DNA from: Phycisphaerae bacterium
GTDB taxonomy: Bacteria > Planctomycetota > Phycisphaerae > UBA1845 > PWPN01
Assembly (NCBI GenBank): GCA_018003015.1
Contig: JAGNEZ010000004.1
Location: 115,430-179,429, forward strand
DNA length: 64,000 bases
Reading direction: 5' to 3'
Position numbers and translations under genes: made by a program. The notes under the pieces were generated by a model that was not told where the DNA came from, ran no database searches, and saw only the letters and a list, made by a program, of their open reading frames with translations. The number at the start of each line of letters is the position of its first letter. The first letter of the stretch is position 1. This document shows positions 1-64,000 of this stretch, one piece after another.

Positions 1-1704
1 GCGGATCTCGCCCGCTGTCTGGCCATCGGCAGCCGGATCGCCGGTTGGGATAAACCCCCGGCCATTGCCGGCCGCCTCACCCTGTCCACCGTCAGTCAGG
101 GCTCCGCCGACGGGGCAAACCTCACCGGCAACGCCCGCATCGATGGGCTCGCGATCGGGGCCGGCGAAAAGACGATTCGAGAAGATCAGGTCCGTCTTGC
201 CGTCAAGGCCGGGGTCAACCGTCGCCAGGAGACCGTCACTCTCGATCAGTTCCAGATGGACTCGCGCATGATCGCTGTCAAGATGACCGGTACCATCTCA
301 GATTACGCCCGGACCTGCTTGCTTGATCTCAAGGGCAGCTATCAGGCGTCCTGGGAGCCCATCAGCTCCCTGCTCCACGAACTGGCTCCGGCGACTGCCG
401 ACAAGGTGACCCTCGCCGGTGCGAGCGAGAGCCGGTTCACGGTCACCGGTACCGCCAACCAGCCCCAGGTGACCCCGACATATCGAGACGCCTCCGCCAC
501 CGGAGAGGTGAGCTGGGTCTCGGCGGATGTCTGTGGCGTCCAGGTGGGGAAAGCCCTCCTCACCCCGGCATTCAAGCAAGGACAGCTGACCGTGCCCGTG
601 TCCGCGATCCCGGCCGCAGGCGGGCAGGTCCACCTCGGCGGCGGCGTTGATTTCCGTCCGGCCACCCCAGTACTCAGCCTCGGTCCCGAGCTCCAACTCC
701 TGGAGAGCGTGCGCATCACGCCGGAAATGGGCCGGCAGCTTCTCAGCCGCGTGAATCCCATCTTCGGCAGCATGACCCGCGTCGAGGGGACCGTCTCCCT
801 CATCACCAGGAATATCCAGCTCCCACTGGGCGAGGCGATCAAAACCGGCGGCTCCGGGCAGGGCCGCCTCGACCTTCAGAACCTCAAGGTCCAGCCGGCG
901 GGCTTCATGATGGTGCTGCTTGATCTGGGCGGACTGACCGGCGGCGACAACTACACCGTGCAGGTCAGCGGCGTGGATTTCCACCTCAAAAACGGACGGC
1001 TGCACTACGACAAGTTTGCGATGACGTTTGGCCCGGACTTCGACTTGCGATTCCGTGGCTCAGTAGGCTTCGATGAGACTCTTGACTTGGCCGTCTCCCT
1101 CCCGATCAGGGCCGCACTCCTTCAGAAACTGGGCGTCGCTGGCCCGACCGCCGAGTACGCACGCCGACTGGAGAAGGTGCGAGTCGAGATACCGGTCGTG
1201 GGTACACGATTGCAGCCCAGAATGGATCTGTCCCAGATTGACATGAAGCCGCTGATCGAGGAAGCCGCCCGCTCCGCCGTCTCCCAGGGAGCCGACAGCT
1301 TGCTCAAGGACCTGATGGGCATCAAGCGAACGCCAAAACTTGATTCCGGGACGGGCGCATCGGAGCGGACGCCCGTGGCCGGCCCGAGGACCCCGGTCCG
1401 TCCGCCCGCCGACCCCGCCAAAACCCTCGAGAAGAAAGCCCTGGACCTGCTCAAGACGCCCAAGCCGGGTGCCAGTCGTCCCGCCCAGCGGGGCCTCGAA
1501 GCCCTGCCATCCATCCTCCGCGAGCGAACTGGGCCACCGGCGAGCAGGCCCAGCCAGCCGGAGGTGCGTCGTTCCACCACCGGCAGCACCGCCCAACGCG
1601 GCGGCCCATCAACTCAGCCGGCGATTTCCAGGCAACCCGCAACGCCGCAAACGAAACCGGCCGTTCAGCCATTTCGAGGTATCTTCAGACGAGAACGACG
1701 ATGA
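1..1704 (+). CDS. AsmA-like C-terminal region protein (5' partial)
   Basis: The reading frame is open from base 1 with no stop, so the N-terminus lies outside the window; 567 codons are visible. It is rich in beta-strand repeats, and the stretch from about residue 260 to 430 (gly-rich strands, 'FRGSVGFDETLDLAVSLPI', 'VEIPVVGTRLQPRMDL') is typical of the C-terminal part of AsmA/TamB-like envelope proteins. The last ~120 residues are a Pro/Arg/Thr-rich low-complexity tail, probably disordered. AsmA-like proteins are inner-membrane-anchored periplasmic proteins linked to lipid transport between membranes. The exact role here is inferred only from this resemblance. Its stop overlaps the next ATG by 4 bases (ATGA), so the two are probably cotranscribed. 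Confidence 0.7.
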   Translation, partial: ADLARCLAIGSRIAGWDKPPAIAGRLTLSTVSQGSADGANLTGNARIDGLAIGAGEKTIREDQVRLAVKAGVNRRQETVTLDQFQMDSRMIAVKMTGTISDYARTCLLDLKGSYQASWEPISSLLHELAPATADKVTLAGASESRFTVTGTANQPQVTPTYRDASATGEVSWVSADVCGVQVGKALLTPAFKQGQLTVPVSAIPAAGGQVHLGGGVDFRPATPVLSLGPELQLLESVRITPEMGRQLLSRVNPIFGSMTRVEGTVSLITRNIQLPLGEAIKTGGSGQGRLDLQNLKVQPAGFMMVLLDLGGLTGGDNYTVQVSGVDFHLKNGRLHYDKFAMTFGPDFDLRFRGSVGFDETLDLAVSLPIRAALLQKLGVAGPTAEYARRLEKVRVEIPVVGTRLQPRMDLSQIDMKPLIEEAARSAVSQGADSLLKDLMGIKRTPKLDSGTGASERTPVAGPRTPVRPPADPAKTLEKKALDLLKTPKPGASRPAQRGLEALPSILRERTGPPASRPSQPEVRRSTTGSTAQRGGPSTQPAISRQPATPQTKPAVQPFRGIFRRERR

Positions 1705-3089
1705 CCGCGACGCCCGGCAGGACAACCCAGCCGCCCGTACCTCCTCCACAGAAGATCAGGTACGACCTCCTTGAACAGGCGACGTCCCTCGCCCGGTACC
1801 ATGGCCGGATGTGGCGAATCGGCGCCGCTCTGCTGTGGAACCACAACGTGACCGCCATGAGCGCGGCGCTCTCCTTCCGGACCATCTTCGCCATGGTCCC
1901 CGTCCTGGTGCTGGCTTTCCTCGTTCTGAAGTCCGTCGGCGTGCTGGAGGATAGCAAGCAGGGCCTTCGAAGCGTCCTGCAGGCGTCAGGCTTCGGCCAG
2001 ATCGCACTCACTCAGCCAATCGACATCGCCCCGACAAGTCCCTCCGACACCGGCTCCCCATCCGGTGAACAGGTGCTCAATCTGGCCGACGAGATCGAAC
2101 GCCTCGTGGAGAACGTCGAGGGGAAACTCACCGTGGGCCGGCTCGGTCCCGTCGGAATCGTGCTGCTGATCTACACGGCCACCACTTTGCTCACTTCGAT
2201 GGAACGCTCGCTAAACAGGATCTTCGGCATATCACGCAGCAGGTCTCTCGCCAGGCGCGTTCCTCTCTACTGGTCGGTCATGACCCTGGGCCCCGTGCTC
2301 GTCGTGGCAGCCTCCTACCTGGGTCAGCGGACCACAAAGGCACTGGAACAAGTCAGCGGTGTCTCGTGGCTCCTCGCAGCTTGCGGATACTGGGCTGCCC
2401 CTGTCGCTGGGTACTTGCTTCTCTTCCTTGGACTCTACAAGCTCCTGCCCAACGCCAATGTCTCGTGGCGTGCCGCGCTCGGCGGCGCCCTGTTTGCCGC
2501 ACCGGTCTGGCTGGTCGCCAAATGGCTATTCGCCCTCTACGTGCGCGAGATCGTCGCAACCGGGAACCTCTATGGAGCACTGGGCTTGGTGCCGATCTTC
2601 CTCCTCTGGCTTAACCTTTCCTGGCTCATCTTCATGTATGGTGCCGAACTGGCCTACGTGGCAGGAAACCTGGCGAACCTGCAAGGTCCTGATCATGCAG
2701 AGCCTGCATCCCTGAGACCTCATGATCTTCTCGCCGCGGCGCTGGCCGTCGCGCGACCGTATGAGGCCGGCGGGGGAGCAGTATCGCTGGATGAGGTTCG
2801 GGGCAGGCTCAGACTCACAGATCAGTCCGCCCGGCAGCTCTTGGAGCAGCTGGGCTCCGTCGGGGCCGTATGCCCAGTGGCAGGCGACGGACCTCCGATG
2901 TACGTGCTCGCGCGTCCGGCTAACAGGATTCCCGTTCTCGAAGTCCTCGGAGTCCTGCGACCGGAACGGGACTTCGAACCCGGACGCTACGATCCCGAGA
3001 TCGGCGCGACCATCAGACGCTTTCAGCAGCGATCACAGACCGCCCTGGGCGATCTGACCGTCGGCGACCTGATCCGGGCGGGAACATAG
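1701..3089 (+). CDS. YihY/BrkB-family inner-membrane protein
   Basis: 462 residues. The core (about residues 40-340) shows the YihY/BrkB (formerly 'ribonuclease BN') pattern: 'WNHNVTAMSAALSFRTIFAMVP' near residues 47-67, six hydrophobic segments, and 'GNLYGALGLVPIFLLWLNLSW' before the last membrane segment. A C-terminal cytosolic tail of about 120 residues resembles a winged-helix-like region, as in some long members. The family is an integral membrane protein family of unsettled function; the old RNase BN assignment is not supported. Four-base overlap with the upstream AsmA-like gene suggests an envelope operon. Confidence 0.85.
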   Translation: MTATPGRTTQPPVPPPQKIRYDLLEQATSLARYHGRMWRIGAALLWNHNVTAMSAALSFRTIFAMVPVLVLAFLVLKSVGVLEDSKQGLRSVLQASGFGQIALTQPIDIAPTSPSDTGSPSGEQVLNLADEIERLVENVEGKLTVGRLGPVGIVLLIYTATTLLTSMERSLNRIFGISRSRSLARRVPLYWSVMTLGPVLVVAASYLGQRTTKALEQVSGVSWLLAACGYWAAPVAGYLLLFLGLYKLLPNANVSWRAALGGALFAAPVWLVAKWLFALYVREIVATGNLYGALGLVPIFLLWLNLSWLIFMYGAELAYVAGNLANLQGPDHAEPASLRPHDLLAAALAVARPYEAGGGAVSLDEVRGRLRLTDQSARQLLEQLGSVGAVCPVAGDGPPMYVLARPANRIPVLEVLGVLRPERDFEPGRYDPEIGATIRRFQQRSQTALGDLTVGDLIRAGT

Positions 3090-3242
3090 CACCCACGGCC
3101 GTGTGTCGCAGCATAATCCGCCTGTGCGCGTGACCACCCACGGTGCGGATGCTGGTTTGTCCTTCGGAATCATGGTCTTCACCTTCGCCTCGCAGGCAGG
3201 CGGAGGAAGACCCGGACTCTTAACTGAGAAAGAGAGGTTACT

Positions 3243-3671
3243 ATGGATCCGGCGAAGAAAGGCTTGGCATTGCTGCAGGAGTTCAAGAACTTCGCACTGA
3301 AAGGCAATGTGGTCGATCTGGCCATCGGCGTGATCATCGGAACGGCATTCGGCAAGATCATCGACTCGCTGGTCAAGCACATCATGATGCCCTTCATCAG
3401 CCTATTCATGCCCGGCGAGCAAGGTTACCTTGCCTGGAAACTGACCGTCGCCGGCAAGGAAATTCCCTATGGACTGTTCATCGGCGAGGTCGTCAACTTC
3501 CTGGTCGTCGCACTGGCCCTCTTCATCTTCATCGTCAAGTTCCTCGGTTGGATCATGAAAACCAAGAAGGAGGAGGCACCCCCTGTCCCACAGCTGACCA
3601 AGGACCAGGAGCTGCTGACCCAGATCCGTGATCTGCTCACGCGCCCCGGGTCGAGGCCGCAGTCAGCGTAA
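3243..3671 (+). CDS. mscL: Large-conductance mechanosensitive channel MscL
   Basis: 142 residues, the usual MscL length. The signature 'EFKNFALKGNVVDLAIGVIIGTAFGKII' region forms the amphipathic N-helix and pore-lining TM1 (residues 14-45). A periplasmic loop follows, then TM2 ('VVNFLVVALALFIFIVKF', about residues 83-102), then a charged C-terminal bundle helix with 'LTKDQELLTQIRDLL'. The protein opens under membrane tension and releases solutes on hypo-osmotic shock. The ATG is preceded by GAGAGG, and the gene stands alone, 153 bases after the BrkB gene and convergent to tsaE. Confidence 0.95.
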   Translation: MDPAKKGLALLQEFKNFALKGNVVDLAIGVIIGTAFGKIIDSLVKHIMMPFISLFMPGEQGYLAWKLTVAGKEIPYGLFIGEVVNFLVVALALFIFIVKFLGWIMKTKKEEAPPVPQLTKDQELLTQIRDLLTRPGSRPQSA

Positions 3672-4063
3672 CCAGACCAACGACCATCTCCCGAGGGACC
3701 AGTCTCGGAGCGAGAGGCTCGTTGCGGCCCTGGCGATGACTCTCCAGATGGCTCGCCGTGCTCCCCCAGGAGAGCACTGCGGGCATCAGCTCCCGCAGGC
3801 CCACCTGGCGTGCGATGGCCCGGCGTAGCGGCTCGCCCAGACACAGAGTCGCCGCCGGGCACCCGCCTTCGCCGATCAGGCGGTCGTTGTCGAGAACGCC
3901 GCTGCCGGTCACGGTTGCCGGCATCGGCGAGTCTTGCGCGCCAGCCGTCTCAGTGATCTGCGGTTGGCGAGGAGGGCCGTTGTGGTCAGCGCGCTGGCGG
4001 CGCCCCGGGCTGCGGCGCTGGATCGGTCAATGCGGCTCGGGTATGCGCGTCCGTCGGCCTCGG
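3672..4063. other. Gap between mscL and tsaE, no clear gene
   Basis: A minus-strand frame is open from about 4026 to 3637 with no convincing start: an ATG at 3924 would give 95 residues. The peptide contains 'GEPLRRAIARQVGLRELM' but I do not recognise a family, and it would overlap the end of mscL. It may be a decayed third gene of the thiL-tsaE operon or chance. No terminator hairpin with a T-run is visible for either convergent unit. Confidence 0.3.
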
Positions 4064-4537
4064 TCACAGAGCTCGGAGGATGAACTCGGATTCGGGCCCG
4101 CTGGCAGTGCAGACCAACCGCCGGCTGCATTCGCTTAGCGGTTCCATCCGGATGGTCAGCAGGTCGACGGGCAGGAGGTCGGCTACGCGGTCGGCCCATT
4201 CCAGAACGATGGCCCCCCCCGCCAGCATCTCGTCGAAGCCCAGAGCCTCGAGATCACGGCTTCCCCGGAGCCGGTAGGTGTCAATGTGGTGGATCGCCAG
4301 ACCGGCCTCGCTACTCGTGCCTTCATACTCGTTCACGATCACGAAGGTCGGGCTGTTGACCTGACGCAAGTCGGCCACGCCCGCACCCTCGGCAATCCCC
4401 TTGACCAGCGTGGTCTTGCCTGATCCCAGCGGCCCGATCAGGCCGATCACATGCCCCGGCATCAGCCGGGTACCCAACCGTCGGCCGATCGCTTGCGTGG
4501 TGGCCACGGAGTCGCTTTGCAGAACCAGTTCAATCAT
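4064..4537 (-). CDS. tsaE: tRNA threonylcarbamoyladenosine biosynthesis ATPase TsaE
   Basis: 157 residues from the ATG at 4537. P-loop 'GPLGSGKTT' at residues 35-43, then 'NSPTFVIVNEY' and 'HIDTYRLRGSRDLEALGFDE', both hallmarks of TsaE, and the late 'VLEWADRVADLLP'. TsaE works with TsaB and TsaD in t6A37 modification of ANN-decoding tRNAs in the cytosol. A longer in-frame ORF reaches 4693, but the family start is at MIEL, and that ATG overlaps the thiL stop by 4 bases, so the two are translationally coupled. tsaB and tsaD are not in the window. Confidence 0.93.
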   Translation of the reverse strand: MIELVLQSDSVATTQAIGRRLGTRLMPGHVIGLIGPLGSGKTTLVKGIAEGAGVADLRQVNSPTFVIVNEYEGTSSEAGLAIHHIDTYRLRGSRDLEALGFDEMLAGGAIVLEWADRVADLLPVDLLTIRMEPLSECSRRLVCTASGPESEFILRAL

Positions 4538-5478
4538 GTCCAGTGTTCGAACCCGCGGGGCTCGACAAGCACCCGCTTGCCCCCGGCCAAGACCATCCAC
4601 AGGCTCGATCGTTCGGTCGACGAGCGAGCTACAACGCGGCCCACCGGCCACAGCCCTGCCCCCACGCCCGTTCCGGCCGCACCCTCCAGACACGTATCGC
4701 CGACTACCAGCAGCTCGAAGTCCTCACCATCGCTGAGGGCATGCTCGAGGGCCGGCCGCCCATCCTGCTTCGCGATCTCGCGGGCCGCATCGCTGATGAT
4801 CCGCTCGATCAGCTCCGGTCGCAACTCGGCATCGCACCCCGACGAGGTACACAGCCGGTGCAGATCCATGGTCAGACCATCGGAGATGTCCATCATGGCG
4901 TGCAGACCAGCCTCACCCGCCAGCCGCCGGGCGCATTCCAGCTTGGGCTCGAACGTCAGGTGCCGACCCAGCAGGCTGCCGCCCAGCGGACCACTGACGA
5001 AGAGGATATCCCCGGCCCGGGCTCCGGATCTGCGCATCGGACCACGAGCGGCCATCGGCTCAGCCACCATGGCCACGTCGATCGCCAGACGGCCGTCCCA
5101 ACTCGTCGTGTCTCCGCCTACGATCGCGCACCCGTACCGGTCGGCCACACCCGCCATACCCTCGTACATCCGTTGCACCTCGACCAGGGACATGTCTCGG
5201 TTGAGGGCGATGCTCACCGTGGCCGCCCGGGGCGCGCAGGCCATGCCCGCGCAATCGCTCAGTGAACAGGCCATCGCCTTCCGCCCGATCAGCTCGTGAT
5301 TATGCCGCTCGGTGTCGAAATGGACCCCGTCCAGGAGCATGTCCGCGGTGATGGCCACCAGCAAGCCGTCCAGCCGCACCAGGGCCATGTCGTCACCGAT
5401 GCCAATCGGTACCCGCCGCGTGTCGGCCTTAAACCGCTCGGTCAGCCAGGCAACCAGTGCGTTTTCACCCTTAGCCAT
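4534..5478 (-). CDS. thiL: Thiamine-monophosphate kinase
   Basis: 314 residues from the ATG at 5478 (MAKGENALVAWL). It shows the ThiL pattern: 'IGIGDDMALVRL' near residues 24-35, 'DMLLDGVHFD' (metal-binding Asp), 'GRKAMACSLSDCAGM', 'IVGGDTT', and 'MMDISDGLTMDL' in the ATP-grasping half. The enzyme phosphorylates thiamine monophosphate to thiamine diphosphate, the last step of cofactor synthesis. An open frame extends far upstream to 5988, but residues before MAKGENA do not look like ThiL. First gene of a two-gene operon with tsaE. Confidence 0.94.
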   Translation of the reverse strand: MAKGENALVAWLTERFKADTRRVPIGIGDDMALVRLDGLLVAITADMLLDGVHFDTERHNHELIGRKAMACSLSDCAGMACAPRAATVSIALNRDMSLVEVQRMYEGMAGVADRYGCAIVGGDTTSWDGRLAIDVAMVAEPMAARGPMRRSGARAGDILFVSGPLGGSLLGRHLTFEPKLECARRLAGEAGLHAMMDISDGLTMDLHRLCTSSGCDAELRPELIERIISDAAREIAKQDGRPALEHALSDGEDFELLVVGDTCLEGAAGTGVGAGLWPVGRVVARSSTERSSLWMVLAGGKRVLVEPRGFEHWT

Positions 5479-5516
5479 GGGTGTTAGCTTACCCGTGGCC
5501 GGGCAAGCCATAAAGG

Positions 5517-5546
5517 TGCAATTCTGCTCCGCGACAGGGGTATAAT
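5517..5546 (+). promoter_or_regulatory. Candidate promoter for the membrane protein at 5591
   Basis: A perfect TATAAT lies at 5541-5546, 45 bases before the chosen start. The best -35 match (TGCAAT, 5517-5522, 18-base spacer) is weak. The site lies in the 112-base divergent gap between thiL and the plus-strand gene. Confidence 0.4.
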
Positions 5547-5590
5547 GACTGTCAACCGCATTGGTCGCCGAGCATCGCAAGAGGATGTAC

Positions 5591-6673
5591 ATGCCAGCAT
5601 CAGAGGCGAAGTCCCTCATCCACCGTACCGTCTTCCTTGGGATCCTGCTCATCGCAGTTCTGACTATCGGTGTCTTCCTCTGGTCCATGGGTCGAGCTTG
5701 GCTCCTCGCGTCGCGGTCGGTGAATCCGACCCAGGTCAGAGTCCCGCCATTGGCCACCGCATCATCCTCTGCCGGTCGGCCGTCACCGGATGAGTATCGG
5801 CGGCGGTGGTCCGAGCGGATCGAACCACGCATGGCCGCTGCGGACGTGGCCTGCGATAGGGCTCTGCGCAGGAACATCGGGTTGGTGCGGTTGTTCCTCC
5901 TTGAGCGAAGGGCGGGCAGCCGGGCGTTCGCCGAGGACATGCTCTCGATCCGCGGCAAGTGGGCGCTGGTCAGGACCCATCTGCCCAATCTGGTGGGGGG
6001 GCGAGAGGATGCCGAACTGCGGTACCTCGCGGACCGGTTTGCCTGTCACGTCGTCTCCGATGAGGAGTTGAAAGCGGTCCTTGAGATCGCGGTGGCCGCC
6101 TACGTGGCCCAGGTGCAGGCGATCGAGAACGAATTGCTGGTCGGTGTTCGGGCGGATGTGGCGGATCTCCCGCTGGCATCATTGCCGGCCAATGCGACCG
6201 ACGAGATCGTAAGGGCGGAATACGAGCGGCTGGTGCGGGTCATCGCTCCTGCGGTGGCCGCCGATCTGGGCGTGGATGCGGCCCGCGAGTTGGCCAGCCT
6301 GGTGGCCGGTGATGTGGCCGCCGGAATCGCCGGCAGCGTGCTTGGCACCGTCGCCACGCGACTGGGCATCTCTTCCGGAATCCTGGCCGTCGGAGCAGGT
6401 TCCTCGTGGGCCACGCTTGGACTCTCCATCGTGGCGGCGGTGATCGCCGATCAGATCATCGACTTCGTCATCGACCAGGTGCACGATCCGACGGGAAAGC
6501 TCGCAGCCCGGGTGGACGAGATGCTGGCCGACGTCGGCCGTCTCATCGCTGAGGGGGACGGCGAGCGGCCGGGCTTGCGGGCCCAGCTGACTACCTTCGA
6601 CAAGGCCCGGTCGACCATTCGCCGCGAGGCCCTGCGCAGGTTGGTGTTGGAAGAGCAGACTGCATCGAGATAG
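5591..6673 (+). CDS. Membrane-anchored protein of unknown function
   Basis: 360 residues. I do not recognise the family. One N-terminal membrane segment ('TVFLGILLIAVLTIGVFLW', about residues 13-31) is followed by a long Ala/Arg/Glu-rich helical region. A second hydrophobic stretch comes near residues 230-290 ('VAAGIAGSVLGTVATRLG', then 'ATLGLSIVAAVIADQIIDFV'), which resembles Gly/Ala-rich hairpins in membrane-inserting helical proteins. Start chosen at the ATG at 5591 because AAGAGG (5579-5584) is 6 bases upstream; an ATG at 5585 and a GTG at 5561 are also in frame. Divergent from thiL, followed after 123 bases by the UroD-like gene. Confidence 0.65.
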   Translation: MPASEAKSLIHRTVFLGILLIAVLTIGVFLWSMGRAWLLASRSVNPTQVRVPPLATASSSAGRPSPDEYRRRWSERIEPRMAAADVACDRALRRNIGLVRLFLLERRAGSRAFAEDMLSIRGKWALVRTHLPNLVGGREDAELRYLADRFACHVVSDEELKAVLEIAVAAYVAQVQAIENELLVGVRADVADLPLASLPANATDEIVRAEYERLVRVIAPAVAADLGVDAARELASLVAGDVAAGIAGSVLGTVATRLGISSGILAVGAGSSWATLGLSIVAAVIADQIIDFVIDQVHDPTGKLAARVDEMLADVGRLIAEGDGERPGLRAQLTTFDKARSTIRREALRRLVLEEQTASR

Positions 6674-6796
6674 GAGTGAGAACCGAATACCGAAAGCCGA
6701 GAGAGTAGTCGTTCCAGCGTCGAGACCGGAAACTGACCAATGCGACTTCCCTCCCGCCTTTCATTCTCGGCGAAAACGGCTATCCTCGCTGTCATC

Positions 6797-7813
6797 ATGA
6801 CCAAGAAGGAGGTCGTGCTCGAATCCCTCGCATTTCGTCCGCCGCCGTATGTGCCTTGGGCTTGGGAGATGACCAAGGGATGCCAGCAGCGGGTTCGGGA
6901 GTTCCTCGGGACGGATGAGCTGACGGAGTTCGCGGGATCCCACTTCCTGGACATCGGGCCGGCGCCCGGGCGGTTCATCCAACTTGACGACCATTGCGTG
7001 CGAGATCTGTTCGGCGTCGTCTGGGATCGATCGGTCGACAAGGAGGTCGGTACGCCGCGAGAGTGGCCTATCCGTCAGCCGGAAGAACTGGACAGCTACC
7101 AGTTCCCCGACCCGACGGCCGACGTCTGGTTCGACGCAATCCCTGAACGGAAGGCCGCCCATCCCGATCTATTCTGCCGGTACCGCGTAGGCTTTGCCCT
7201 GTACGAGCGGGCGTGGGCTCTGCGCGGTATGTCCGATCTGCTGATGGACATGATCGAGCGCCCGGAGTTTGTCGATCGACTTCTCGACGAGGTGATGGAG
7301 CACAATCTGGCCAAGGCTCGCCAAGCGATCGAACTGGGGGCCGACGCGATTCTGTTTGGTGACGACTATGGCTCACAACGTGGGCTGATCATGGGCATTC
7401 GGCTCTGGCGTCAGTTCATCAAGCCGCGCCTGGCCCGGCTGTTCGCCGAGGTCCGGGACGCGGGGCGCGTTGTCTGTCTGCACTCCTGCGGATGCGTCGC
7501 CGAGTTGTTCGACGAGTTGGTCGAGATGGGTCTGCAGGTCTTCAACCCGTTCCAGCCAGAGGTCATGGATATCGCCGCGCTGAAAAAGCAGTATCACGGG
7601 CGGCTGGCCTTCCACGGCGGCATGAGCATCCAGAAGATCCTGCCCTTCGGCACGCCCGACGAGGTTCGCGCTGAAACCCGGCGTCTGATCGAACTAGGCC
7701 GCGAGGGCGGTTACATCGTGGCTCCGTCGCACATCGTGCCGCCGGACGTCCCGCCGGCCAACCTGGCGGCCATGATGGAGGTGCTCAGGGGCCAGCAGGG
7801 ATTCCCTCGTTGA
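6797..7813 (+). CDS. Uroporphyrinogen-decarboxylase-superfamily protein
   Basis: 338 residues from the ATG at 6797 (MTKKEVVLESL), the usual start position in this superfamily; an upstream in-frame ATG at 6740 would add 19 unrelated residues. 'VVCLHSCGCVAELFDELV' carries the His-x-Cys-Gly zinc/metal motif of the methyltransferase-type branch (MtaA/CmuA-like), followed by 'MGLQVFNPFQPE' and 'LAFHGGMSIQKILPFGTP'. The N-terminal arginine signature of true HemE is not evident, so I call it a superfamily member, possibly a corrinoid-linked methyltransferase, and not HemE. Planctomycetes often carry many such paralogues. Substrate unknown. Confidence 0.8.
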   Translation: MTKKEVVLESLAFRPPPYVPWAWEMTKGCQQRVREFLGTDELTEFAGSHFLDIGPAPGRFIQLDDHCVRDLFGVVWDRSVDKEVGTPREWPIRQPEELDSYQFPDPTADVWFDAIPERKAAHPDLFCRYRVGFALYERAWALRGMSDLLMDMIERPEFVDRLLDEVMEHNLAKARQAIELGADAILFGDDYGSQRGLIMGIRLWRQFIKPRLARLFAEVRDAGRVVCLHSCGCVAELFDELVEMGLQVFNPFQPEVMDIAALKKQYHGRLAFHGGMSIQKILPFGTPDEVRAETRRLIELGREGGYIVAPSHIVPPDVPPANLAAMMEVLRGQQGFPR

Positions 7814-7919
7814 GCCTTTTCACACACCGCAGCCGCTTTCGTGGGTGGCCTGGGCGCGCTCAGACCACCCCAGTGCCGCAAATCGACCGCTGTTTCGGCC
7901 GACGATGTGACGACGCCTG

Positions 7920-7947
7920 GGAACTCTCTCCGCCCAATCCAGTATAA
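7920..7947 (+). promoter_or_regulatory. Candidate ECF-type promoter of the sigma-factor operon
   Basis: GGAAC at 7920-7924 (the common ECF -35 core) is followed after 17 bases by GTATAA at 7942-7947. The leader to the ATG at 7986 would be about 30 bases. The arrangement would fit autoregulation by the sigma factor encoded just downstream, but this is inference from motif and position. Confidence 0.4.
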
Positions 7948-7985
7948 CCCGATAGAGAACGGCATCGACGGCGTAGGGCAGGTTC

Positions 7986-8525
7986 ATGGACGAGGACGCG
8001 ATCCTCATTCAGCGGGTGGTCAACGGTGACGCGGGGGCGTTCCGGCCGCTCGTGGAGCGATACCAACGGCCCGTGCTCCGGTTCATCGCTAACATCGCCG
8101 GAGATCGCCATCTCAGTGAAGACATCGGCCAGGAGGTCTTCTTGGCGGCGTACCGGGCCCTGGGATCATTCGATTCCGCGCGGAGCCGGTTCGTAACGTG
8201 GCTGTTCACTATCGCCCGGAATCGGACGATCACGGCCGTGCAGAAGCGGCAAGTCGAGTATGTGCCGGAACTGCCCGATTGTCCGGCGGCAGGGAGGCCG
8301 GATGAGGCTGCGGAGCGGGCTGAATGGTACGGGGCTCTGGACCGGGCTCTGGCCGGTCTGCCGTTTGAGCAGCGGACGGCATTCGTTCTGGCCGAGTTCG
8401 AAGGGTTGACTTACGAGGAGATTGCCCGGGTAGAGCAGACTCGCGTGGGGACGGTTCGATCGCGCATCAGCCGGGCTCGGGAGAGACTCCGGCAGGTGCT
8501 GCACGAATATGGAGAAGAGCGATGA
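7986..8525 (+). CDS. ECF-family RNA polymerase sigma factor
   Basis: 179 residues. Sigma region 2 lies at about residues 8-78, with 'DIGQEVFLAAYRAL' and 'FVTWLFTIARNRTI' (core and -10 binding). A short linker follows, then region 4 at about 112-172, with 'LPFEQRTAFVLAEFEGLTYEEIA' and 'GTVRSRISRARERLR' (helix-turn-helix for the -35 element). It recruits RNA polymerase to alternative promoters. GGGCAGG precedes the ATG. Its stop overlaps the start of a small membrane protein gene by ATGA, the usual place for an anti-sigma factor. Confidence 0.93.
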   Translation: MDEDAILIQRVVNGDAGAFRPLVERYQRPVLRFIANIAGDRHLSEDIGQEVFLAAYRALGSFDSARSRFVTWLFTIARNRTITAVQKRQVEYVPELPDCPAAGRPDEAAERAEWYGALDRALAGLPFEQRTAFVLAEFEGLTYEEIARVEQTRVGTVRSRISRARERLRQVLHEYGEER

Positions 8526-8791
8526 GCCGGCAGGATGAGCTGTATGAGGACTGGAAGGCTCGCAAGGCGGATGTCGTCGTGCCCGACGACTTCGTTGCGA
8601 ACGTGATGGCCGGGGTTTACCGACAAGTGGCCGAGGGGGCGGCGGGACCCGCGTGTTCGGATGGCGTGTTAAGTCGGCTGCCGAGGCACCAGCTCGCCCA
8701 GGCGGGTCTGGTGGCCGCCGCGGCCGTGCTGGGCTTCCTGCGTTTGGCGGCGATGACCCACCTCGTGTTGGGCACGACCGTGGGAGGATGA
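8522..8791 (+). CDS. Small membrane protein, possible anti-sigma factor
   Basis: 89 residues: a charged N-terminal half beginning 'MSRQDELYEDWKARKAD', then a single hydrophobic segment (about residues 59-84, 'LAQAGLVAAAAVLGFLRLAAM'). There is no zinc anti-sigma motif (His-x3-Cys-x2-Cys), so the role rests on position: four-base overlap with the sigma gene and a single-pass topology. It could also be an accessory subunit of the signal peptidase that follows 6 bases later. Confidence 0.7.
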   Translation: MSRQDELYEDWKARKADVVVPDDFVANVMAGVYRQVAEGAAGPACSDGVLSRLPRHQLAQAGLVAAAAVLGFLRLAAMTHLVLGTTVGG

Positions 8792-8797
8792 GCGGAT

Positions 8798-9772
8798 ATG
8801 GCGGACGAGATGATCAGGGGGTCGGGGCCGGCGAGCGACGGTCCCAGTGATGCTTCGGGAAACGGCCTGGCGAGTTGTCCTACGATGCGAAAGCCATCGA
8901 CCGCTCTTGAGCTGTCGCTGGTCCTGACCGGCCTGGGACAGGTGTATTGCGGTCGAATCGGACGCGGCTTGGCGCTCATGTTCCTGGCCGCGCTATGTCT
9001 TCCTGCGCTCATCGTGCCCCTGTTTCATGGGCCGTCGATGCACGCCTTCTGTGTAGTCCTGGTGCTATCTTCGATCCTGTACGTCGGCACAATTGTAGAT
9101 GCTTATCGTCTCGCCAAGCGGACTCCCCCGGCGTATCAGCTCAAGGACTATAACCGTCCGTACGTGTACGTGCTGTTCATCCTGCTGTTTACGGGGGGCG
9201 CCGTCGCGTGCGCGTTCAACGTTCGATCGTCCCTGATGCAAGCCTTCTGTGTGCCGTCCGGTTCCTGCTTCCCCTCGATCATGCCGGGCGACCGTCTGTT
9301 GGCCAGCAAGATCGCGTACGACGATCATGATCCTGAACGCGGCGACGTGATCATCTTCCGACCGCCGGACAATCGGCGCGTTTTCGCGGTCAAGAGGATC
9401 GTGGCTCTGGCGGGCGACCGAGTGGAGATCCGAGGCGGGCAGCTCTACATCAACGAACAAGCGTGTCCGCGGCAGGAAGTTGGAGCCCGCACGCTTCAGC
9501 TCAAGGATCGTCCGGTCGCGGGAGCTGTCTTTCGCGAAACGAATGGAACGGCCGCCTATTCGGTCTTTTTGAGCAATGACGCAAAGGACCAACCGGCTGA
9601 CTTCGGCCCGTTCACGGTGCCCAGATATTGCTGCTTTGTGCTGGGCGACAATCGGGCGAATTCCTCCGACAGCCGCCGCTTCGGCCCTATCTCGGTGACA
9701 AGCATTGTCGGCAAGGCTGAATACCTCTACTGGCCAGTGGATTCGTGGTCGCGGTTCGGCAGGTTGGAGTGA
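8798..9772 (+). CDS. lepB: Signal peptidase I (S26)
   Basis: 324 residues. It cleaves signal peptides of exported proteins at the outer face of the inner membrane. The catalytic serine is Ser156 in 'PSGSCFPS', where the usual 'SM' is 'SC'. The general-base lysine is Lys199 in 'VKRIVALAGD', and the C-terminal box is 'LGDNRANSSDSRRFGP' (residues 282-297), so the Ser/Lys dyad is intact. The N-terminal 140 residues hold about four hydrophobic segments before the catalytic domain, more than in E. coli LepB. It is the third gene of the sigma-factor operon, an unusual setting that suggests stress-controlled secretion capacity. Confidence 0.92.
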   Translation: MADEMIRGSGPASDGPSDASGNGLASCPTMRKPSTALELSLVLTGLGQVYCGRIGRGLALMFLAALCLPALIVPLFHGPSMHAFCVVLVLSSILYVGTIVDAYRLAKRTPPAYQLKDYNRPYVYVLFILLFTGGAVACAFNVRSSLMQAFCVPSGSCFPSIMPGDRLLASKIAYDDHDPERGDVIIFRPPDNRRVFAVKRIVALAGDRVEIRGGQLYINEQACPRQEVGARTLQLKDRPVAGAVFRETNGTAAYSVFLSNDAKDQPADFGPFTVPRYCCFVLGDNRANSSDSRRFGPISVTSIVGKAEYLYWPVDSWSRFGRLE

Positions 9773-9777
9773 GGCTG

Positions 9778-11286
9778 CTACTCCCTCAGGGGCACGCCCG
9801 CGGCGCAGAACGCGGCGCGCAGATCGACCATACGCATGACGGGGGGCATCGGCCCGGACATGGTGGCCGCGAAGCCGCAGGAGCTATCGCCCCGGAGATT
9901 GCCATGGGCCCCGCGCAGACCGCCCAGGAGTTTGGTCATCGCCGGGCTGCCGACATACCATCCGTCCTCGAGGCTCACGAACACATCCGGAACATGGGCG
10001 AAGAGGCCGTGGAACGTCCGCCACAGGCGCTGAACCACGTCCGGATAGGTGTGCGTCGCCGTGGCCTCAAACAGAACCCGATCATCGACGAAACCGTTGG
10101 CGGCGATCTTGCCCGCGGCGCGAAGCCGGTCAAGCAGCGGCTCGAGCCGGAGCGGGTCGCCGGACTGGACTCGGTATCTGAATCCCGCGGGCGAGCGGTT
10201 GATCGTCGCCACGCCTTTGCGGTCGACCACGACGATCGAGTCTTCATCGCCACGGTAGGCGGCCAGCTCCATCCCGTCGATGTTGACCACGTCCCGGGCC
10301 ACCTGGGCCGGCTCGCGGGTGTGGATGGCTGCGCACGTCACCAGACCGAACTCGGGGATGACGACGTCACCCGGTTGTCGGAGCGCATCGCCGACCCGGT
10401 AGCCGAGATCAGCCATCTGCTTCTTCAGTGCGACCCGCTTCCCGGTGATCAGGTCGTGGCCGTGGTCGCTGAACAGGCTGATGCGGATCCGGCCGCGGGT
10501 CTGATGGAGCATGGTCATGCAGAAGCGGTCGAGAGTGACCAGGCCGATGGCATGTCCATCGCGGCCTTTCTTCGCTCCCAGGGCGGACGTGCAGACCACG
10601 TAGGCCACCATCCGGCGCTTCCGGCCGCCGCCATGCTTGGCGTAGATCTCCTGGATCCGCCGCAGTTCGTGTTCGAACCACGCCCGCTGCCAGAGGTAGG
10701 CGACGGCATGGAGCGAGGGGGTGAGGTAGTAGTCCGTATCGGCGTGCCACGGCGTGTTGCCGTCCGCTGCGTAGGTCGCATAGCCGTTGGTGAGCTTCTG
10801 TCCGTCGAAGTACTCGGCCTCGACGCCGGGCAGGGGGGCTCGCCCGAAGAACTCGCTCAAGATCGGATCGGTCATGACTGGGAATGGACTGACGACCCGC
10901 GTCGGCCTCGGGAAGTACCGCAACCGGCCCTGGTCCCAGAACTCCTCGACCATGTTGAAGGGCACGCTGTCCAGGATGAGGACCAGGTGGTGAATCTCGT
11001 TCGCAGGAACCTCGGCCAGCTCGACGTCCTCTTCGATCTGCCCGTCCTCGTTGGTGTCGTACCCAATGCGAGTGACGAGCCCGGCATGAGAGAGCCTTTC
11101 CCGATAGTCCGGGTGGCCGTTGCCGTCCACGTCATACCATCGTTCGGTTATCCCGTCGGTCAGCCGGTCGAGCTTGGCGGCGGCGATGGGCAGCAAGCGA
11201 GGACCCGGTCCGGCGCAGCCGGTGCACAGCCCGAGCAGGGCGAGGATCGCGCTGCGGTATCGGAGGCGGGCAATCGGATTGATCAT
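9778..11286 (-). CDS. Alkaline-phosphatase-superfamily exported protein
   Basis: 502 residues with an N-terminal signal and a Cys24 that could be a lipoprotein site ('GLCTGCAG', not a perfect lipobox). Two EF-hand-like loops, 'DVDGNGHPDYRE' (52-63) and 'DTNEDGQIEED' (77-87), may bind calcium. The core looks like the alkaline phosphatase / type I phosphodiesterase fold: 'HLVLILDSVPFN' (Asp106/Ser107 as possible metal ligand and nucleophile), 'LFSDHGHD' (271-278, metal ligands) and a late 'HGNLRGDSS' near residue 465. Substrate unknown. Its start overlaps the hemC stop by 4 bases, so it is the last gene of the icd-hemC operon. Confidence 0.72.
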   Translation of the reverse strand: MINPIARLRYRSAILALLGLCTGCAGPGPRLLPIAAAKLDRLTDGITERWYDVDGNGHPDYRERLSHAGLVTRIGYDTNEDGQIEEDVELAEVPANEIHHLVLILDSVPFNMVEEFWDQGRLRYFPRPTRVVSPFPVMTDPILSEFFGRAPLPGVEAEYFDGQKLTNGYATYAADGNTPWHADTDYYLTPSLHAVAYLWQRAWFEHELRRIQEIYAKHGGGRKRRMVAYVVCTSALGAKKGRDGHAIGLVTLDRFCMTMLHQTRGRIRISLFSDHGHDLITGKRVALKKQMADLGYRVGDALRQPGDVVIPEFGLVTCAAIHTREPAQVARDVVNIDGMELAAYRGDEDSIVVVDRKGVATINRSPAGFRYRVQSGDPLRLEPLLDRLRAAGKIAANGFVDDRVLFEATATHTYPDVVQRLWRTFHGLFAHVPDVFVSLEDGWYVGSPAMTKLLGGLRGAHGNLRGDSSCGFAATMSGPMPPVMRMVDLRAAFCAAGVPLRE

Positions 11287-12233
11287 GGGCTCTGACCTTT
11301 CAGCCGTTCACGGCATGCGGCGACGATTTGTTCGGCTCCTTGCCGGCGCAGGTCACTCAGGATCTGAGCCACGCACTCATTCCACCGCATGGGGGGCAGG
11401 CCGGTAGCGGCTCGGAGGGCCTGTTTGCCGTCTGCGCTCATGACTTGGGCTTGCACCTGCAGCCGGTCATTGACCACGCGAGCGTAGACGGCCACCGGTG
11501 CCCGGCAGCCGGCGTCGAGGCCGCGGAGGATGGCTCGCTCGGTTTCGACGGCGAGGGTCGTCGCCTGGTCGTGGATCGTTGCCAGCCACCCGCGAAGCCG
11601 CGCGTCCTTGGTTCGTCCCTCGAGGGCCAGCGCGCCCTGTCCGGGGGCGGGGAGCATGACCTCGACCTCCAATGGGTGGGTGACATGTCGGGCGAGGTTG
11701 AGCCGGTTCAGACCCGCCATCGCCAGGACCGCTCCGGCGCAGCTGCCGCCGTGGATCTTCCGAATCCGGGTATCGACATTGCCGCGTAATCCGACGAAGG
11801 TCAGGTCGGGTCGGCGGGCCAGCAACTGGGCTTGGCGGCGCAGGCTGCTGGTACCGACCACGCTTCCGGCGGGCAGCCGCTCGAAGGATGTTCCATCGGC
11901 CGACACCCAGGCATCGCGAGGGTCCTCGCGGACCGGCACGGCCAGGATGGCCAGTCCTTCCGCCAGGTCGGTGGGAAGGTCCTTGGCCGAGTGTACCGCC
12001 AGATCGATTTGGCCCTGGCGCAGGGCCAGCTCGAGTTCCTCGGTGAATAATCCCTTGCCGCCGATCTCGGGCAGCGGCTTGGTCTGCTGCCGGTCGCCGC
12101 GTGTGGTGATGATCTCCATCCGGGCGGACAGGCCGGGATGGGTGGCTTGAAGGCGGTCGATGACCCACTGGCTCTGGGCGCGGGCCAACTGCGAGCCGCG
12201 GGTACCGACCACAAGTGTCTCGGTTGGGTTCAT
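11283..12233 (-). CDS. hemC: Porphobilinogen deaminase (hydroxymethylbilane synthase)
   Basis: 316 residues, normal length. Joins four porphobilinogen units into hydroxymethylbilane for heme and corrinoid synthesis. Seen: 'GTRGSQLARAQSQWV' near the start, 'IGGKGLFTEELELAL', 'HSAKDLPT' (81-88), 'GTSSLRRQAQLL' and the dipyrromethane-cofactor Cys243 in 'GLDAGCRAPVA'. Five bases separate it from the isocitrate dehydrogenase stop, and its own stop overlaps the next gene, so all three are probably one transcript. Only hemC and hemH of the heme pathway are in the window. Confidence 0.96.
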   Translation of the reverse strand: MNPTETLVVGTRGSQLARAQSQWVIDRLQATHPGLSARMEIITTRGDRQQTKPLPEIGGKGLFTEELELALRQGQIDLAVHSAKDLPTDLAEGLAILAVPVREDPRDAWVSADGTSFERLPAGSVVGTSSLRRQAQLLARRPDLTFVGLRGNVDTRIRKIHGGSCAGAVLAMAGLNRLNLARHVTHPLEVEVMLPAPGQGALALEGRTKDARLRGWLATIHDQATTLAVETERAILRGLDAGCRAPVAVYARVVNDRLQVQAQVMSADGKQALRAATGLPPMRWNECVAQILSDLRRQGAEQIVAACRERLKGQSP

Positions 12234-12238
12234 CCCGA

Positions 12239-13249
<1,011 letters not shown>

Positions 13250-13485
13250 GCCAGGATTCCTCGGACCCCGGCCGCCGGACGGTGCGGTCGGAGCAAGTTT
13301 CGGGCGGTGGCGGCCGCCTTGCGTTTTCGCCAACGAACGCGATTATAACTGAGGGCGGGGACGGAGCAACGACCCTCGCCGGTGTGTGGGATCGTCCTCG
13401 CCGACGTGTCGGGTCGTTGTTCACTCGGGTTGTCGTTTCCCGGAATACCGTGTCCGGCGGGCGACTGGGACATAGGGAACTCGCT

Positions 13486-14196
13486 ATGAGCCACGCTGAC
13501 ATACCGGTGGGGGCCGGTGATCTCGCCGCCGGCTTGCCCGCTACCGCTCGGTTGAGTCTGGTGACGGCCGCCCTCGCGGACGGCGTCTCCACGCTGCGAG
13601 GCGTGACCTTGGATGAGACGGTCTGCTCGATCCTGCAGGCCCTGTCTGTCCTGGGCATGAGGACTCGCGTGGACGAGTCGCTTTTGAAGATCGAGATCGC
13701 GGGCTGTGCGGGGCACTGGCCGGAAGGCGAGTGTGACCTGGAATGTGCCAACCGCGCGGTTCTGGGAATCCTCGCGTCCGCATGCTGCACGGGGTGGGGA
13801 CGATACCGGTTGATTGATGTCCCGGGCGGGGCCCTCGCCCCGGACCCTGGCATGCTGGCGGCGTTGCGGGATCTGGGCGTGTCCGTGAGTCATGACGAGG
13901 CGGCCGGGCGGTTGCCGCTCGACATTCGGGCGAGCGGGCTGACCGGTGCGATCGTCAAGGTCACGTCTCCTGGGGCTGGCCAGTGGCTTGGCGGGTTCCT
14001 GGTCGCCTCGGCGTGCAGCCGGTCCGATGTCTTCATTGAGATCGACACGCCGGCGTTCTCTCTGGACGCGGTTCGTCCGGCACTCAGGCTCATGGAGGTA
14101 TTCGGTGTACCTGTGGTGGGCCCGGATCACGGCAAGATTGTGATTCCTGCTCCGCAGGTCTATCGGGCCGCCGAGATCGATTTTTCGATGGCGTGA
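13486..14196 (+). CDS. Half-length EPSP-synthase-like protein
   Basis: 236 residues from the ATG at 13486, with AGGGAA 6 bases upstream. The sequence aligns by eye with the N-terminal half of EPSP synthase (AroA, usually ~430 residues): 'LSLVTAALADGVSTLRGV', 'ETVCSILQALSVLGM', 'ECANRAVLGILA' (the place of the GNAGT loop), 'GQWLGGFLVAS' (place of SSQFLSA), 'LRLMEVFGVPV'. The catalytic PGDKS lysine is missing (GAGDLAAG), and the ORF stops at 'AAEIDFSMA', where the second domain should continue. The 150 bases after it hold no continuation. It is probably non-catalytic or a decayed paralogue. Confidence 0.72.
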   Translation: MSHADIPVGAGDLAAGLPATARLSLVTAALADGVSTLRGVTLDETVCSILQALSVLGMRTRVDESLLKIEIAGCAGHWPEGECDLECANRAVLGILASACCTGWGRYRLIDVPGGALAPDPGMLAALRDLGVSVSHDEAAGRLPLDIRASGLTGAIVKVTSPGAGQWLGGFLVASACSRSDVFIEIDTPAFSLDAVRPALRLMEVFGVPVVGPDHGKIVIPAPQVYRAAEIDFSMA

Positions 14197-14349
14197 TGCT
14201 ACATTGTTCGAATGTGCGTCTCGAGCGCCGCAGGGCACGGTGCCCAGCCGGTCGTTTGTGGTGTTCTCGGACGCACAGGGCTTGTCGTTCACGCCGTGTC
14301 GGATCGTTTCCCGCGGGGTCTGGACGCAGAGGTTGGATTGGGTTGAGTC

Positions 14350-15258
14350 ATGCGCGATCGTGGCCACTTCATGACGGAGCAGAAGAACGAGCGGTCTCGG
14401 ACGATCGACCGGATGTCGATTGCCGAGGCCGTGGAGTTGATCAACAGCGAGGATGCCAGGATTCCGGAAGCCGTAGCCGCCTGCAAGGCTCAGATTGCGG
14501 CGGCGATTGAACTGGTGGTGGCCGCCTTCCGTGCGGGTGGTCGCCTGATCTACGTCGGAGCCGGAACGAGCGGTCGACTTGGCGTCGTGGACGCGTCCGA
14601 GTGTCCGCCGACCTTTCTCACGGATCCCGAGATGGTTCAAGGGGTCATCGCCGGTGGCAACGGGGCCATGTTCCGAGCGGTGGAGGGTGCCGAGGATAGC
14701 GAGGCGGACGGCGCGGCCGCGATGAAGGATCGGAAGGTCGGTTCCAAGGATGTCGTCTTCGGGATTGCCACCGGCGGGACCACGCCGTACGTTCATGGGG
14801 CGATCGGCTACGCTCGCCAGGTCGGAGCCAGGACCGTCTTCTTCGCCTGCGTGCCCAAGGAACAGTGTGATGATGCGGCCGATGTCTCGATCCGTGTGCT
14901 GGTCGGTCCGGAAGTGATCACGGGTTCCACTCGGATGAAGGCCGGCACCGCCACCAAGCTCGTGCTCAACATGATGACCACCATCTCGATGGTTCAGTTG
15001 GGCAAGGTGTACGAGAATCTGATGGTGGATGTAAATGCCTATTCCAACGTCAAACTCGTGGATCGCGGGGCCCGCATCATCGCCGCCATTACCGGTGTGG
15101 ATCGCGACAAGGCCCTGGAGCTTCTGCATGCGGCCAAGGGCCGGGTCAAGACCGCCATCGTCATGCACCATCGCCAGGTGGACCGCGAGAGCGCCGATCG
15201 CCTGCTGGCCGCACATGGAGGCCGGGTCAGGGCGGTGCTCGAGAGCGATATGCCGTGA
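14350..15258 (+). CDS. murQ: N-acetylmuramic acid 6-phosphate etherase
   Basis: 302 residues. Cleaves the lactyl ether of MurNAc-6-phosphate to GlcNAc-6-phosphate and D-lactate in cell-wall recycling. SIS-domain features are clear: 'GRLIYVGAGTSGRLGVVDASECPPTF', 'GVIAGGNGAMFRAVEGAEDS', 'GIATGGTTPYVHGAI', 'STRMKAGTATKLVLNMMTT' and 'NAYSNVKLVDRG'. The ATG at 14350 is used; ATG 14371 (MTEQKNERS) is an equally family-like start. No PTS importer or AnmK lies beside it, so the source of MurNAc-6-P is not shown. Confidence 0.95.
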   Translation: MRDRGHFMTEQKNERSRTIDRMSIAEAVELINSEDARIPEAVAACKAQIAAAIELVVAAFRAGGRLIYVGAGTSGRLGVVDASECPPTFLTDPEMVQGVIAGGNGAMFRAVEGAEDSEADGAAAMKDRKVGSKDVVFGIATGGTTPYVHGAIGYARQVGARTVFFACVPKEQCDDAADVSIRVLVGPEVITGSTRMKAGTATKLVLNMMTTISMVQLGKVYENLMVDVNAYSNVKLVDRGARIIAAITGVDRDKALELLHAAKGRVKTAIVMHHRQVDRESADRLLAAHGGRVRAVLESDMP

Positions 15259-15318
15259 TGGATGAGAAGAAGCGACCAGCGATCGGTGGTCAGCTGGGTC
15301 GGGTGTGCCGAGTGACTG

Positions 15319-16599
15319 TTGACTGCGGCACGCTGTGTAACGCGTGCTGAGTTGGGTGACCTGCGGGTCTCGATTCGGCTTTCGGCGTTTCGGTTTCTGT
15401 TCCGACGTTTTCCTTTGTTTCTCCATCCTCTCAGCCTGGCGTACCTCATTACCGACCTTGAAGTCGGGGGCGTGCCCTTGCACCTCTTTCGACTGGCGAC
15501 GGCGTTGCCGCGTGACCGGTTCCGGGTTCGGGTGATTTCGCTGGCGGGGGAGGGGCCGGTAGGGGGGATGCTTCGCGAAACAGGGATTCCGGTCTGGGCC
15601 TGCCGGGCCCGATCGGTCGCCGATCTTGCCGCCCTTTGGCGACTCTGGCGATTTCTGCGGGCGGATCCCCCCGATATTGTGCATTCGTTGCTGTTTCACG
15701 CCAACACCGCTGCCCGGTTGGTGGGCCCGATGGCGGGCGTACCGATTTCCCGGATCCTGTGCGAGATCCAGACGGCCGAGGTCGAGCGGGGCTGGCACCT
15801 GATCCTCGACGGCCTGACCTGTCGCTTGTGTGCCTGTGAGATCGGCAACTCTCCCTCCGTCGTCGAGCACCTGCATCGGGAGGCTCATATTCCCCGGTCC
15901 CGCCTGGCTTGCGAGTGGGGTGCGGTCGAGGTGGCCAAATACGCTGACGCGTTGCCGCTGGCCCGCGAGGCGCTGGGCCTGGGTTCGGACCAGCAGGTGC
16001 TGATCTGGACCGGCCGACTGGATCCGGTGAAAGGTTTCGAGGAGATGCTGGCCGCGTGTGCCTTGGTGCGTGAGCGACATGGCATCAAGCTTGTACTGGT
16101 CGGCGAAGGACCGTATCGGCCCGTGGTCGAGCGGCTCATTCGTCAGCACGGCTTGTCGGGTGACGTGCTGATGCTTGGTCGTCGCACAGATGTTCCTCGG
16201 CTGCTTAAGACCGCCGACGTGTTTCTCTTCTGTTCTCGGACCGAGGGGTTGCCCAACGCCCTCCTGGAGGCCATGGCCGCCGGTCTTCCGATCGTCGCCA
16301 CGGACGTCCCCGGTTGCCGGGACTTGATTGTCCATGGCCGGACCGGTCTGCTGGCCGCGAAGGGGCGGCCCGACGAGATTGCGGCGAACCTGGCGGTCCT
16401 GCTGGCGGATGCAGATCTCGCTCGGCGGCTGGGTTTGGAGGCCCGCCGGTGGGTAGGTCTGAACGCCGATGCCAGCCGGTTGGCCCTGCGCTGGGAGGAT
16501 CGCTACACGGCCATCGTGGGCGGGGTGGGGCCGCGATCGCTCGGCAGGCGAGGTCTCGATATGTTGAAGCCAAACGAAGCCAGCGAGTTGCGGGCGTGA
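15319..16599 (+). CDS. Glycosyltransferase family 4 protein
   Basis: About 380-426 residues, GT-B fold. N-terminal domain: 'YLITDLEVGGVPLHLFRLA', the usual Gly-Gly acceptor-side start of GT4 enzymes. C-terminal domain: 'LIWTGRLDPVKGFEEMLAA', 'LVLVGEGPYRPVVERLI', 'LLKTADVFLFCSRTEGLPNALLEAMAAGLPIVATDV' with the E-x7-E type retaining-transferase motif. The donor sugar cannot be told. The start is unclear: the open frame begins with TTG at 15319, there is no good ribosome site, and homology begins near residue 41, so a later TTG/CTG start is possible. Lies 60 bases after murQ. Confidence 0.85.
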   Translation: MTAARCVTRAELGDLRVSIRLSAFRFLFRRFPLFLHPLSLAYLITDLEVGGVPLHLFRLATALPRDRFRVRVISLAGEGPVGGMLRETGIPVWACRARSVADLAALWRLWRFLRADPPDIVHSLLFHANTAARLVGPMAGVPISRILCEIQTAEVERGWHLILDGLTCRLCACEIGNSPSVVEHLHREAHIPRSRLACEWGAVEVAKYADALPLAREALGLGSDQQVLIWTGRLDPVKGFEEMLAACALVRERHGIKLVLVGEGPYRPVVERLIRQHGLSGDVLMLGRRTDVPRLLKTADVFLFCSRTEGLPNALLEAMAAGLPIVATDVPGCRDLIVHGRTGLLAAKGRPDEIAANLAVLLADADLARRLGLEARRWVGLNADASRLALRWEDRYTAIVGGVGPRSLGRRGLDMLKPNEASELRA

Positions 16600-17374
16600 C
16601 AGACCGTGGTCGGTGGGTGACGAGCAGCGTCTGGGTGGGGCGGAGAAAGCCGCAGCCGGCCGCCAATAATTCAAAGCGCCAAACGAAGCCAAACGGCCCG
16701 CGGGGGCCATTCGCAACCCCATTTTTAGCCGATGGTTACACATGCAGCGATGGAGCGTGGGCATAGCCTATCCGACCGATCGAATCGGATCTGCGACGCG
16801 AAGCCCGTCGGTTTCCTCGGCCTCTGGATTTCCCCGTGCCGTTCCTTCTTTCTCGCGCGCGTTGTTGACCTTACCGGCTTGGTGTGGCTGTATGTAGCCA
16901 GCGGGCAGCGCCGGCCTCTGCTCAAGAACACGGCGTCTGTCCCGCGGCGGCACGTGGATTGAGTCGGAAGAGGGTGGTCAGGTGCCCCGATCTGGTCAGG
17001 GCAGCTTCCGTGTCTCTGTGTGATCGGGAGTTGGGCCTCTATTCACGGGTCAGGCGGTGCCTTCGTTGGGCGGGGCAGCTGCATCAAGGCTGGGGACTGG
17101 CTTGGAGCTGCCCAGCGGGGGGGTAGAAGTCCTGTTCGTGAGTCGCCCGAGTCTCACGCCCGTTCGGGCAGGCCCGCAACGGAAGTTGTTTGCCATTCAG
17201 GACATCCATCGCTATACTCATGATTGCGCGTCGGACGTTGCGGCCGTCCTGCGGGCACTGTCGCGAGTAATGCTGTTGTCCGGCGTACATGTCAAGGCAT
17301 GGTGTTGTCTGACCCCACCGCTTGGCTTGTGGGGCCGCACCCGGGAGCCAGGCGAATACCCGGGGGAGGTCGAT
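16600..17374 (+). other. Intergenic stretch upstream of the response regulator
   Basis: No convincing gene. A 14-base string GCCAAACGAAGCCA occurs at the end of the glycosyltransferase gene (16569-16582) and again at 16678-16691, a possible small duplication. The right part holds the response-regulator promoter and a leader of about 150 bases with two hairpins: CCCCAC/GTGGGG (17313-17318 with 17329-17334) and CCCGGG/CCCGGG (17340-17345 with 17359-17364). Confidence 0.5.
17190..17218 (+). promoter_or_regulatory. Sigma-70-like promoter for the response regulator
   Basis: TTGCCA (17190-17195), 17-base spacer, TATACT (17213-17218): five of six consensus bases in each box at the ideal spacing. 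The transcript would have a leader of about 150 bases before the ATG at 17375. The 3' arm of a leader hairpin (17359-17364) covers the first bases of the Shine-Dalgarno GGGGGAGG (17362-17369). Confidence 0.6.
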
Positions 17375-18061
17375 ATGTCTTCGATACCACAGGTTCCCGC
17401 GACGAATGCAGGCTCGATCAAGGTTTTGGTTGTTGACGACCATGGTTTGGTTCGCGACAGCGTCAGTACGCTGCTGGCCCGTGAGCCGGACATTGTCATC
17501 GTTGGCGTGGCGGAAGATGCGGATGCCGCGATCAGCAAGGTGCTGGAGCTGAAACCTGACCTGGTGCTGATGGACATCGACATGCCGGGCATCAGTTGCT
17601 TTGATGCGATCCAGATCGTCCGGTCGCGTGTGCCCCAGACGAAGTTCATCCTGGTGACGGCTTACGAGCACGATGAGCACCTTGAGCAGGCGCTCAAGGT
17701 CCGGGCCAATGGGTTCATTGTGAAGAGCCAAGGAATGAACTCGCTGATTGGGGCGATTCGCGAAGTGGCGGCGGGGCGCATTCACTATTCGCCGGAGATC
17801 ATGAGTCGTTTGATCGTTGAAGGTGACCAGATTCGCCTCGAGAATCCGCCCAAGAGTCGCTTGAGCACGCTGAGTCCTCGGGAGCGTGAGCTTCTTCGGG
17901 TGCTGGCCCGTGGACAAAGCCTCAAAGAGGCGGCGAGCATTCTGGGGATCAGCTACAAGACGGCGGACAAGCAGAAGGCCTCGCTGATGGCTAAGTTGGA
18001 CATTCACGACCGTGTCGAACTGGCTCGGTATGCCATCCGCGAGGGGCTGGTTGAGCCGTGA
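17375..18061 (+). CDS. NarL/FixJ-family response regulator
   Basis: 228 residues from the ATG at 17375, with GGGGGAGG 5 bases upstream; the open frame to 17057 is not family-like. The receiver domain (about 15-135) has acidic Asp21/Asp22 in 'LVVDDHG', phospho-acceptor Asp67 in 'LVLMDIDMPG', 'FILVTAYE' and the conserved Lys in 'GFIVKSQG'. A LuxR-type helix-turn-helix (about 160-225) begins 'LSTLSPRERELLRVLARGQSLKEAASILGIS'. No histidine kinase is adjacent, so it is an orphan here. Target genes unknown. Confidence 0.93.
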   Translation: MSSIPQVPATNAGSIKVLVVDDHGLVRDSVSTLLAREPDIVIVGVAEDADAAISKVLELKPDLVLMDIDMPGISCFDAIQIVRSRVPQTKFILVTAYEHDEHLEQALKVRANGFIVKSQGMNSLIGAIREVAAGRIHYSPEIMSRLIVEGDQIRLENPPKSRLSTLSPRERELLRVLARGQSLKEAASILGISYKTADKQKASLMAKLDIHDRVELARYAIREGLVEP

Positions 18062-19091
18062 CGTCCGCCGGCGGGCCTATTCCAGGGCTTTGCGGAGCTC
18101 TCTAGGGGTATTTGACTCTAGCGGCGTGCCCTGGGGTGGTTGCAGGGTGGGCGGATGGCCGGCGTGGGTGTGCCGAGGGTCTGGGGGCAGGCTCTTGGGT
18201 CCTCCTCCATTCAGACTGTTTCTCCGAATTTAAAGGACCGGTAACTCGTGATGAGAGCCTGTATAATCAGGGTTGAATCCGTATTTTAGGTAAGCTTGGT
18301 AAGCTACATTAGGCTTTCCCCAACCATATGTGGATAGGGAATATGCCCCAGCTCACGAAGCCTGGGGGGTGTGAAAACCTTTTGAGTACATGGAGGTCTA
18401 TCTGTCGTAAATCATTGTCGAATAAGGGTTTTACTCCCCTTGATCCCAGCCGATAATGTGATACACTTGCCTCAGCTTTGAGGATACTGGCGGGTGAAGG
18501 GACCATCAGGGTTGCCGCCAGTGGGAGCCAATCAGGAAACGCTTGCGGTTCACGATTGATAATCAGTGGACCGGGCGATCAGGAAGCTCAGAACGTTCCC
18601 TTTCTCGGGGGCGGCCTCGCCGAGATGCGGGGTTTCATGTCTGGAGGAGAAGGAACTCCCGAAGATAGCCAGTCCGATCGGCCCGTTAGTCATTGCGTGG
18701 GACACGTGGATTTCTGTGCGTGGGTCAGGGACCGGGTCCCTGGAATGGGTGTCGACCGGTGTCAGGGATGATGCCGCAGGCTGATCGCGGGAGCCATGGA
18801 CGGCCAACCAGGCCGCTTTTACTGCCTGTCGTTTATCGGTGCCATTCAGGGACATTTCGTTGGTGCCAGCCGGTCCTCGGTGATCGGGTGATCCAGATTC
18901 AGACAAGCTGCGGGTTGTGAGGTACCGTGGCCGCTGATGCTGCGGCAGTGAGCAGCAAGGGATTGCGGGTCAGTCCCTTGGATCGAGAGCCGGCAATCAC
19001 ACTACAGTGGTGGCCCGGCGCGGCCAGGAGAACGAATCGGCATCCGAGGCGGTTCATCGCGTGACTGGCAAGGGGCCGCTTCGGAATATGG

Positions 19092-19121
19092 CATCGATGA
19101 AGAAGGGATGCTTCATCGATG
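19092..19121. repeat. 11-bp perfect inverted repeat, 8-base loop
   Basis: CATCGATGAAG (19092-19102) pairs exactly with CTTCATCGATG (19111-19121) across AAGGGATG. No T-run follows on either strand, so it is not an obvious terminator. It lies inside the gene-poor region. Confidence 0.75.
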
Positions 19122-19391
19122 ACCTTATTCGTCCGAGTGTACGACCAGACCGAGTGTCTGACAAGTGGATTTGGATCGATCAAGTGGGTTCTCTGAAGGA
19201 GGATCTGACTAAGACGGGCCAGGGCAGCGAGGATGCGTTGCCCTGACCAAGCTTCGGCGGGCCCGGAGGCGATGCCCCTCCTCCAACTGTCAGGTTGTAT
19301 GCGTTTGGACCGCAGCAAGACTTGATGGTTCCCTCGCTCAAAGCCAATACCAGGAAGCATTCGCTTCCGGGCCAGCCTCTTTTAACGACAC

Positions 19392-19426
19392 GCGAGCGGC
19401 CGGTTCAAGGAGGAACCGCCGCTCGC
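19392..19426 (+). repeat. Leader hairpin with a Shine-Dalgarno-like loop
   Basis: GCGAGCGG (19392-19399) pairs with CCGCTCGC (19419-19426), and the inner GGTTC (19402-19406) with GAACC (19413-19417). The loop and flank read AAGGAGG (19407-19413), a full anti-16S match. It sits 22 bases before the ATG of the next small gene, which has its own GAAGGA at 19435-19440. Confidence 0.65.
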
Positions 19427-19448
19427 CTGTATCTGAAGGACTGAGCGA

Positions 19449-19748
19449 ATGATCATCCATCCTCGGGACAAGGACGTCATCAAATGGGCGATCGACCAGG
19501 GACACGCCTACGAGTACACCCGTGAGTACGGTCTGCCCGAGCCCTGTCTTCGCGTTCATCTGGGCTTGAGTGTCGCGTTCTTCCATGCTGGTCGGCTGGT
19601 TCGCTGGCGGGCGGATGCAGAGGGCGGGCAGATGGACCAACTGATGTGTGAATTGACCTCGCTCTTTGGCCTATGCGCCACGGTTCGGGCTTATCCTCGC
19701 CAGGAAGCTTTCGTGTCTCCGGCGGAGATGACCCTCTTGCATCGCTGA
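19449..19748 (+). CDS. Small protein of unknown function
   Basis: 99 residues, no family recognised. It starts 'MIIHPRDKDVIKWAIDQG' and contains 'LRVHLGLSVAFFHAGRLVRWRAD'; no signal peptide, membrane segment or metal motif is seen, so it is probably cytosolic. Support for a real gene: GAAGGA 8 bases before the ATG and a stable hairpin just upstream that looks like a controlled leader. It stands alone between the hairpin-rich region and the dcw cluster. Confidence 0.6.
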   Translation: MIIHPRDKDVIKWAIDQGHAYEYTREYGLPEPCLRVHLGLSVAFFHAGRLVRWRADAEGGQMDQLMCELTSLFGLCATVRAYPRQEAFVSPAEMTLLHR

Positions 19749-20223
19749 GCTTTGCTGTCTGTCCGGCTCGCGGTTCCGTTTCGGTTTTATCGGCGGTCGG
19801 TTATAGCCCCGATTCGAGCCTCCTGGCGTCTCCTGGCGCGTTTTCGGACTCCTCCCACACACCCCCACCATCACCCCCGTGCAGCAAAGTTGCTGGTTCT
19901 CTGGGCTTTCCAGATCGTTGAGATGAGCGGTCGATAGAGGTTTCGACGGAGGTCCATCCTCACGTTGACGGCCTGCTGTCTCTTCTCGGACGAGGTTATC
20001 GGGCGTGGGCTGGCTGCAGCTACCGCCGGTGGGGGTGATCTGCGTGTGACGCCCCACATGGTGGTGCTAACTTAAGCCGAATCATTCCGCGAAGAAATGG
20101 AATTCGGATTTCGGGTAACTAATCCGAAAAAAGGGCTTGCTTTGGTGTGATGCTGTGGTATCTTATCCCTGTCTAGCCCCAGTAGTGGGGCCAAGTGAGC
20201 AGGTTCTTGGCGCGGCAGCGATC
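19749..20223 (+). other. Upstream region of the dcw cluster
   Basis: No gene seen. The right half carries two overlapping inverted repeats: CCGAAT (20077-20082) with ATTCGG (20102-20107), and TTCGGATT (20103-20110) with AATCCGAA (20121-20128). They share the middle arm, so only one can form at a time. The mraZ promoter follows. The spaced TGGGN boxes known as MraZ operators were not evident. Confidence 0.5.
20137..20164 (+). promoter_or_regulatory. Candidate promoter of the dcw cluster
   Basis: TTGCTT (20137-20142), 16-base spacer, TATCTT (20159-20164), about 60 bases before the mraZ ATG. Sequence match is moderate; position ahead of a long same-strand gene series supports it. Confidence 0.45.
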
Positions 20224-20715
20224 ATGTTGTTCACTGGGACGTTTGATCTGAGCGTCGATCCCAAGAATCGTCTTTCGATACCCGCGAGCATTCGAGCAGG
20301 CTTGGATCCGGAGAGGGATGGGACGCGTTTCTATCTGGTGCCGGGGACGCCCAAGACGACGTTGAGTTTGTATGCGGACCGGTACTTCGAGCGGTATGCG
20401 GACGAGTGCAGTGCATCGCTTGATCCCAACGACGAGCGAGAGAAGTTTGAGAAGGTCTTTTACGCGATGGCCACACCGCTGGACCTGGACAAGCAAGGAC
20501 GCATGGTCCTGCCTCAGTGGGTGTTGGACAGGGTGGGGATTGGCAAGCAGGTCACGTTGACCGGTGCTCGGGACCACTTGGTGATCTGGAACCGGAGCGA
20601 GTACAGCTCCTTCATGAACGAGAACTGGGACCGGTATCCCGACCTGCTGCGAGTGGCCCGGCTGGAAACGGCCCTGAACCGACGGAACGGTGGAGGCGCG
20701 ACCAGCGGCCGCTGA
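20224..20715 (+). CDS. mraZ: Transcriptional regulator MraZ
   Basis: 163 residues from the ATG at 20224 (MLFTGTFDLSVDPKNRLSIP). Two MraZ/AbrB-like half-domains: the first with 'DPKNRLSIPASIRAG', the second with 'LDLDKQGRMVLPQWVLDRVGIGKQVTLTG'. MraZ is a DNA-binding ring protein that represses its own dcw operon in studied bacteria, and it is the usual first gene of the cluster. It is slightly longer than E. coli MraZ (152), with a charged C-terminal tail. An in-frame extension to 20137 lies within the promoter and is rejected as coding. Confidence 0.94.
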   Translation: MLFTGTFDLSVDPKNRLSIPASIRAGLDPERDGTRFYLVPGTPKTTLSLYADRYFERYADECSASLDPNDEREKFEKVFYAMATPLDLDKQGRMVLPQWVLDRVGIGKQVTLTGARDHLVIWNRSEYSSFMNENWDRYPDLLRVARLETALNRRNGGGATSGR

Positions 20716-21275
20716 GAACGGAATAGAGAGCGAGGGCGCGGTCTCGGGAAGGGAAGCGTTCGTGGCGACCCGGTGGCGTTTCCCTTTCCGAGCCGAGCAA
20801 CGAGTCGACCGGAGGCGAAAGAACGAGTGCTGGGCTGGCCGGACTCCTGGCGCGGCGTCCGGCGTGCCGCAGCGGTGGAAGGTGGAGGTGAGGGTGATTT
20901 GGCCGGACCCCGGGCAAGCGGCGCGGCTCCCGCGGGTCCGGCAAGAGGTCGTTGATCAGCGGTTTCAGACGGACCGACCATACTGATCGGCGGGTCACTC
21001 GCCGGTCAGGCGGACCGCTTCCCGTCGCAGAACGCAAGGGATTGCCTGGGAAGAGGGTGCCCGAACGACATCTCACTCGGGTTTGACCCGCAGCTGCCGG
21101 GTGGGTTTGGCCGGCTCGACGACGCGGACGAGCCGGGAGTTCACCTCAGAAGGCGGCGGGTGTCTTGCCGGAGGGCAGGAGTTGTTGTCGGGCTGCTTTC
21201 CATCCGGCCGGGAAGTGCTGGGGCCAACGTCGGCACGGATGTCCGACGTTGCCCTGCTTAGAAGGATGCCGCCTG
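20716..21275 (+). other. 560-base mraZ-rsmH spacer with a long hairpin
   Basis: Unusually long for a dcw junction. A frame from 20690 to 20986 (98 residues, Arg-rich) overlaps the end of mraZ and has no recognisable family, so I do not call it. The clearest structure is the 16-bp hairpin at 20743-20792. No T-run follows it. Confidence 0.5.
20743..20792 (+). repeat. 16-bp hairpin between mraZ and rsmH
   Basis: The arm 20743-20758 pairs with 20777-20792 in 16 of 16 positions as RNA, counting two G-U pairs, across an 18-base loop. It starts 28 bases after the mraZ stop. It could be a processing or attenuation site that separates mraZ expression from the downstream genes. Confidence 0.7.
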
Positions 21276-22217
21276 GTGAGCCGATCTGAGATCGAGCATA
21301 TCCCGGTTCTCGGTGAAGTCCTCATGTCGCTCGTCGATCCTCGACCGGGCGAAACGGTGGTGGATGCGACGGTGGGGCATGGGGGGCACGCTGAGTTGTT
21401 GGCGGGGGCCATCGGGTCAAGGGGCCGGCTCATCGGCCTGGATATTGACGAGAGCAATCTGGCCCGAGCCCGCAGTCGTGTGGAGAAGGCCATGGTCGGC
21501 AAATCAAGTCCATCGCTGCACTGGGTGCGGGCCAACTTCTCCGAGCTGGGGTCGGTGCTCGACGAATTAGGCGTGAGCCGTGTCGATGTGATCCTGGCCG
21601 ATCTGGGGGTCAGTACCGATCAACTGCTCGATTCAAGTCGAGGTTTCACTTTCAGCGAGGATGGGCCGCTAGACATGCGGATCGACCCGCGGCTGGAGAC
21701 GACTGCGGCCGATCTGGTCAACCGGCTGGAGGAGAATGAGCTAGCGGATCTGATCTTCCATTCGAGCCAGGAGCGGTTCAGTCGGCGGATCGCGAAGCGG
21801 ATCTGTGAAGCTCGTCGGGAGAAGCGGATTCGAACGGTGTCGGAGCTGGTGCAGATCGTCTGTTCGGCGATGGGGGTGTTGGGGCAGTTTTCCCCCCACC
21901 GGCTCCATCCCGCCACGAGGACGTTTCTTGCCCTGCGGATGACCGTCAACCACGAGCTGGAGAACCTGCAGGAGCTGCTGGAGTTCGCCCCCCGACGACT
22001 ATCTGTAGGGGGTCGGCTTGCGGTGATTAGCTTCCATAGTGGTGAAGATCGAATCGTCAAGCAGAATTTTCTTGATCGTAAGCGCGATGGCGTGTATGAA
22101 TTACGGACAAAGAAGCCGGTTCAGGCTTCGAGTGAGGAAACCCTGCGGAACCCACGTGCTCGCAGCGCCAAGCTTCGGGTAGCGTTGCGGTTGGCGTCAG
22201 TCCAGGGCGCGGCCTGA
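21276..22217 (+). CDS. rsmH: 16S rRNA (cytosine-1402-N4)-methyltransferase
   Basis: 313 residues from the GTG at 21276, with GAAGGA 9 bases upstream; the frame to 21165 is not family-like. SAM motif I is 'VVDATVGHGGHAELL', then 'GLDIDESNLARA', 'VDVILADLGVSTDQLLDSSRGFTF', 'DGPLDMRIDP' and the late 'SVGGRLAVISFHSGEDRIVKQ'. It methylates N4 of C1402 in 16S rRNA with SAM. The second gene of most dcw clusters, formerly mraW. Confidence 0.95.
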   Translation: MSRSEIEHIPVLGEVLMSLVDPRPGETVVDATVGHGGHAELLAGAIGSRGRLIGLDIDESNLARARSRVEKAMVGKSSPSLHWVRANFSELGSVLDELGVSRVDVILADLGVSTDQLLDSSRGFTFSEDGPLDMRIDPRLETTAADLVNRLEENELADLIFHSSQERFSRRIAKRICEARREKRIRTVSELVQIVCSAMGVLGQFSPHRLHPATRTFLALRMTVNHELENLQELLEFAPRRLSVGGRLAVISFHSGEDRIVKQNFLDRKRDGVYELRTKKPVQASSEETLRNPRARSAKLRVALRLASVQGAA

Positions 22218-22283
22218 GGGCTTGAGGGGGGCGACTTGCGAAGTGGGCATAGCGGTTTTGGCAGGGTGGACATGGAGGTTCAA

Positions 22284-23726
22284 ATGACCCGGGAAACGAA
22301 AATCGGGCTTTTGGTGGGGTTGGGTTTCATCGTCGTGTTTGCGGTACTTCTCTCGCAAACGACCTCGGTGCCGTCGACGGGAGAGAACCTGCCGTTTGTG
22401 TTGAAGCCGTCGCCGCAGCTGCCCAGTCTGCCGAGTGGCCGCGAGGTGGCCAACAAGCCGTCGGGCTCGAGCGGCGACCGGGCCGTTCCGGCGCCGGGCG
22501 TGGGACGGACGCCTGAGTCTCCGTCGACGCCGGTGGACAGAGATGGTGGCCTGGTCAGGTTGCCGAATTCGCCGGATTCGTCGTCGAAAGGGCCGGATGG
22601 TGTGGCGTGGCGTCTGCCCAATCCACCCTCTCTGGGCCCGTCTCCATTCGCGTGGACGCCGAACGGCGGCGGCAGCACCCCGTTGAGCGGCCAGATGCCA
22701 TCGAGCGAAGGGGATCCGGACGTCGTCACGACGAGCTACGTGGGCAAGAGGGCTCCGAGTCCGGTAGGGCCATCGGTGGTGGGCACCGCGCCTCCGGGGC
22801 CCTCCGTTGCGGTGAAGCACCCCGAGTCGACCGACCTGGCCAAAGGTATGATTGATGCCCCGAAGCCGGTGGCTGTCGATCCCGACGAGCTGGTGAAATC
22901 GCCGGATCCCGCTCCCGCCAGTCCGCCGAAGGAGTACCTGGTTCAGAAGGGTGATACCCTGCGGAGTATTGCGAAGGGGCGGTATGACTCGGTTTCCGCC
23001 AAGGTGGTGGAGTTCGTAGCGGATGCGAACAAGGATCGGATCAAGGACAAGAACAGGGTATTCGAGGGTCAGAAGCTGTTGCTGCCTGATCTCCCGCCCG
23101 ACATGTTCGAGGTGGTCCAGCCGGTGGGTGGCAAGAGGCCCAGTCTCAGGGAGTTGGCCAAGGAACTGACGACGGTTGATTCCCGCAAGGCGCCGCAGGA
23201 ATCGGCGAGGCCCAAGAGTGGTTCGACCGCGCCCTTGTCGGCGGGCACTGCCGTCGTGAAGGGCGGCACCGACGGAAGGGAGGCATCTGGAAGCCCCTCA
23301 CCGCAGGTTGTCGACTACCCGAAGCTGACCCCCAGGAAGAAGGTGTCGTCGCCGACCCTGACGCCGGCGCCGGCTCCGAGCCCGGCACCCGACGACGCCG
23401 ACGATCGGCGGGCTCCGACGGTGATTGCCAGGAACGACGGCGGGGCTCTCAAGGGCAAGTTGACGCTGGACAGTACTGAGCTTAAGCCGGCAGCGGCCTC
23501 GAGCAAGTACCGGACTTACGAGATTCGGGACAAGGACACCCTAGGTTCGATTGCGGCCAGGGAATTGGGTACAGCCACTGCTTGGCCGGAGATCAAGAAG
23601 CTCAACAAGGACCTTGATCCGAGGAAGATGAAGGCCGGCATGAAGATCAAGTTGCCCGCCAGGCCGTCGGTTCCTTCGCCGAGTGGAACATCGTCTAGAC
23701 CTGAGGTGAATCGAGCGTCCGCATGA
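22284..23726 (+). CDS. LysM-domain membrane-anchored protein inside the dcw cluster
   Basis: 480 residues from the ATG at 22284, with GGAGG 5 bases upstream. A single N-terminal membrane segment ('IGLLVGLGFIVVFAVLLS', 7-24) is followed by a long Pro/Ser/Gly-rich linker and two LysM motifs: about residues 217-270 ('YLVQKGDTLRSIAKGRYD') and 409-458 ('YEIRDKDTLGSIAARELG'). LysM domains bind the GlcNAc backbone of peptidoglycan, so the protein probably links the inner membrane to the wall. It sits between rsmH and ftsL, with a 4-base overlap with ftsL, which suggests a division role. E. coli-type clusters have no such gene. Confidence 0.85.
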   Translation: MTRETKIGLLVGLGFIVVFAVLLSQTTSVPSTGENLPFVLKPSPQLPSLPSGREVANKPSGSSGDRAVPAPGVGRTPESPSTPVDRDGGLVRLPNSPDSSSKGPDGVAWRLPNPPSLGPSPFAWTPNGGGSTPLSGQMPSSEGDPDVVTTSYVGKRAPSPVGPSVVGTAPPGPSVAVKHPESTDLAKGMIDAPKPVAVDPDELVKSPDPAPASPPKEYLVQKGDTLRSIAKGRYDSVSAKVVEFVADANKDRIKDKNRVFEGQKLLLPDLPPDMFEVVQPVGGKRPSLRELAKELTTVDSRKAPQESARPKSGSTAPLSAGTAVVKGGTDGREASGSPSPQVVDYPKLTPRKKVSSPTLTPAPAPSPAPDDADDRRAPTVIARNDGGALKGKLTLDSTELKPAAASSKYRTYEIRDKDTLGSIAARELGTATAWPEIKKLNKDLDPRKMKAGMKIKLPARPSVPSPSGTSSRPEVNRASA

Positions 23727-23989
23727 CCATACCGCGCATGGTGGGCTTGCTGGCCGTGCTGGCGATGGTGGGCATCACCGTGGTGGTGATGCGTGCCGAT
23801 CAGCGGCAGGTTTGTCAACGGATCCAGGAGCTGCAGTTCCGCCAGACCGAGCTTCGACGGGAGATCTGGACGCAGGATATGGAACTAGCTCGGCTGCGTT
23901 CGCCGGCGATGATACGTGAACGTGCCGAGCGGTTTGGGCTGGCGACGGGGCTGGTGAGCTCGAAGCCGACGCCGAAGCCGAAGCGATAG
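23723..23989 (+). CDS. ftsL: FtsL-like septal membrane protein
   Basis: 88 residues. One membrane segment ('MVGLLAVLAMVGITVVVM', 6-23), then a short coiled coil ('QRIQELQFRQTELRREIW') ending in 'LRSPAMIRERAERFGL', the C-terminal pattern of FtsL/DivIC-type proteins. Sequence is poorly conserved in this family, so the call rests on size, topology and place: overlapping the LysM gene by ATGA and directly before the septal penicillin-binding protein. In studied bacteria FtsL with FtsB and FtsQ activates FtsWI. Confidence 0.75.
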   Translation: MTIPRMVGLLAVLAMVGITVVVMRADQRQVCQRIQELQFRQTELRREIWTQDMELARLRSPAMIRERAERFGLATGLVSSKPTPKPKR

Positions 23990-24036
23990 CGGCCCTTCGG
24001 CCACCAGGAGTGGCACATCGGCCGGAGTGGCTTGAT

Positions 24037-25872
24037 ATGAGCCTGAACGAACCGAAGGCAGGGGAGGGGCGGGCGGTCCCGATGGCCTATGCCCGCGTGC
24101 AGGCCAAGCCGGTCTGGTTTCGCCCGTGGGTGGGGCAGCTGGTGATCGGTCTGATCTGTGCGGTTCTTTTGGGGCAGGTCGGCCGGCTGGCCTACATTCA
24201 CCACGTTCTTCGCCCATCGCTTCTGGAGTATTCCGAGCGCCGGCAGACGAGTACGGTGGCTTTGCCTGCTCGTCGGGGTGCGATTCTGGATTGCCGTTTC
24301 CGGGTGCTGGCCGGCAGCCATGACTCGCCGACCGTCTACGCCGATCCTCGGATGGTGAAGAATCACACCGAGGCTGCCCAGGAATTGGCTCGTGTACTTG
24401 GCAAGCCGTCGGAGGAGATCCTGCAACTCCTGCGGGATCCGAAGAAGAGGGCATTTGTCGTCATTCAGCGTGGTGTGGCGGAGAACGAGGCCGAGGGCGT
24501 TCGCGACCTCAAGATCGAGGGCGTAGGTGTCCGCAACGAGCCGAGTCGTACCTACCCGATGGGAACGCTGGCCGCCCACGTGGTGGGGTTCGTCCGTGCC
24601 GGCAAGGAAGGCCCGGAGGGTATCGAGGGTATTGAACTGGCGATGGACAAGTATCTGCGCGGCAAGAGCGGCCAGCGCGAAGTCTATCGCGACGTGAAAC
24701 GGCGCGCGATTTTCGAGAAACCGGACAGCTACCAAGCGCCCAAAGACGGCATCCACGTGGTGCTCAGCCTGGATTCCGCCATCCAGGAGGTACTTGAAAG
24801 CCAACTGGCGGCGACCGTCGCGAAGTTCAGAGCCGAGAGCGCCATCGGCGTGGTCATGAGCCCCAAGAACGGCGACGTCTACGCGATGGCCTGCTACCCG
24901 GCCTTTGACCCCGGCAAGGTCGCCCAGGTGCCCCGCGACAGTCGTATCCTGTGCAACCGCGTTTTGACCGATCCGGTTGAGCCAGGCAGCGTGTTCAAGC
25001 CATTTGTGCTGGCCGAGGTGCTGTCCGAGAGCGCGGCCAGGCCGGCGGAGACGGTTTTCTGCCATAATGGCCTGTATGAGACCGGTAAACGACGACTTCA
25101 CGACCATCACCCTTACGGATCGTTGACCGTTGAGCAGATTCTCACCAAGTCGAGCAACATTGGCATGGCCATTCTGGGGCAGCGGCTGGGCAACCCCCGG
25201 ATGCACGCGGGGCTCAGCCGGTTCGGATTCGGGCGCAAGACGGGGGTCGATTTGCCTGGTGAAGACCCGGGCCTGATGCTGCCGGTCAAGAGGTGGAATT
25301 CCTTTTCGACCACTTCGATTCCGATGGGGCAGGAGATTGCGATCACCCCGATGCAGCTGGCGACTGCGTTTTGTTCGTTGGTGAACGGTGGGAGGCTGCT
25401 CATGCCCCGGGTCGTGTCGGCGGTCCTGGACCATGACGGCAACGTGTTTGAGGATCGAACGGCGGCGCAGGGCCGAGGGCAGGCGCTGAATCCGGCCACT
25501 GCGGCCGTCATGAAGAGTCTCCTCGCCAAAGTAGTCAACGAAGGCACGGGCAAGCCAGCGCAGCTCGTTCAGTGGCAAGTGATGGGCAAGACCGGAACCG
25601 CTCAGATCCCGAAGTTTGGGCACAAGGGTTATGAACCGAATGCCTATCTTGCCTCCTTCATTGCCGCCGCGCCCGAGACGGATCCGGCTGTCGTCGTCCT
25701 GATCACCGTGCGCAAGCCGGATCGGAGCATCGGTTACTATGGGGGTACGGTGTCCGCTCCGCCGGTCAAGGCGGTCCTGGAGATGGTTCTTCCGTATCTG
25801 GGTATTCCGCCGGAGCGGTCCGAGGAAGAGGGGGCCAAGCTGAAGGTGGGAATCGTCGGCGGTGGCGACTGA
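24037..25872 (+). CDS. ftsI: Septal penicillin-binding protein (FtsI/PBP3-like transpeptidase)
   Basis: 611 residues from the ATG at 24037, with GGAG 9 bases upstream (the GTG at 24010 would have no spacing). One membrane segment (about 33-54), a dimerisation/pedestal domain, then the transpeptidase: Ser318-Lys321 in 'EPGSVFKPF', 'KSSNIGM' (SxN, 372-374) and 'GKTGTAQIP' (KTGT, 518-521), all catalytic motifs intact. No PASTA repeats. It cross-links septal peptidoglycan with FtsW. Next to ftsL and murE, as in the classical cluster. Confidence 0.93.
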   Translation: MSLNEPKAGEGRAVPMAYARVQAKPVWFRPWVGQLVIGLICAVLLGQVGRLAYIHHVLRPSLLEYSERRQTSTVALPARRGAILDCRFRVLAGSHDSPTVYADPRMVKNHTEAAQELARVLGKPSEEILQLLRDPKKRAFVVIQRGVAENEAEGVRDLKIEGVGVRNEPSRTYPMGTLAAHVVGFVRAGKEGPEGIEGIELAMDKYLRGKSGQREVYRDVKRRAIFEKPDSYQAPKDGIHVVLSLDSAIQEVLESQLAATVAKFRAESAIGVVMSPKNGDVYAMACYPAFDPGKVAQVPRDSRILCNRVLTDPVEPGSVFKPFVLAEVLSESAARPAETVFCHNGLYETGKRRLHDHHPYGSLTVEQILTKSSNIGMAILGQRLGNPRMHAGLSRFGFGRKTGVDLPGEDPGLMLPVKRWNSFSTTSIPMGQEIAITPMQLATAFCSLVNGGRLLMPRVVSAVLDHDGNVFEDRTAAQGRGQALNPATAAVMKSLLAKVVNEGTGKPAQLVQWQVMGKTGTAQIPKFGHKGYEPNAYLASFIAAAPETDPAVVVLITVRKPDRSIGYYGGTVSAPPVKAVLEMVLPYLGIPPERSEEEGAKLKVGIVGGGD

Positions 25873-25896
25873 GTCAGGGAGAGGGGCTGGCCACAG

Positions 25897-27504
25897 GTGA
25901 AGGGTATCGTGAATGGTGTGATGACATGGGGCAGCCTTGTTCGGCGGGCAGGGCTGGTATCGCGATGGCGTGGCCCGATTGACCCCCCGATCAACTCCGT
26001 GATTGAGGATTCACGCCAGGCGCGTCCCGGGGCATGTTTTGTTGCAGTCCGCGGGACCAAGGCCGACGGGCACGACTACGTGGAGGCGGCGGTCAAGGCC
26101 GGGGCTGCTGCGGTGGTATGCGAGCGGCCGATCGCCATGCCGCCCTCGGTGGCGGTGCTCGAGGTGGCCAGCGCCCGCGGCTTGGCGAGCCGGCTGGCAG
26201 TTGCGTTGTGGGGGCTTGATGAGACTCTTCGCGAAGGCCGACTGAAGCTGGTGGGCATCACCGGCACCAATGGCAAGAGCACGTTCTGCTACCTGGTTCG
26301 CTCGATACTCCGGCAGGCCGGCCTGCCGACGGCCATGCTGGGGACGGTGCAGTACGATCTGTTGTCGCGATCGGTTGAGGCGTCGATGACCACGCCTCCG
26401 GCAACGGTTCTTGCGGGCTACCTGGCGGAAGCGGCCAACGCGGGGGCTTCTCACGCGGTGATGGAAGTATCGAGTCATGCGCTTGATCAAGGGCGATGCG
26501 ACGGCCTCCGTTTTGCCGTCGGTGTCTTCAGCAACCTGACCGGCGATCACCTCGACTACCACAAGACGATGGACGAATACCTCCGGGCCAAGAAGCGGCT
26601 GTTCGATCGCCTTGCTCCGGATGCGGTCGGTGCGGTGAACGCCGAGGACCCGGCCGCCGAGCGGATGGTCACCGACTGCAGGGCTCGGGTTCTCCGCTAC
26701 GGGATCATCGCCGATCTGTCCAAGGGGGGGCCAGGCGGAGTCGGAGGCACGGCTGCTCCTGAAGGTGTGGCGAGGGTTGAGGATCTGGACGTCTTTGCCC
26801 GGGTTCTTGACGGCGACGCGCGCGGCACGCGGTTCGAGGTCACCGTGCGGCGTGGCGGTAGTCTTCGAAGTGGGCAGGTTGAATCGCAGCAGGTGAACTC
26901 GGTTCTGGTGGGCCGGCACAATGTGCAGAACTGCCTGGCGGCCGTATCCGCAGCGGTTGGATTGGGGCTCCCGCTGGGGCGGATTGTGGCCGGTCTGGAA
27001 TCGGTGCGGATCGTGCCTGGTCGGCTGCAGCGTGTGGAAGGTAATGGGAGCGGCGTTGCCGTTCTGGTGGATTACGCTCACACGGATGACGCGCTGATGA
27101 ACGTTCTTCGGGCGGTGCGGCCGATCGCCAAGCGGCGGCTGATCGTGCTCTTCGGCTGTGGCGGCGATCGTGACCGTTCGAAGCGTCCGAGGATGGCCAA
27201 AGCCGTGGCCCAGTTCGCGGACTGCATCCTCGTGACCAGTGACAACCCGCGAAGTGAGGAGCCGCGTGGTATCATCGACGACATCCTGCCCGGCTTTGCG
27301 CCCCAGGATATGGAGCGAGTCGTGGTGGAGCCGGACCGGCGCAAGGCGATCGCGGCGGCCATCGAGATGGCTTCCCCCGGCGACGTCGTTCTTCTGGCCG
27401 GCAAGGGTCACGAGACGTATCAGGAGATCCGTGGCCAGCGACATGACTTTGATGACGTGGCCATTGCGGCCGAGATCCTGAAGGGGAAGAGCAGGGCATC
27501 TTGA
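25897..27504 (+). CDS. murE: UDP-MurNAc-tripeptide synthetase (meso-DAP type)
   Basis: 535 residues, GTG start at 25897. Mur-ligase ATP site 'GITGTNGKSTF' (120-130), 'DHLDYHKTMDEYLRAKKRLF' with the Lys that is carbamylated in the family, and the specificity motif 'SDNPRSEEP' with DNPR at 449-452. DNPR marks enzymes that add meso-diaminopimelate; lysine-adding MurE lacks the arginine. It adds the third residue to UDP-MurNAc-L-Ala-D-Glu in the cytosol. Slightly longer than usual because of a Gly-rich insert near residues 275-292. Confidence 0.95.
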   Translation: MKGIVNGVMTWGSLVRRAGLVSRWRGPIDPPINSVIEDSRQARPGACFVAVRGTKADGHDYVEAAVKAGAAAVVCERPIAMPPSVAVLEVASARGLASRLAVALWGLDETLREGRLKLVGITGTNGKSTFCYLVRSILRQAGLPTAMLGTVQYDLLSRSVEASMTTPPATVLAGYLAEAANAGASHAVMEVSSHALDQGRCDGLRFAVGVFSNLTGDHLDYHKTMDEYLRAKKRLFDRLAPDAVGAVNAEDPAAERMVTDCRARVLRYGIIADLSKGGPGGVGGTAAPEGVARVEDLDVFARVLDGDARGTRFEVTVRRGGSLRSGQVESQQVNSVLVGRHNVQNCLAAVSAAVGLGLPLGRIVAGLESVRIVPGRLQRVEGNGSGVAVLVDYAHTDDALMNVLRAVRPIAKRRLIVLFGCGGDRDRSKRPRMAKAVAQFADCILVTSDNPRSEEPRGIIDDILPGFAPQDMERVVVEPDRRKAIAAAIEMASPGDVVLLAGKGHETYQEIRGQRHDFDDVAIAAEILKGKSRAS

Positions 27505-27602
27505 ACGATCGGGACTGGGCAGGGTGTATTGGATGAGATACGTCGGCGTCCGCAAGCCATTGAAGGCGGACGACTGGTTGCTGATGGCTGATAGCGCCGC
27601 CC

Positions 27603-29090
27603 ATGAAACCGTTGACCTTGCAGGAAGTCGTCACCGCCATGGAGGGCACACCGGATCGGCCTGTTCCGGTGGGGAGCGTTTCGCGCGTGTCGATCGACTC
27701 GCGAGCGGTGGTCGCGGGTGATCTCTTCGTTGCGATCAAGGGCCTGCAGTATGACGGCCATGACTATGTTGGGCCGGCCTGTACCGCCGGGGCGATGGCG
27801 GCGGTGGTTCGTAACGACTACCTCGGTCCCAAACCCCGCGGGAGCGCTGCGGGCGCGAATCCCTCGGCCGGTCTGCTGATCCGGGTGGACAGCCCGGTCG
27901 CGGCGTTGGGAAGGCTGGCTCGCTACTATCGCCGGTCGGTGATCGGAGGATCGGTCAAGGTTGTGGCGGTGACCGGCAGCAACGGCAAGACCACGACCAA
28001 GGCCATGATCGGGCACGTCCTGTCGAGCAAGTGGCGGGGTCGGGCTGGCATCAAGAGCTTCAACAACGAGATCGGGGTGCCGCTTACGCTGTTGTCGACG
28101 GAGCCATCGGACACGTTCCTGGTCTGCGAGGTGGGGACCAACGCTCCTGGCGAGATTGCCGCGTTGGCTCGGCTGATCGAGCCGGAGATCGCGGTCATCA
28201 CGAACGTGGCGGAGGTTCACCTTCAAGGCCTGGGTACGATCGAAGGCGTGGCCCGTGAGAAGTTGTCGTTACTCAGCTACGTGCGCCCGGACGGATGTGC
28301 TGTCATCAATGCCGATCTGGAGGTTCTCCGGGCCATGGTGCTTCGCGAACGCCAGTACTCGGCGGTCAAGAAAGTGATGTTTGGCGAATGGCCGGAAGCG
28401 GAGCTGCGGCTGAGCGGCCTGCGGTCGGTTTCTGACGGCGGAGGCGGCTCCGGGGGAGCCCCTTGCGGGACGGAGTTCACGGTCAATGACCGTTTCAAGT
28501 ACCGGCTCAACGTGCCCGGTCGGCACAATGCTCACAATGCCCTGGCGGTGATCGGCGTAGCCCGGCGCTTTGGCATGGAAGACGAGGAGATCGCGGCCGC
28601 CCTGGCGACGTTCACGCTGCCCCCGATGCGGCTGCAGTACGAGCGGCTTGGCGGATTGACGCTGATCAACGACGGGTACAACGCCAATCCGGCGTCGATG
28701 GCCGCGGCCCTGAATGTGCTGCTGGAAGCCGGGGCGGCTGGCCGGCGGGTGTTTGTCGTCGGCGACATGCGGGAACTGGGCGCGGTCTCTGAACGGTGTC
28801 ATCGTGAGTTGGCGGATCGCATCGGGCAGTTGCCGATCGACCTGCTGATTGCGGTGGGCGAGAACGCCGAGCTGATGGCCAAGGGGGTCAAACGGGCCAG
28901 TGCCGGGCGGATTGAGACTCATGCCTATGCGACGACGGAAGCGGCCCGGCGCCGGCTGGTGGCGTTCCTTCGTCGCGACGACACCGTGTTGGTCAAAGGC
29001 TCGCGGGCTTTGGCGCTGGAGCGCCTGGTGGAAGCCATGGAGAAATGGGCTCAGCGCCCGACGGTGAAGGGCAAGGGTGCTGCTCGCTAG
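27603..29090 (+). CDS. murF: UDP-MurNAc-tripeptide-D-Ala-D-Ala ligase
   Basis: 495 residues. 'IDSRAVVAGDLFVAIKG' in the UDP-binding domain, ATP site 'VVAVTGSNGKTTTKAMI' near 116-132, 'SFNNEIGVPLTLL', 'VCEVGTNAPGEI', 'VPGRHNAHNALAVIG' and the C-terminal 'INDGYNANPASMAAAL'. It joins D-Ala-D-Ala (made by Ddl, also in this cluster) to the tripeptide. No clear Shine-Dalgarno precedes the ATG. Follows murE after 98 bases. Confidence 0.95.
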   Translation: MKPLTLQEVVTAMEGTPDRPVPVGSVSRVSIDSRAVVAGDLFVAIKGLQYDGHDYVGPACTAGAMAAVVRNDYLGPKPRGSAAGANPSAGLLIRVDSPVAALGRLARYYRRSVIGGSVKVVAVTGSNGKTTTKAMIGHVLSSKWRGRAGIKSFNNEIGVPLTLLSTEPSDTFLVCEVGTNAPGEIAALARLIEPEIAVITNVAEVHLQGLGTIEGVAREKLSLLSYVRPDGCAVINADLEVLRAMVLRERQYSAVKKVMFGEWPEAELRLSGLRSVSDGGGGSGGAPCGTEFTVNDRFKYRLNVPGRHNAHNALAVIGVARRFGMEDEEIAAALATFTLPPMRLQYERLGGLTLINDGYNANPASMAAALNVLLEAGAAGRRVFVVGDMRELGAVSERCHRELADRIGQLPIDLLIAVGENAELMAKGVKRASAGRIETHAYATTEAARRRLVAFLRRDDTVLVKGSRALALERLVEAMEKWAQRPTVKGKGAAR

Positions 29091-29113
29091 GGGCCTATGA
29101 GGGATACTGAGAC

Positions 29114-30268
29114 GTGCTCTACCATCTCGTAGACTGGCTCGTCAGGTCACACGGATACCCGCCGGGGCCGTATGCCTATAAGGACCCGCTGTTTCGTGGG
29201 ACCTGCGCCCTCATTCTGGCCTTTCTGGTCGTGGTGCTTGCCGCCCCAAAGGTGATTCGAATCCTGGTCCGCCACAAGATTGGCGATCGCACGGAGTTCG
29301 ATCACAAAGCGCTCAACGAGCTGGTTGGCCATAACAAGGAGAACACGCCGACGATGGGTGGAGTGCTCATCGTGGCCGCGATCCTGATTTCCCTGCTCCT
29401 TCTGGCCGACCTCATGAACTACTACGTGCGAATGGCCATTTTCTGCATGCTGTGGCTGGCCGCTTTGGGAGCGGTGGACGACTGGCTGAAGCTGACTGTT
29501 GGGCGGCGGAGCGGGTCGCGTGACGGGCTGAAGATGTACGAGAAGCTGCTTTTCCAGATTGCCCTGGCCGTCCTGCTGGGGACTTTCGTCTACCAGTACG
29601 GCCGCGAGAACATGGCCATTGCCACGGTGGTGGGCGACGAGCCGGTGGAGACCTATCGCATTTTCAACGTGCCCTTCTACAAGCAGGGCATTTTCCTGAA
29701 CACCACGGCGTTTCTCATCCTGACCGTCCTGGTGACTGCCGGAACCTCGAATGCGGTCAATCTCACGGACGGGATGGACGGACTGGCCGCCGGCTGCATG
29801 GCTTTGTGCAGTTTCGTCTTCATGATTTTTGCCTTTCTGGGCGGTGATCCGCTGAAGGCCAGCAGCCTACTATTCCCTTACATTCCGAAGACAGCCGAAC
29901 TGGCGGTGCTCTGTGGAGCGATGGTTGGAGCGTGTCTGGGTTTCATGTGGTACAACGGGTTCCCGGCCCAGGTGTTCATGGGTGACACCGGCTCCTTGGC
30001 ACTGGGTGGGCTGATTGGCTACGTCGCGATTGTCATCCGGCAGGAGCTGATGCTGCTCATCGTGGGCGGGGTATTCGTGATCGAGGCGTGTTCGGTGTTG
30101 TTGCAGGTGGGCTCCTACAAGCTGACCGGCAAGCGGATCTTCCGGGTCGCTCCGATTCATCACCATTTTCACCTGGGTGGCTGGACGGAGACCCAGGTCG
30201 TGATGCGTTTCTGGCTGATGGCGGCGGTATTTGCGGCCTTGGCCCTGGCTACGATCAAGCTGAGATGA
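29114..30268 (+). CDS. mraY: Phospho-MurNAc-pentapeptide translocase MraY
   Basis: 384 residues, GTG start, about ten hydrophobic segments. Diagnostic motifs: 'KENTPTMGGVLI' (residues 75-86), 'LGAVDDWLKL' (the Asp-Asp pair), 'NAVNLTDGMDGLAAG' (catalytic Asp region), 'FPAQVFMGDTGSLALGG' and 'APIHHHFHLGGWTE' near the C-terminus. It transfers phospho-MurNAc-pentapeptide to undecaprenyl phosphate to make lipid I in the inner membrane. In most clusters murD follows; here ftsW follows directly. Confidence 0.96.
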   Translation: MLYHLVDWLVRSHGYPPGPYAYKDPLFRGTCALILAFLVVVLAAPKVIRILVRHKIGDRTEFDHKALNELVGHNKENTPTMGGVLIVAAILISLLLLADLMNYYVRMAIFCMLWLAALGAVDDWLKLTVGRRSGSRDGLKMYEKLLFQIALAVLLGTFVYQYGRENMAIATVVGDEPVETYRIFNVPFYKQGIFLNTTAFLILTVLVTAGTSNAVNLTDGMDGLAAGCMALCSFVFMIFAFLGGDPLKASSLLFPYIPKTAELAVLCGAMVGACLGFMWYNGFPAQVFMGDTGSLALGGLIGYVAIVIRQELMLLIVGGVFVIEACSVLLQVGSYKLTGKRIFRVAPIHHHFHLGGWTETQVVMRFWLMAAVFAALALATIKLR

Positions 30269-30303
30269 CGAGGTGATGGGGCAAGGGTGAAGAGTAGAAG
30301 GTC

Positions 30304-31518
30304 ATGAGTGACGTTTTGCGGATCGACATGATGGACGCGAGCGGGATGATGATCGAGGGGCAGTCGCAGGCCGAGGGTATGGCCCGAGGCCGGGCGGTGT
30401 CAATCGCGATTGTCTCCGTGGCCGTGGGACTCATGGCCATCGGCGCGGTGATGACGTTTTCGGCCGCGTCGGGCGGTGATCGGACGCTGATCGGATGGCC
30501 GTTCTGGAAATACCCGGCGCTCCGCCAAGTGGTCTTTCTCCTGGGTGCCCTGGTGGCCCTGCTGGTTACCACGATGATCCCCTATCGTCTGTGGTGTCGA
30601 CGGAACGGTTGGCCGACGATCATCCTTTTGGGTTTGGGGTTGGCGACATCGGTTCTGGTGCTCGTGCCGGGGATCGGGCAGGAAGTCAACAACGCACGAC
30701 GGTGGATTCGTCTCGGACCGGAGAGCCTGGGCTTGCAGATCCAGCCGTCCGAGATTGTCAAGATGGCACTGCCGCTGTTCCTGGCGTTCTGGATCACGCA
30801 GAAAGCCCAGATCCGTCTGTTCTGGAGCGGTTTTCTGCCGGCGGTGGTGGCCATTGGTCTGAGTGTCGGTGCGGTCGGGGTCGAGGACTTTGGGACGGCC
30901 GCTCTGCTCGCGGTAGTTGGAGGGGCGATGCTCCTGGTAGGCGGGGCCAAGTGGAGCCACATGCTGTTCCTGGTGCTGCCGGCGGTTCCCGCGTTCGGTT
31001 ATCTTCTTCTCAGCAGGGCCCACCGGATGGACCGGTTAGTCATGTTCCTGGACATCTGGCGTGATCCGGAAGGCAAGGGCTATCAGGCGATCCAGTCTCT
31101 GTGCACGATCTCCAGCGGCGGCTGGTGGGGTCGTGGGCTTGGTGCCGGCTTCGTCAAGGGGTATCTGCCGGCGGCTCGGACCGACTTCATCTTTGCCGTG
31201 ATCTGCGAGGAGCTTGGCATCGTCGGGGCCATCGCGGTCATTGGTTTGCTGATTGCCCTGCTATGGAATGGGCGAACCGTCTTTGTGCGGTGCGGCGATC
31301 CGTTCGGCCGCCTGTTGGCCTTTGGCATTACGCTGGCGCTGGGTGTCCAGAGCGCGATCAACGTTGCGGTGGTGACGGTTTCGGTGCCGACCAAGGGGAT
31401 CGCCTTGCCGCTGGTGTCGGCTGGCGGGTCAGGGGCCATCATTCTGGGGGCCCTGGTGGGGATCCTGGCCAGCATTCCTCGTTCGTGTCCTTCCATGCCC
31501 GAACTCGAGCAAGAGTAG
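30304..31518 (+). CDS. ftsW: Septal peptidoglycan glycosyltransferase FtsW (SEDS family)
   Basis: 404 residues with about ten membrane segments. SEDS features: 'NNARRWIRLGPESLGLQIQPSEI' (the loop before TM5), 'VEDFGTAALL' (conserved acidic residue of the active site), 'TISSGGWWGRGLGAGFVKGYLPAARTDFIFAVICEELG' and the late 'PTKGIALPLVSAGGSG'. FtsW polymerises glycan from lipid II and pairs with the FtsI-like PBP upstream. RodA would be the alternative, but the dcw context favours FtsW. Only 3 bases separate it from murG. Confidence 0.94.
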   Translation: MSDVLRIDMMDASGMMIEGQSQAEGMARGRAVSIAIVSVAVGLMAIGAVMTFSAASGGDRTLIGWPFWKYPALRQVVFLLGALVALLVTTMIPYRLWCRRNGWPTIILLGLGLATSVLVLVPGIGQEVNNARRWIRLGPESLGLQIQPSEIVKMALPLFLAFWITQKAQIRLFWSGFLPAVVAIGLSVGAVGVEDFGTAALLAVVGGAMLLVGGAKWSHMLFLVLPAVPAFGYLLLSRAHRMDRLVMFLDIWRDPEGKGYQAIQSLCTISSGGWWGRGLGAGFVKGYLPAARTDFIFAVICEELGIVGAIAVIGLLIALLWNGRTVFVRCGDPFGRLLAFGITLALGVQSAINVAVVTVSVPTKGIALPLVSAGGSGAIILGALVGILASIPRSCPSMPELEQE

Positions 31519-31521
31519 GCT

Positions 31522-32670
31522 ATGTCACCATCACCCTGGTTTGTTTTTGCCGGCGGAGGCACGGGCGGGCACCTGTTCCCCGCCCTGGCGGTGGTGGATG
31601 CTCTGCGGGCTCTGGGCAATCCTGTGGATGTGTCGTTCTTCTGCACCGAACGGCCGATCGATGGTGAACTTCTGGGGGCGGCCGGGATCGATGCTGTGCC
31701 GCAGAGTGTGCGGCCGCTGGCGACGCGGCCCTGGCACTGGCCTGGTTTTCTTCTTCACTGGTGGCGATCGGTCGGGTTATGTCGGGACCGGTTTCAGAGG
31801 CGGCGGCCGGCGGCGGTGGTGGGTGCTGGCGGTTACGCGTCTGGGCCACCGGTTCATGCCGCCCTGGGACTGGGGGTGCCGACCTTTCTGCTCAACCCGG
31901 ATGCCGTTCCGGGCCGGGCCAATCAGCATCTGGCCCGGAAGGGCCGTCTGCGGGGGATTTTCGCCCAGTGGGAGGTGACTCGGGGGCATCTTCCCGCCCA
32001 GGCTCCGGTTTGCGTCACGGGTTGTCCGGTCCGGCCGATGTTTCGCCCGCAAGTCGAGCCGGACAGGGCCCTGGTGTGGCGGTCATTTGGCCTGGAGCCG
32101 GGACTGAAGACGCTGCTGGTGACCGGGGCCTCGCAGGGTGCCCGCACGGTGAATGATGCCGTGCTCCGGGTGATGAGCGGGCTGGAGCTCGCTGGCTGGC
32201 AGGTGCTGCATCTGGCGGGTGCGGCCGATGCCGAGCGGGTGGGCCAGGCGTACGGATCGGATGGGGTGTTTGCCGCGGGGCGGCGTGTGCCGGTCAAGGT
32301 GTTGCCCTTCACTGACCGCATGGGCGAGGCCATGCTCAGTTGTGATCTGGTCATTTCCCGAGCCGGGGCGTCGACGTTGGCGGAGATCCTTGCGGCCGGC
32401 AAGCCGTCCATCCTGATGCCCTATCCGTTTCATCGCGATGAGCACCAGGTGCACAATGCCCGGGTGTTGGTGGATGCGGGTGCTGCGGTTCTAGTGCGCG
32501 ACGCGAAGGAAGCCGGCGCGAACGCCGAGCGGCTTTCCCCGGTGCTCCGGCCGCTGCTGCGGGACGATGCGAAGCGAGCGCAAATGGGTCGAGCGGCGCG
32601 GCTTCTGGATCGCCCGGATTCGGCCGTGTGCATTGCTCGTCAACTGGTTAATCAGCCTCAAGGATTTTGA
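31522..32670 (+). CDS. murG: Lipid II synthase (UDP-GlcNAc:lipid I transferase) MurG
   Basis: 382 residues, GT-B fold. N-terminal 'FAGGGTGGHLFPALAV' (glycine loop), 'VVGAGGYASGPPVHAAL', then the C-terminal 'LVTGASQGARTVNDAV', 'LPFTDRMGEAMLSCDLVISRAGASTLAEILAAGKPSILMPYPF' and 'DEHQVHNARVL', the UDP-GlcNAc site. It adds GlcNAc to lipid I on the inner face of the membrane. A 340-base gap with its own promoter follows before murC. Confidence 0.95.
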   Translation: MSPSPWFVFAGGGTGGHLFPALAVVDALRALGNPVDVSFFCTERPIDGELLGAAGIDAVPQSVRPLATRPWHWPGFLLHWWRSVGLCRDRFQRRRPAAVVGAGGYASGPPVHAALGLGVPTFLLNPDAVPGRANQHLARKGRLRGIFAQWEVTRGHLPAQAPVCVTGCPVRPMFRPQVEPDRALVWRSFGLEPGLKTLLVTGASQGARTVNDAVLRVMSGLELAGWQVLHLAGAADAERVGQAYGSDGVFAAGRRVPVKVLPFTDRMGEAMLSCDLVISRAGASTLAEILAAGKPSILMPYPFHRDEHQVHNARVLVDAGAAVLVRDAKEAGANAERLSPVLRPLLRDDAKRAQMGRAARLLDRPDSAVCIARQLVNQPQGF

Positions 32671-33010
32671 AACCGACGCCCGATATGATATTCGGCGAGG
32701 TATTGGTTTAGAGCGGGTTTCCGGCTCCAGCGATCGTGACTCGGGACGGGAATCGGTCGCATTTTCCCCTTGGAACCTGATCCGCTACTCAGTAGAATGG
32801 TGCATCGAATCCGCCGCGGGATTGCGGCGGCGAGAGCTCACCGGATCGTCCAAGTGCGCGCGGGTCATTGGCGCTCCCGCGCACGGCCGGATGAACAGCG
32901 GCGGCGGTCGGTTCCCCAAGGTGTCTGACTCACAACGCGAGGGGGGCTTGCCTACGCGGCTCACGTTCGGCAGCGAGGGTATCTGTTCAATCTAGAGGAA
33001 GGATGTGGCT
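32671..33010 (+). other. murG-murC spacer with promoter and two hairpins
   Basis: The only long break in the second half of the dcw cluster. It holds a candidate promoter (32770-32798), then CCGCCGC/GCGGCGG (32811-32817 with 32824-32830) and a GC-rich stem 32854-32864 with 32876-32884 that has a 2-base bulge. No gene is supported in it. Confidence 0.55.
32770..32798 (+). promoter_or_regulatory. Candidate promoter for murC-murB-ddl-ftsQ
   Basis: TTGGAA (32770-32775), 17-base spacer, TAGAAT (32793-32798). The leader to murC would be about 205 bases and contains the two hairpins listed for this spacer. This would let the second half of the cluster be expressed separately. Confidence 0.5.
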
Positions 33011-34516
33011 ATGGCCCAAGGCGCACGGACGCGCCGGTTGTCCGGCCGTGATACATCGACGGTGCCCGCCTATCCGCCGGTCGGTCCGGAACCGAAGGTG
33101 GTATTTACTGGCATTCCCAAGAGCCTGGTCGCCGGCATGCGTGTGCACATGGTCGGGATTGGGGGCTGCGGAATGCGCGGAGCGGCCGCAGTGCTCCTTC
33201 GTCGAGGTGTTCACGTGTCGGGGTCGGATCGTTCGGTCTCGGCTGAGCTGACCGGTCTGATGGAGAGCGGGGCCTCTGTCCAGATTGGGCAGGCCAAGGA
33301 GCATGTGCCCGACGCATGCGACCTGGTTGTCCGGTCGGCCGCGGTTCGCGATGACAACCCGGAGGTGCTCGCCGCTCGCGAGCGCCAGTGCCCGGTCATC
33401 AAGTACTCTCAGCTCCTGGGCCTGCTCATGGCTGACCGGATGGGGGTCGCGATCGCCGGCACGCACGGCAAGAGCACGACCACGGCCATGACCGCCTTCG
33501 TGCTTCGTCAAGCGGGGCTTGATCCCTCGTTTGTGATTGGGGCCAATGTGGAGCAGTTGGGTGGCGGCTCGGGTGTCGGTGACGGTCGCCACTTCGTGGT
33601 CGAGGCCTGTGAGTTCGACCGTTCATATTTGAATCTCAAGCCGCGGATCGCGGCGATCCTCAACGTCGAGGAAGATCATCTCGACTACTACAAGAACCTG
33701 GACGAGATCGTGGCCTCGTTTCACGATTTCGCCATGCTGGTACCGGACGACGGGTTGGTGATCGTGAACGGCGGGCATCGGGACGCCCTCAAGGCGGTGG
33801 TAGGAATCGCGGCGAAGGTTGAGACCTTTGGCTTCGAGGGGCGGCTGAACTGGAAAGCCGAGATCCTCGGTTCGCAGCGAGGCTGTTTCCAGTTCCGCGT
33901 GTTGCGCGACGGTCGTCCGCTCACCGTGGTCCAGCTGGCCATTCCCGGGCAGCACAACGTGGCCAACGCCCTGGCGGTCATGGCCATATGCATTCATGCG
34001 GGGGTCGAGCCGGAGACAATTGCCAAGGGTCTGGCCGGCTTTCACGGCGCGTCCCGCCGTCTGACCTGGCGAGGCTGTGTCGATGACGTCAACGTGGTTG
34101 ACGATTACGCTCACCATCCGACGGAACTGCAGGTGACGATCAAGGCGGCCCGCGAGTATTACAGTCCCCGCAAGCTGTACGTGGTGTTCCAGCCGCATCA
34201 GCATTCGCGGACGCGTTTTCTGCTCAACGATTTCGCCCGCAGCTTTGGGGCCGCGGACGTGGTCGTGGTGCCCGACATCTACTTCGTTCGGGACAGCGAG
34301 AAGGAGCGTGATCTGATTGACGCCAAGGATCTGGTTGAGCGGATTCGCTCGAATGGTGGAGACGCCCGGTACGAACCGGGCTTCGAGAGGATTGTTGCCC
34401 GGCTGTGCGCCGAGGTTCAGAGCGGGGATCTGGTTATCACCATGGGGGCGGGAGACGTGTGGCAGGTGGCGGACGGACTGCTGAAGTGCCTCGCGGCGAC
34501 GCGGGGACGGAAGTGA
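33011..34516 (+). CDS. murC: UDP-MurNAc-L-alanine ligase
   Basis: 501 residues from the ATG at 33011, with GAGGAAGGA 7 bases upstream (GTG 33005 is also possible). 'RVHMVGIGGCGMRGAAAVL' (UDP-binding, 44-62), ATP site 'IAGTHGKSTTTAM' (148-160), 'VEEDHLDYYKNLDEI', 'VDDYAHHPTELQVTI' and 'YVVFQPHQHSRTRFL', all typical of MurC. It adds L-Ala to UDP-MurNAc. An N-terminal extension of about 40 Pro/Arg-rich residues precedes the fold. First gene after the internal promoter. Confidence 0.96.
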   Translation: MAQGARTRRLSGRDTSTVPAYPPVGPEPKVVFTGIPKSLVAGMRVHMVGIGGCGMRGAAAVLLRRGVHVSGSDRSVSAELTGLMESGASVQIGQAKEHVPDACDLVVRSAAVRDDNPEVLAARERQCPVIKYSQLLGLLMADRMGVAIAGTHGKSTTTAMTAFVLRQAGLDPSFVIGANVEQLGGGSGVGDGRHFVVEACEFDRSYLNLKPRIAAILNVEEDHLDYYKNLDEIVASFHDFAMLVPDDGLVIVNGGHRDALKAVVGIAAKVETFGFEGRLNWKAEILGSQRGCFQFRVLRDGRPLTVVQLAIPGQHNVANALAVMAICIHAGVEPETIAKGLAGFHGASRRLTWRGCVDDVNVVDDYAHHPTELQVTIKAAREYYSPRKLYVVFQPHQHSRTRFLLNDFARSFGAADVVVVPDIYFVRDSEKERDLIDAKDLVERIRSNGGDARYEPGFERIVARLCAEVQSGDLVITMGAGDVWQVADGLLKCLAATRGRK

Positions 34517-34559
34517 GGACAGCGGGACAGACCGATCGGGCCGACTGAAAGCGAACGCC

Positions 34560-35501
34560 ATGGACCACCGTTGGTCGGACATGTCCGAGATCATTGCCGA
34601 GCAGGAGCCGCTGGCCCTGCACACGACCTTTGGTCTGGGTGGGCCGGCGCGCTGGCTGGCCGCGCCTCGATCGGTTGAGGAGGCCGGGCGGCTCGTAGAT
34701 CGCTGTCGCGAAGAGGACATCCGTCTCTACGTACTCGGTTTGGGTGCCAACCTGCTGGTCTGTGACGACGGGGTTGACGGCTTGGTTCTTCGGCTCAACC
34801 ACCACGCTTTCCGTCAGGTCGAATGGCCGCCGCTGGACGGCTTGCGGGGTTCGAAAGTGGCGGTGACCGCTGGAGCGGGTGCGGACATGCACCGTTTTGT
34901 GCTCGAATCGGTTCGGCGGGGTCTGGCGGGGCTGGAAGGGCTGGCGGGCATTCCTGGCACGCTGGGTGGCATCGTTCGGATGAACGCCGGAGGGCGTTGG
35001 GGTCAGATCGCGGACGTGGTTCGCGAGGTGACGGTGGTGGACGAGGGGGGGCGAAGCCGGCGGCTGACCTCGGAGGAGGTGGGTTTCAGCTACCGCAGTA
35101 GCCGCCTGGGCAAAGCGGTGGTCTGCGAGGTGAAGCTGGAACTGACGATGGATGATCCCGCCCAGGTCCGTCGGCGGTTCATGGACATCTGGTCTCAGAA
35201 AAGCCACGTTCAGCCGTTGGGGCAGCCCAGCGCGGGGTGCGTGTTCAAGAATCCGCCGGGCCACAGTGCCGGAAGGCTCATCGAGCAGGCCGGCCTCAAG
35301 GGTCATTCGATCGGCGGAGCCCACGTTTCGAACGTACATGCGAATTTCATTGTTGCCCAGGAGGGTGCGACCGCGGGTGACGTGTTTGCCCTGATCGGCC
35401 TGATTCAGGGCGAGGTCGCCCGGCGTTTCGCGATCGAACTGGAATTGGAAGTCAAGGTTTGGGGCCGGCGCCGCGCCCGGAGTCTGGAGTCGGTGGCGTA
35501 G
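34560..35501 (+). CDS. murB: UDP-N-acetylenolpyruvoylglucosamine reductase
   Basis: 313 residues. FAD-binding 'LHTTFGLGGPARWLAAP' and 'LGLGANLLVCDDGVDGLVLRL', then 'GLEGLAGIPGTLGGIVRMNAG', 'GFSYRSSRLG' (active-site Tyr-Arg), 'PSAGCVFKNPPGHSAGRLI' and 'HVSNVHANFIVA'. It reduces enolpyruvyl-UDP-GlcNAc to UDP-MurNAc with NADPH. It is the short (type II) form. In the catalytic loop the residue that is Ser in many enzymes is Cys here (AGCVFKNP), which could still act as proton donor. Confidence 0.95.
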   Translation: MDHRWSDMSEIIAEQEPLALHTTFGLGGPARWLAAPRSVEEAGRLVDRCREEDIRLYVLGLGANLLVCDDGVDGLVLRLNHHAFRQVEWPPLDGLRGSKVAVTAGAGADMHRFVLESVRRGLAGLEGLAGIPGTLGGIVRMNAGGRWGQIADVVREVTVVDEGGRSRRLTSEEVGFSYRSSRLGKAVVCEVKLELTMDDPAQVRRRFMDIWSQKSHVQPLGQPSAGCVFKNPPGHSAGRLIEQAGLKGHSIGGAHVSNVHANFIVAQEGATAGDVFALIGLIQGEVARRFAIELELEVKVWGRRRARSLESVA

Positions 35502-35546
35502 CTGGACTCTGCAGGTCGAGGCCTGGTTTTTCACAGGAGCGACGCG

Positions 35547-36590
35547 ATGACCCGCCTGGCGGATCAAGCGGCATCACGAATGGCCATGAGCAACGTATCG
35601 GCGCGACAGGCCGCCACGAAGCTGCCTCTCCGCGAGCTTGCCGCCCCGCCGCGCTTTCCGGAAGTACCCATCGTTGCCCGGAAGCTGAAGATCACGGTTC
35701 TGTCGGGCGGACCCAGCTCGGAGCGGCAGGTCAGTCTGAAGAGTGGGCGGGCCGTGGCCACCGCCCTCCAATCGCTGAGCCACGACGTGACCTTGGCCGA
35801 CATTGATCCGGACCACCTCGAGGCCCTGGACGTGCCTGTGGACATGGTGTTTATTGCCTTGCATGGCAGTTTTGGCGAGGACGGCCAGCTCCAGCGGATC
35901 CTCGATGACCGCGGGATCACCTACTGCGGTTCCGGGGCGGCGTCGTCGCGGCTGGCGATGAACAAGGTAGCCGCCAAGGCCCAGTTCATTCGCGCCGGCG
36001 TGCCGACCCCGCGTTTCGACGTGGTCCGTCCGGATCGGGTTGACCGGGTCCTCGGGCACTGGTCCGCCCCGGTGGTGCTCAAGCCGATTGCCGAGGGCAG
36101 CAGCGTCGACTGTGAGCTGGTTCGTGACTGCAAGGACCTCCGGGCGGCGCTGGTCCGCCTGGCGGGGCGATACGGTCAGTGTCTGGTCGAGGAGTACGTC
36201 CGGGGGCCGGAGCTGACCGTGGGCGTGCTGGGGGACGAAGCTCTGCCGCCGATCCAGATTCGCACCAAGCGGGAGTTATATGATTATCAGGCCAAGTATC
36301 TCGACAACGATACCGAGTATCTGTTCGACATCGACTTACCGCCCGACGTGCTCGAGAGCGTTTGCGCCCTGAGCGTCAGGGCTCACCGGTCGCTGGGATG
36401 CCGCGATTTCTCCCGCGTGGACTGGATGATAGACGCCCGGACGCACCGGCCCTATGCTCTGGAAGTCAACACCATTCCCGGCTTCACCGACCACTCACTG
36501 CTGCCCAAGGCAGCCGCTCGCGCCGGCCTGAGCTTCGCGGGGCTTTGCCAGCGGATTGTCGAATTGACCTGCCGGCGCATGGGAGGGTAG
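35547..36590 (+). CDS. ddl: D-alanine-D-alanine ligase
   Basis: 347 residues with AGGAG 7 bases before the ATG. ATP-grasp enzyme: 'VLSGGPSSERQVSLKSG' at the start of the fold (about residue 51), 'FIALHGSFGEDGQLQ', 'MNKVAAKAQFIRAGVPTP', 'VLKPIAEGSSVD', 'CLVEEYVRGPELTVGVL' and 'FSRVDWMIDARTHRPYALEVNTIPGFTDHSLLPKAA' with the metal-binding Glu/Asn. It makes the dipeptide used by MurF. About 45 N-terminal residues precede the usual start of the fold. Confidence 0.95.
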   Translation: MTRLADQAASRMAMSNVSARQAATKLPLRELAAPPRFPEVPIVARKLKITVLSGGPSSERQVSLKSGRAVATALQSLSHDVTLADIDPDHLEALDVPVDMVFIALHGSFGEDGQLQRILDDRGITYCGSGAASSRLAMNKVAAKAQFIRAGVPTPRFDVVRPDRVDRVLGHWSAPVVLKPIAEGSSVDCELVRDCKDLRAALVRLAGRYGQCLVEEYVRGPELTVGVLGDEALPPIQIRTKRELYDYQAKYLDNDTEYLFDIDLPPDVLESVCALSVRAHRSLGCRDFSRVDWMIDARTHRPYALEVNTIPGFTDHSLLPKAAARAGLSFAGLCQRIVELTCRRMGG

Positions 36591-36627
36591 AATCGGATCG
36601 CGGTCCGCATGGGAACGCGTGATACCT

Positions 36628-37590
36628 ATGAGCAAGCCAGATCGAGAAAGCAGCAAAACCCGGAAGATCGCTCCCAAGAACGCGGTCGCCTCGCTGGGCA
36701 GCAGCCTGCGGCCGCTGCTCCCTTTGCTGGTTATCATCCTTCTGATTGCAGGAGCGGTGTACGGCCTGGAGCAGGTGCGATACCGCGTCCTGGCTCAGCC
36801 GGAGTTCCACCCCGTGGTCCGGGTCGAGCTGGCCGATCCCCCTGACTGGCTGGTTCGCGAACAATGGACTCCGCATATTGTTGCCGGATTCCAGCCGGGA
36901 GTCAGCCGCCTTGCCGACGACGGGCAACTGGTCGGCAACGTCGCCGAACTGCTGAAGTCGAGCGGATGGGTGCAGAAGGTGCACCGGGTCACGCGAGGGA
37001 TGGACGGCACCGTTCGGGTGTCGTGCGACTACCGCCGACCCATCGCGATGCTCTGCACCAAGCTCAACGGCAAGGAAGTGTACATCCCCGTAGACCGCGA
37101 AGGCTACCGGCTGCCGGAGACGTTCGAGCATCTGGAGCCGGACTCGGGGTGGTCAGGCTGGCTTCGTCTGATTGGCGTGAGGACGCCGGTGCCCAGGGAA
37201 AACGCTCAGTTTGAGGGGGAGGACGCCCGGGCCGCGATCCAGTTGGCGACGATGATCTCCGATCGAGGGGGCATTGTGGCGTCCAGAATCAGCGCCATCG
37301 ACGTGAGCAACCTGCTGCATCCTCGGGATCGGCGGAAGAGCCCCATCGTGCTGTGGCGGGCCGACAGCCTCTATCGCATCCGATGGGGCTCGCCCATCGG
37401 GCGGGAGATCGAGGAGCCCACAGCAGAGGAGAAACTCACCAGTATCGCTCTGATGCTCCGCGGCGGCGGTCCCCAGGCCGAAGTCGATGTGAGCACCTAC
37501 GCCGACGCGGTCATTGTCCCGGCGGCAGGTGCCTCGGCGGCCTCCGCGGGCGTGCAGACCGCTGACCGGGGGCGTCCGCAGGACCGCTAA
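36628..37590 (+). CDS. ftsQ: FtsQ/DivIB-like division protein
   Basis: 320 residues from the ATG at 36628 (GTG 36619 is an option). Short basic cytosolic tail, one membrane segment ('LRPLLPLLVIILLIAGAVYGL', about 28-48), then an exported domain with an FtsQ-like pattern: 'LLKSSGWVQKVHRVTRGMDGTVRVSCDYRRPIAML', matching the POTRA-to-beta 'W...v.v.r..p..l.i.v.er.P.a.' region, and 'VPVDREGYRLPE'. Sequence divergence is high, so the call relies on topology and its place after ddl. Normally ftsA and ftsZ follow; here they do not. Confidence 0.75.
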   Translation: MSKPDRESSKTRKIAPKNAVASLGSSLRPLLPLLVIILLIAGAVYGLEQVRYRVLAQPEFHPVVRVELADPPDWLVREQWTPHIVAGFQPGVSRLADDGQLVGNVAELLKSSGWVQKVHRVTRGMDGTVRVSCDYRRPIAMLCTKLNGKEVYIPVDREGYRLPETFEHLEPDSGWSGWLRLIGVRTPVPRENAQFEGEDARAAIQLATMISDRGGIVASRISAIDVSNLLHPRDRRKSPIVLWRADSLYRIRWGSPIGREIEEPTAEEKLTSIALMLRGGGPQAEVDVSTYADAVIVPAAGASAASAGVQTADRGRPQDR

Positions 37591-37706
37591 AGCCCTGCTT
37601 GCCAGCCTTGTCTCCATCGTTGTAGAATCAATGCCCCGATGCCCTCGCATCCTGCGTGGCGGCTTGGATTTGCGCCACCGGCAGAGAGTCGTGTTGGACT
37701 GGGTGC

Positions 37707-38558
37707 ATGGTTGACCTGCAGATCATGATCGATCGGGTGGTGAGCTGCGTGAGCTTCCTCCGCCAGCTCTGCCTGCCCGGCTGGCACCCCAGCGTGGCCT
37801 TGGCCGCCGGCATGGCTATCGTGGCCGGCTTGGTGACCGCCATGTGGGGAGCTCGTCTGCTGCGTGCGTTTTTCGTGTTGGGTTTCATGGTTGCGGGTGC
37901 GGCCATTGGCATCTACTGTGCCCGCCGACTCGATATCGAGTTGCTGGTCGGCCTGGTTCTCGGGGCTGGTGTTTTGGGACTTATCGGACATTTCCTGTAT
38001 CGCTGGTGGGTCGGTGTTGGCACCGGTCTGTGCGCCGCGCTGGTGGTGGTGATGGTTGGGACGCCCTGGATCTGGAGTGAGGTGGAGAGCTTCTCCGATA
38101 GTTACTTGAAGCCCGGATCGGGGATTCGGATCGCGGGGGCGGCTGAGGGCGCGGGATCGCCAGGGGAAGAGAGTTCGAGGCAGCCCGCAGTCGCGACCTC
38201 GGTGTTCTGGCGGGCTTTTGGTTCGCATCTGTGGGGTCAGAAACACGCCGAACTGCGGCGTCTGGCCGTCCTCGCGGGGACTGCCACCCTTTTGGGATTG
38301 GTGCTCGGTCTGATCCTGCCGCGGTTCACGACGGTGATGGGGACATCGGTGATCGGCGTCGGGTTGGCGGTGACGGGCGGAGCCGTGCTGTTGATTCGGA
38401 ATCAGCGGACCTGGTGGGACGCGATGTTGGCCAAGCCCGGGTGGTTTCTGGGGGTAGTCGGCTTGATGATGCTGCTGGCCTTTGTCTTTCAGATTCGGCA
38501 TCGTCGGGGTGCCCTCGTTCCGGCGGCCCAGCCGGTGGTGCCCGTCGCGACTGCCTGA
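37707..38558 (+). CDS. Multi-pass membrane protein of unknown function
   Basis: 283 residues from the ATG at 37707. About seven hydrophobic segments rich in Gly/Ala/Val, with a polar loop near residues 125-165 ('SGIRIAGAAEGAGSPGEESS'). The Gly-spaced helix pattern resembles DUF4203/TMEM198-type proteins, but I cannot name the family. The next gene has a similar pattern, so the two look like distant paralogues. They occupy the place where ftsA and ftsZ would lie, though a 116-base gap separates them from ftsQ. Confidence 0.7.
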   Translation: MVDLQIMIDRVVSCVSFLRQLCLPGWHPSVALAAGMAIVAGLVTAMWGARLLRAFFVLGFMVAGAAIGIYCARRLDIELLVGLVLGAGVLGLIGHFLYRWWVGVGTGLCAALVVVMVGTPWIWSEVESFSDSYLKPGSGIRIAGAAEGAGSPGEESSRQPAVATSVFWRAFGSHLWGQKHAELRRLAVLAGTATLLGLVLGLILPRFTTVMGTSVIGVGLAVTGGAVLLIRNQRTWWDAMLAKPGWFLGVVGLMMLLAFVFQIRHRRGALVPAAQPVVPVATA

Positions 38559-38625
38559 CATCTCCGAAGCGTGTCTTGCCCTGTCCGGGTGGGCCGGCGC
38601 TTGGTTTCTTCAAGGGAGCGAGTTG

Positions 38626-39249
38626 ATGCCTTTGATGGCTTTGTCCGAGTTCCTGGACATGATGGAGAGGATCGATCCGGGACTGGGTGCGCTCCTGATC
38701 GGAGCGGGTCTCGTGTTCATGCTGGTTGGCGCACGGGTGTTCAAGGTGCTGCTGGCAATCAGCATCGCAGCGATTGGCTTCCTTGTCTGCTGGAGCGCCC
38801 TTCCGTGGGACGTGGTTACTCGAGTCCTGACCGGGGTAGGAGTGGGAGTAGGGCTTGGTTTCGCGGGTGTGTTCCTCGTTCGAGCCGGGGTTGTCCTGTT
38901 GGCGGGTGGATGGGCCGGGCTCACCTGCGGCACGCTGGCTGGCACTTTCGGTGCCAACGAGTCTGCCACTTGGGTCGTGGCGGGAGTGGGCTTTGTCCTG
39001 GCGGTTTCGCTGGTCTTCGTCTACTACCAGGAGGTGATTGCACTCATCACCAGCCTGGAGGGCACGCTGCTCTTCCTTTCAGGGATGATTGCGCTGCTCA
39101 GCCGTTTTCCGTCGTTCTGGCGGGCGATAAGGCCGATCTTCCAGGATGCGCCCTTTTTCGCCGCTTTCGCCGTTCTTGCAGGAACGGTTACGGGCTACTA
39201 CCTGCAGATCGCCGAACTGCAGAAGAAGAAGCTGGGCACGTCGGGCTGA
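38626..39249 (+). CDS. Multi-pass membrane protein of unknown function
   Basis: 207 residues from the ATG at 38626, with AAGGGAG 7 bases upstream. About six hydrophobic segments: 'GALLIGAGLVFMLVGARVFKVLLAISIAAIGFLVCW' begins the first pair, and the last is followed by 'YYLQIAELQKKKLGTSG'. The repeated Gly-rich 'GxGxGxGLGFAGVFL' helices resemble the preceding gene, 67 bases upstream, with which it is probably cotranscribed. Function unknown; a small-solute channel or membrane scaffold is possible. Confidence 0.7.
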   Translation: MPLMALSEFLDMMERIDPGLGALLIGAGLVFMLVGARVFKVLLAISIAAIGFLVCWSALPWDVVTRVLTGVGVGVGLGFAGVFLVRAGVVLLAGGWAGLTCGTLAGTFGANESATWVVAGVGFVLAVSLVFVYYQEVIALITSLEGTLLFLSGMIALLSRFPSFWRAIRPIFQDAPFFAAFAVLAGTVTGYYLQIAELQKKKLGTSG

Positions 39250-39292
39250 ACCGGAGGCCGGAGGGTGACCCTGAAAAGGCGGATCAGCGCGA

Positions 39293-39397
39293 CTACTGTC
39301 TGATGAAGAACAGGCTGATGATCTGGATGATGAACTCGACCAAACTGGTCACGAACTCGGCGAGCGATTGCAGCAGCAGGGTAGGATCCCAGTTCAT
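39293..39397 (-). CDS. 34-residue hydrophobic peptide
   Basis: A short ORF starting at the ATG at 39397, with GGAGG 7 bases upstream, as good a ribosome site as any in the window. The peptide begins MNWDPTLLLQSLAEF and ends in a hydrophobic 'FIIQIISLFFIRQ'; it could form one membrane helix or an amphipathic helix. It follows the Cys-rich protein gene (start of that gene at 40258, stop 39494) on the same strand after about 97 bases and is convergent with the membrane protein ending at 39249. No family recognised. Confidence 0.55.
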   Translation of the reverse strand: MNWDPTLLLQSLAEFVTSLVEFIIQIISLFFIRQ

Positions 39398-39493
39398 ACC
39401 ATATCCTCCATCTCACAGACAGTCTGGCCACGGCTCTCTCGGGTGAGTCGGGGCACTCGCTTGGTGTTATATCGGCAGTTGGGCTCCGCCGCC

Positions 39494-40258
39494 TCAATCG
39501 ATCACTTGCCTCAAGGCTTGCTCGAATGATGCCAGGGTACGATGCCAGTCGATCGCCTGACCGTGTTCCTGGTTGCAGAGCCTCAGGAGGGCCTCTCGTG
39601 CGTCGATGCACTGTTCGCAGACACAGGGGTGATGGCTGGTCTGCCCGTCCTGGAAGTGAATGGGAGAGATGAAGTTCACCAGTTCCTCGCGCATGGTGTC
39701 CTGTCCGCAGCCGGGGCAGGGCACGACGAGTCCCTCCGCGAATGCGAGACCCCGGAAGCACCGCTTGGCATTTCCTCGGGTTTGCGGGCAAGCGGCGCCC
39801 AGGCACGGACCCAGCCAGCCGTCCGCCCGCCCCTGGCCTGCGCACAACCCAAGACCCCGCCATGTGCTCGGCCCAAACCGGTTGTCCATCACCGCCGCCA
39901 GATCGTTCCAGGCCCCTGCCTGGGAATCGCCCTCAAGCAGTTCGCGGAGGAAACGGTTGTCGTAGCTGCAATAGTAGGCGGGGGCGTCGAACAGGTCGTG
40001 GTGAACCTCAAAGAACAGCCCCTCGATAACCAGGGCCTGGAAAGCGGGCCCCAGGTTACCGTAGGCCCGGCCGGCCACCGCCTCGGCGGCCTGGAGGATC
40101 TCGCTCGCCGGGAGCGGAGAGGGCCAGATGCCGCCAGGGTTCTCCTGGCACGCGGCCAAGGCCGCCTGGATCAGAGCCTGCCTGGCGCTCAGCGGATGGT
40201 CCCCCCTCGTCGGGGCGGTCGATTCAGTGCTAACGCGAGGAATCAAGGCTGTCTCCAT
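39494..40258 (-). CDS. Cysteine-rich protein of unknown function
   Basis: 254 residues from the ATG at 40258, with AGGAGG 7 bases upstream. No signal peptide. The C-terminal half has many cysteines: 'LCAGQGRADGWLGPCLGAAC', 'VPCPGCGQD' and 'HHPCVCEQCIDAREALLRLC'. Pairs of CxxC and CxC suggest one or more zinc sites or an iron-sulfur site. The N-terminal half is helical and could be a protein-binding region. I do not recognise the family. Upstream on the same strand is the truncated kinase gene, 124 bases away. Confidence 0.65.
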   Translation of the reverse strand: METALIPRVSTESTAPTRGDHPLSARQALIQAALAACQENPGGIWPSPLPASEILQAAEAVAGRAYGNLGPAFQALVIEGLFFEVHHDLFDAPAYYCSYDNRFLRELLEGDSQAGAWNDLAAVMDNRFGPSTWRGLGLCAGQGRADGWLGPCLGAACPQTRGNAKRCFRGLAFAEGLVVPCPGCGQDTMREELVNFISPIHFQDGQTSHHPCVCEQCIDAREALLRLCNQEHGQAIDWHRTLASFEQALRQVID

Positions 40259-40382
40259 GGGATCGCCTCCTGGGTCTGCTCCATTTCATTACGCGGAATT
40301 CTCCGTCTCAACACCTCACGAAGCCGTCTGGCCGACTCGAGAATGCACCCGGGTGAGAGGGAGGGGCGCATCGGCGATGCGG

Positions 40383-42671
40383 TCAGCTTCCGAAAGGCAG
40401 GCGGGCGGCGTCATCAGGCGGTTCAGCGGCTTCTTCGTCGATGGCGGTTGGTGGTTCGCAAGGCCGGCTGGTTGGCCGGGACGAGGAAGGGGATGGCATG
40501 CTGGAGGCGGCCCTGGATCCGGGTGTCGGAGGCCGAACCGGTTCCATCAGGAGCCGCAGTCTGGCCGCTCCGTCCAACTGGAAGTACTCGATTTGGACCT
40601 GGTGAGGTCCCTCTGTCAGTTCGATCTCAATCCTCTTCACGGTGACTGCATGCGGTGTCCAATCATCGATGATCCGGCGACCGTCGATCGAGACGCGTAC
40701 CCCATCGTCGGCGGCGGTCTCAACGAGATGGCGTCCGGCGGGCGTCGCGAGGGTCGCTGTCGCCACCATCCCGAATGATGTCAAAGGGAGGCCGGGAGCC
40801 GGCGTGTGCTTGTCCCAGTTGAAGTCGATGATCCTCCGTTGGCACCTGACGACGTCCGGTCCGTTCCGAGCGACGTTCCATCGATTGGTCATTTCCTGCA
40901 GGTCGTGGGTGGGGGGCCAGGAGAAGAAGCTGGTTTCCCAATCGGCGGTCACCGGTGATCGGCTGTGCCCCCGGGCCAGAACACGGTTCAGCGCTTCCCG
41001 CTGAATCGCCGGTGGCAGCGAGTGGTCGATCCGAATGGCCTCCGCGACTCGTTCCCAGTCGCCCAGTAGATTACGCAGCCCGGTGATCAGCCGGCTGGCG
41101 ACTTCGATCTGGTCCTGATGCTGGCGTCGAGCCACGAGGACCTGCGGATACGGCACCGTGTCGCGGAAGACGATGAAGCGGTCCTGGCCCGCCGAAACCA
41201 GCATTCTGCCGTCGGGGCTGAACGCGGCGCTGGTCACGGTTGTTCGGTGCTCGTGGAAGGTCAAAATGTCATCGCCGGTTTCGGAATCGGACAGTCTGAC
41301 GGTTCTGTCCGCTCCGGTGGACACGAACCGGTGCCCGTTCGGGCTGAAGGTTGACCAGAGCACCGGACCGTCCAGGATCATGGAGGCCACTGGAACGGGC
41401 TGGTTGTGCAGATCCCACAGGCGAAGACAACCGTCGGCACTGGAGGAGACCAGGTGACTGCCATCCGGGCTGAGGGCGATGTTGAGGATCTCAGCCTGGT
41501 GTGTGGAAAGCGTGTTGAGGCAAGCCCCCGTTCGGGTGTCCCAGATCCTCACCGTCATGTCGATGCCTGCGGACGCGCCCAGGCGACCGTCCGGGCTCGC
41601 GGCGACGGCCATGACCCAACCGTGGTGCCCCTGGCAGACGTGCACGCTGTCTTCGCAGGCGGCGCTGAGGTACTGCCATTCCCAGTCCCGCAAATCAGAA
41701 GGGGCCTCTCGGAGTCGACGTTTGCCGCTCCCGATCGCGCCGCCGCGGAGATCCAGCGATGCCAGGGTCATCTCTCGCACATAGACGGCCCGCCGAAGCT
41801 GTCCGGCTTGTTTCTGGGTCTGCTGTTCAGCGAGGAGTGCCCGGTCCCGGGACCGGGACGCCAGCACGACGCCGGTGATCGAGCCGCCAAGCCCGAGGAG
41901 AAGGGCGAAAAGGACGACGCAGGCCACCTTGTTTCGCCGAATGAACTTCATTGCGTGGTAAGCGAAGCTGGGCGGAGCGGCGAGGGTCGACTCGTTTCGA
42001 AGGTAACGTTCGATGTCTGCCGCGAGCTGCTCCGCCGACACGTAGCGGTGACCAGGCTCCCTGCGCATGGCCTTCAGGATGATGTTGTCCAGGTCACCTC
42101 TCAGCTGCCTCGCCAGCTGGTCGGGGCTTGCCCCCCTGACGCTGCTGATCGCCTTCGGCGTCAATTCGGTGAGCACGCCTCGCCGTCTGACCAGGACGCG
42201 CTTTCCGATGGCGTCACTCGGCCGCATCGGATCCTCGTCCGAACCGATGGCACGCTCGAGCTCCTGTTCTGAGCGATCGCCCGATTCTCGGGGCTGGTGA
42301 CCGCTGAGCAACTCGTACAGGATGACGCCCAGCGCGTAGACATCGCTGGCCGTGGTGATGATCTCGCCGCGGACTTGCTCGGGGCTGGCGTATTCCAGGG
42401 TCATGAAGCGCTGGTCGGCGAGGGTGAGCTCCGGAGATCCTCCGTCTCGATGGGTCAGCTTGGCGATGCCGAAGTCGAGGAGCTTCGGGATGCCTCTGGT
42501 CGACACCTGGATGTTGGCCGGCTTGAGGTCTCGGTGCACGAGGGTGTTCTGATGCAGGAAATGCACGGCGGCGCAGACCTGCTGAAACAGTCTGAGGCGC
42601 TGAATCGTGGTGAGCCGGTGGTATTCGTCGCAAGCCTGACACGGGCTGAGAAGAGCGGGCATCGGGCCCAC
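40383..42671 (-). pseudogene. Ser/Thr kinase-WD40-PA14 protein lacking the kinase N-lobe
   Basis: 762 codons, GTG start at 42671, open to 40383. Present: catalytic loop 'HRDLKPANI' (46-54), 'DFGIAK' (66-71), 'ASPEQV', 'DVYALGVILYELLSG', one membrane segment (249-271), four WD40-like repeats (about 330-500) and a C-terminal PA14-like domain with 'DDGVRVSIDGRRIIDDW'. Missing: the glycine-rich loop, the VAxK lysine and the alphaC glutamate. An in-frame stop lies 21 bases upstream of the GTG, and aroC ends 93 bases upstream, so no room remains for the ~100 missing residues. The protein could not bind ATP as a normal kinase. It is either a 5'-deleted remnant or a pseudokinase still expressed. Confidence 0.75.
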
Positions 42672-42763
42672 AGGTATTCTACCGGCCGAGAGTCATACCG
42701 CCAGAGCAGTCCTGCAGGGACGTGCCTGGGGGGCGGGCAGATCGTGATCCGGCCCGCGGCCGC

Positions 42764-43927
42764 CTAGCTTCTCGCGGCCAGAGCCACGGCCGCATCGAGG
42801 TAGTGTTTGAGCGAAGCCCGGACTTCGTTCATCGTGTCGCCGGCGAATTTCTCGAGAAAGGCCCTGGCAATCTCGAAGGCCACGACATTCTCCGCGACGA
42901 CGCTGGCGGCCGAGACCGCACAGACATCGCTTCGTTCGTAGTCGCTGCGTTCGGATCTGAGGGTGGCGAGATTGACGCTGTCCAGGCCGCGGAGCAGCGT
43001 GGCAATGGGTTTCATCGCCCCGCGGACGACGACCGTCTGGCCGTTGGTCATCCCTCCCTCCACGCCGCCGGCATTATTGCTGCGGCGGGTGAAGCCCAGG
43101 CAAGGGGTGTTCCGGAAGGCGGGGTCGAAGTCGATTCCGTCGTGGACCTCGCTGCCGGGTCGGGAGGCGACGCCGAACCCCAGGCCGATCTCGGCCCCCT
43201 TGAACGCCTGAATCGAGCCCATCGCCTGCAGGAGGCGGCCGTCCAGCTTGTCCTGCCAGCGCATGCAGCTGCCCAGGCCGGGCGGGCAGCCGAAAACGCG
43301 GACCTCGACGAGACCGCCGATGGTGTCCTTATCCTCCTTGGCCTTGCGAACGGCGGCGGTCATCGATGCGACGGCCGCCGGGTCTGGGGTATAGAGGTCG
43401 TTAGCGTCTCGGGCATCTATGAGCTGGTCCGGGGACAGGTCGGCAGGGACCCGGGCCTCGGCCGGGCCGATTCGAGTGACGAAGCCGATGCAGCGGATGC
43501 CGAACGGCTGGAGCACGCTTCGGGCGATGGCTCCGGCGGCCACGCGGGCGGCGGTTTCACGGGCCGATGCCCGCTCCAGCGTCTCGCGGCAGTCGGTGGT
43601 GAGCCACTTGAGGCTGCCGGCCAGATCGGCGTGGCCAGGGCGGGGGCGATGGATCTCCGGGGCCTCGTCGATCCGCCAGTCCCGATTGGGGATCTGGATG
43701 GCGAGGGGAGAGCCGATGGTCCTGCCTCGCCGCACGCCGGACAGGATGTGGATTTCGTCCTTTTCGATGCGCTGCCGGGCGCCGCGGCCGTAGCCGCCTT
43801 GTCGGCGGGCCAGCTCATGGTTGGCCGCGGCGATGTCCAGCTCGACACCGGCGGGCAGCCCCTCAATCAGGGCGATGAGGGCCTGGCCATGGGATTCACC
43901 GGCAGTTCGGTACTCGAGTGTGCTCAT
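42764..43927 (-). CDS. aroC: Chorismate synthase
   Basis: 387 residues from the ATG at 43927 (MSTLEYRTAGESHGQAL); 17 further in-frame codons upstream are not family-like. 'GESHGQALIALIEGLPAG', 'RRQGGYGRGARQRIEKDEIHILSGV', 'HRPRPGHADLAGSLKW', 'RASARETAARVAAGAIARSVL' and 'NAGGVEGGMTNGQTVVVRGAMKPI' are classic AroC signatures. It converts EPSP to chorismate with reduced FMN. The half EPSP-synthase-like protein is 28 kb away and not linked to it. Same strand as the kinase remnant downstream. Confidence 0.96.
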   Translation of the reverse strand: MSTLEYRTAGESHGQALIALIEGLPAGVELDIAAANHELARRQGGYGRGARQRIEKDEIHILSGVRRGRTIGSPLAIQIPNRDWRIDEAPEIHRPRPGHADLAGSLKWLTTDCRETLERASARETAARVAAGAIARSVLQPFGIRCIGFVTRIGPAEARVPADLSPDQLIDARDANDLYTPDPAAVASMTAAVRKAKEDKDTIGGLVEVRVFGCPPGLGSCMRWQDKLDGRLLQAMGSIQAFKGAEIGLGFGVASRPGSEVHDGIDFDPAFRNTPCLGFTRRSNNAGGVEGGMTNGQTVVVRGAMKPIATLLRGLDSVNLATLRSERSDYERSDVCAVSAASVVAENVVAFEIARAFLEKFAGDTMNEVRASLKHYLDAAVALAARS

Positions 43928-44023
43928 GGCGTGCATTCTAGTCAGCTCGGCTTCCGCTCGCCATGAACGGTGTTCCATTGGTTCGCCCTCTGGCGGATAG
44001 TCATGTGTCTATGGGCGGGGGGC

Positions 44024-44051
44024 TTGCATCCGGCCGAAGGGATGGTATGAT
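44024..44051 (+). promoter_or_regulatory. Candidate promoter of the cobalamin-riboswitch operon
   Basis: TTGCAT (44024-44029), 16-base spacer, TATGAT (44046-44051). Transcription would begin near 44058, about 23 bases before the first riboswitch helix. Confidence 0.55.
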
Positions 44052-44080
44052 ACCGCCGGACAAGTGAAGAGTTGCACGAT

Positions 44081-44300
44081 TGCAGGTTCCCGCAAGGGAT
44101 GAACAGGGAAGGGTGGTGAGAATCCACCGCGGACCCGCCGCTGTAATCGGATTGAGTCGGCCACGAAGTGCCATTGTTCGCAAAGGAGTGGGCCGGGCCT
44201 GATCGCAGGCCGGTGCCCCGCTCTTCGCGAGTGAGAAGGCGTGACTGATGGTGAGGAGCCGTTCGGGTCCTCACGTCCGTAAGCCAGAAGACCTGCCTGT
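44081..44300 (+). promoter_or_regulatory. Cobalamin (AdoCbl-type) riboswitch
   Basis: Conserved core: GGGAAGGGTGGTGAGAATCC at 44106-44125, followed by CCGCGGACCCGCCGCTGTAA, the invariant junction. The B12-box region GCCAGAAGACCTGCC lies at 44283-44297. Helix P1 can form from CAGGT (44083-44087) and ACCTG (44291-44295). Between them lies a peripheral domain with GGCCGGGCCTGATCGCAGGCCGG-like stems, so the long class is likely. In known cases cobalamin binding lowers expression of uptake or synthesis genes. Here the regulated genes code for exported proteins. Confidence 0.93.
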
Positions 44301-44414
44301 GAGCGTGTTTTGTCTCGTCATGTGCCTCGGGCTGTGGGCACTGGACGATTGACCGGTTTCCCGCCGGCGGCCGACGGCCGCTCATGGAAGCCGGCTCCTT
44401 CGGTGGAGAAATCG

Positions 44415-44453
44415 ACCCAGTACTCGCTGACGCGGGCACTGGGTTTCTTTTTT
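44415..44453 (+). terminator. Intrinsic terminator of the cobalamin riboswitch
   Basis: ACCCAGT (44415-44421) pairs with ACTGGGT (44438-44444), with an inner CTCGC/GCGGG extension, followed by TTTCTTTTTT (44444-44453). It lies between the aptamer and the first ATG (44492), so the switch probably acts by transcription termination. GGGCACTGG in the 3' arm (44434-44442) also occurs at 44336-44344, where it could pair with the 5' arm as an antiterminator. Confidence 0.85.
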
Positions 44454-44491
44454 GGCGGCTCGCGGTCAGTCGCCGGAAGGAGTCGGTTCGC

Positions 44492-45058
44492 ATGCGAGGA
44501 TCCTCTCGTTGCCCCTGGTTGATGCTGGTTGTCCTGTCGGGGTTTCCGCTCGGCGGGCCATGGGCCCGGACCACGGCGGGTGATGTGGTGGGCGGGGTGG
44601 CTTTTCTGCCCGAGTACTGGGCCGGGGCCGGGTTGAACGAGGCCGTTCTGGTGGTCGATTTCAAGGCCACGGGCGGGAGGGCTTACACGTTCGGCTACCG
44701 CTGGGATGGCCCTGCCACCGGGTATGACATGATCACTGCCGTGGCCGCCGCTGGCGACCTGGACTTCGCCGCCGACTACTGGCCGGGGCTGGGTTACGCC
44801 GTCGACAACATCACCTACCGGGCCGAGGCTGGCGATGCGGGTCTGTATTGGGCTTACTGGCTTGGCACAGGCGACGGTGGCCAGATCGCGTGGTCGGAGG
44901 CGGCCACCGGGATGTCCGGTCGAACGCTGGCCAGCGGCGATTTCGATGGCTGGTACAACGGCTTTGACAACACCCGCCCGCGGCTGCCGGAGCCGGCCAC
45001 GGCCCTGTTGCTGGGCGCGGCGTGCGTACTCCTGCGGCTGCGGGCGCGGCGATCGTGA
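44492..45058 (+). CDS. PEP-CTERM surface protein with transcobalamin-C-like domain
   Basis: 188 residues from the ATG at 44492, with GAAGGAG 9 bases upstream. Signal peptide about 1-29; C-terminal PEP-CTERM tail at 166-188 ('PEPATALLLGAACVLL' then Arg-rich), for exosortase handling. The middle (about 50-155) has 'FGYRWDGPATGYDMITAV', 'GYAVDNITYRAEAG', 'GLYWAYWLG' and 'TLASGDFDGWYNG'. This order of motifs resembles the C-terminal beta domain of transcobalamin/intrinsic factor (Pfam DUF4430-type), which contacts cobalamin. The resemblance is my reading by eye. First gene under the riboswitch, so a B12-capture role is the simplest inference. Confidence 0.8.
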   Translation: MRGSSRCPWLMLVVLSGFPLGGPWARTTAGDVVGGVAFLPEYWAGAGLNEAVLVVDFKATGGRAYTFGYRWDGPATGYDMITAVAAAGDLDFAADYWPGLGYAVDNITYRAEAGDAGLYWAYWLGTGDGGQIAWSEAATGMSGRTLASGDFDGWYNGFDNTRPRLPEPATALLLGAACVLLRLRARRS

Positions 45059-45123
45059 CCCGGGGACGGGGTAGAACGTCGGCGATTCCCCTGCCCTCTC
45101 GAGGTGGGGTACAGGAGGCAGCG

Positions 45124-46272
45124 ATGACCGGCAGGCAGGTTCATGCGAGCGGGCGGCGGAAGCGGTGTCGGGCCGTTCGGACCGCAGTGTTCACCGCACT
45201 GCTGCTTGCGGCGGACGCGAGCCGGGTGGCGGGCGCCGGCGACCGGCCGGAAGACTATGCGGTGGAGGTGGTCGAGTATGTCGAGGGGACGGGCGTCCCC
45301 AAGGATTGGCTGGTGGGGATCAGGTTCAATAACCAGGTAGAGGTCGAAAGACCACTTCCACCTCTGAGAAGGCCCACAGTCGACACCACCGGCGATGGCT
45401 TCAATACCGGCTCGCCCAGTCAGGCCGTGCCGGTGGTGCCGGTCAATCCGCCTCTGCGGTACTACGAGCTTGTTTCGGTCGGTGAGGGCGGGCGGCTGAT
45501 CCTCAAGCTGGGGCGGCCGGCCACCGACAACCCCGCGAATCCGTACGGGATCGATTTCATCGTCTTCGGGAATACCTTCGCCGTCATCGGCGGCACGACA
45601 CCCTGGCGGAATGGCGACCCAAACCTGACGACACTGGGGACGGTGATGCTCTCTCGCGAGCCGGGTAAGGTCTCCGTAAGCAGGACCGGGCCCCCTGAGG
45701 CGTACGACTGGCACACGTTCGAAAACGGCCCGTACGCCGACGATTTCGCGCCAACGCTCGGGCGTCGATACGATCCCGCCGCTCCGGACCCTTCGCTGGG
45801 AGTGTGGAACCTGTGGTGGGGGCAGCCGACGGATCCGCGCGTGCCGCTCAAGCCCGCCTTAACGGCGACCCGAATCTCCGGGCGAACGGTTGCCCAGGCA
45901 GCCCGGTTGTACGGGGTGTCGGCCGGCGGCGTCGGCTTCGACCTGGCGGCGGTCGGGCTCGACTCGGCGCTGTACGTGAAGATCGAGAATCCGATCGGCA
46001 GCGGCCTCTCGCCGGATATCGATGCGGTGGCGATCGTGGACGCGGCCGCCGCCCAGGCGGATCCCGATCTGGATGGTGATCTGGACGTGGATGAGGATGA
46101 CCTTGTGGTGTTCCGGGCCTGCGTGACCGGCGCGGCCATGGGGCCGCCCTCCGCCCCCTGCCGTCAAGCGGACCTGGACGGCGACAGCGACGTGGATCAA
46201 TCCGACTTCGGCTTGCTGCAGCGCTGCAGGGGCGGGCCGGACGAGCTGGTCTTTCCCGATTGCGTGAGGTGA
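45124..46272 (+). CDS. Exported protein with dockerin-type C-terminus
   Basis: 382 residues from the ATG at 45124, with AGGAGG 5 bases upstream. Signal peptide with hydrophobic core about 20-31. The main domain (about 45-310) is beta-rich, with 'YGIDFIVFGNTFAV' (141-154), 'GKVSVSRTG' and 'ENPIGSGLSPDIDAVAIVD', a pattern seen in surface 'secreted FGN-F' type proteins. The C-terminus (313-382) has two calcium-loop repeats, 'DPDLDGDLDVDEDDL' and 'DLDGDSDVDQSDF', like the dockerin-type tails of planctomycete surface proteins. Second gene of the riboswitch operon, 65 bases after the PEP-CTERM gene. Confidence 0.8.
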   Translation: MTGRQVHASGRRKRCRAVRTAVFTALLLAADASRVAGAGDRPEDYAVEVVEYVEGTGVPKDWLVGIRFNNQVEVERPLPPLRRPTVDTTGDGFNTGSPSQAVPVVPVNPPLRYYELVSVGEGGRLILKLGRPATDNPANPYGIDFIVFGNTFAVIGGTTPWRNGDPNLTTLGTVMLSREPGKVSVSRTGPPEAYDWHTFENGPYADDFAPTLGRRYDPAAPDPSLGVWNLWWGQPTDPRVPLKPALTATRISGRTVAQAARLYGVSAGGVGFDLAAVGLDSALYVKIENPIGSGLSPDIDAVAIVDAAAAQADPDLDGDLDVDEDDLVVFRACVTGAAMGPPSAPCRQADLDGDSDVDQSDFGLLQRCRGGPDELVFPDCVR

Positions 46273-46285
46273 ACGAGGGTAACGG

Positions 46286-47110
46286 ATGATGCTCCTAACT
46301 GGCGACAGAACAGAATCGGACCAAGCTGCTCGGCGGCGGGCCATCGGCGGAAGGGGCGGCCTTCAGGCCGATCGGCCAGGTTTCACGCTGATCGAAGTGC
46401 TGGTGGTCGTGGCCGTGGTCGCCCTGCTGGTCGCGATTCTCCTGCCCGCGCTGGCCCGAGCCCGCGGGCAGGCCCGAGGGGTGACCTGCCTGAGCAACCT
46501 GCGCCAGATGGCCGTGGCCGCCCACACCTACACGCAATCGCACAAGGACCGTTACCCGATCGCCTACGCCTTCTCCATGCACGAATCCACTTTCACCTCG
46601 TACGCGTGGGATTTCACCAGCACCAGGGATTGGAGTGGAGGCGGGAGCCGAGTGGTGGCGGGCTTGCTGTGGCAGGGGGGAGCGGACAAGGATGTGCAGC
46701 AGTGCCCGTCCTTCCGCGGGACCTCGAATTGGCAGCAGGATCCCCGGACGGGGTACAACTACAATACGAGCTACATCGGGCACGGCACAGCCGAGTCCAT
46801 CGTCGAACCGGCTCGCGCCGGCGATGTGCGAATGCCGTTTCGCTGCGCCCTGTTTGGTGACGGTGAGTATGCCGATGGGGCCAACAAGTTCATGCGCGCT
46901 CCATGGAAGAACCCTGGCGATGACAGCTTCACCGGGCGGTATTCGGGTACGCAGGGTTTCCGGCACGCCGAGCGGACAAACGTCGCCTTCTGCGACGGCC
47001 ACGCCGAGCCCCGCGCACAGCGGTTCAACGATACCTACGCCGCCGACCAGGCGATGATTGCGCCGGGAACGGGTTTTCTGTCCAAGGACAACGGCGCCTA
47101 CGGGGGGTGA
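46286..47110 (+). CDS. Prepilin-like protein with H-X9-DG tail
   Basis: 274 residues, GAGGG 6 bases before the ATG. The prepilin peptidase site and hydrophobic helix are clear: 'PGFTLIEVLVVVAVVALLVAILLPAL' region at about residues 31-56, cleaved before Phe. The C-terminal part has 'HAERTNVAFCDGHAE', which fits the His-x9-Asp-Gly motif of planctomycete prepilin-like proteins. Such proteins probably assemble into, or are exported through, a type II secretion/type IV pilus-like fibre. Only 13 bases after the dockerin gene, so it belongs to the same B12-controlled unit. Confidence 0.88.
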   Translation: MMLLTGDRTESDQAARRRAIGGRGGLQADRPGFTLIEVLVVVAVVALLVAILLPALARARGQARGVTCLSNLRQMAVAAHTYTQSHKDRYPIAYAFSMHESTFTSYAWDFTSTRDWSGGGSRVVAGLLWQGGADKDVQQCPSFRGTSNWQQDPRTGYNYNTSYIGHGTAESIVEPARAGDVRMPFRCALFGDGEYADGANKFMRAPWKNPGDDSFTGRYSGTQGFRHAERTNVAFCDGHAEPRAQRFNDTYAADQAMIAPGTGFLSKDNGAYGG

Positions 47111-47194
47111 CAGGGTGCGCGGCCCAGGTCCTGGAGTTCGATTCCTGCGACCGCCGGTCTTTGACCGACAGGCGAAAGCGCTCGAGAGAGTCCC

Positions 47195-48220
47195 ATGAAG
47201 AAAGAGGATCATCAAGAGGTCCAGCGGATCGTGGCCATGCGGGCCGTGCGGAAGGCCTGCCAGCTCTGCCAGTCGGTTCGTGACACTCTGGTGTCCGCCG
47301 AGACGTTAGCCAAGAAGGACAAGTCGCCCGTCACGGTGGCGGATTTCGGAGCCCAGGCGATCCTCATTGGCGAACTGGCCCGGGCGTATCCGGACGTGCT
47401 CGTGGTCGGGGAGGAGGATGCCAGCGCACTCCGCGATCCGACTAACGCGGCGATCAAGGATCGCGTCGTCGAGCAGGTGCGGAGGGTAGATTCCTCACTG
47501 GACGAACCACGGATCCTCGAGGCCATCGATCGCGGGGCCCATGACGGCGGCTCCGGCGGGCGGTTCTGGACGCTCGACCCGATCGACGGGACCAAGGGTT
47601 TCCTTCGCGGAGACCAGTATGCCATCGCCCTGGCGTTGATCGAGGAGGGCCAGGTGACCCTGGGCGTGCTCGGCTGTCCGAACCTGCCCTGGTTGGAGGG
47701 TGGCCCGGGGCCGACGACCGGGGAAGGGCAGGCCTGCAGACGGGGCTGTGTGTTCGTCGCCAGCCGGGATCGAGGAGCGTTCCTCTACCCGCTTCAAGGC
47801 GGTGAGGGGACTCAGGTTCGCGTGACCGACGTGACCGATCCCGCCCGGGCGTCCTTCTGCGAATCGGTCGAATCCGGCCATTCCTCCCACGGCGACGCCG
47901 CCCGGATCGCCACACTGCTGGGCGTCACCGCTCCGCCGTTTCGCATCGACAGCCAATGCAAGTACGCCGCCGTGGCCCGCGGCGACGCGTCCATCTACCT
48001 GCGATTGCCGATGTCCGAGGGTTATAGGGAGAAGATCTGGGACCATGCCGCCGGGTGGATTGTGGTTCAGGAGGCGGGCGGCGAAGTGAGCGACGTTCGC
48101 GGTCGTCCGCTGGACTTTGCCGCCGGACGGACGTTGAGCAGGAACCAAGGGGTGGTGGCCACGAACGGCCGACTGCACGACCGGGTCATCGCGGCCGTCA
48201 GGGAGACGCTCCGGATCTGA
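47195..48220 (+). CDS. 3'(2'),5'-bisphosphate nucleotidase (inositol monophosphatase family)
   Basis: 341 residues. Metal-site motifs of the family: 'DKSPVTVADFGAQA' (42-55), 'VVGEEDAS' (71-78), 'WTLDPIDGTKGFLRGDQYAIALALIE' (DPIDGT at 128-133) and 'IWDHAAGWIVVQEAGG'. 'GTKGFLRG.QYA' and the length match the Hal2/SAL1-type enzymes that hydrolyse PAP/PAPS to AMP/APS, rather than short CysQ or inositol monophosphatase. It would protect sulfate assimilation and RNases from PAP. Starts 84 bases after the pseudopilin gene; whether it shares the riboswitch transcript is open. Confidence 0.88.
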   Translation: MKKEDHQEVQRIVAMRAVRKACQLCQSVRDTLVSAETLAKKDKSPVTVADFGAQAILIGELARAYPDVLVVGEEDASALRDPTNAAIKDRVVEQVRRVDSSLDEPRILEAIDRGAHDGGSGGRFWTLDPIDGTKGFLRGDQYAIALALIEEGQVTLGVLGCPNLPWLEGGPGPTTGEGQACRRGCVFVASRDRGAFLYPLQGGEGTQVRVTDVTDPARASFCESVESGHSSHGDAARIATLLGVTAPPFRIDSQCKYAAVARGDASIYLRLPMSEGYREKIWDHAAGWIVVQEAGGEVSDVRGRPLDFAAGRTLSRNQGVVATNGRLHDRVIAAVRETLRI

Positions 48221-48252
48221 GCGGGCTGCGGGCCGAACGCGGCAGGCTGAGG

Positions 48253-49248
48253 CTACGACGCGGCACCGGCGGTAATAGGTAGGCAAGGGTACTCTGCGTA
48301 TCGGTTCCAGGTTCGACGGACGACGTCGGCCATCATGTCGATGAAGAGCGGATGATCGTTGACCGTCTGAGCCCGTGTCACGGCCACGCTGATCTCCCGC
48401 CCGATTTCGACCATCCGGTGGTCCAGTTCGTAGATGACCTCGACGTGGTCGGTGGTGAAGCCGATGGGAATGAGCACCGCCGCCGACAGGCCGCGCTGCT
48501 GTTCGGCGCGCAGGTATTCCGCGACGTCGGGCCCGAGCCAGGGCTCCTCCGGCCGCCCGCTGCGGCTCTGGAAAACCAGCACCCAGTCCTTGCACTCGAG
48601 CTGATCGACCACTTGCTGGCAAGAAGTTCTTATTTGGTCAACATAGCGGCATTCATCCGCCATGGCGACGGGGATGCTGTGGGCGGTGAAGAGCAGTCGG
48701 GCCCTGGGCTGCATCTGGGGTTCAAGCCGGCGGAACGCGGCACGGACTTGGTCGACGTTGGCACCGATGAACTTCTCGTGGTCATACCAGTCCTCCACGT
48801 AGGCCACCTCGACGTCCGGCAGGCCGCGGGCGACGAGTCGGCGTCGGGCGTCGCGAATGTCCTGCTTGTATTGGCCGCAGCTCGGATACGAGTGGTGGGG
48901 GGCGGAGATGAAAGCGATGACCCGGCGGGCACCCTCCCGGGCCAGGTCCACGAACATGTCGGACAGATAGGGGTGCCAGTTACGCATGCCCAGGTGAATT
49001 GGGACGTCGATCCCGGATTCGTGGAGCTTTTGGCGAAGCCGCCGGGCCTGGCGCTGGATGATCTCGGTCATCGGCGAGACGCCTCCAAAGAGGTTCAGAT
49101 AGCGCTCGGCGATCTCGTCGATGCGGGCTCGCGGGACGGGCTTGCCACGAACGACGTTCTCCAGGAAAGGGCGAACGTCGCCGGGCCCGTTAGGGCCACC
49201 GAAACCGATGATGACTACGGCGTCAAAGGGTGTCCTTGTGGAATCCAT
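48253..49248 (-). CDS. hemH: Ferrochelatase
   Basis: 331 residues from the ATG at 49248 (MDSTRTPFDAVVIIGFGGP). 'MRNWHPYLSDMFVDL' region, 'SAPHHSYPSCGQY', the catalytic His in 'TAHSIP' (188-193), 'FQSRSGRPEEPWLGPDV' and 'PIGFTTDHVEVIYELD' with the conserved Glu. It inserts iron into protoporphyrin or coproporphyrin. The choice between the two pathways cannot be made from this sequence alone. An open frame reaches 49461, but those residues are low-complexity and unlike the family. Confidence 0.94.
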   Translation of the reverse strand: MDSTRTPFDAVVIIGFGGPNGPGDVRPFLENVVRGKPVPRARIDEIAERYLNLFGGVSPMTEIIQRQARRLRQKLHESGIDVPIHLGMRNWHPYLSDMFVDLAREGARRVIAFISAPHHSYPSCGQYKQDIRDARRRLVARGLPDVEVAYVEDWYDHEKFIGANVDQVRAAFRRLEPQMQPRARLLFTAHSIPVAMADECRYVDQIRTSCQQVVDQLECKDWVLVFQSRSGRPEEPWLGPDVAEYLRAEQQRGLSAAVLIPIGFTTDHVEVIYELDHRMVEIGREISVAVTRAQTVNDHPLFIDMMADVVRRTWNRYAEYPCLPITAGAAS

Positions 49249-49508
49249 GCCTGCAGTCTGCGCCCTTTCGGGTGAACGATCAAGAGGCCAGTCGGTCTTG
49301 CTTCGGCCCTGATCTCCAGCCAAAGGGGGGACACGCGGCGGGCTGGCCCGTGCAATGAGTGAATCCGACGGGGAATCGTCTATCGGCGATGAGCGAGGGG
49401 AGAAAGGCGGACTATGTCGCGATGAGCACCGCCATGGGGCCTGTCCGGAGACCCTCGGCAAAGCCTGCGTCGAGGAAGCGGAGCGGTATCCACCTGGCGA
49501 AACCGCGG

Positions 49509-50924
49509 CTACGGCACGATGGTCGCCTTGTTGACAACGATATCCGTAACCGGCACATTCTCAAACGTGCTTCCGCTCGGACCTTGTTCGTTGCCGACCG
49601 CGACAGCCGCCATCGCGTCAACCACCGTCATATCCGCCACTCGAGCGAAGACGCTGAAGCCGCCGTTCTGGTTGTCCAGGTTGCTGGAGTTGTCAACCAG
49701 GTTGAAGAAGAACTGGGACGTGGCGGAGTCCTCGTTGCCGCTGACCTTGGCCATGGCCACAGTGCCGCGCACGTTGCTGCGGCTGTCGCTGAACTCGTTC
49801 TCGATCGCCGAGCGCACACCGGTCTGGGCAGTGAGATCCGCCAGGTATCCCCCGCCCTGGACGACGAAACCCTCCATGACCCGGTGCATGATCGTGCCGT
49901 TGTAGAACCCGTCATCCACGTACTGCAGGAAGTTCACCGACGTGATGGGCGCGTCGTCCAGCAGAATCTCCATGCGGACGTCGCCCAGGGTCGTCTCAAG
50001 CTTGACGTAGGGGGCGGTGACCACAGTGAGTGTCACCGTCGCGGAGTCCGTGGCCCCGTTGCCGTCATCGACGGTCAGCTGGAAGGTCAGATCGCCAGCC
50101 GCGTTGGGCACCTCGAAAACGGCTTGAGCGGCGGTAGTGCTGCTGAGGACAACGCTGGTGCCGGCCGTCTGAGTCCAGGAGTAGGTCAGGGTATCCAGAT
50201 CCGGGTCCGCACTCTCTGATCCGTCGAGCGAGGCACTGATGCCGGGAGCGACATAGCGTGCGTCACCGGCGTCGGCAACCGGGTCGCGATTCTCGCCGCT
50301 CGGCGAATCGGCGGAGGTTCCTGCGTAGTCGGAGTAGTTCATGCTCGCGCTGTTCATCGAGACCGGCGTCTTGGGGAGGTAAGTCAGAGAGACGCCGTTT
50401 CCGGCCGTCTTGGTGATGGTCGACATCGCGGCGATCGCGTCGGCGACCTCCATCCCCTCAACGACGCGGCCGATGACCGTGTAGTCGACCGGCGAGCCCT
50501 TGTAGTCGAGGCTCGAGTTCGTGCCCAGGTTGATGAGCAACTGCGGCGCCCCGGACGCGGCTCCATCCGGGCCGTAGAGTGCAACTCGTCCGCGGAAGTT
50601 GGTCAGACCATTGTCGGAGTCATTCATCAGCGGTTGGGCGTCCTGGGCGGCCAGCAGGTGGTTGTATCGGCCGCCAATCAGCCACTTGCCGCCCTTGACC
50701 TCACTGAAGACGGCATCGTCGTAATAGCCAGCGTCGAGATACGTCTTGAAGTTCGTGGCCGCCGTGGTCTGCTGGGTGAACAATTCGATGACGATGTTGC
50801 CCTTGTTGGTGGCCAAGGTCACCTGGATGCTCTCGGTCGAGGGCCCTGACCCGGAAGGCGTGCTGCACTGCTGGCCGAGGGCAAAGGGGATGAGCACGAG
50901 AACAGCGAGATTTCGTCTAAACAT
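49509..50924 (-). CDS. Tandem cyclophilin-type peptidylprolyl isomerase with central PKD-like domain
   Basis: 471 residues from the ATG at 50924, signal peptide with a possible lipidation Cys in 'ALGQQCSTP'. The N-terminal cyclophilin-like domain (about 28-210) is degenerate: 'DDAVFSEVKGGKWLIGG' replaces the FHR...QGG site. A PKD/cadherin-like domain follows (about 235-320, 'YSWTQTAGTSVVL', 'FQLTVDDGNGATDSATVTLTV'). The C-terminal cyclophilin (about 325-471) is intact: 'NGTIMHRVMEGFVVQGG' and 'SATSQFFFNLVDN'. It probably helps folding of exported proteins. It has a good promoter of its own. Confidence 0.85.
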   Translation of the reverse strand: MFRRNLAVLVLIPFALGQQCSTPSGSGPSTESIQVTLATNKGNIVIELFTQQTTAATNFKTYLDAGYYDDAVFSEVKGGKWLIGGRYNHLLAAQDAQPLMNDSDNGLTNFRGRVALYGPDGAASGAPQLLINLGTNSSLDYKGSPVDYTVIGRVVEGMEVADAIAAMSTITKTAGNGVSLTYLPKTPVSMNSASMNYSDYAGTSADSPSGENRDPVADAGDARYVAPGISASLDGSESADPDLDTLTYSWTQTAGTSVVLSSTTAAQAVFEVPNAAGDLTFQLTVDDGNGATDSATVTLTVVTAPYVKLETTLGDVRMEILLDDAPITSVNFLQYVDDGFYNGTIMHRVMEGFVVQGGGYLADLTAQTGVRSAIENEFSDSRSNVRGTVAMAKVSGNEDSATSQFFFNLVDNSSNLDNQNGGFSVFARVADMTVVDAMAAVAVGNEQGPSGSTFENVPVTDIVVNKATIVP

Positions 50925-50939
50925 GGCAACTCCAACAGT

Positions 50940-50953
50940 GTCAAGTACTTGAC
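50940..50953. promoter_or_regulatory. 14-bp perfect palindrome in the PPIase leader
   Basis: GTCAAGTACTTGAC lies 16 bases before the PPIase ATG and about 12 bases after the predicted transcription start. A possible operator. Confidence 0.5.
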
Positions 50954-50970
50954 GCGACACGGCCGCTGGC

Positions 50971-50999
50971 ATTATACGCCGGGCACCGTTCGCCACCAA
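50971..50999 (-). promoter_or_regulatory. Promoter of the PPIase gene
   Basis: On the minus strand: TTGGTG (50999-50994), 17-base spacer, perfect TATAAT (50976-50971). It lies 47 bases upstream of the ATG at 50924. Confidence 0.6.
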
Positions 51000-51031
51000 C
51001 GCGATAGGCCCTGGTTGCCATCGCGTTGGAT

Positions 51032-51622
51032 ATGAAAGCGCTATCGGCCATTGAGAGACGCATCGCCAGAGGAAATGGTGCTGATAAACCTTGTGGAGAG
51101 AATCAGTTGCCGCACATTGCGTACATAGCACTGGGTTCGAACCTGGGCGATAGACGGTTGTCCGTCACGCAGGCTGTGGCCGCCCTCAGTGCCGACGCCG
51201 GGGTGGGGGATGTCGTCTTGTCCTCGCTGTACACCACGGATCCCGTAGGCGGGCCGGCAGGCCAGGGGCCGTACCTTAATGCGGCCGCCAGGCTGGAGAC
51301 GCTGCTTGGGCCGGAGAGTCTGCTCGAGCTGCTGCTGGAGATCGAGCGGTCGTTGGGTCGTGTCCGCCAGGAGCGGTGGGGCCCGCGAACGATCGACCTG
51401 GACTTGTTGCTGTATGACGACCGGATTATCGACCTGCCGGGCTTGACTGTACCCCATCCGAGGATGCACGAACGCCGTTTTGTCCTCGAGCCGCTGGCGG
51501 AGATTGCCCGCGACGTTGTGCATCCGATCCTGGGCAAGAGCGTTGCCCGGCTGCTCGAGGAGCGAGTTGAAGCCGATCGGCACCGGGCGTTGATTCACTC
51601 CTCGGGTGCGGGGGGCGGGTGA
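51032..51622 (+). CDS. folK: 2-amino-4-hydroxy-6-hydroxymethyldihydropteridine pyrophosphokinase (HPPK)
   Basis: About 172-196 residues. 'IAYIALGSNLGDR', 'LSSLYTTDPVGGPAGQGPYLNAAARLET', 'LEIERSLGRVRQERWGPRTIDLDLLLYDD' (the HPPK signature with catalytic Asp pair) and 'VPHPRMHERRFVLEPLAEI'. It transfers pyrophosphate from ATP to the pterin in folate synthesis. Two starts are possible: ATG 51032, without a ribosome site, or TTG 51107 with GGAGAG 6 bases upstream, which gives the normal family N-terminus (PHIAYIALGSNLG). I think the TTG is likelier but list the longer span. Confidence 0.94.
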   Translation: MKALSAIERRIARGNGADKPCGENQLPHIAYIALGSNLGDRRLSVTQAVAALSADAGVGDVVLSSLYTTDPVGGPAGQGPYLNAAARLETLLGPESLLELLLEIERSLGRVRQERWGPRTIDLDLLLYDDRIIDLPGLTVPHPRMHERRFVLEPLAEIARDVVHPILGKSVARLLEERVEADRHRALIHSSGAGGG

Positions 51623-51795
51623 GTCTGGCCTGGGCGCCTGGCTGCGGTCCGGCCGCGCTCCCCCCCCGGTGGATGGTGAGGGCGTGACGGTGATTTGCCG
51701 CAAGCTCCACGATCCGGGTCACACCGGTGGGTGTCTCAACATGTAGACGCCGGGTAGATGCTCTGCGGGCTCCCTGATTCCATGGAGGTATCCTC

Positions 51796-53013
51796 GTGAA
51801 ACGCACGCGTACGCTTTGTCTCGTCGTGATGATGATGGTGTTTGGGTGCACGACGGGTGTTCGGGTCGTGGGTGCACCTCCCGTGACGAGACAAGCGGGG
51901 GAGATGTCCGCGGTCCCGGGCGTTCATTCTCGGCTTGCGAATCTGCATCTTCGCGCGACGCCCACCTCACGACCTGCGGCGCAGTCGGTGCCCGTCGTCC
52001 AGCTTCGCGGTGCCGATGCGGCGGCGCTGGGCACGTCGCACGGCCAGCTACTGGGTAAGACCATCGTCCCGCTGTATCGGGCCTATTTCGGTCGGTACTT
52101 TTCAAGTTCGGCCGAGCGGGAGGCTTGTCTGAAGGCGGTCGTTGAGTTCAAGCGTTTCATGCTTCCGGAGCATGTGGATGAAATTCGGGCTCTGGCCTCG
52201 GCTACGGAGCTGACCTTCGAGGATCTCATGTTGGCCCAGACGTTCCTGGATCTGACCGAGGCGATGGCTTGCTCGACCATCACCCTCCCCGCGGCGGCTT
52301 CGCCGGACGGCGTCGCCCGATTCGGCCGGAACCTCGACTTCGCGTCCTTCGACATCGCGGACAAGAACAGCGTGTTGCTTATGTTCCATCCAAAGGACCG
52401 TTACGCGTTCGCCTCGGTGATCTGGCCCGGCATGGTCGGCGTTCTTTCCGGAATGAACGAGCATGGCTTGAGCCTGGCCGTCATGGAGGTCCCGCGCCAG
52501 CGTCGCGCACCGGCCGGGATGCCCTACGCCATGCTGTACCGCATGCTGCTTGAGCGGTGCAAGACGGTCGACGAGGCCCTGGGCTTGCTGAAGAAGACGC
52601 TCCGCCATTCGGCCAGCAATCTCATGCTGATGGACGCCTCGGGTCATCGAGCGGTAGCGGAAATCACCCCTTCCGCCGTTACCGTACGCCGGGCGCCGGA
52701 CACTGCGGCCTTGATCAGCACCAATCATCATCGCGGCACGGATCTGGACACTGCGGGGCGATGCGATCGCTTCGATGCGCTCCACGACATCGCTCGCCAG
52801 GAGTTCGGGCGCATCAGCGAGGCATATCTCGAGCAGTTTCTCGGCTGTGCGGCCGCTTGGGGGAACGCCACCATCCAGTCAATGATCTTCGAACCGGTCA
52901 ACAGGCTCATGTACGTGGCGGTCGGCGCCGGGGCTCCGACGCGCGGCTACGTGGCCATCGATCTCAAGCCCTGTTTCCGCCAGGGAACGCGTGCTTCCGT
53001 TGAAGAGCGATAG
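51796..53013 (+). CDS. C45-type autoproteolytic acyltransferase/hydrolase lipoprotein
   Basis: 405 residues, GTG start with GGAGG 7 bases upstream. A likely lipoprotein signal (Cys18 in 'VFGCTTG'). The fold matches the acyl-CoA:6-aminopenicillanate acyltransferase/C45 group of Ntn hydrolases: 'ALGTSHGQLLGKTI', then Cys159 in 'EAMACSTITLP' as the likely nucleophile freed by self-cleavage, 'GRNLDFAS', 'GVLSGMNEHGLSLAVMEV' and 'STNHHRG'. Its substrate, an amide in the periplasm or outside, is unknown. Convergent with mntP. Confidence 0.82.
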   Translation: MKRTRTLCLVVMMMVFGCTTGVRVVGAPPVTRQAGEMSAVPGVHSRLANLHLRATPTSRPAAQSVPVVQLRGADAAALGTSHGQLLGKTIVPLYRAYFGRYFSSSAEREACLKAVVEFKRFMLPEHVDEIRALASATELTFEDLMLAQTFLDLTEAMACSTITLPAAASPDGVARFGRNLDFASFDIADKNSVLLMFHPKDRYAFASVIWPGMVGVLSGMNEHGLSLAVMEVPRQRRAPAGMPYAMLYRMLLERCKTVDEALGLLKKTLRHSASNLMLMDASGHRAVAEITPSAVTVRRAPDTAALISTNHHRGTDLDTAGRCDRFDALHDIARQEFGRISEAYLEQFLGCAAAWGNATIQSMIFEPVNRLMYVAVGAGAPTRGYVAIDLKPCFRQGTRASVEER

Positions 53014-53044
53014 TGGCAGCGTGACCCGATGTCGATCGCTCGGC

Positions 53045-53605
53045 TCATGTCATGATGTGGGAAACCAGGATCCGGCAGCCGATGAGGATCAGGATGATCC
53101 CGCCGAGGATGTCGGCGAATCGACTCCAGCGGCCGAGGACCCGGGCCCCAAAGGTCATTCCCACGCAGGTGAGCAGGGCGGTCACGGCTCCGATCACGAC
53201 CGATGGAAGCCAGATAGAGATTCGCAGGAAGGCCAGACTCAGGCCGACGGCGAAGGCATCGATGCTGGTGGCCACGGAGAGGGAGACCAGCAGCCAGCCT
53301 TTGGTCGGATTGGCCTTGTTTCTCGCCTCCTGGTGACGCCAAGCCTCGTAGAGCATCTTCCCGCCGATGGTCCACAACAACGCGGCGGCGATCCAGTGGT
53401 CGACGGAGGCAATATGGGCGGCCACGGTCGAGCCAATCCACCATCCCAGGATCGGCATGAGGAACTGGAACAAGCCGAAATGCCAGCCGAGGCGGAAGAC
53501 CTCGCGCGGTGTTACTCTCCCCAACTGCATGCCGGCCGCGATGGCCACCGCGAAGGCGTCCATCGAGAGTCCGAGGGCAATTCCCAGAATGTTCAACCAG
53601 CTCAA
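53045..53605 (-). CDS. mntP: Manganese efflux pump MntP
   Basis: 186 residues, TTG start at 53605 with GGAAGG 6 bases upstream. Six membrane segments in two repeats, each with the family's acidic metal site: 'GLSMDAFAVAIAAGMQLG' (13-30) and 'ATSIDAFAVGLSLAFL' (about 112-127). It exports excess Mn(II). No yybP-ykoY manganese riboswitch consensus was found upstream. A 21-bp dyad lies in the divergent gap and is the likeliest control site. Confidence 0.93.
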   Translation of the reverse strand: MSWLNILGIALGLSMDAFAVAIAAGMQLGRVTPREVFRLGWHFGLFQFLMPILGWWIGSTVAAHIASVDHWIAAALLWTIGGKMLYEAWRHQEARNKANPTKGWLLVSLSVATSIDAFAVGLSLAFLRISIWLPSVVIGAVTALLTCVGMTFGARVLGRWSRFADILGGIILILIGCRILVSHIMT

Positions 53606-53725
53606 GAACGACCTTCCCGAAGGGGTGCTTGCCTATGATCACCTGGCCCCGGCGACTCGCTGGTCGGCCGCAGGTGGTCAGAGACGACGTCGCCCGCGTG
53701 CTCCGGCAACACCGGAACGGAGGTA

Positions 53726-53746
53726 TGATAGCAGCGAGTGCTATCA
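53726..53746. promoter_or_regulatory. 8-5-8 inverted repeat, candidate operator of mntP / glycosidase
   Basis: TGATAGCA (53726-53733), GCGAG, TGCTATCA (53739-53746), perfect dyad. It lies 121 bases upstream of mntP (minus) and 79 bases upstream of the glycosidase start (plus). The size fits a dimeric repressor; the protein is unknown. Confidence 0.5.
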
Positions 53747-53824
53747 AACACGATGGCGCGTACTGATGGATCGTTGGTCGATTACGGGCTATACTGGCTT
53801 CTGCAGATCCAGGAGTGCCGCCCG

Positions 53825-55435
53825 ATGTCGAGTATGATCCAGTGTTACGGGGTGCAGTTTTCGCGAGGGAGGCCGGTCTCGGGTCTGGCCATGGTGGTCC
53901 TGTCGTGCTTCCCCCTCGTTGCCCAGGCCCAGCCGATCAAGGGGCTGATCCACAACGAGGATGAGACCGACTTCTTCTGGCGGGTATCCCTTGTCGAGGG
54001 CAAGGCGGGCGATGCCGTTGATGAATACGTGGACGTCATGGCTCGGGCCGGCGTCAGGACATTCCTGTGCAACACCAACGCCCGGCGAACGCACTATCGA
54101 AGCCGTGTCTGGGATGCCTATTGGGACGGCTATGATCCGAACGGGCCGGACGATCAGCCGTTTCTCGCTCCGATGCCACGCGAGGAGGTGAGCGCGTACC
54201 GCAAGGGGGTCAACAACATGCTGGCCGTGCACAAGGAGGGGATCGACTATCCGGCCAGGGTCGTTGCCCGGTGCCGCCACAACGGGATGTCGCCGTGGAT
54301 CAGCCTGCGGATGAATGACTGTCACAACAATGACATTCCCGACCACCCGTTCCACGGGGTGTTCTGGCGGAAGAACCCGCAGTATCGTAGGCAGGGCGTC
54401 TCGGGCTACTTCGCGACCTGCCTGGACTACGCCCGCCAGGAAGTCCGAGACTACTTCCGGTCGCTGATCGTCGAGTCGCTGGACCGCTACGACATTGACG
54501 GTCTCGAGTTGGACTTCATGCGCGAGCCGTACCTGTTCAGCGCGGGCAAGGAGGAGGAAGGGGCGAAGATCCTGACTGCATGGATGCGGGAGATCCACAA
54601 GCTGACCGTCGAGGCGGCGGGAAGGCGAGGTCATCCCGTGCGGCTGGGCGTTCGCGTCCCGTCCCGGCCAGAGGTGGCCCTGGGGTGGGGGCTGGACGCG
54701 GTCACGTGGGCCAGGGAAGGGCTGATTGAGCTTCTGGTCGTGACCCCGCGATGGGCGACGATCGAGTTCGACATGCCGATCCAGCGATGGAGGCAAATGC
54801 TGGTCGGTTCGAGGGTCACGCTGGCCGGCGGGCTGGAGGTCCTGTATCGGCCATGCCCGGACGGGCCGGCTGTTCAGGCGACGCCGGAGCAGGCGATTGG
54901 TGCGGCCTATTCGGTCCTCTCTCGAGGGGCGGATGCCGTCTATCTCTTCAACTACTTCCAGAAGAGCACCGCGTGGCCCCACCCGACCTACCTGAGCACG
55001 CTCAAGGCGATGAACTCGCTCGACACGCTCGGGGGCCTTCCTCGATGCGTCGGAGTGACCTACAGGGACATCACCGGCCCGGGCGAGCACTACCGGCCGC
55101 CGCTCCCGGCCACAGGCAGGGAACTCGCGTTCACGATCGAGCTGGGCCCCGTTCGTCCCCAGGAGTGGCCTTGCGAGCTGCTGATCGGCCTCGCCCCCTC
55201 ACCCGACGCCTCGGTGGCCGTTCCAACCGTCCAGGTGAACGGCCAGGCGTGCGCCGTTCGAGATGACACCACCAGAGACGGTCTTCGTCTGGTTACGTTC
55301 AGGGGCCCACCCGCCGCGGTATCCGAAACAGGGTCTTGCGTGATCAAGATCGCCGGCGGCAATTCGGACGCGTTGACCATCCGGCGGATTGAGGCGTCGT
55401 GGGTGCAGGCTCGCAATGGAGTGCGTGGAAGGTGA
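53825..55435 (+). CDS. GHL10-like glycoside hydrolase (TIM barrel)
   Basis: 536 residues from the ATG at 53825, with AGGAG 9 bases upstream; the frame to 53738 is not used. Signal peptide ending near 'PLVAQAQP' (about residue 37). A TIM-barrel core with 'MARAGVRTFLCNTNARRTHYRS', 'ISLRMNDCHNNDIPDHPF', 'DIDGLELDFMREPYLF' (barrel strand with acidic residues, likely active site) and 'GADAVYLFNYFQKS'. It resembles the GHL10/alpha-amylase-like 'glycosyl hydrolase-like 10' family; substrate unknown. The C-terminal ~120 residues form a beta-rich domain. Confidence 0.75.
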   Translation: MSSMIQCYGVQFSRGRPVSGLAMVVLSCFPLVAQAQPIKGLIHNEDETDFFWRVSLVEGKAGDAVDEYVDVMARAGVRTFLCNTNARRTHYRSRVWDAYWDGYDPNGPDDQPFLAPMPREEVSAYRKGVNNMLAVHKEGIDYPARVVARCRHNGMSPWISLRMNDCHNNDIPDHPFHGVFWRKNPQYRRQGVSGYFATCLDYARQEVRDYFRSLIVESLDRYDIDGLELDFMREPYLFSAGKEEEGAKILTAWMREIHKLTVEAAGRRGHPVRLGVRVPSRPEVALGWGLDAVTWAREGLIELLVVTPRWATIEFDMPIQRWRQMLVGSRVTLAGGLEVLYRPCPDGPAVQATPEQAIGAAYSVLSRGADAVYLFNYFQKSTAWPHPTYLSTLKAMNSLDTLGGLPRCVGVTYRDITGPGEHYRPPLPATGRELAFTIELGPVRPQEWPCELLIGLAPSPDASVAVPTVQVNGQACAVRDDTTRDGLRLVTFRGPPAAVSETGSCVIKIAGGNSDALTIRRIEASWVQARNGVRGR

Positions 55436-55662
55436 ATTCCTGCCGGTAGAAGCCGGCCACGCGATCGAAGGAGGGCTCTGATGCGATCAAGCCAGTGGGG
55501 ACATCCTGTCCCGTCAAGCAGTACGGGGAAGTAGAAGGCTCGCCCAGGGCGATCCGGCCGCAGAGTTGGACGGGAGGTGCAGCGGTCACCGTTTCGGCGT
55601 CACAAGACCTGTGACGGCGATTTCGGTCACGGGCCACTCTCGACGAGCGGACTGACGCCGCT

Positions 55663-56418
55663 ATGATCTGGGCCATGACGGACGACGGCACAGCCATCAC
55701 GGTGCAGCGAGCGGCCTTCGAGGACGCGCTGACGAACGCCACGGCCTCGTTGGGGCTGGCCATCGATGACGCTCAGCGGGAGAAAATGTGGACCCACTTC
55801 CAGTTGGTCGTGGAAACGAACCGCAGATTTAACCTGACCCGGATCTGCGCACCGACGGACGCCGCCGTGAAGCACTACGCCGATTCCCTGGCTCTGCTGG
55901 CCGTATCCGGTATCGATCCGGCTCGCCCGTGGCGGGTTCTGGACGTAGGCACCGGGGCGGGGTTTCCAGCCATCCCCCTGGCCATTGTGTGCGATGCCTG
56001 GCGACTGACGGCCATCGACGGGACGGGTAAGAAGGCCCGCTTCGTGGTCGACGCGATCGCCGGCCTCGGACTCGCCAATGTGCAGGCTCGCCAGGCTCGG
56101 GCGGCCGAACTGGCCAAGGTGGGCGGCGACAGTTTCGATCTGGTCCTGCTCCGTGCGGTGGGTAAGCTCGCCGAGGGGCTCGTCGAGGTTCGCTCGCTCG
56201 CCAAGATCGGGGCGGAGGTTGTGTTCTACAAGACGGCGAACATCAGCGATGAAGAGTTGGCCGAAGGTCTGAACGCGGCCGACGCGCTGGGTTTCCGCGC
56301 CCTGCCGCTCGCGGACGTCGTGTTGACGTCGGGGAATGGCCCGCTGCATCGACGGTTTGTGCGATACCGGCGGCTCCCCAGCCAGCATTCGAGACGACGG
56401 GGGTGGAAAGCGAGATGA
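55663..56418 (+). CDS. rsmG: 16S rRNA (guanine-527-N7)-methyltransferase
   Basis: 251 residues. 'WTHFQLVVETNRRFNLTRI' (N-terminal helix), 'KHYADSLALL', SAM motif 'RVLDVGTGAGFPAIPLAIV', 'LTAIDGTGKKARFVVDAI' and 'LVLLRAVGKLAEGLVEV' match RsmG/GidB. It methylates N7 of G527 in 16S rRNA; loss gives low-level streptomycin resistance in model species. ATG 55663 or 55675 may be used. A very short ORF with a strong ribosome site (55481-55534) lies upstream. Usual neighbours mnmG/parAB are absent. Confidence 0.92.
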   Translation: MIWAMTDDGTAITVQRAAFEDALTNATASLGLAIDDAQREKMWTHFQLVVETNRRFNLTRICAPTDAAVKHYADSLALLAVSGIDPARPWRVLDVGTGAGFPAIPLAIVCDAWRLTAIDGTGKKARFVVDAIAGLGLANVQARQARAAELAKVGGDSFDLVLLRAVGKLAEGLVEVRSLAKIGAEVVFYKTANISDEELAEGLNAADALGFRALPLADVVLTSGNGPLHRRFVRYRRLPSQHSRRRGWKAR

Positions 56419-56506
56419 GTCGGAAGGGTGTTCTGCAGAACGAAGGGACTCGGCAGTCGACGGCGCGGGTCGCCGACGGCCGAAAACGGACGGCGGGGCT
56501 TCTGCT

Positions 56507-57340
56507 ATGAACGACAACAGCCAAATCACTGAACTGTTCGGCGTCCCGAAGGCCATGGTTGCCATGATTCACGTTCAGGCACTGCCGGGTACGCCGCTGG
56601 CCCGGTTCCCGGTCTCCCAGATCGTCGAACAAGCCATGGCCGAGGCTCGGTTGCTCTCCCATGCCGGTTTCGACGCGATCATGATCGAGAACATGCACGA
56701 CCGGCCTTACCTGCGACAGGCGGTCGGGCCGGAGATCGTGGCCGGCATGACCGCCGTGCTGCAGGCCGTGCGCGAAACGGTGAGTCTACCGATCGGCGTG
56801 CAAGTGCTGGCGGGCGCGAATCGCGAGGCCCTCGCGGTGGCGATGGCCGGTGGGGCGACGTTCATTCGGGCGGAAAACTTCGTCTTCGCCCACGTGGCCG
56901 ATGAGGGGTTCATGCCCGAGGCCGACGCGGCCCGGCTGCTGCGGTACCGGCGGGAGATTGGCGCCGAGCACATCCGCGTTTTTGCCGACGTCAAGAAGAA
57001 GCACTCCAGCCACGCCATGACCGCGGATGTCGATCTGGCCGAGACCGCTCGTGCGGCGGCATTCTTCGGAGCCGATGGCATCATCGTCACGGGAACCGCC
57101 ACCGGTCAGGCCGCCTCGCTGGCCGATGTTCGCGAGCTCAGTGCGGTCGTGGGGCTACCGGTTGCCGTGGGTTCAGGACTCACCCCGGACAACCTCGGTG
57201 GATACTGGGATTTCGCCGACGTGTTCATCGTCGGCTCGTTCATCAAGCAGGACGGCCAATGGCATCAGCCGCCCGATCCCGATCGTGTCGCAGCGATGAT
57301 CAGGGCGGCGCAGCGGCTGACCGGCGGGAGAGCGTGCTGA
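56507..57340 (+). CDS. BtpA/SgcQ-family protein
   Basis: 277 residues from the ATG at 56507 (MNDNSQITELFGVPKAMVAMIHVQALPGTP). TIM-barrel-like with 'AMIHVQALPGTP', 'FDAIMIENMHDRPYL', 'PIGVQVLAGANREALAVA', 'FIRAENFVFAHVADEG', 'FADVKKKHSSH' and 'VAVGSGLTPDNLGGYWDFADVFIVGS', all typical of the BtpA family. Named for a photosystem I biogenesis protein, but in non-phototrophs it is probably a sugar- or nucleoside-related enzyme. Role unknown here. Located 88 bases after rsmG. Confidence 0.9.
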   Translation: MNDNSQITELFGVPKAMVAMIHVQALPGTPLARFPVSQIVEQAMAEARLLSHAGFDAIMIENMHDRPYLRQAVGPEIVAGMTAVLQAVRETVSLPIGVQVLAGANREALAVAMAGGATFIRAENFVFAHVADEGFMPEADAARLLRYRREIGAEHIRVFADVKKKHSSHAMTADVDLAETARAAAFFGADGIIVTGTATGQAASLADVRELSAVVGLPVAVGSGLTPDNLGGYWDFADVFIVGSFIKQDGQWHQPPDPDRVAAMIRAAQRLTGGRAC

Positions 57341-57537
57341 AACACACATGCTGACTGACCAGCCGGGATCCCCGTTAGATGCATCTCTGGCAGGGGCTTG
57401 CAGGAGGCGGCCGGCCAACGACGCCGAACACATATACCTCTTAAAGGTGGTCTCGACTGATCCGGATCTCTCGCGGCGGTACGTCGCGGGCAAGTATCGG
57501 CCATGCAGCGACGAGGCGGACCATGCGGCCGGAGCTG

Positions 57538-57568
57538 AAAAAGGACACCTTGGCCGAGAAAGGTGTCC
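57538..57568 (-). terminator. Intrinsic terminator
   Basis: On the minus strand a 9-bp perfect stem (57568-57560 with 57551-57543), 8-base loop, then TTTTT (57542-57538). It begins 17 bases after the stop of the coiled-coil membrane protein. Confidence 0.85.
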
Positions 57569-57584
57569 GGGCCCATCGCGGGTG

Positions 57585-59327
57585 TCATTCCTTACCTCGC
57601 TGCGAGGCCATCTTGAGTTCCCGGGCGAGATCGTCAAGCGTGCCCTGTGCCCGGCGCCAGCGGAATAACCACCAGATGCCACCAACGGCCATGAAGCTGA
57701 TGATCATCGGCCCTATGCCCACGCGCAAGGTCTGGCTGAGACCCGGCCCCGGAGGCGTGATGATCGCGGTGACGTGGGCGGCTTGACAGCGCAGCGGGGT
57801 GGGATGCTCGGGTGCCGGCCGCTCCTTCAGCTTCAGGAGTTGCTCGAGTAGCGTCCCGCGCTGCCGCTGGAGCTGCAGGACCCGCGAGCTGCTTTGCCGC
57901 TGCGATTCCTGCACTGCCAGCAGGCCGACGATCTCGGCGATTCCGCCGATCATGGCCGTCTCGAGCTCAGACGCCCTCAGCTGGTTCTCCTCGTGCCGAA
58001 GACGCAGGCCTCCCAGTTGCTCTTCGTGTTTCGCCCGGAGATCCTGCAATGCGTGCTCGCGCAGTTGCGACTGGATTTCACCGCGCTGGCTGCTGACCCG
58101 ATCACGCAGGCTGGCAACCATCTTGACCGTGGCCGCCAGCTGGGCGTTTTCGTTCTGCTGGACCAGTCGTGCCGCCGCCTGGGCCTTGTCCATGGCCTCC
58201 AGGGCCGGTTGAATCTGCTGGCTGAGATTGCGGTGCAGAATGATCCGTTTGGTGGGCTCGTCTCCCCCTTCCTTGATGGTGGTCAGGGCGACCTGGATCC
58301 GGGCACGGGCCTTGTCCCCCTCTTGCAGGAAGTCCTTGGCGGCCATCTCGAGCGCCGCCTGGCACACCGGGGCGTCGAACGCTGGGCCCGCCGCCTCCAG
58401 ATCCTCCTTCTTGCTCCTCCAGGCATCGGCCAGCTCGCCGGTTGTCGTCGTCCAGGCCTGCAGTGCCTCCCGGATAGTCTGAAGCTGCTTGCGGACGTCC
58501 GGGTCGGAATCGGCCGGGACAGCGCCGCCCAGCCCTCCGGCCTTCTCGTCAACCGCGGACTTGGCGATTTCCAGTCGCTCCATACTTGTGTCGAGCAGTT
58601 CGCGCAGGAGTTCGGCGAGCCGGCCTTGCCGCTGGTTGAAGGCCGTGGTATCCGCTTCGAGCCGCCGGAGAGCCTGGGCGCCCTCGTGGCTCGGCAGCGT
58701 GGCCGGCATCGTCGTCAGGGTGACCTGGTCGGCCGTCGGCGGCGGCTGCTTGAGTTGAACGGCGATCTCCTTGAGTCGGGCGGCGTTTTTTTGTCGCTCG
58801 GTCAGGGTCTGCTGGAGCGCGACCAGGAGGTCGGCCACACGGTGGGGTTGCGAAGCAGCCGGCTGGGACGCCGCAGCCAGCTGCCGATCACAATCGTCGA
58901 TCAGACGACGCAGCCGGGCGTTCTCTGCCGCCACGGCCGGATCGATCGCGGGCCTGCTGGCCAGCTGGGAGTTGACCCGATCCACGATGTCCCGGGCAAC
59001 ACGGTCGACCGCCGCTACACCGGCCGTCGGGTTCTCGGCTTCCAGAGATAGCGTGAAGGTCCCTTGTTTCAGATCAACCTGACTGGTCCATCTTCCATCC
59101 GTTCGAGCGTGGTCGCTCGCTCGGGCGATCGCCTGGCATCGCGTCAGCGTATCGGCGTCCTGAGGTGAGCCGATGATCGTGCCGCTGATGCGATAGGCCG
59201 GTGCGGCCGCGAGACCCGCCGAGATGAGCAGGATCAGGGTGCTCAGGAGCAGCGTGCCGCCGGCGAAAAAGACCACCATTCGCGGAGTGATATCGGTTCG
59301 ATCCCCGAGCTTTGCATGACGAGCCAT
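57585..59327 (-). CDS. Coiled-coil protein with membrane segments at both ends
   Basis: 580 residues. First membrane segment near residues 17-40 ('MVVFFAGGTLLLSTLILLIS'), last near 535-555 ('VGIGPMIISFMAVGGIWWLF'), with about 480 exported residues of mostly long helix and Gln/Arg/Ala-rich coiled coil between. This N-in/C-in double-anchor shape is that of Wzz/chain-length-determinant-type proteins, and 'PAYRISGTIIGSPQDADTLTRC' near the start fits the Wzz-like beta entry. No tyrosine kinase domain and no polysaccharide genes nearby, so function is open. It ends in a strong terminator. Confidence 0.65.
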   Translation of the reverse strand: MARHAKLGDRTDITPRMVVFFAGGTLLLSTLILLISAGLAAAPAYRISGTIIGSPQDADTLTRCQAIARASDHARTDGRWTSQVDLKQGTFTLSLEAENPTAGVAAVDRVARDIVDRVNSQLASRPAIDPAVAAENARLRRLIDDCDRQLAAASQPAASQPHRVADLLVALQQTLTERQKNAARLKEIAVQLKQPPPTADQVTLTTMPATLPSHEGAQALRRLEADTTAFNQRQGRLAELLRELLDTSMERLEIAKSAVDEKAGGLGGAVPADSDPDVRKQLQTIREALQAWTTTTGELADAWRSKKEDLEAAGPAFDAPVCQAALEMAAKDFLQEGDKARARIQVALTTIKEGGDEPTKRIILHRNLSQQIQPALEAMDKAQAAARLVQQNENAQLAATVKMVASLRDRVSSQRGEIQSQLREHALQDLRAKHEEQLGGLRLRHEENQLRASELETAMIGGIAEIVGLLAVQESQRQSSSRVLQLQRQRGTLLEQLLKLKERPAPEHPTPLRCQAAHVTAIITPPGPGLSQTLRVGIGPMIISFMAVGGIWWLFRWRRAQGTLDDLARELKMASQRGKE

Positions 59328-59462
59328 GCCATCAGTCTATAGGTCGCCGGAACCGTGTACAAGCGACGACAATGAAGCGGCGAGACCGCGGGCCAGGCGG
59401 CGGTGTAGTCAGGTCAGGGGTCTGAAGAGACCTCGTGGCGCGCGTCCGAGAGGAGGTGCCTC

Positions 59463-59879
59463 ATGGACGGCGAAGCGGTCGCGTCTCGATCAAGCGAGCG
59501 GCGAGGCTTGTGGATCTGGTCGGCGGGAGCGGGCATTCTTTCCGGCGGACTGATGGCGGCCTGTGATGAGCCGGTCCACTTCCACCAAGCGGGCCGGGTT
59601 GCCTTGGTACCCTGGTTCGCGGCCATGTCACGCGTCACTGCCGGTGCGGCCTGGCTGTACGGCGCGCTGCTGGGTGTGATCTTCTATCGCATCAGCCTCG
59701 GCTGGCAGGTCGATCTGGCCGGTCGGAGGGTTTGGCAGCCATGGTCGTGTTCGCCGTTTGGATGGGCCGGTCGTTCCGAGTCGCTCGGTTGCTGGCGGAT
59801 CGGTTCGATTCAGCGGCGATGTGGTGAGCTCTCGAGCTGCCATTTGTCGGTCAAAAGGTTCTACGCTGCAAGGGGCTGA
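59463..59879 (+). CDS. Small membrane protein, possibly frameshifted
   Basis: 138 residues, with AGGAGG 6 bases before the ATG, so translation is likely. 'SAGAGILSGGLMAACDEP' and 'ATAGAAWLYGALLGVIFY'-type segments (about residues 19-33 and 60-75) are hydrophobic. After about residue 85 the frame becomes Trp/Cys/Ser/Arg-rich, while the second plus frame between 59726 and 59824 reads a natural-looking helix ('AAMVVFAVWMGRSFRVARLL') and ends in TGA. A 1-base frameshift near 59720-59730 would join the two into a ~120-residue protein. No family recognised. Confidence 0.5.
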   Translation: MDGEAVASRSSERRGLWIWSAGAGILSGGLMAACDEPVHFHQAGRVALVPWFAAMSRVTAGAAWLYGALLGVIFYRISLGWQVDLAGRRVWQPWSCSPFGWAGRSESLGCWRIGSIQRRCGELSSCHLSVKRFYAARG

Positions 59880-59962
59880 CCCGATACCGGTTCGCCTACG
59901 CGGCTTTCCGCTAGTCGCAGTCGCCAGGTGCGTGGTGTGACCGGATGGTGGCGGTGGGGGAT

Positions 59963-60607
59963 CTACGTGTTGTCGCTGTTTGTGGGATGGCTCGAAGAAA
60001 CGGGCCGCCGCGTGACCCGCACCATCTCGCCCTTGTCCTCCATCACGCTGCCGTCGGGATTGAGCGTTCGTTCGGTCACCCTCATCCGGTCATCGCTGAC
60101 CCGCTCGGTGATCCGCGTGCTCTTGTGGCCGCTGTGCCATTCCCAGGCGACAGTCTCCTTGCCCTTGTCGCGCGTCCCCTTGCCTTGAGCCACGCACCGC
60201 AGGTTGTCGAACAGAAAGCCGATCACCTCGCCGGTTTGCTGGTCGATCGTGTATACCTCGAGTGACTGGTAGCCCGAACGCCGGAATCGCTCGATTTCCT
60301 CGTCGGTGGCGTGCATGTGCTTCTTGAGGTAGTCGGGGTTCAACTCGGTGATCTTGGCGTCGCCGCGGCAGATCAGGAATTGACCGCCGAGGGCCAACTC
60401 GATGTGGGCCGTGCCGGAGCCTTTTCCACTGTCGGATGTGCCGGCTCCCTCCCAGTCGCCGACCATCCACTTCGTCCAATCGTCCGTTAAGGGGAGAGGC
60501 ATGAACATGGTTTTTCGAACCTCCGTATCAGTGTCTTTCTTCGAGTCCGTGTCAGGCAGGGCGAGGGCTGCCGCCGCGGTCCACAGCAGTAGTGATCGGC
60601 TTTTCAT
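59963..60607 (-). CDS. DUF1579-like exported protein
   Basis: 214 residues from the ATG at 60607. A short N-terminal hydrophobic segment ('SLLLWTAAAALAL', 5-17) suggests export. 'KWMVGDWEGAGTSDSGKGSG', 'ELALGGQFLICRGDAKI' and 'GEVIGFLFDN' match the beta-barrel DUF1579 pattern ('MVGTWEG....ST.....LGGRFL....G'). The family is common in planctomycetes and of unknown function, perhaps a lipocalin-like binder. The frame to 60775 is not family-like. Confidence 0.7.
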   Translation of the reverse strand: MKSRSLLLWTAAAALALPDTDSKKDTDTEVRKTMFMPLPLTDDWTKWMVGDWEGAGTSDSGKGSGTAHIELALGGQFLICRGDAKITELNPDYLKKHMHATDEEIERFRRSGYQSLEVYTIDQQTGEVIGFLFDNLRCVAQGKGTRDKGKETVAWEWHSGHKSTRITERVSDDRMRVTERTLNPDGSVMEDKGEMVRVTRRPVSSSHPTNSDNT

Positions 60608-60675
60608 GGGAGCACCAGCGCCTTGCCGCCTTGTTTGAACGCCCTGAAGATGCCCACGGAACAAACCTCTCGTTT

Positions 60676-61047
60676 TTATCTCACCGTCTCGAAAGCATCC
60701 GTCTGGAAACTCTCGCCGCCGCAGTAGATGCACCGTGGGTGCTTCCGGCTGAGCGTTCGCCCGCACCGTTGGCATCGTTGGGTCTGGTGGGCAGTGAGCT
60801 TGCCATCCAGACGGCCGTCGCGAAGATCGAGTTCCTTCACCTTATCGACCAGATGGCTGTCCTCGAGTCCGTGCTGGGCCCGAACGAGTTCCCACAGGGC
60901 CCGGTTGATCAGCAACAGACGATCGACATCCGCCTCCAGTTGACGAATCCGGATGGATGCATCCGCTGCTCGGTGTCTGGCGCAGGCTGCGTCGGCGGGG
61001 GCTTGTGACATCGGCGATTGCTGCGCCCACCACAACATCTCAAACAT
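60676..61047 (-). CDS. Small coiled-coil zinc-ribbon protein
   Basis: 123 residues from the ATG at 61047, with GGGAG 5 bases upstream. The N-terminal half is a helix ('IRIRQLEADVDRLLLINRALWELV') likely to form a coiled coil. The C-terminus is a zinc ribbon with two CxxC pairs, 'RCQRCGRTL' and 'RCIYCGGE'. Cytosolic; function unknown. Divergent from the gene at 61233, which also encodes a zinc ribbon. Confidence 0.7.
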   Translation of the reverse strand: MFEMLWWAQQSPMSQAPADAACARHRAADASIRIRQLEADVDRLLLINRALWELVRAQHGLEDSHLVDKVKELDLRDGRLDGKLTAHQTQRCQRCGRTLSRKHPRCIYCGGESFQTDAFETVR

Positions 61048-61232
61048 GGTAGCTCCCTCGGTTGCTATCGATCGCGTCGGACGGCATGATGGGAATCGAT
61101 CTGATTCCTCCCGCCCATTGTACCCCAGCCGAGGCAGGCCTGCATCCCGCGGAGGCAGTTGGCCGGAGAAGTTGGTACAATGGACCACGGTTGCTGCACG
61201 ACGTTGCTGTGACGTGGCACGGAGGAAGCTCG

Positions 61233-61784
61233 GTGTCCGAACCGCCGATACGCCAGCCTGAAGAAGATTACGGCCGCCTGGCGTCGCCCGATCCGATCGT
61301 GCCGCGCGGGACGGAGGGGGACGAACTGATCCGGTGGTGGCGGCCAGGGTGGGGTGAACTGGTTCGTTACGTGGGGTACCGATGGGTGTATCTGGTGCCG
61401 GCGGTTGTCCTGCTGATCCTCGGATTGGCCAGTCTGTTCTTCACACCCGTGGCGGGTTCACTCGCCTTCCTGGGCGTCAAGATGATCGGGGTGGGCGTCG
61501 CGGTGGCCGTTTCCCTGACTGTCTATGTCGTTCGGGTGGCGGTGCAGGCCCGAACCGAGCCCTTCTGCATCTTCTGCGGCTACGACCTGACCGGTTTGCC
61601 CGACCACTATCGCTGCCCGGAGTGCGGCCGTCAGTACACCTGGGAACTCATCGCCGAATACCGGCGCGACCCTCAGTCGTTCATCCACCGCTGGAAGGCG
61701 CTGCGGAAGCTGCCGGAGTCCTATCCGCCATTCGCGGCCGGCGCGGTCCCACGCCGGCGCCGGGCCAAGGATGGCACGGAGTGA
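61233..61784 (+). CDS. Membrane protein with C-terminal zinc ribbon
   Basis: 183 residues from the GTG at 61233, with GGAGG 7 bases upstream; the frame to 61062 is not used. Two membrane segments ('YRWVYLVPAVVLLILGLASLFF' and 'MIGVGVAVAVSLTVYVVRVAV', about 48-110) followed by a zinc ribbon, 'CIFCGYDLTGLPDHYRCPEC' (about 119-138). The 'CGYDLTGL...CPECG' unit is a frequent planctomycete motif of unknown role. Last ~40 residues are basic. Confidence 0.75.
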   Translation: MSEPPIRQPEEDYGRLASPDPIVPRGTEGDELIRWWRPGWGELVRYVGYRWVYLVPAVVLLILGLASLFFTPVAGSLAFLGVKMIGVGVAVAVSLTVYVVRVAVQARTEPFCIFCGYDLTGLPDHYRCPECGRQYTWELIAEYRRDPQSFIHRWKALRKLPESYPPFAAGAVPRRRRAKDGTE

Positions 61785-61821
61785 TGCCGAGGTGGTGCCG
61801 GGCAGCCGCGTCCAGCGAGGG

Positions 61822-62160
61822 TCAGCCCCTCTCCGGTTCGATCACCACCGCCGTTCCGTAGCAGAGCACTTCCGTGGCACTGAACTTGCTCGCCACCTCG
61901 GAAGCGTCAAACCGGAGCCCCACCACGGCGTTGGCCCCCAAGGCGATCGCGTGGTCCACGAGAAGCTCGTAGGCCTGCTGGCGAGCTTGCTCGCACATCT
62001 CGGTGTAGGCCCCGATTCGCCCGCCGACGATCGACTTGAGTCCGCCGAGAATGCCCTGCGAGATCGTGGGTGCGCGAACGGTAATGCCGCGCACAACACC
62101 CAGGTACCGGCTGATCCGATAGCCTTCAACGCTGAACGTTGTTGTCGTGGGAATCGACAT
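61822..62160 (-). CDS. YbjQ/UPF0145-family protein
   Basis: 112 residues, full family length. 'YLGVVRGITVRAPTISQGILGGLKSIVGGRIGAYTEMCEQAR' and 'ALGANAVVGLRFD' are the family signatures; it forms small ring-like oligomers in solved structures. Often annotated as heavy-metal-binding, but the role is not proven. It is followed by 'VLCYGTAVVIEP' at the C-terminus. Confidence 0.92.
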   Translation of the reverse strand: MSIPTTTTFSVEGYRISRYLGVVRGITVRAPTISQGILGGLKSIVGGRIGAYTEMCEQARQQAYELLVDHAIALGANAVVGLRFDASEVASKFSATEVLCYGTAVVIEPERG

Positions 62161-62229
62161 GGCGAATGCTCCTGATACAACTTCACTGGGCCCGCATCAC
62201 TCCACGGCGATGGGGCCGCCAGAGGTCTT

Positions 62230-64000
62230 CTATGGCTTGCCTGCCGGTCTGCCGGCCGGTGGCCACGAGGCCCGAAGCTCGTCCTTGTATAGCCCGATCT
62301 TCTCCACCGGGATCTGCTTGAATCCCAGCTTGAACGCCGGTGAGTCGTCCTTGAGCCGGAAATCGCCCTTGGCCGGGTCAACAAAGTGCGGGTCCTGGTC
62401 CACCAGGTTGTCCTTCACGGTCACGACCTTGTCGGTCAAGCCGTCGAGAAGGTCAAGCCATCGGCCGCCGGTCGAGATGTTGCGAACCACCGCGTTGTAC
62501 TTGGCCAGGGCGGGTTCATCCTGGTAGAGGGTCAGTAGCTCGGGGTACCGCGTGCTCCAGGGCGGATCCTGGTAGGGCACCTGTTTGAGCCGCTCAACCA
62601 GCGTATTGTCGGTCTGGTCAAAGTAATACTTCGCCCAGCCCAGGCCGCGTGAATCGACGTGGACGGCCGGCTTGCAGTCGACGAAAACGTTGTTCTCCAC
62701 GGTGTTGTTTCGCCCGCCGCCCACGAGGATGCCTCGCCCTCCGCGGTAGCAGATGTTGCCGAACACGGTCGTGCCGCTGGCCCAGTCGTCGAGGTAGATC
62801 GACTGCACGCCCACGTTGCCGGAAAACCTGCCGACGTGGTGGAAGTAGTTGTACCGGATGAGATTGCCGCGCCAGGTCCAGTCCCGCCCCATGTAGAACG
62901 CGCCGGCATCGTCGGTATCCATGCAGACGGTGTGGATCTCGTTGAGCTCGATGAGGTGTTCGTTGCCACTGAGGCCCAGAGCCATGTGCGGGGCGTCATG
63001 GATGAGGTTGTTGGCGATGCGGTTGCCGACGCCCGAGGTGCTGACGGCCGTGCGATAAGTCTTGCTGGTCCGGCTGTAGTCGTAAATGTGATTGTTGACC
63101 GCATAGTGCATGCCCGGGGCGAGCGTCTTTCGGTCGCCGCCGTTGAGGGTGATGCCCCCGTCGCCGGTGTCGTGGATGTCGCAGCCGACCACGCCGTTCT
63201 CCGTGCCGCCGGAGATGGTCACCGCCTGGCCGCCCAGGTTCCGCAGCGTGCAGCCGGCAACGAGGTTGCACGAGCCATCCTTCACGGTGATGGCCGTGCC
63301 CCGGCTGAACTCCAGGCGCAGGCCGCGGATGGTGATGTAAGAAACACTGCTCAGGGTGACGATGCGCTCGGTGACGGATACGAACGCCTTCGCCGAGTCG
63401 ATCGCCGCCGGCGGCCAGAAGTAGAGGATGCCCGCACCGCGGTCGAGGTACCATTCGCCGGGCGAGTCGAGTTCGGCCAGCAGATTCAGTGCACAGTAGC
63501 GCTGGCCCGTGCGGTAGCCGTAGTGATGGTAGGGGGGCACGGTCGAGATGATGCGCTTCTCGGTGTCGATCGAATCCACCTTCTCGTAAGCGTCGGCCCA
63601 GTCCCAGAACCAGTAGCCCAGCAGCCTGATGTCCGGTTCCCCCTTCCAGCGACTCGGGCGGTCGCCCTCGTAGGTGAACTTGCCGATCTTGTCGCCTTTG
63701 TGGCCGTGAATCTGCGTGGGCTCACCGCCGACCACGTTGACGATCCGCACGAAACCCTCGTTCGGCCAGCGGGCCAGGGTCATGGGCTTGTCCTGGAAGA
63801 ACAGCTCGAACCGCTGGCCCGCTTTCACCACTTCACCGAAGTCGCTGACACCCAGGGCTTTCACGTCCGCCTGGTAGACCTGGTCCTTGGCCGCCGGGTC
63901 GAGCCGGGCAAGAACGGCTCCGTCCGTGACTCTCCTGAAGCCGGTCACCTCGCGCCCGCCGATCAGTCGAGCCTGTTCGCTCTGCCAGGCGCGGTAGGTG
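62230..64000 (-). CDS. Right-handed parallel beta-helix protein (5' partial)
   Basis: The frame is open to the right edge, so the true start is outside. From 64000 inward it reads '...ARLIGGREVTGFRRVTD', then a beta-sandwich-like part, then from about residue 215 of the visible part a beta-helix with pectate-lyase-type turns ('GGQAVTISGGTENGVVGCDIHDTGDGGITLNGG', 'GNRIANNLIHDAP', 'NNTVENNVFVDC'). Such proteins are polysaccharide lyases or binding proteins. The 'HHVGRFSGNVGVQSIYLDDWASG' region is common in planctomycete heparinase/alginate-type relatives. Specificity unknown. Confidence 0.85.
   Translation of the reverse strand, partial: TYRAWQSEQARLIGGREVTGFRRVTDGAVLARLDPAAKDQVYQADVKALGVSDFGEVVKAGQRFELFFQDKPMTLARWPNEGFVRIVNVVGGEPTQIHGHKGDKIGKFTYEGDRPSRWKGEPDIRLLGYWFWDWADAYEKVDSIDTEKRIISTVPPYHHYGYRTGQRYCALNLLAELDSPGEWYLDRGAGILYFWPPAAIDSAKAFVSVTERIVTLSSVSYITIRGLRLEFSRGTAITVKDGSCNLVAGCTLRNLGGQAVTISGGTENGVVGCDIHDTGDGGITLNGGDRKTLAPGMHYAVNNHIYDYSRTSKTYRTAVSTSGVGNRIANNLIHDAPHMALGLSGNEHLIELNEIHTVCMDTDDAGAFYMGRDWTWRGNLIRYNYFHHVGRFSGNVGVQSIYLDDWASGTTVFGNICYRGGRGILVGGGRNNTVENNVFVDCKPAVHVDSRGLGWAKYYFDQTDNTLVERLKQVPYQDPPWSTRYPELLTLYQDEPALAKYNAVVRNISTGGRWLDLLDGLTDKVVTVKDNLVDQDPHFVDPAKGDFRLKDDSPAFKLGFKQIPVEKIGLYKDELRASWPPAGRPAGKP

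Follow-up and report, generated by a model that had tools for sequence, protein, structure and literature searches.

The three genes that lie behind a cobalamin riboswitch in the window (the whole stretch of 64,000 nucleotides that was analysed) probably form a B12-repressed, extracellular cobamide-capture module that feeds BtuFCD. Their products are exported proteins, here called P1, P2 and P3, and all three open reading frames are on the same strand, downstream of both the riboswitch and a terminator, in agreement with the original prediction for this DNA (Table 1).

We hypothesise that when cobalamin is low the riboswitch would let transcription past the terminator, and P1, P2 and P3 would then be exported. 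P2, through its BtuH-type domain, and P1, through a fold resembling the transcobalamin β domain, would bind cobamides outside the inner membrane, P1 being anchored by a PEP-CTERM-like tail and P2 by a dockerin-like repeat. P3 would most likely join or seed a type II secretion-like pseudopilus, which may either display the binders or pull the complex, once loaded, across the outer membrane; this is the weakest step of the scheme. BtuF and BtuCD would then import the cobamide for use by MetH and other enzymes.

Table 1. Features of the operon (positions are those of the window)
Feature	Position	Strand	Basis
Putative sigma-70-like promoter (TTGCAT ... TATGAT)	44024..44052	+	Sequence only; consensus scan without support
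Cobalamin riboswitch aptamer RF00174, complete	44067..44314	+	cmscan; single genome copy
Intrinsic terminator between aptamer and P1, the predicted riboswitch expression platform	44413..44455	+	Hairpin and T-run
P1, exported, PEP-CTERM-like tail; residues ~46-159 with transcobalamin/intrinsic factor β-domain fold	44492..45058	+	ORF, 188 aa; AF2, Foldseek
P2, exported, BtuH-type domain (residues ~39-306) and C-terminal dockerin-like repeat	45124..46272	+	ORF, 382 aa; family profile, fold
P3, DUF1559-type pseudopilin with an N-methylation signal and a near-threshold H-X9-DG motif	46286..47110	+	ORF, 274 aa; PF07963, PF07596

The riboswitch and the conserved operon

The riboswitch matches RF00174 with 98 bits (gathering score 31.5; E 3.1e-23), covering model positions 1 to 189 of 189, and a scan of the whole 6.86-Mb genome identifies it as the only copy. 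It is followed by a strong hairpin and then TTTCTTTTTT (44413-44453), and the region 44405-44458 has a terminator fold with a dG of -23.2 kcal/mol (z -3.85). Both the full riboswitch and the terminator that had been described are therefore borne out. Across the order, 51 of 96 loci have terminator-like hairpins, where 9 would be expected. The promoter is the one part of the earlier observation left unconfirmed, a consensus scan having found none. The layout suggests that the three genes are repressed by B12 via the riboswitch.

The succession of riboswitch, PEP-CTERM, dockerin and pseudopilin genes, which it had been proposed to look for in relatives, is kept across the taxonomic order and beyond. 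The lack of conservation that would have counted against the original proposal of a B12 capture system was thus not seen, and that proposal is partly supported. At 83 riboswitch loci from 8 families of the order, P3 is found downstream in 77, P2 in 65 and both in 62. The 557 kb that follow the order's riboswitches hold 84 pseudopilin matches, and 717 kb of control sequence hold 1; for P2 the numbers are 82 and 2, so the layout is not due to chance. A 4-base overlap of P2 and P3 is common among the order's loci, and P1 and P2 are fused in a single open reading frame at about 18 loci, in Kiritimatiellae, Lentisphaerae and others. Among cultured bacteria, Lacipirellula limnantheis I41 is a carrier, with the riboswitch, a pseudopilin, a P1-type match and P2. 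A regular expression for the riboswitch recovered just 43 of 136 known ones, making its failure to match uninformative, and Rfam was used for the key loci.

The first slot of the operon, taken by P1 in the window, is exchanged among known and candidate types of B12 binder, including DUF4465 (BtuJ); β-propellers also fill it. In related operons DUF4465 (PF14717, E 4e-52) precedes P2 and P3; the window operon lacks it, and the DUF4465 fold is unlike that of P1. Other workers have shown DUF4465 proteins to bind B12, including one from the planctomycete Mucisphaera (PMC13398666). Some of the propellers that fill the slot are fused to P2, and these fusions resemble BtuGH (PMC12751083). The name BtuG was not applied to the planctomycete propeller, which has no sequence match in the PDB. 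The gene at 47195-48220, which encodes a HAL2-type nucleotidase, adjoins the operon only in its own genus and was rejected as a member. A literature search, with most subscription journals outside its coverage, found no description of the P1-P2-P3 operon.

The candidate binding proteins P1 and P2

The N-terminal domain of P2 belongs to the BtuH B12-binding family. Searched against the PDB, the P2 family profile finds 8blw (BtuG1, E 7.6e-11) and 7biz (BtuH2, E 4.6e-7). The sequence of the window P2 alone gives no match to a B12 binder in the PDB and only weak dockerin-like matches, and the family profile is therefore needed. The best Foldseek match is again 8blw (E 2.5e-6), and the fold has a Z score of 12.6 to both 8blw and 7biz, with 22-24% identity over 160 residues, compared to 8.6 for the next, unrelated fold. 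Asn399 of BtuH2 contacts the B12 phosphate (PMC8941943), and its equivalent, N150 in P2, is invariant (27 of 27). Of two further B12-contact residues of BtuH2, the equivalent of Phe401 is F in 16 of 27 and in the window P2, and Gln333, within the PAPGQ motif, is kept in 8 of 27 and is absent from the window P2. P2 is likely to bind cobamide.

The fold, the family profile and the invariant Asn are shared with BtuH2 (BT_1956) and with the BtuH half of BtuGH/BtuG1, both from Bacteroides thetaiotaomicron, and the BtuH genes, like P2, are under a cobalamin riboswitch. P2 differs in being planctomycete, in having no recognised lipobox, and in carrying a dockerin-like tail where BtuH has PKD domains; furthermore, its operon has no BtuB, and a pseudopilin gene follows it. 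The BtuH family is hereby extended to planctomycetes and their relatives. The label of dockerin-type protein, originally given to P2, is borderline and fair: the C-terminus scores 15.6 against PF00404, below the cut-off of 22.9, but residues 262-374 resemble the dockerin fold with a Z score of 7.4.

For P1, the AF2 model (pLDDT 82) was compared with known structures. All of the top 16 Foldseek matches are either transcobalamin/intrinsic factor or the DUF4430-like 3u7z. The transcobalamin/intrinsic factor β domain aligns over 99 residues with an rmsd of 2.1 Å (VIA Z 12.0), and Z scores to transcobalamin (TC), intrinsic factor (IF), haptocorrin (HC) and 3u7z are 10.4-12.0 over 93-103 residues, whereas the next group, consisting of other β-grasp folds, reaches 6.2. 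These are the sole strong structural matches. Two versions of the P1 family profile found no matches in the PDB, and an hhalign comparison with TC, IF and HC was not significant (P 0.1). Neither transcobalamin nor DUF4430 resembles P1 significantly in sequence, and the case for B12 binding consequently rests on its fold and its context. P1 is confined to riboswitch operons: the 101 related genomes have 20 P1 domains, of which 19 lie directly behind a cobalamin riboswitch and the twentieth at a contig edge. P1 may well bind cobamide.

P1 differs from transcobalamin-type carriers in that it has no α-barrel partner domain, is bacterial, carries a PEP-CTERM-like tail and is riboswitch-controlled. 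The fold of a human B12 carrier is now placed beside a bacterial B12 switch. The PEP-CTERM label is again borderline but fair, with TIGR02595 just over its cut-off (16.2 bits against 16) and PF07589 under (12.9 against 20.7). Membership of DUF4430 is not supported for P1: none of 15 family members matches PF14478, profile-profile comparison gives it no support either, and the two agree in fold alone. The non-significant profile alignment mentioned above is in the same register at a helix, a strand and a YW motif.

It had been stated that none of the three proteins is a known BtuBCDF part or cobamide enzyme. As regards BtuBCDF this stands, no BtuB, BtuC, BtuD or BtuF having been found among P1-P3; it needs the correction that BtuH, the family of P2, is a known family of B12 binders, and that the fold of P1 is that of a known B12-binding domain.

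The pseudopilin and the route across the outer membrane

P3 is a pseudopilin. Its prepilin N-methylation signal is over the cut-off (PF07963, 28.6 bits against 21.2; TIGR02532, 28.8 against 16.3), as is PF07596 over its own. P3 has the prepilin signal and the DUF1559 start in common with the pseudopilins of type II secretion systems and type IV pili (DUF1559, H-X9-DG type). The H-X9-DG part of the original description is near the threshold (TIGR04294, 17.9 bits against 19), with the motif visible in the sequence. The genome has 73 pseudopilin-like matches. In a tree, the operon pseudopilins are set apart from 48 others, with 3 label changes compared to at least 29 in shuffles. In the searched f7 genomes, the window P3 has closer matches than the operon pseudopilin, and the claim of a lineage therefore rests on the tree. 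This separate lineage, and the position behind a B12 riboswitch, distinguish P3 from the other pseudopilins tested. The operon offers a first likely function for one of the phylum's many uncharacterised pseudopilins.

A BtuC-like permease is present in 60 of 61 genomes and MetH in 58 of 61. The window's own genome has a B12-dependent MetH, and its BtuCD is on another contig (C40), away from the operon; BtuFDC is found in G018. A TonB barrel is missing from 36 of the 61 relatives and a plug from 37, including the single-contig genomes G018, G022, G043 and G059. The operon occurs in 27 of the 28 good genomes that have no TonB receptor, which lends partial support to the earlier proposal of a route unlike TonB/BtuB alone; it also occurs in 21 of 25 TonB-positive genomes. 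The window's own genome does have one TonB-dependent receptor (a 714-aa frame), so that a BtuB-like passage is possible there. The order provides a natural test of how B12 might pass the outer membrane where TonB receptors are missing, and the operon provides candidate parts; nearly all relatives have MetH and a BtuC-like permease.

A close parallel is with the BtuG-BtuB-BtuFCD loci of Bacteroidetes, which are likewise cobalamin-riboswitch operons in which several B12 binders at the surface differ in fold. In contrast to these, the P1-P3 operon has no TonB receptor or ABC genes, and many relatives with good genomes have no TonB receptor at all. We tentatively suggest, as a possibility rather less likely than not, that a dedicated B12-repressed pseudopilus carries cobamide-loaded surface binders (BtuH-type and transcobalamin-β-like) through the outer membrane, so that planctomycetes and their relatives would take up B12 independently of TonB; the transcobalamin β fold would in that case be a bacterial B12-capture domain, whether akin to the animal carriers or convergent with them.

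A somewhat unlikely alternative is that P1 and P2 scavenge B12 at the surface, while P3 is a co-induced type II secretion pseudopilin that serves for export, the cobamide entering by some other porin or TonB receptor. Pseudopilins classically serve type II secretion, P1 and P2 have export signals and are encoded directly before P3, and the operon is retained in TonB-positive genomes. However, a general secretion pseudopilin would need neither B12 control nor an operon-specific lineage, and the 27 good operon genomes without a TonB receptor also argue against this alternative.

It is unlikely that P1 and P2 form a TonB-dependent capture complex that passes cobamide to the genome's single receptor. 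BtuG and BtuH do work with BtuB in Bacteroides (PMC10404256, PMC8941943), and the receptor does show weak BtuB-family scores. These are nevertheless far under the cut-offs, its best fit being to the TOL_0244 family, it is not near the operon, and the majority of relatives have no barrel or plug.

More doubtful still is that B12 is simply held outside the cell, on exopolysaccharide or the surface, in a siderophore-like or storage role, with the loaded binders shed or recaptured later by neighbours or by the cell. The two tails do suggest retention outside the cell, and vesicle-borne capture by BtuJ is described in Bacteroides (PMC12751083), but the sole B12-regulated genes of a genome with a B12-dependent MetH would then not import B12, and the conserved pseudopilin would be unexplained.

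Finally, it is very improbable that the riboswitch drives surface proteins unrelated to B12, for example adhesins for a change of niche at low B12, with coincidental folds: the surface tails of the exported P1 and P2 are generic and pseudopilins also serve adhesion, but two independent folds each have B12-binding domains as their best matches, the B12-contacting Asn does not vary, and DUF4465 is found in the same slot as P1.

The operon and its conservation

The genome is that of a planctomycete (6.86 Mb in 144 contigs, 98.7% complete) and contains a single cobalamin riboswitch. As claimed in the original prediction, the riboswitch is followed by three genes, P1, P2 and P3, all on its strand; a strong hairpin with TTTCTTTTTT after it separates the aptamer from the first gene. 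Shine-Dalgarno-like sequences (AAGGAG, AGGAGG and GAGG) are found at the start codons chosen for them. The promoter that had been placed upstream of the riboswitch was absent from a consensus scan. A HAL2-type nucleotidase gene follows, but it adjoins the operon in its own genus only, and is therefore probably not part of it.

Features of the riboswitch operon and its neighbours
Feature	Position	Strand	Remarks
Chorismate synthase (by sequence look)	42764-43978	(-)	diverges from operon; ordinary in appearance
Cobalamin riboswitch, complete	44067-44314		single copy in genome
P1	44492-45058	same as riboswitch	
P2	45124-46272	same as riboswitch	
P3	46286-47110	same as riboswitch	
HAL2-type 3'(2'),5'-bisphosphate nucleotidase	47195-48220	same as riboswitch	84 bases downstream of operon
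Ferrochelatase-like gene (by sequence look)	48253-49461	(-)	converges on operon; ordinary in appearance

A riboswitch search of 101 relatives retrieved 95 loci, which were scanned with profiles made from the operon proteins; the counts refer to the 83 loci, including the window, that have at least 3.5 kb downstream. The predicted gene order is conserved in other planctomycetes: a pseudopilin is present at 77/83 loci, P2 at 65 and both at 62. The 557 kb downstream of riboswitches yielded 84 pseudopilin matches and 82 P2 matches, whereas 717 kb of control sequence from the flanks yielded 1 and 2. The typical arrangement is riboswitch, one variable exported protein, P2 and P3. A 4-base overlap of P2 and P3 is common, and suggests coupled translation.

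Putative cobamide-binding proteins

P2 is a BtuH-type domain. Its family profile matches PDB 8blw (BtuG1, E 7.6e-11) and 7biz (BtuH2, E 4.6e-7), and single members from relatives match 8blw at 8e-19 and 6e-17. The predicted structure of the window P2 (pLDDT 85) has the same two entries as its best matches (Z 12.6, next fold 8.6), with 22–24% identity over 160 aligned residues. Two BtuH2 residues known to contact B12 are Asn399, at the phosphate, and Phe401, at the lower ligand (PMC8941943). The equivalent of Asn399, taken from a reading of the printed alignment as the N of the GNAF motif, is N150 in the window P2 and is invariant in 27/27 sequences; the Phe401 counterpart, F152, is present in the window P2 and in 16/27 sequences, while the Gln333 contact is retained in one P2 branch only and is absent from the window P2. 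That P2 binds cobamide is a strong inference.

Sequence methods named no family for P1. Its AlphaFold2 model (pLDDT 82 overall, about 84–97 across residues 31–160) has the transcobalamin β fold: the only strong matches are the β domains of transcobalamin, intrinsic factor and haptocorrin, together with bacterial 3u7z (Z 10.4–12.0, next group 6.2). Foldseek assigns probability 1.00 at modest E-values (1.7e-3). The structure search was blind to the riboswitch context, and 19 of the 20 occurrences of the domain in 101 genomes sit 191–1316 bases behind a cobalamin riboswitch, the remaining one being at the end of a short contig. There is good reason to regard P1 as a putative cobamide binder.

The first slot is occupied by P1 at 16 loci, a β-propeller at 22, a PQQ-type propeller at 23, DUF4465 at 3 and unnamed families at 13. 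Members of the DUF4465 family, among them a protein from the planctomycete Mucisphaera, have been shown by others to bind B12 (PMC13398666). Comparison of the β-propeller with the PDB by sequence gave no match. At five loci (L074, L075, L087, L101, L129) it forms a single ORF of about 690–1080 residues with P2, resembling BtuGH of B. theta. Two first-slot families, C8 (L066, L067, L070, L100, L110, L113) and C10 (L089, L123, L137, L147, L148, L150), lack a named domain of their own and match only dockerin or, below threshold, Pfam entries; by their position they are candidate new cobamide binders.

The pseudopilin and a proposed route of uptake

Because the genome has 73 pseudopilin-like matches, the presence of a pseudopilin alone means little. 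In a tree that also includes 48 pseudopilins from outside the operon, 3 changes of the operon/other label suffice, whereas none of 200 shuffles gave fewer than 29; one pure group holds 65 of the 84 operon copies. On this evidence P3 is a dedicated pseudopilin, the operon copies being separate from the others.

A FecCD/BtuC-like permease is present in 60/61 relatives, with a BtuCD-like pair in the window's own genome and a BtuF-D-C cluster in G018. B12-dependent MetH is found in 58/61; CobS, which is required to complete cobalamin, scores weakly or is missing in most. TonB-dependent receptor barrels occur in 25/61 genomes and plugs in 24/61, controls being as expected. Of the 28 genomes without a TonB receptor that reach 90% completeness with contamination no higher than 5%, 27 have the riboswitch-pseudopilin operon; some (G018, G022, G043, G059) are single contigs. 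The window's own genome has one TonB receptor (best fit TOL_0244 family), which does not lie near the operon.

The most likely mechanism is that low cobalamin would permit transcription of the operon; once exported and retained by their tails, P1 and P2 would bind cobamide; P3 would belong to a pseudopilus that either displays them or carries the load across the outer membrane; and BtuF and BtuCD would complete import. The role of P3 is the more tentative part, and the main rival is that it only assists export of P1 and P2. A pseudopilus role for P3 agrees with work on planctomycetes in which dextran was bound on pili-like fibres at crateriform structures and brought into the periplasm, the fibre protein being left unnamed there (PMC5394234).

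Surface B12 binders under riboswitch control have already been described in Bacteroidetes, namely BtuG, BtuH, BtuJ and BtuK (PMC8941943, PMC12751083); the planctomycete operon differs in being without BtuB. No published description of it was found in the literature searched, which takes in few subscription journals. What is new is this planctomycete version without BtuB, the fact that its most constant protein is a pseudopilin, and the riboswitch control of a bacterial protein with a predicted transcobalamin β fold.

Variants and wider occurrence

At 18 loci the first gene encodes a P2-type protein and the second a PQQ protein. In two further families of the class (G157, G227), and in another class (G267), the operon consists of DUF4465, P2 and P3, variously arranged. 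In family f39 (L217, L222, L224) the pseudopilin is the first gene after the riboswitch, and it also lies directly behind it in Lacipirellula limnantheis (L330), a cultured strain suitable for experiments. A scan of named genomes added cases in Phycisphaerae, Sedimentisphaerales, Kiritimatiellae, Lentisphaerae and this cultured species, with the riboswitch present at 15/16 tested loci.

In other bacteria, most of them PVC members (chiefly Kiritimatiellae, Lentisphaerae and Verrucomicrobia), about 18 loci encode P1 and P2 as a single ORF of about 520–830 residues, usually with a pseudopilin after it (L296, L300, L305, L306, L308, L309, L311, L317, L319-L325, L327, L336, L339). One genome from another family, G016, has three cobalamin riboswitches (L062, L065, L069), each with its own P2/P3-type operon, one of which contains several additional exported proteins.
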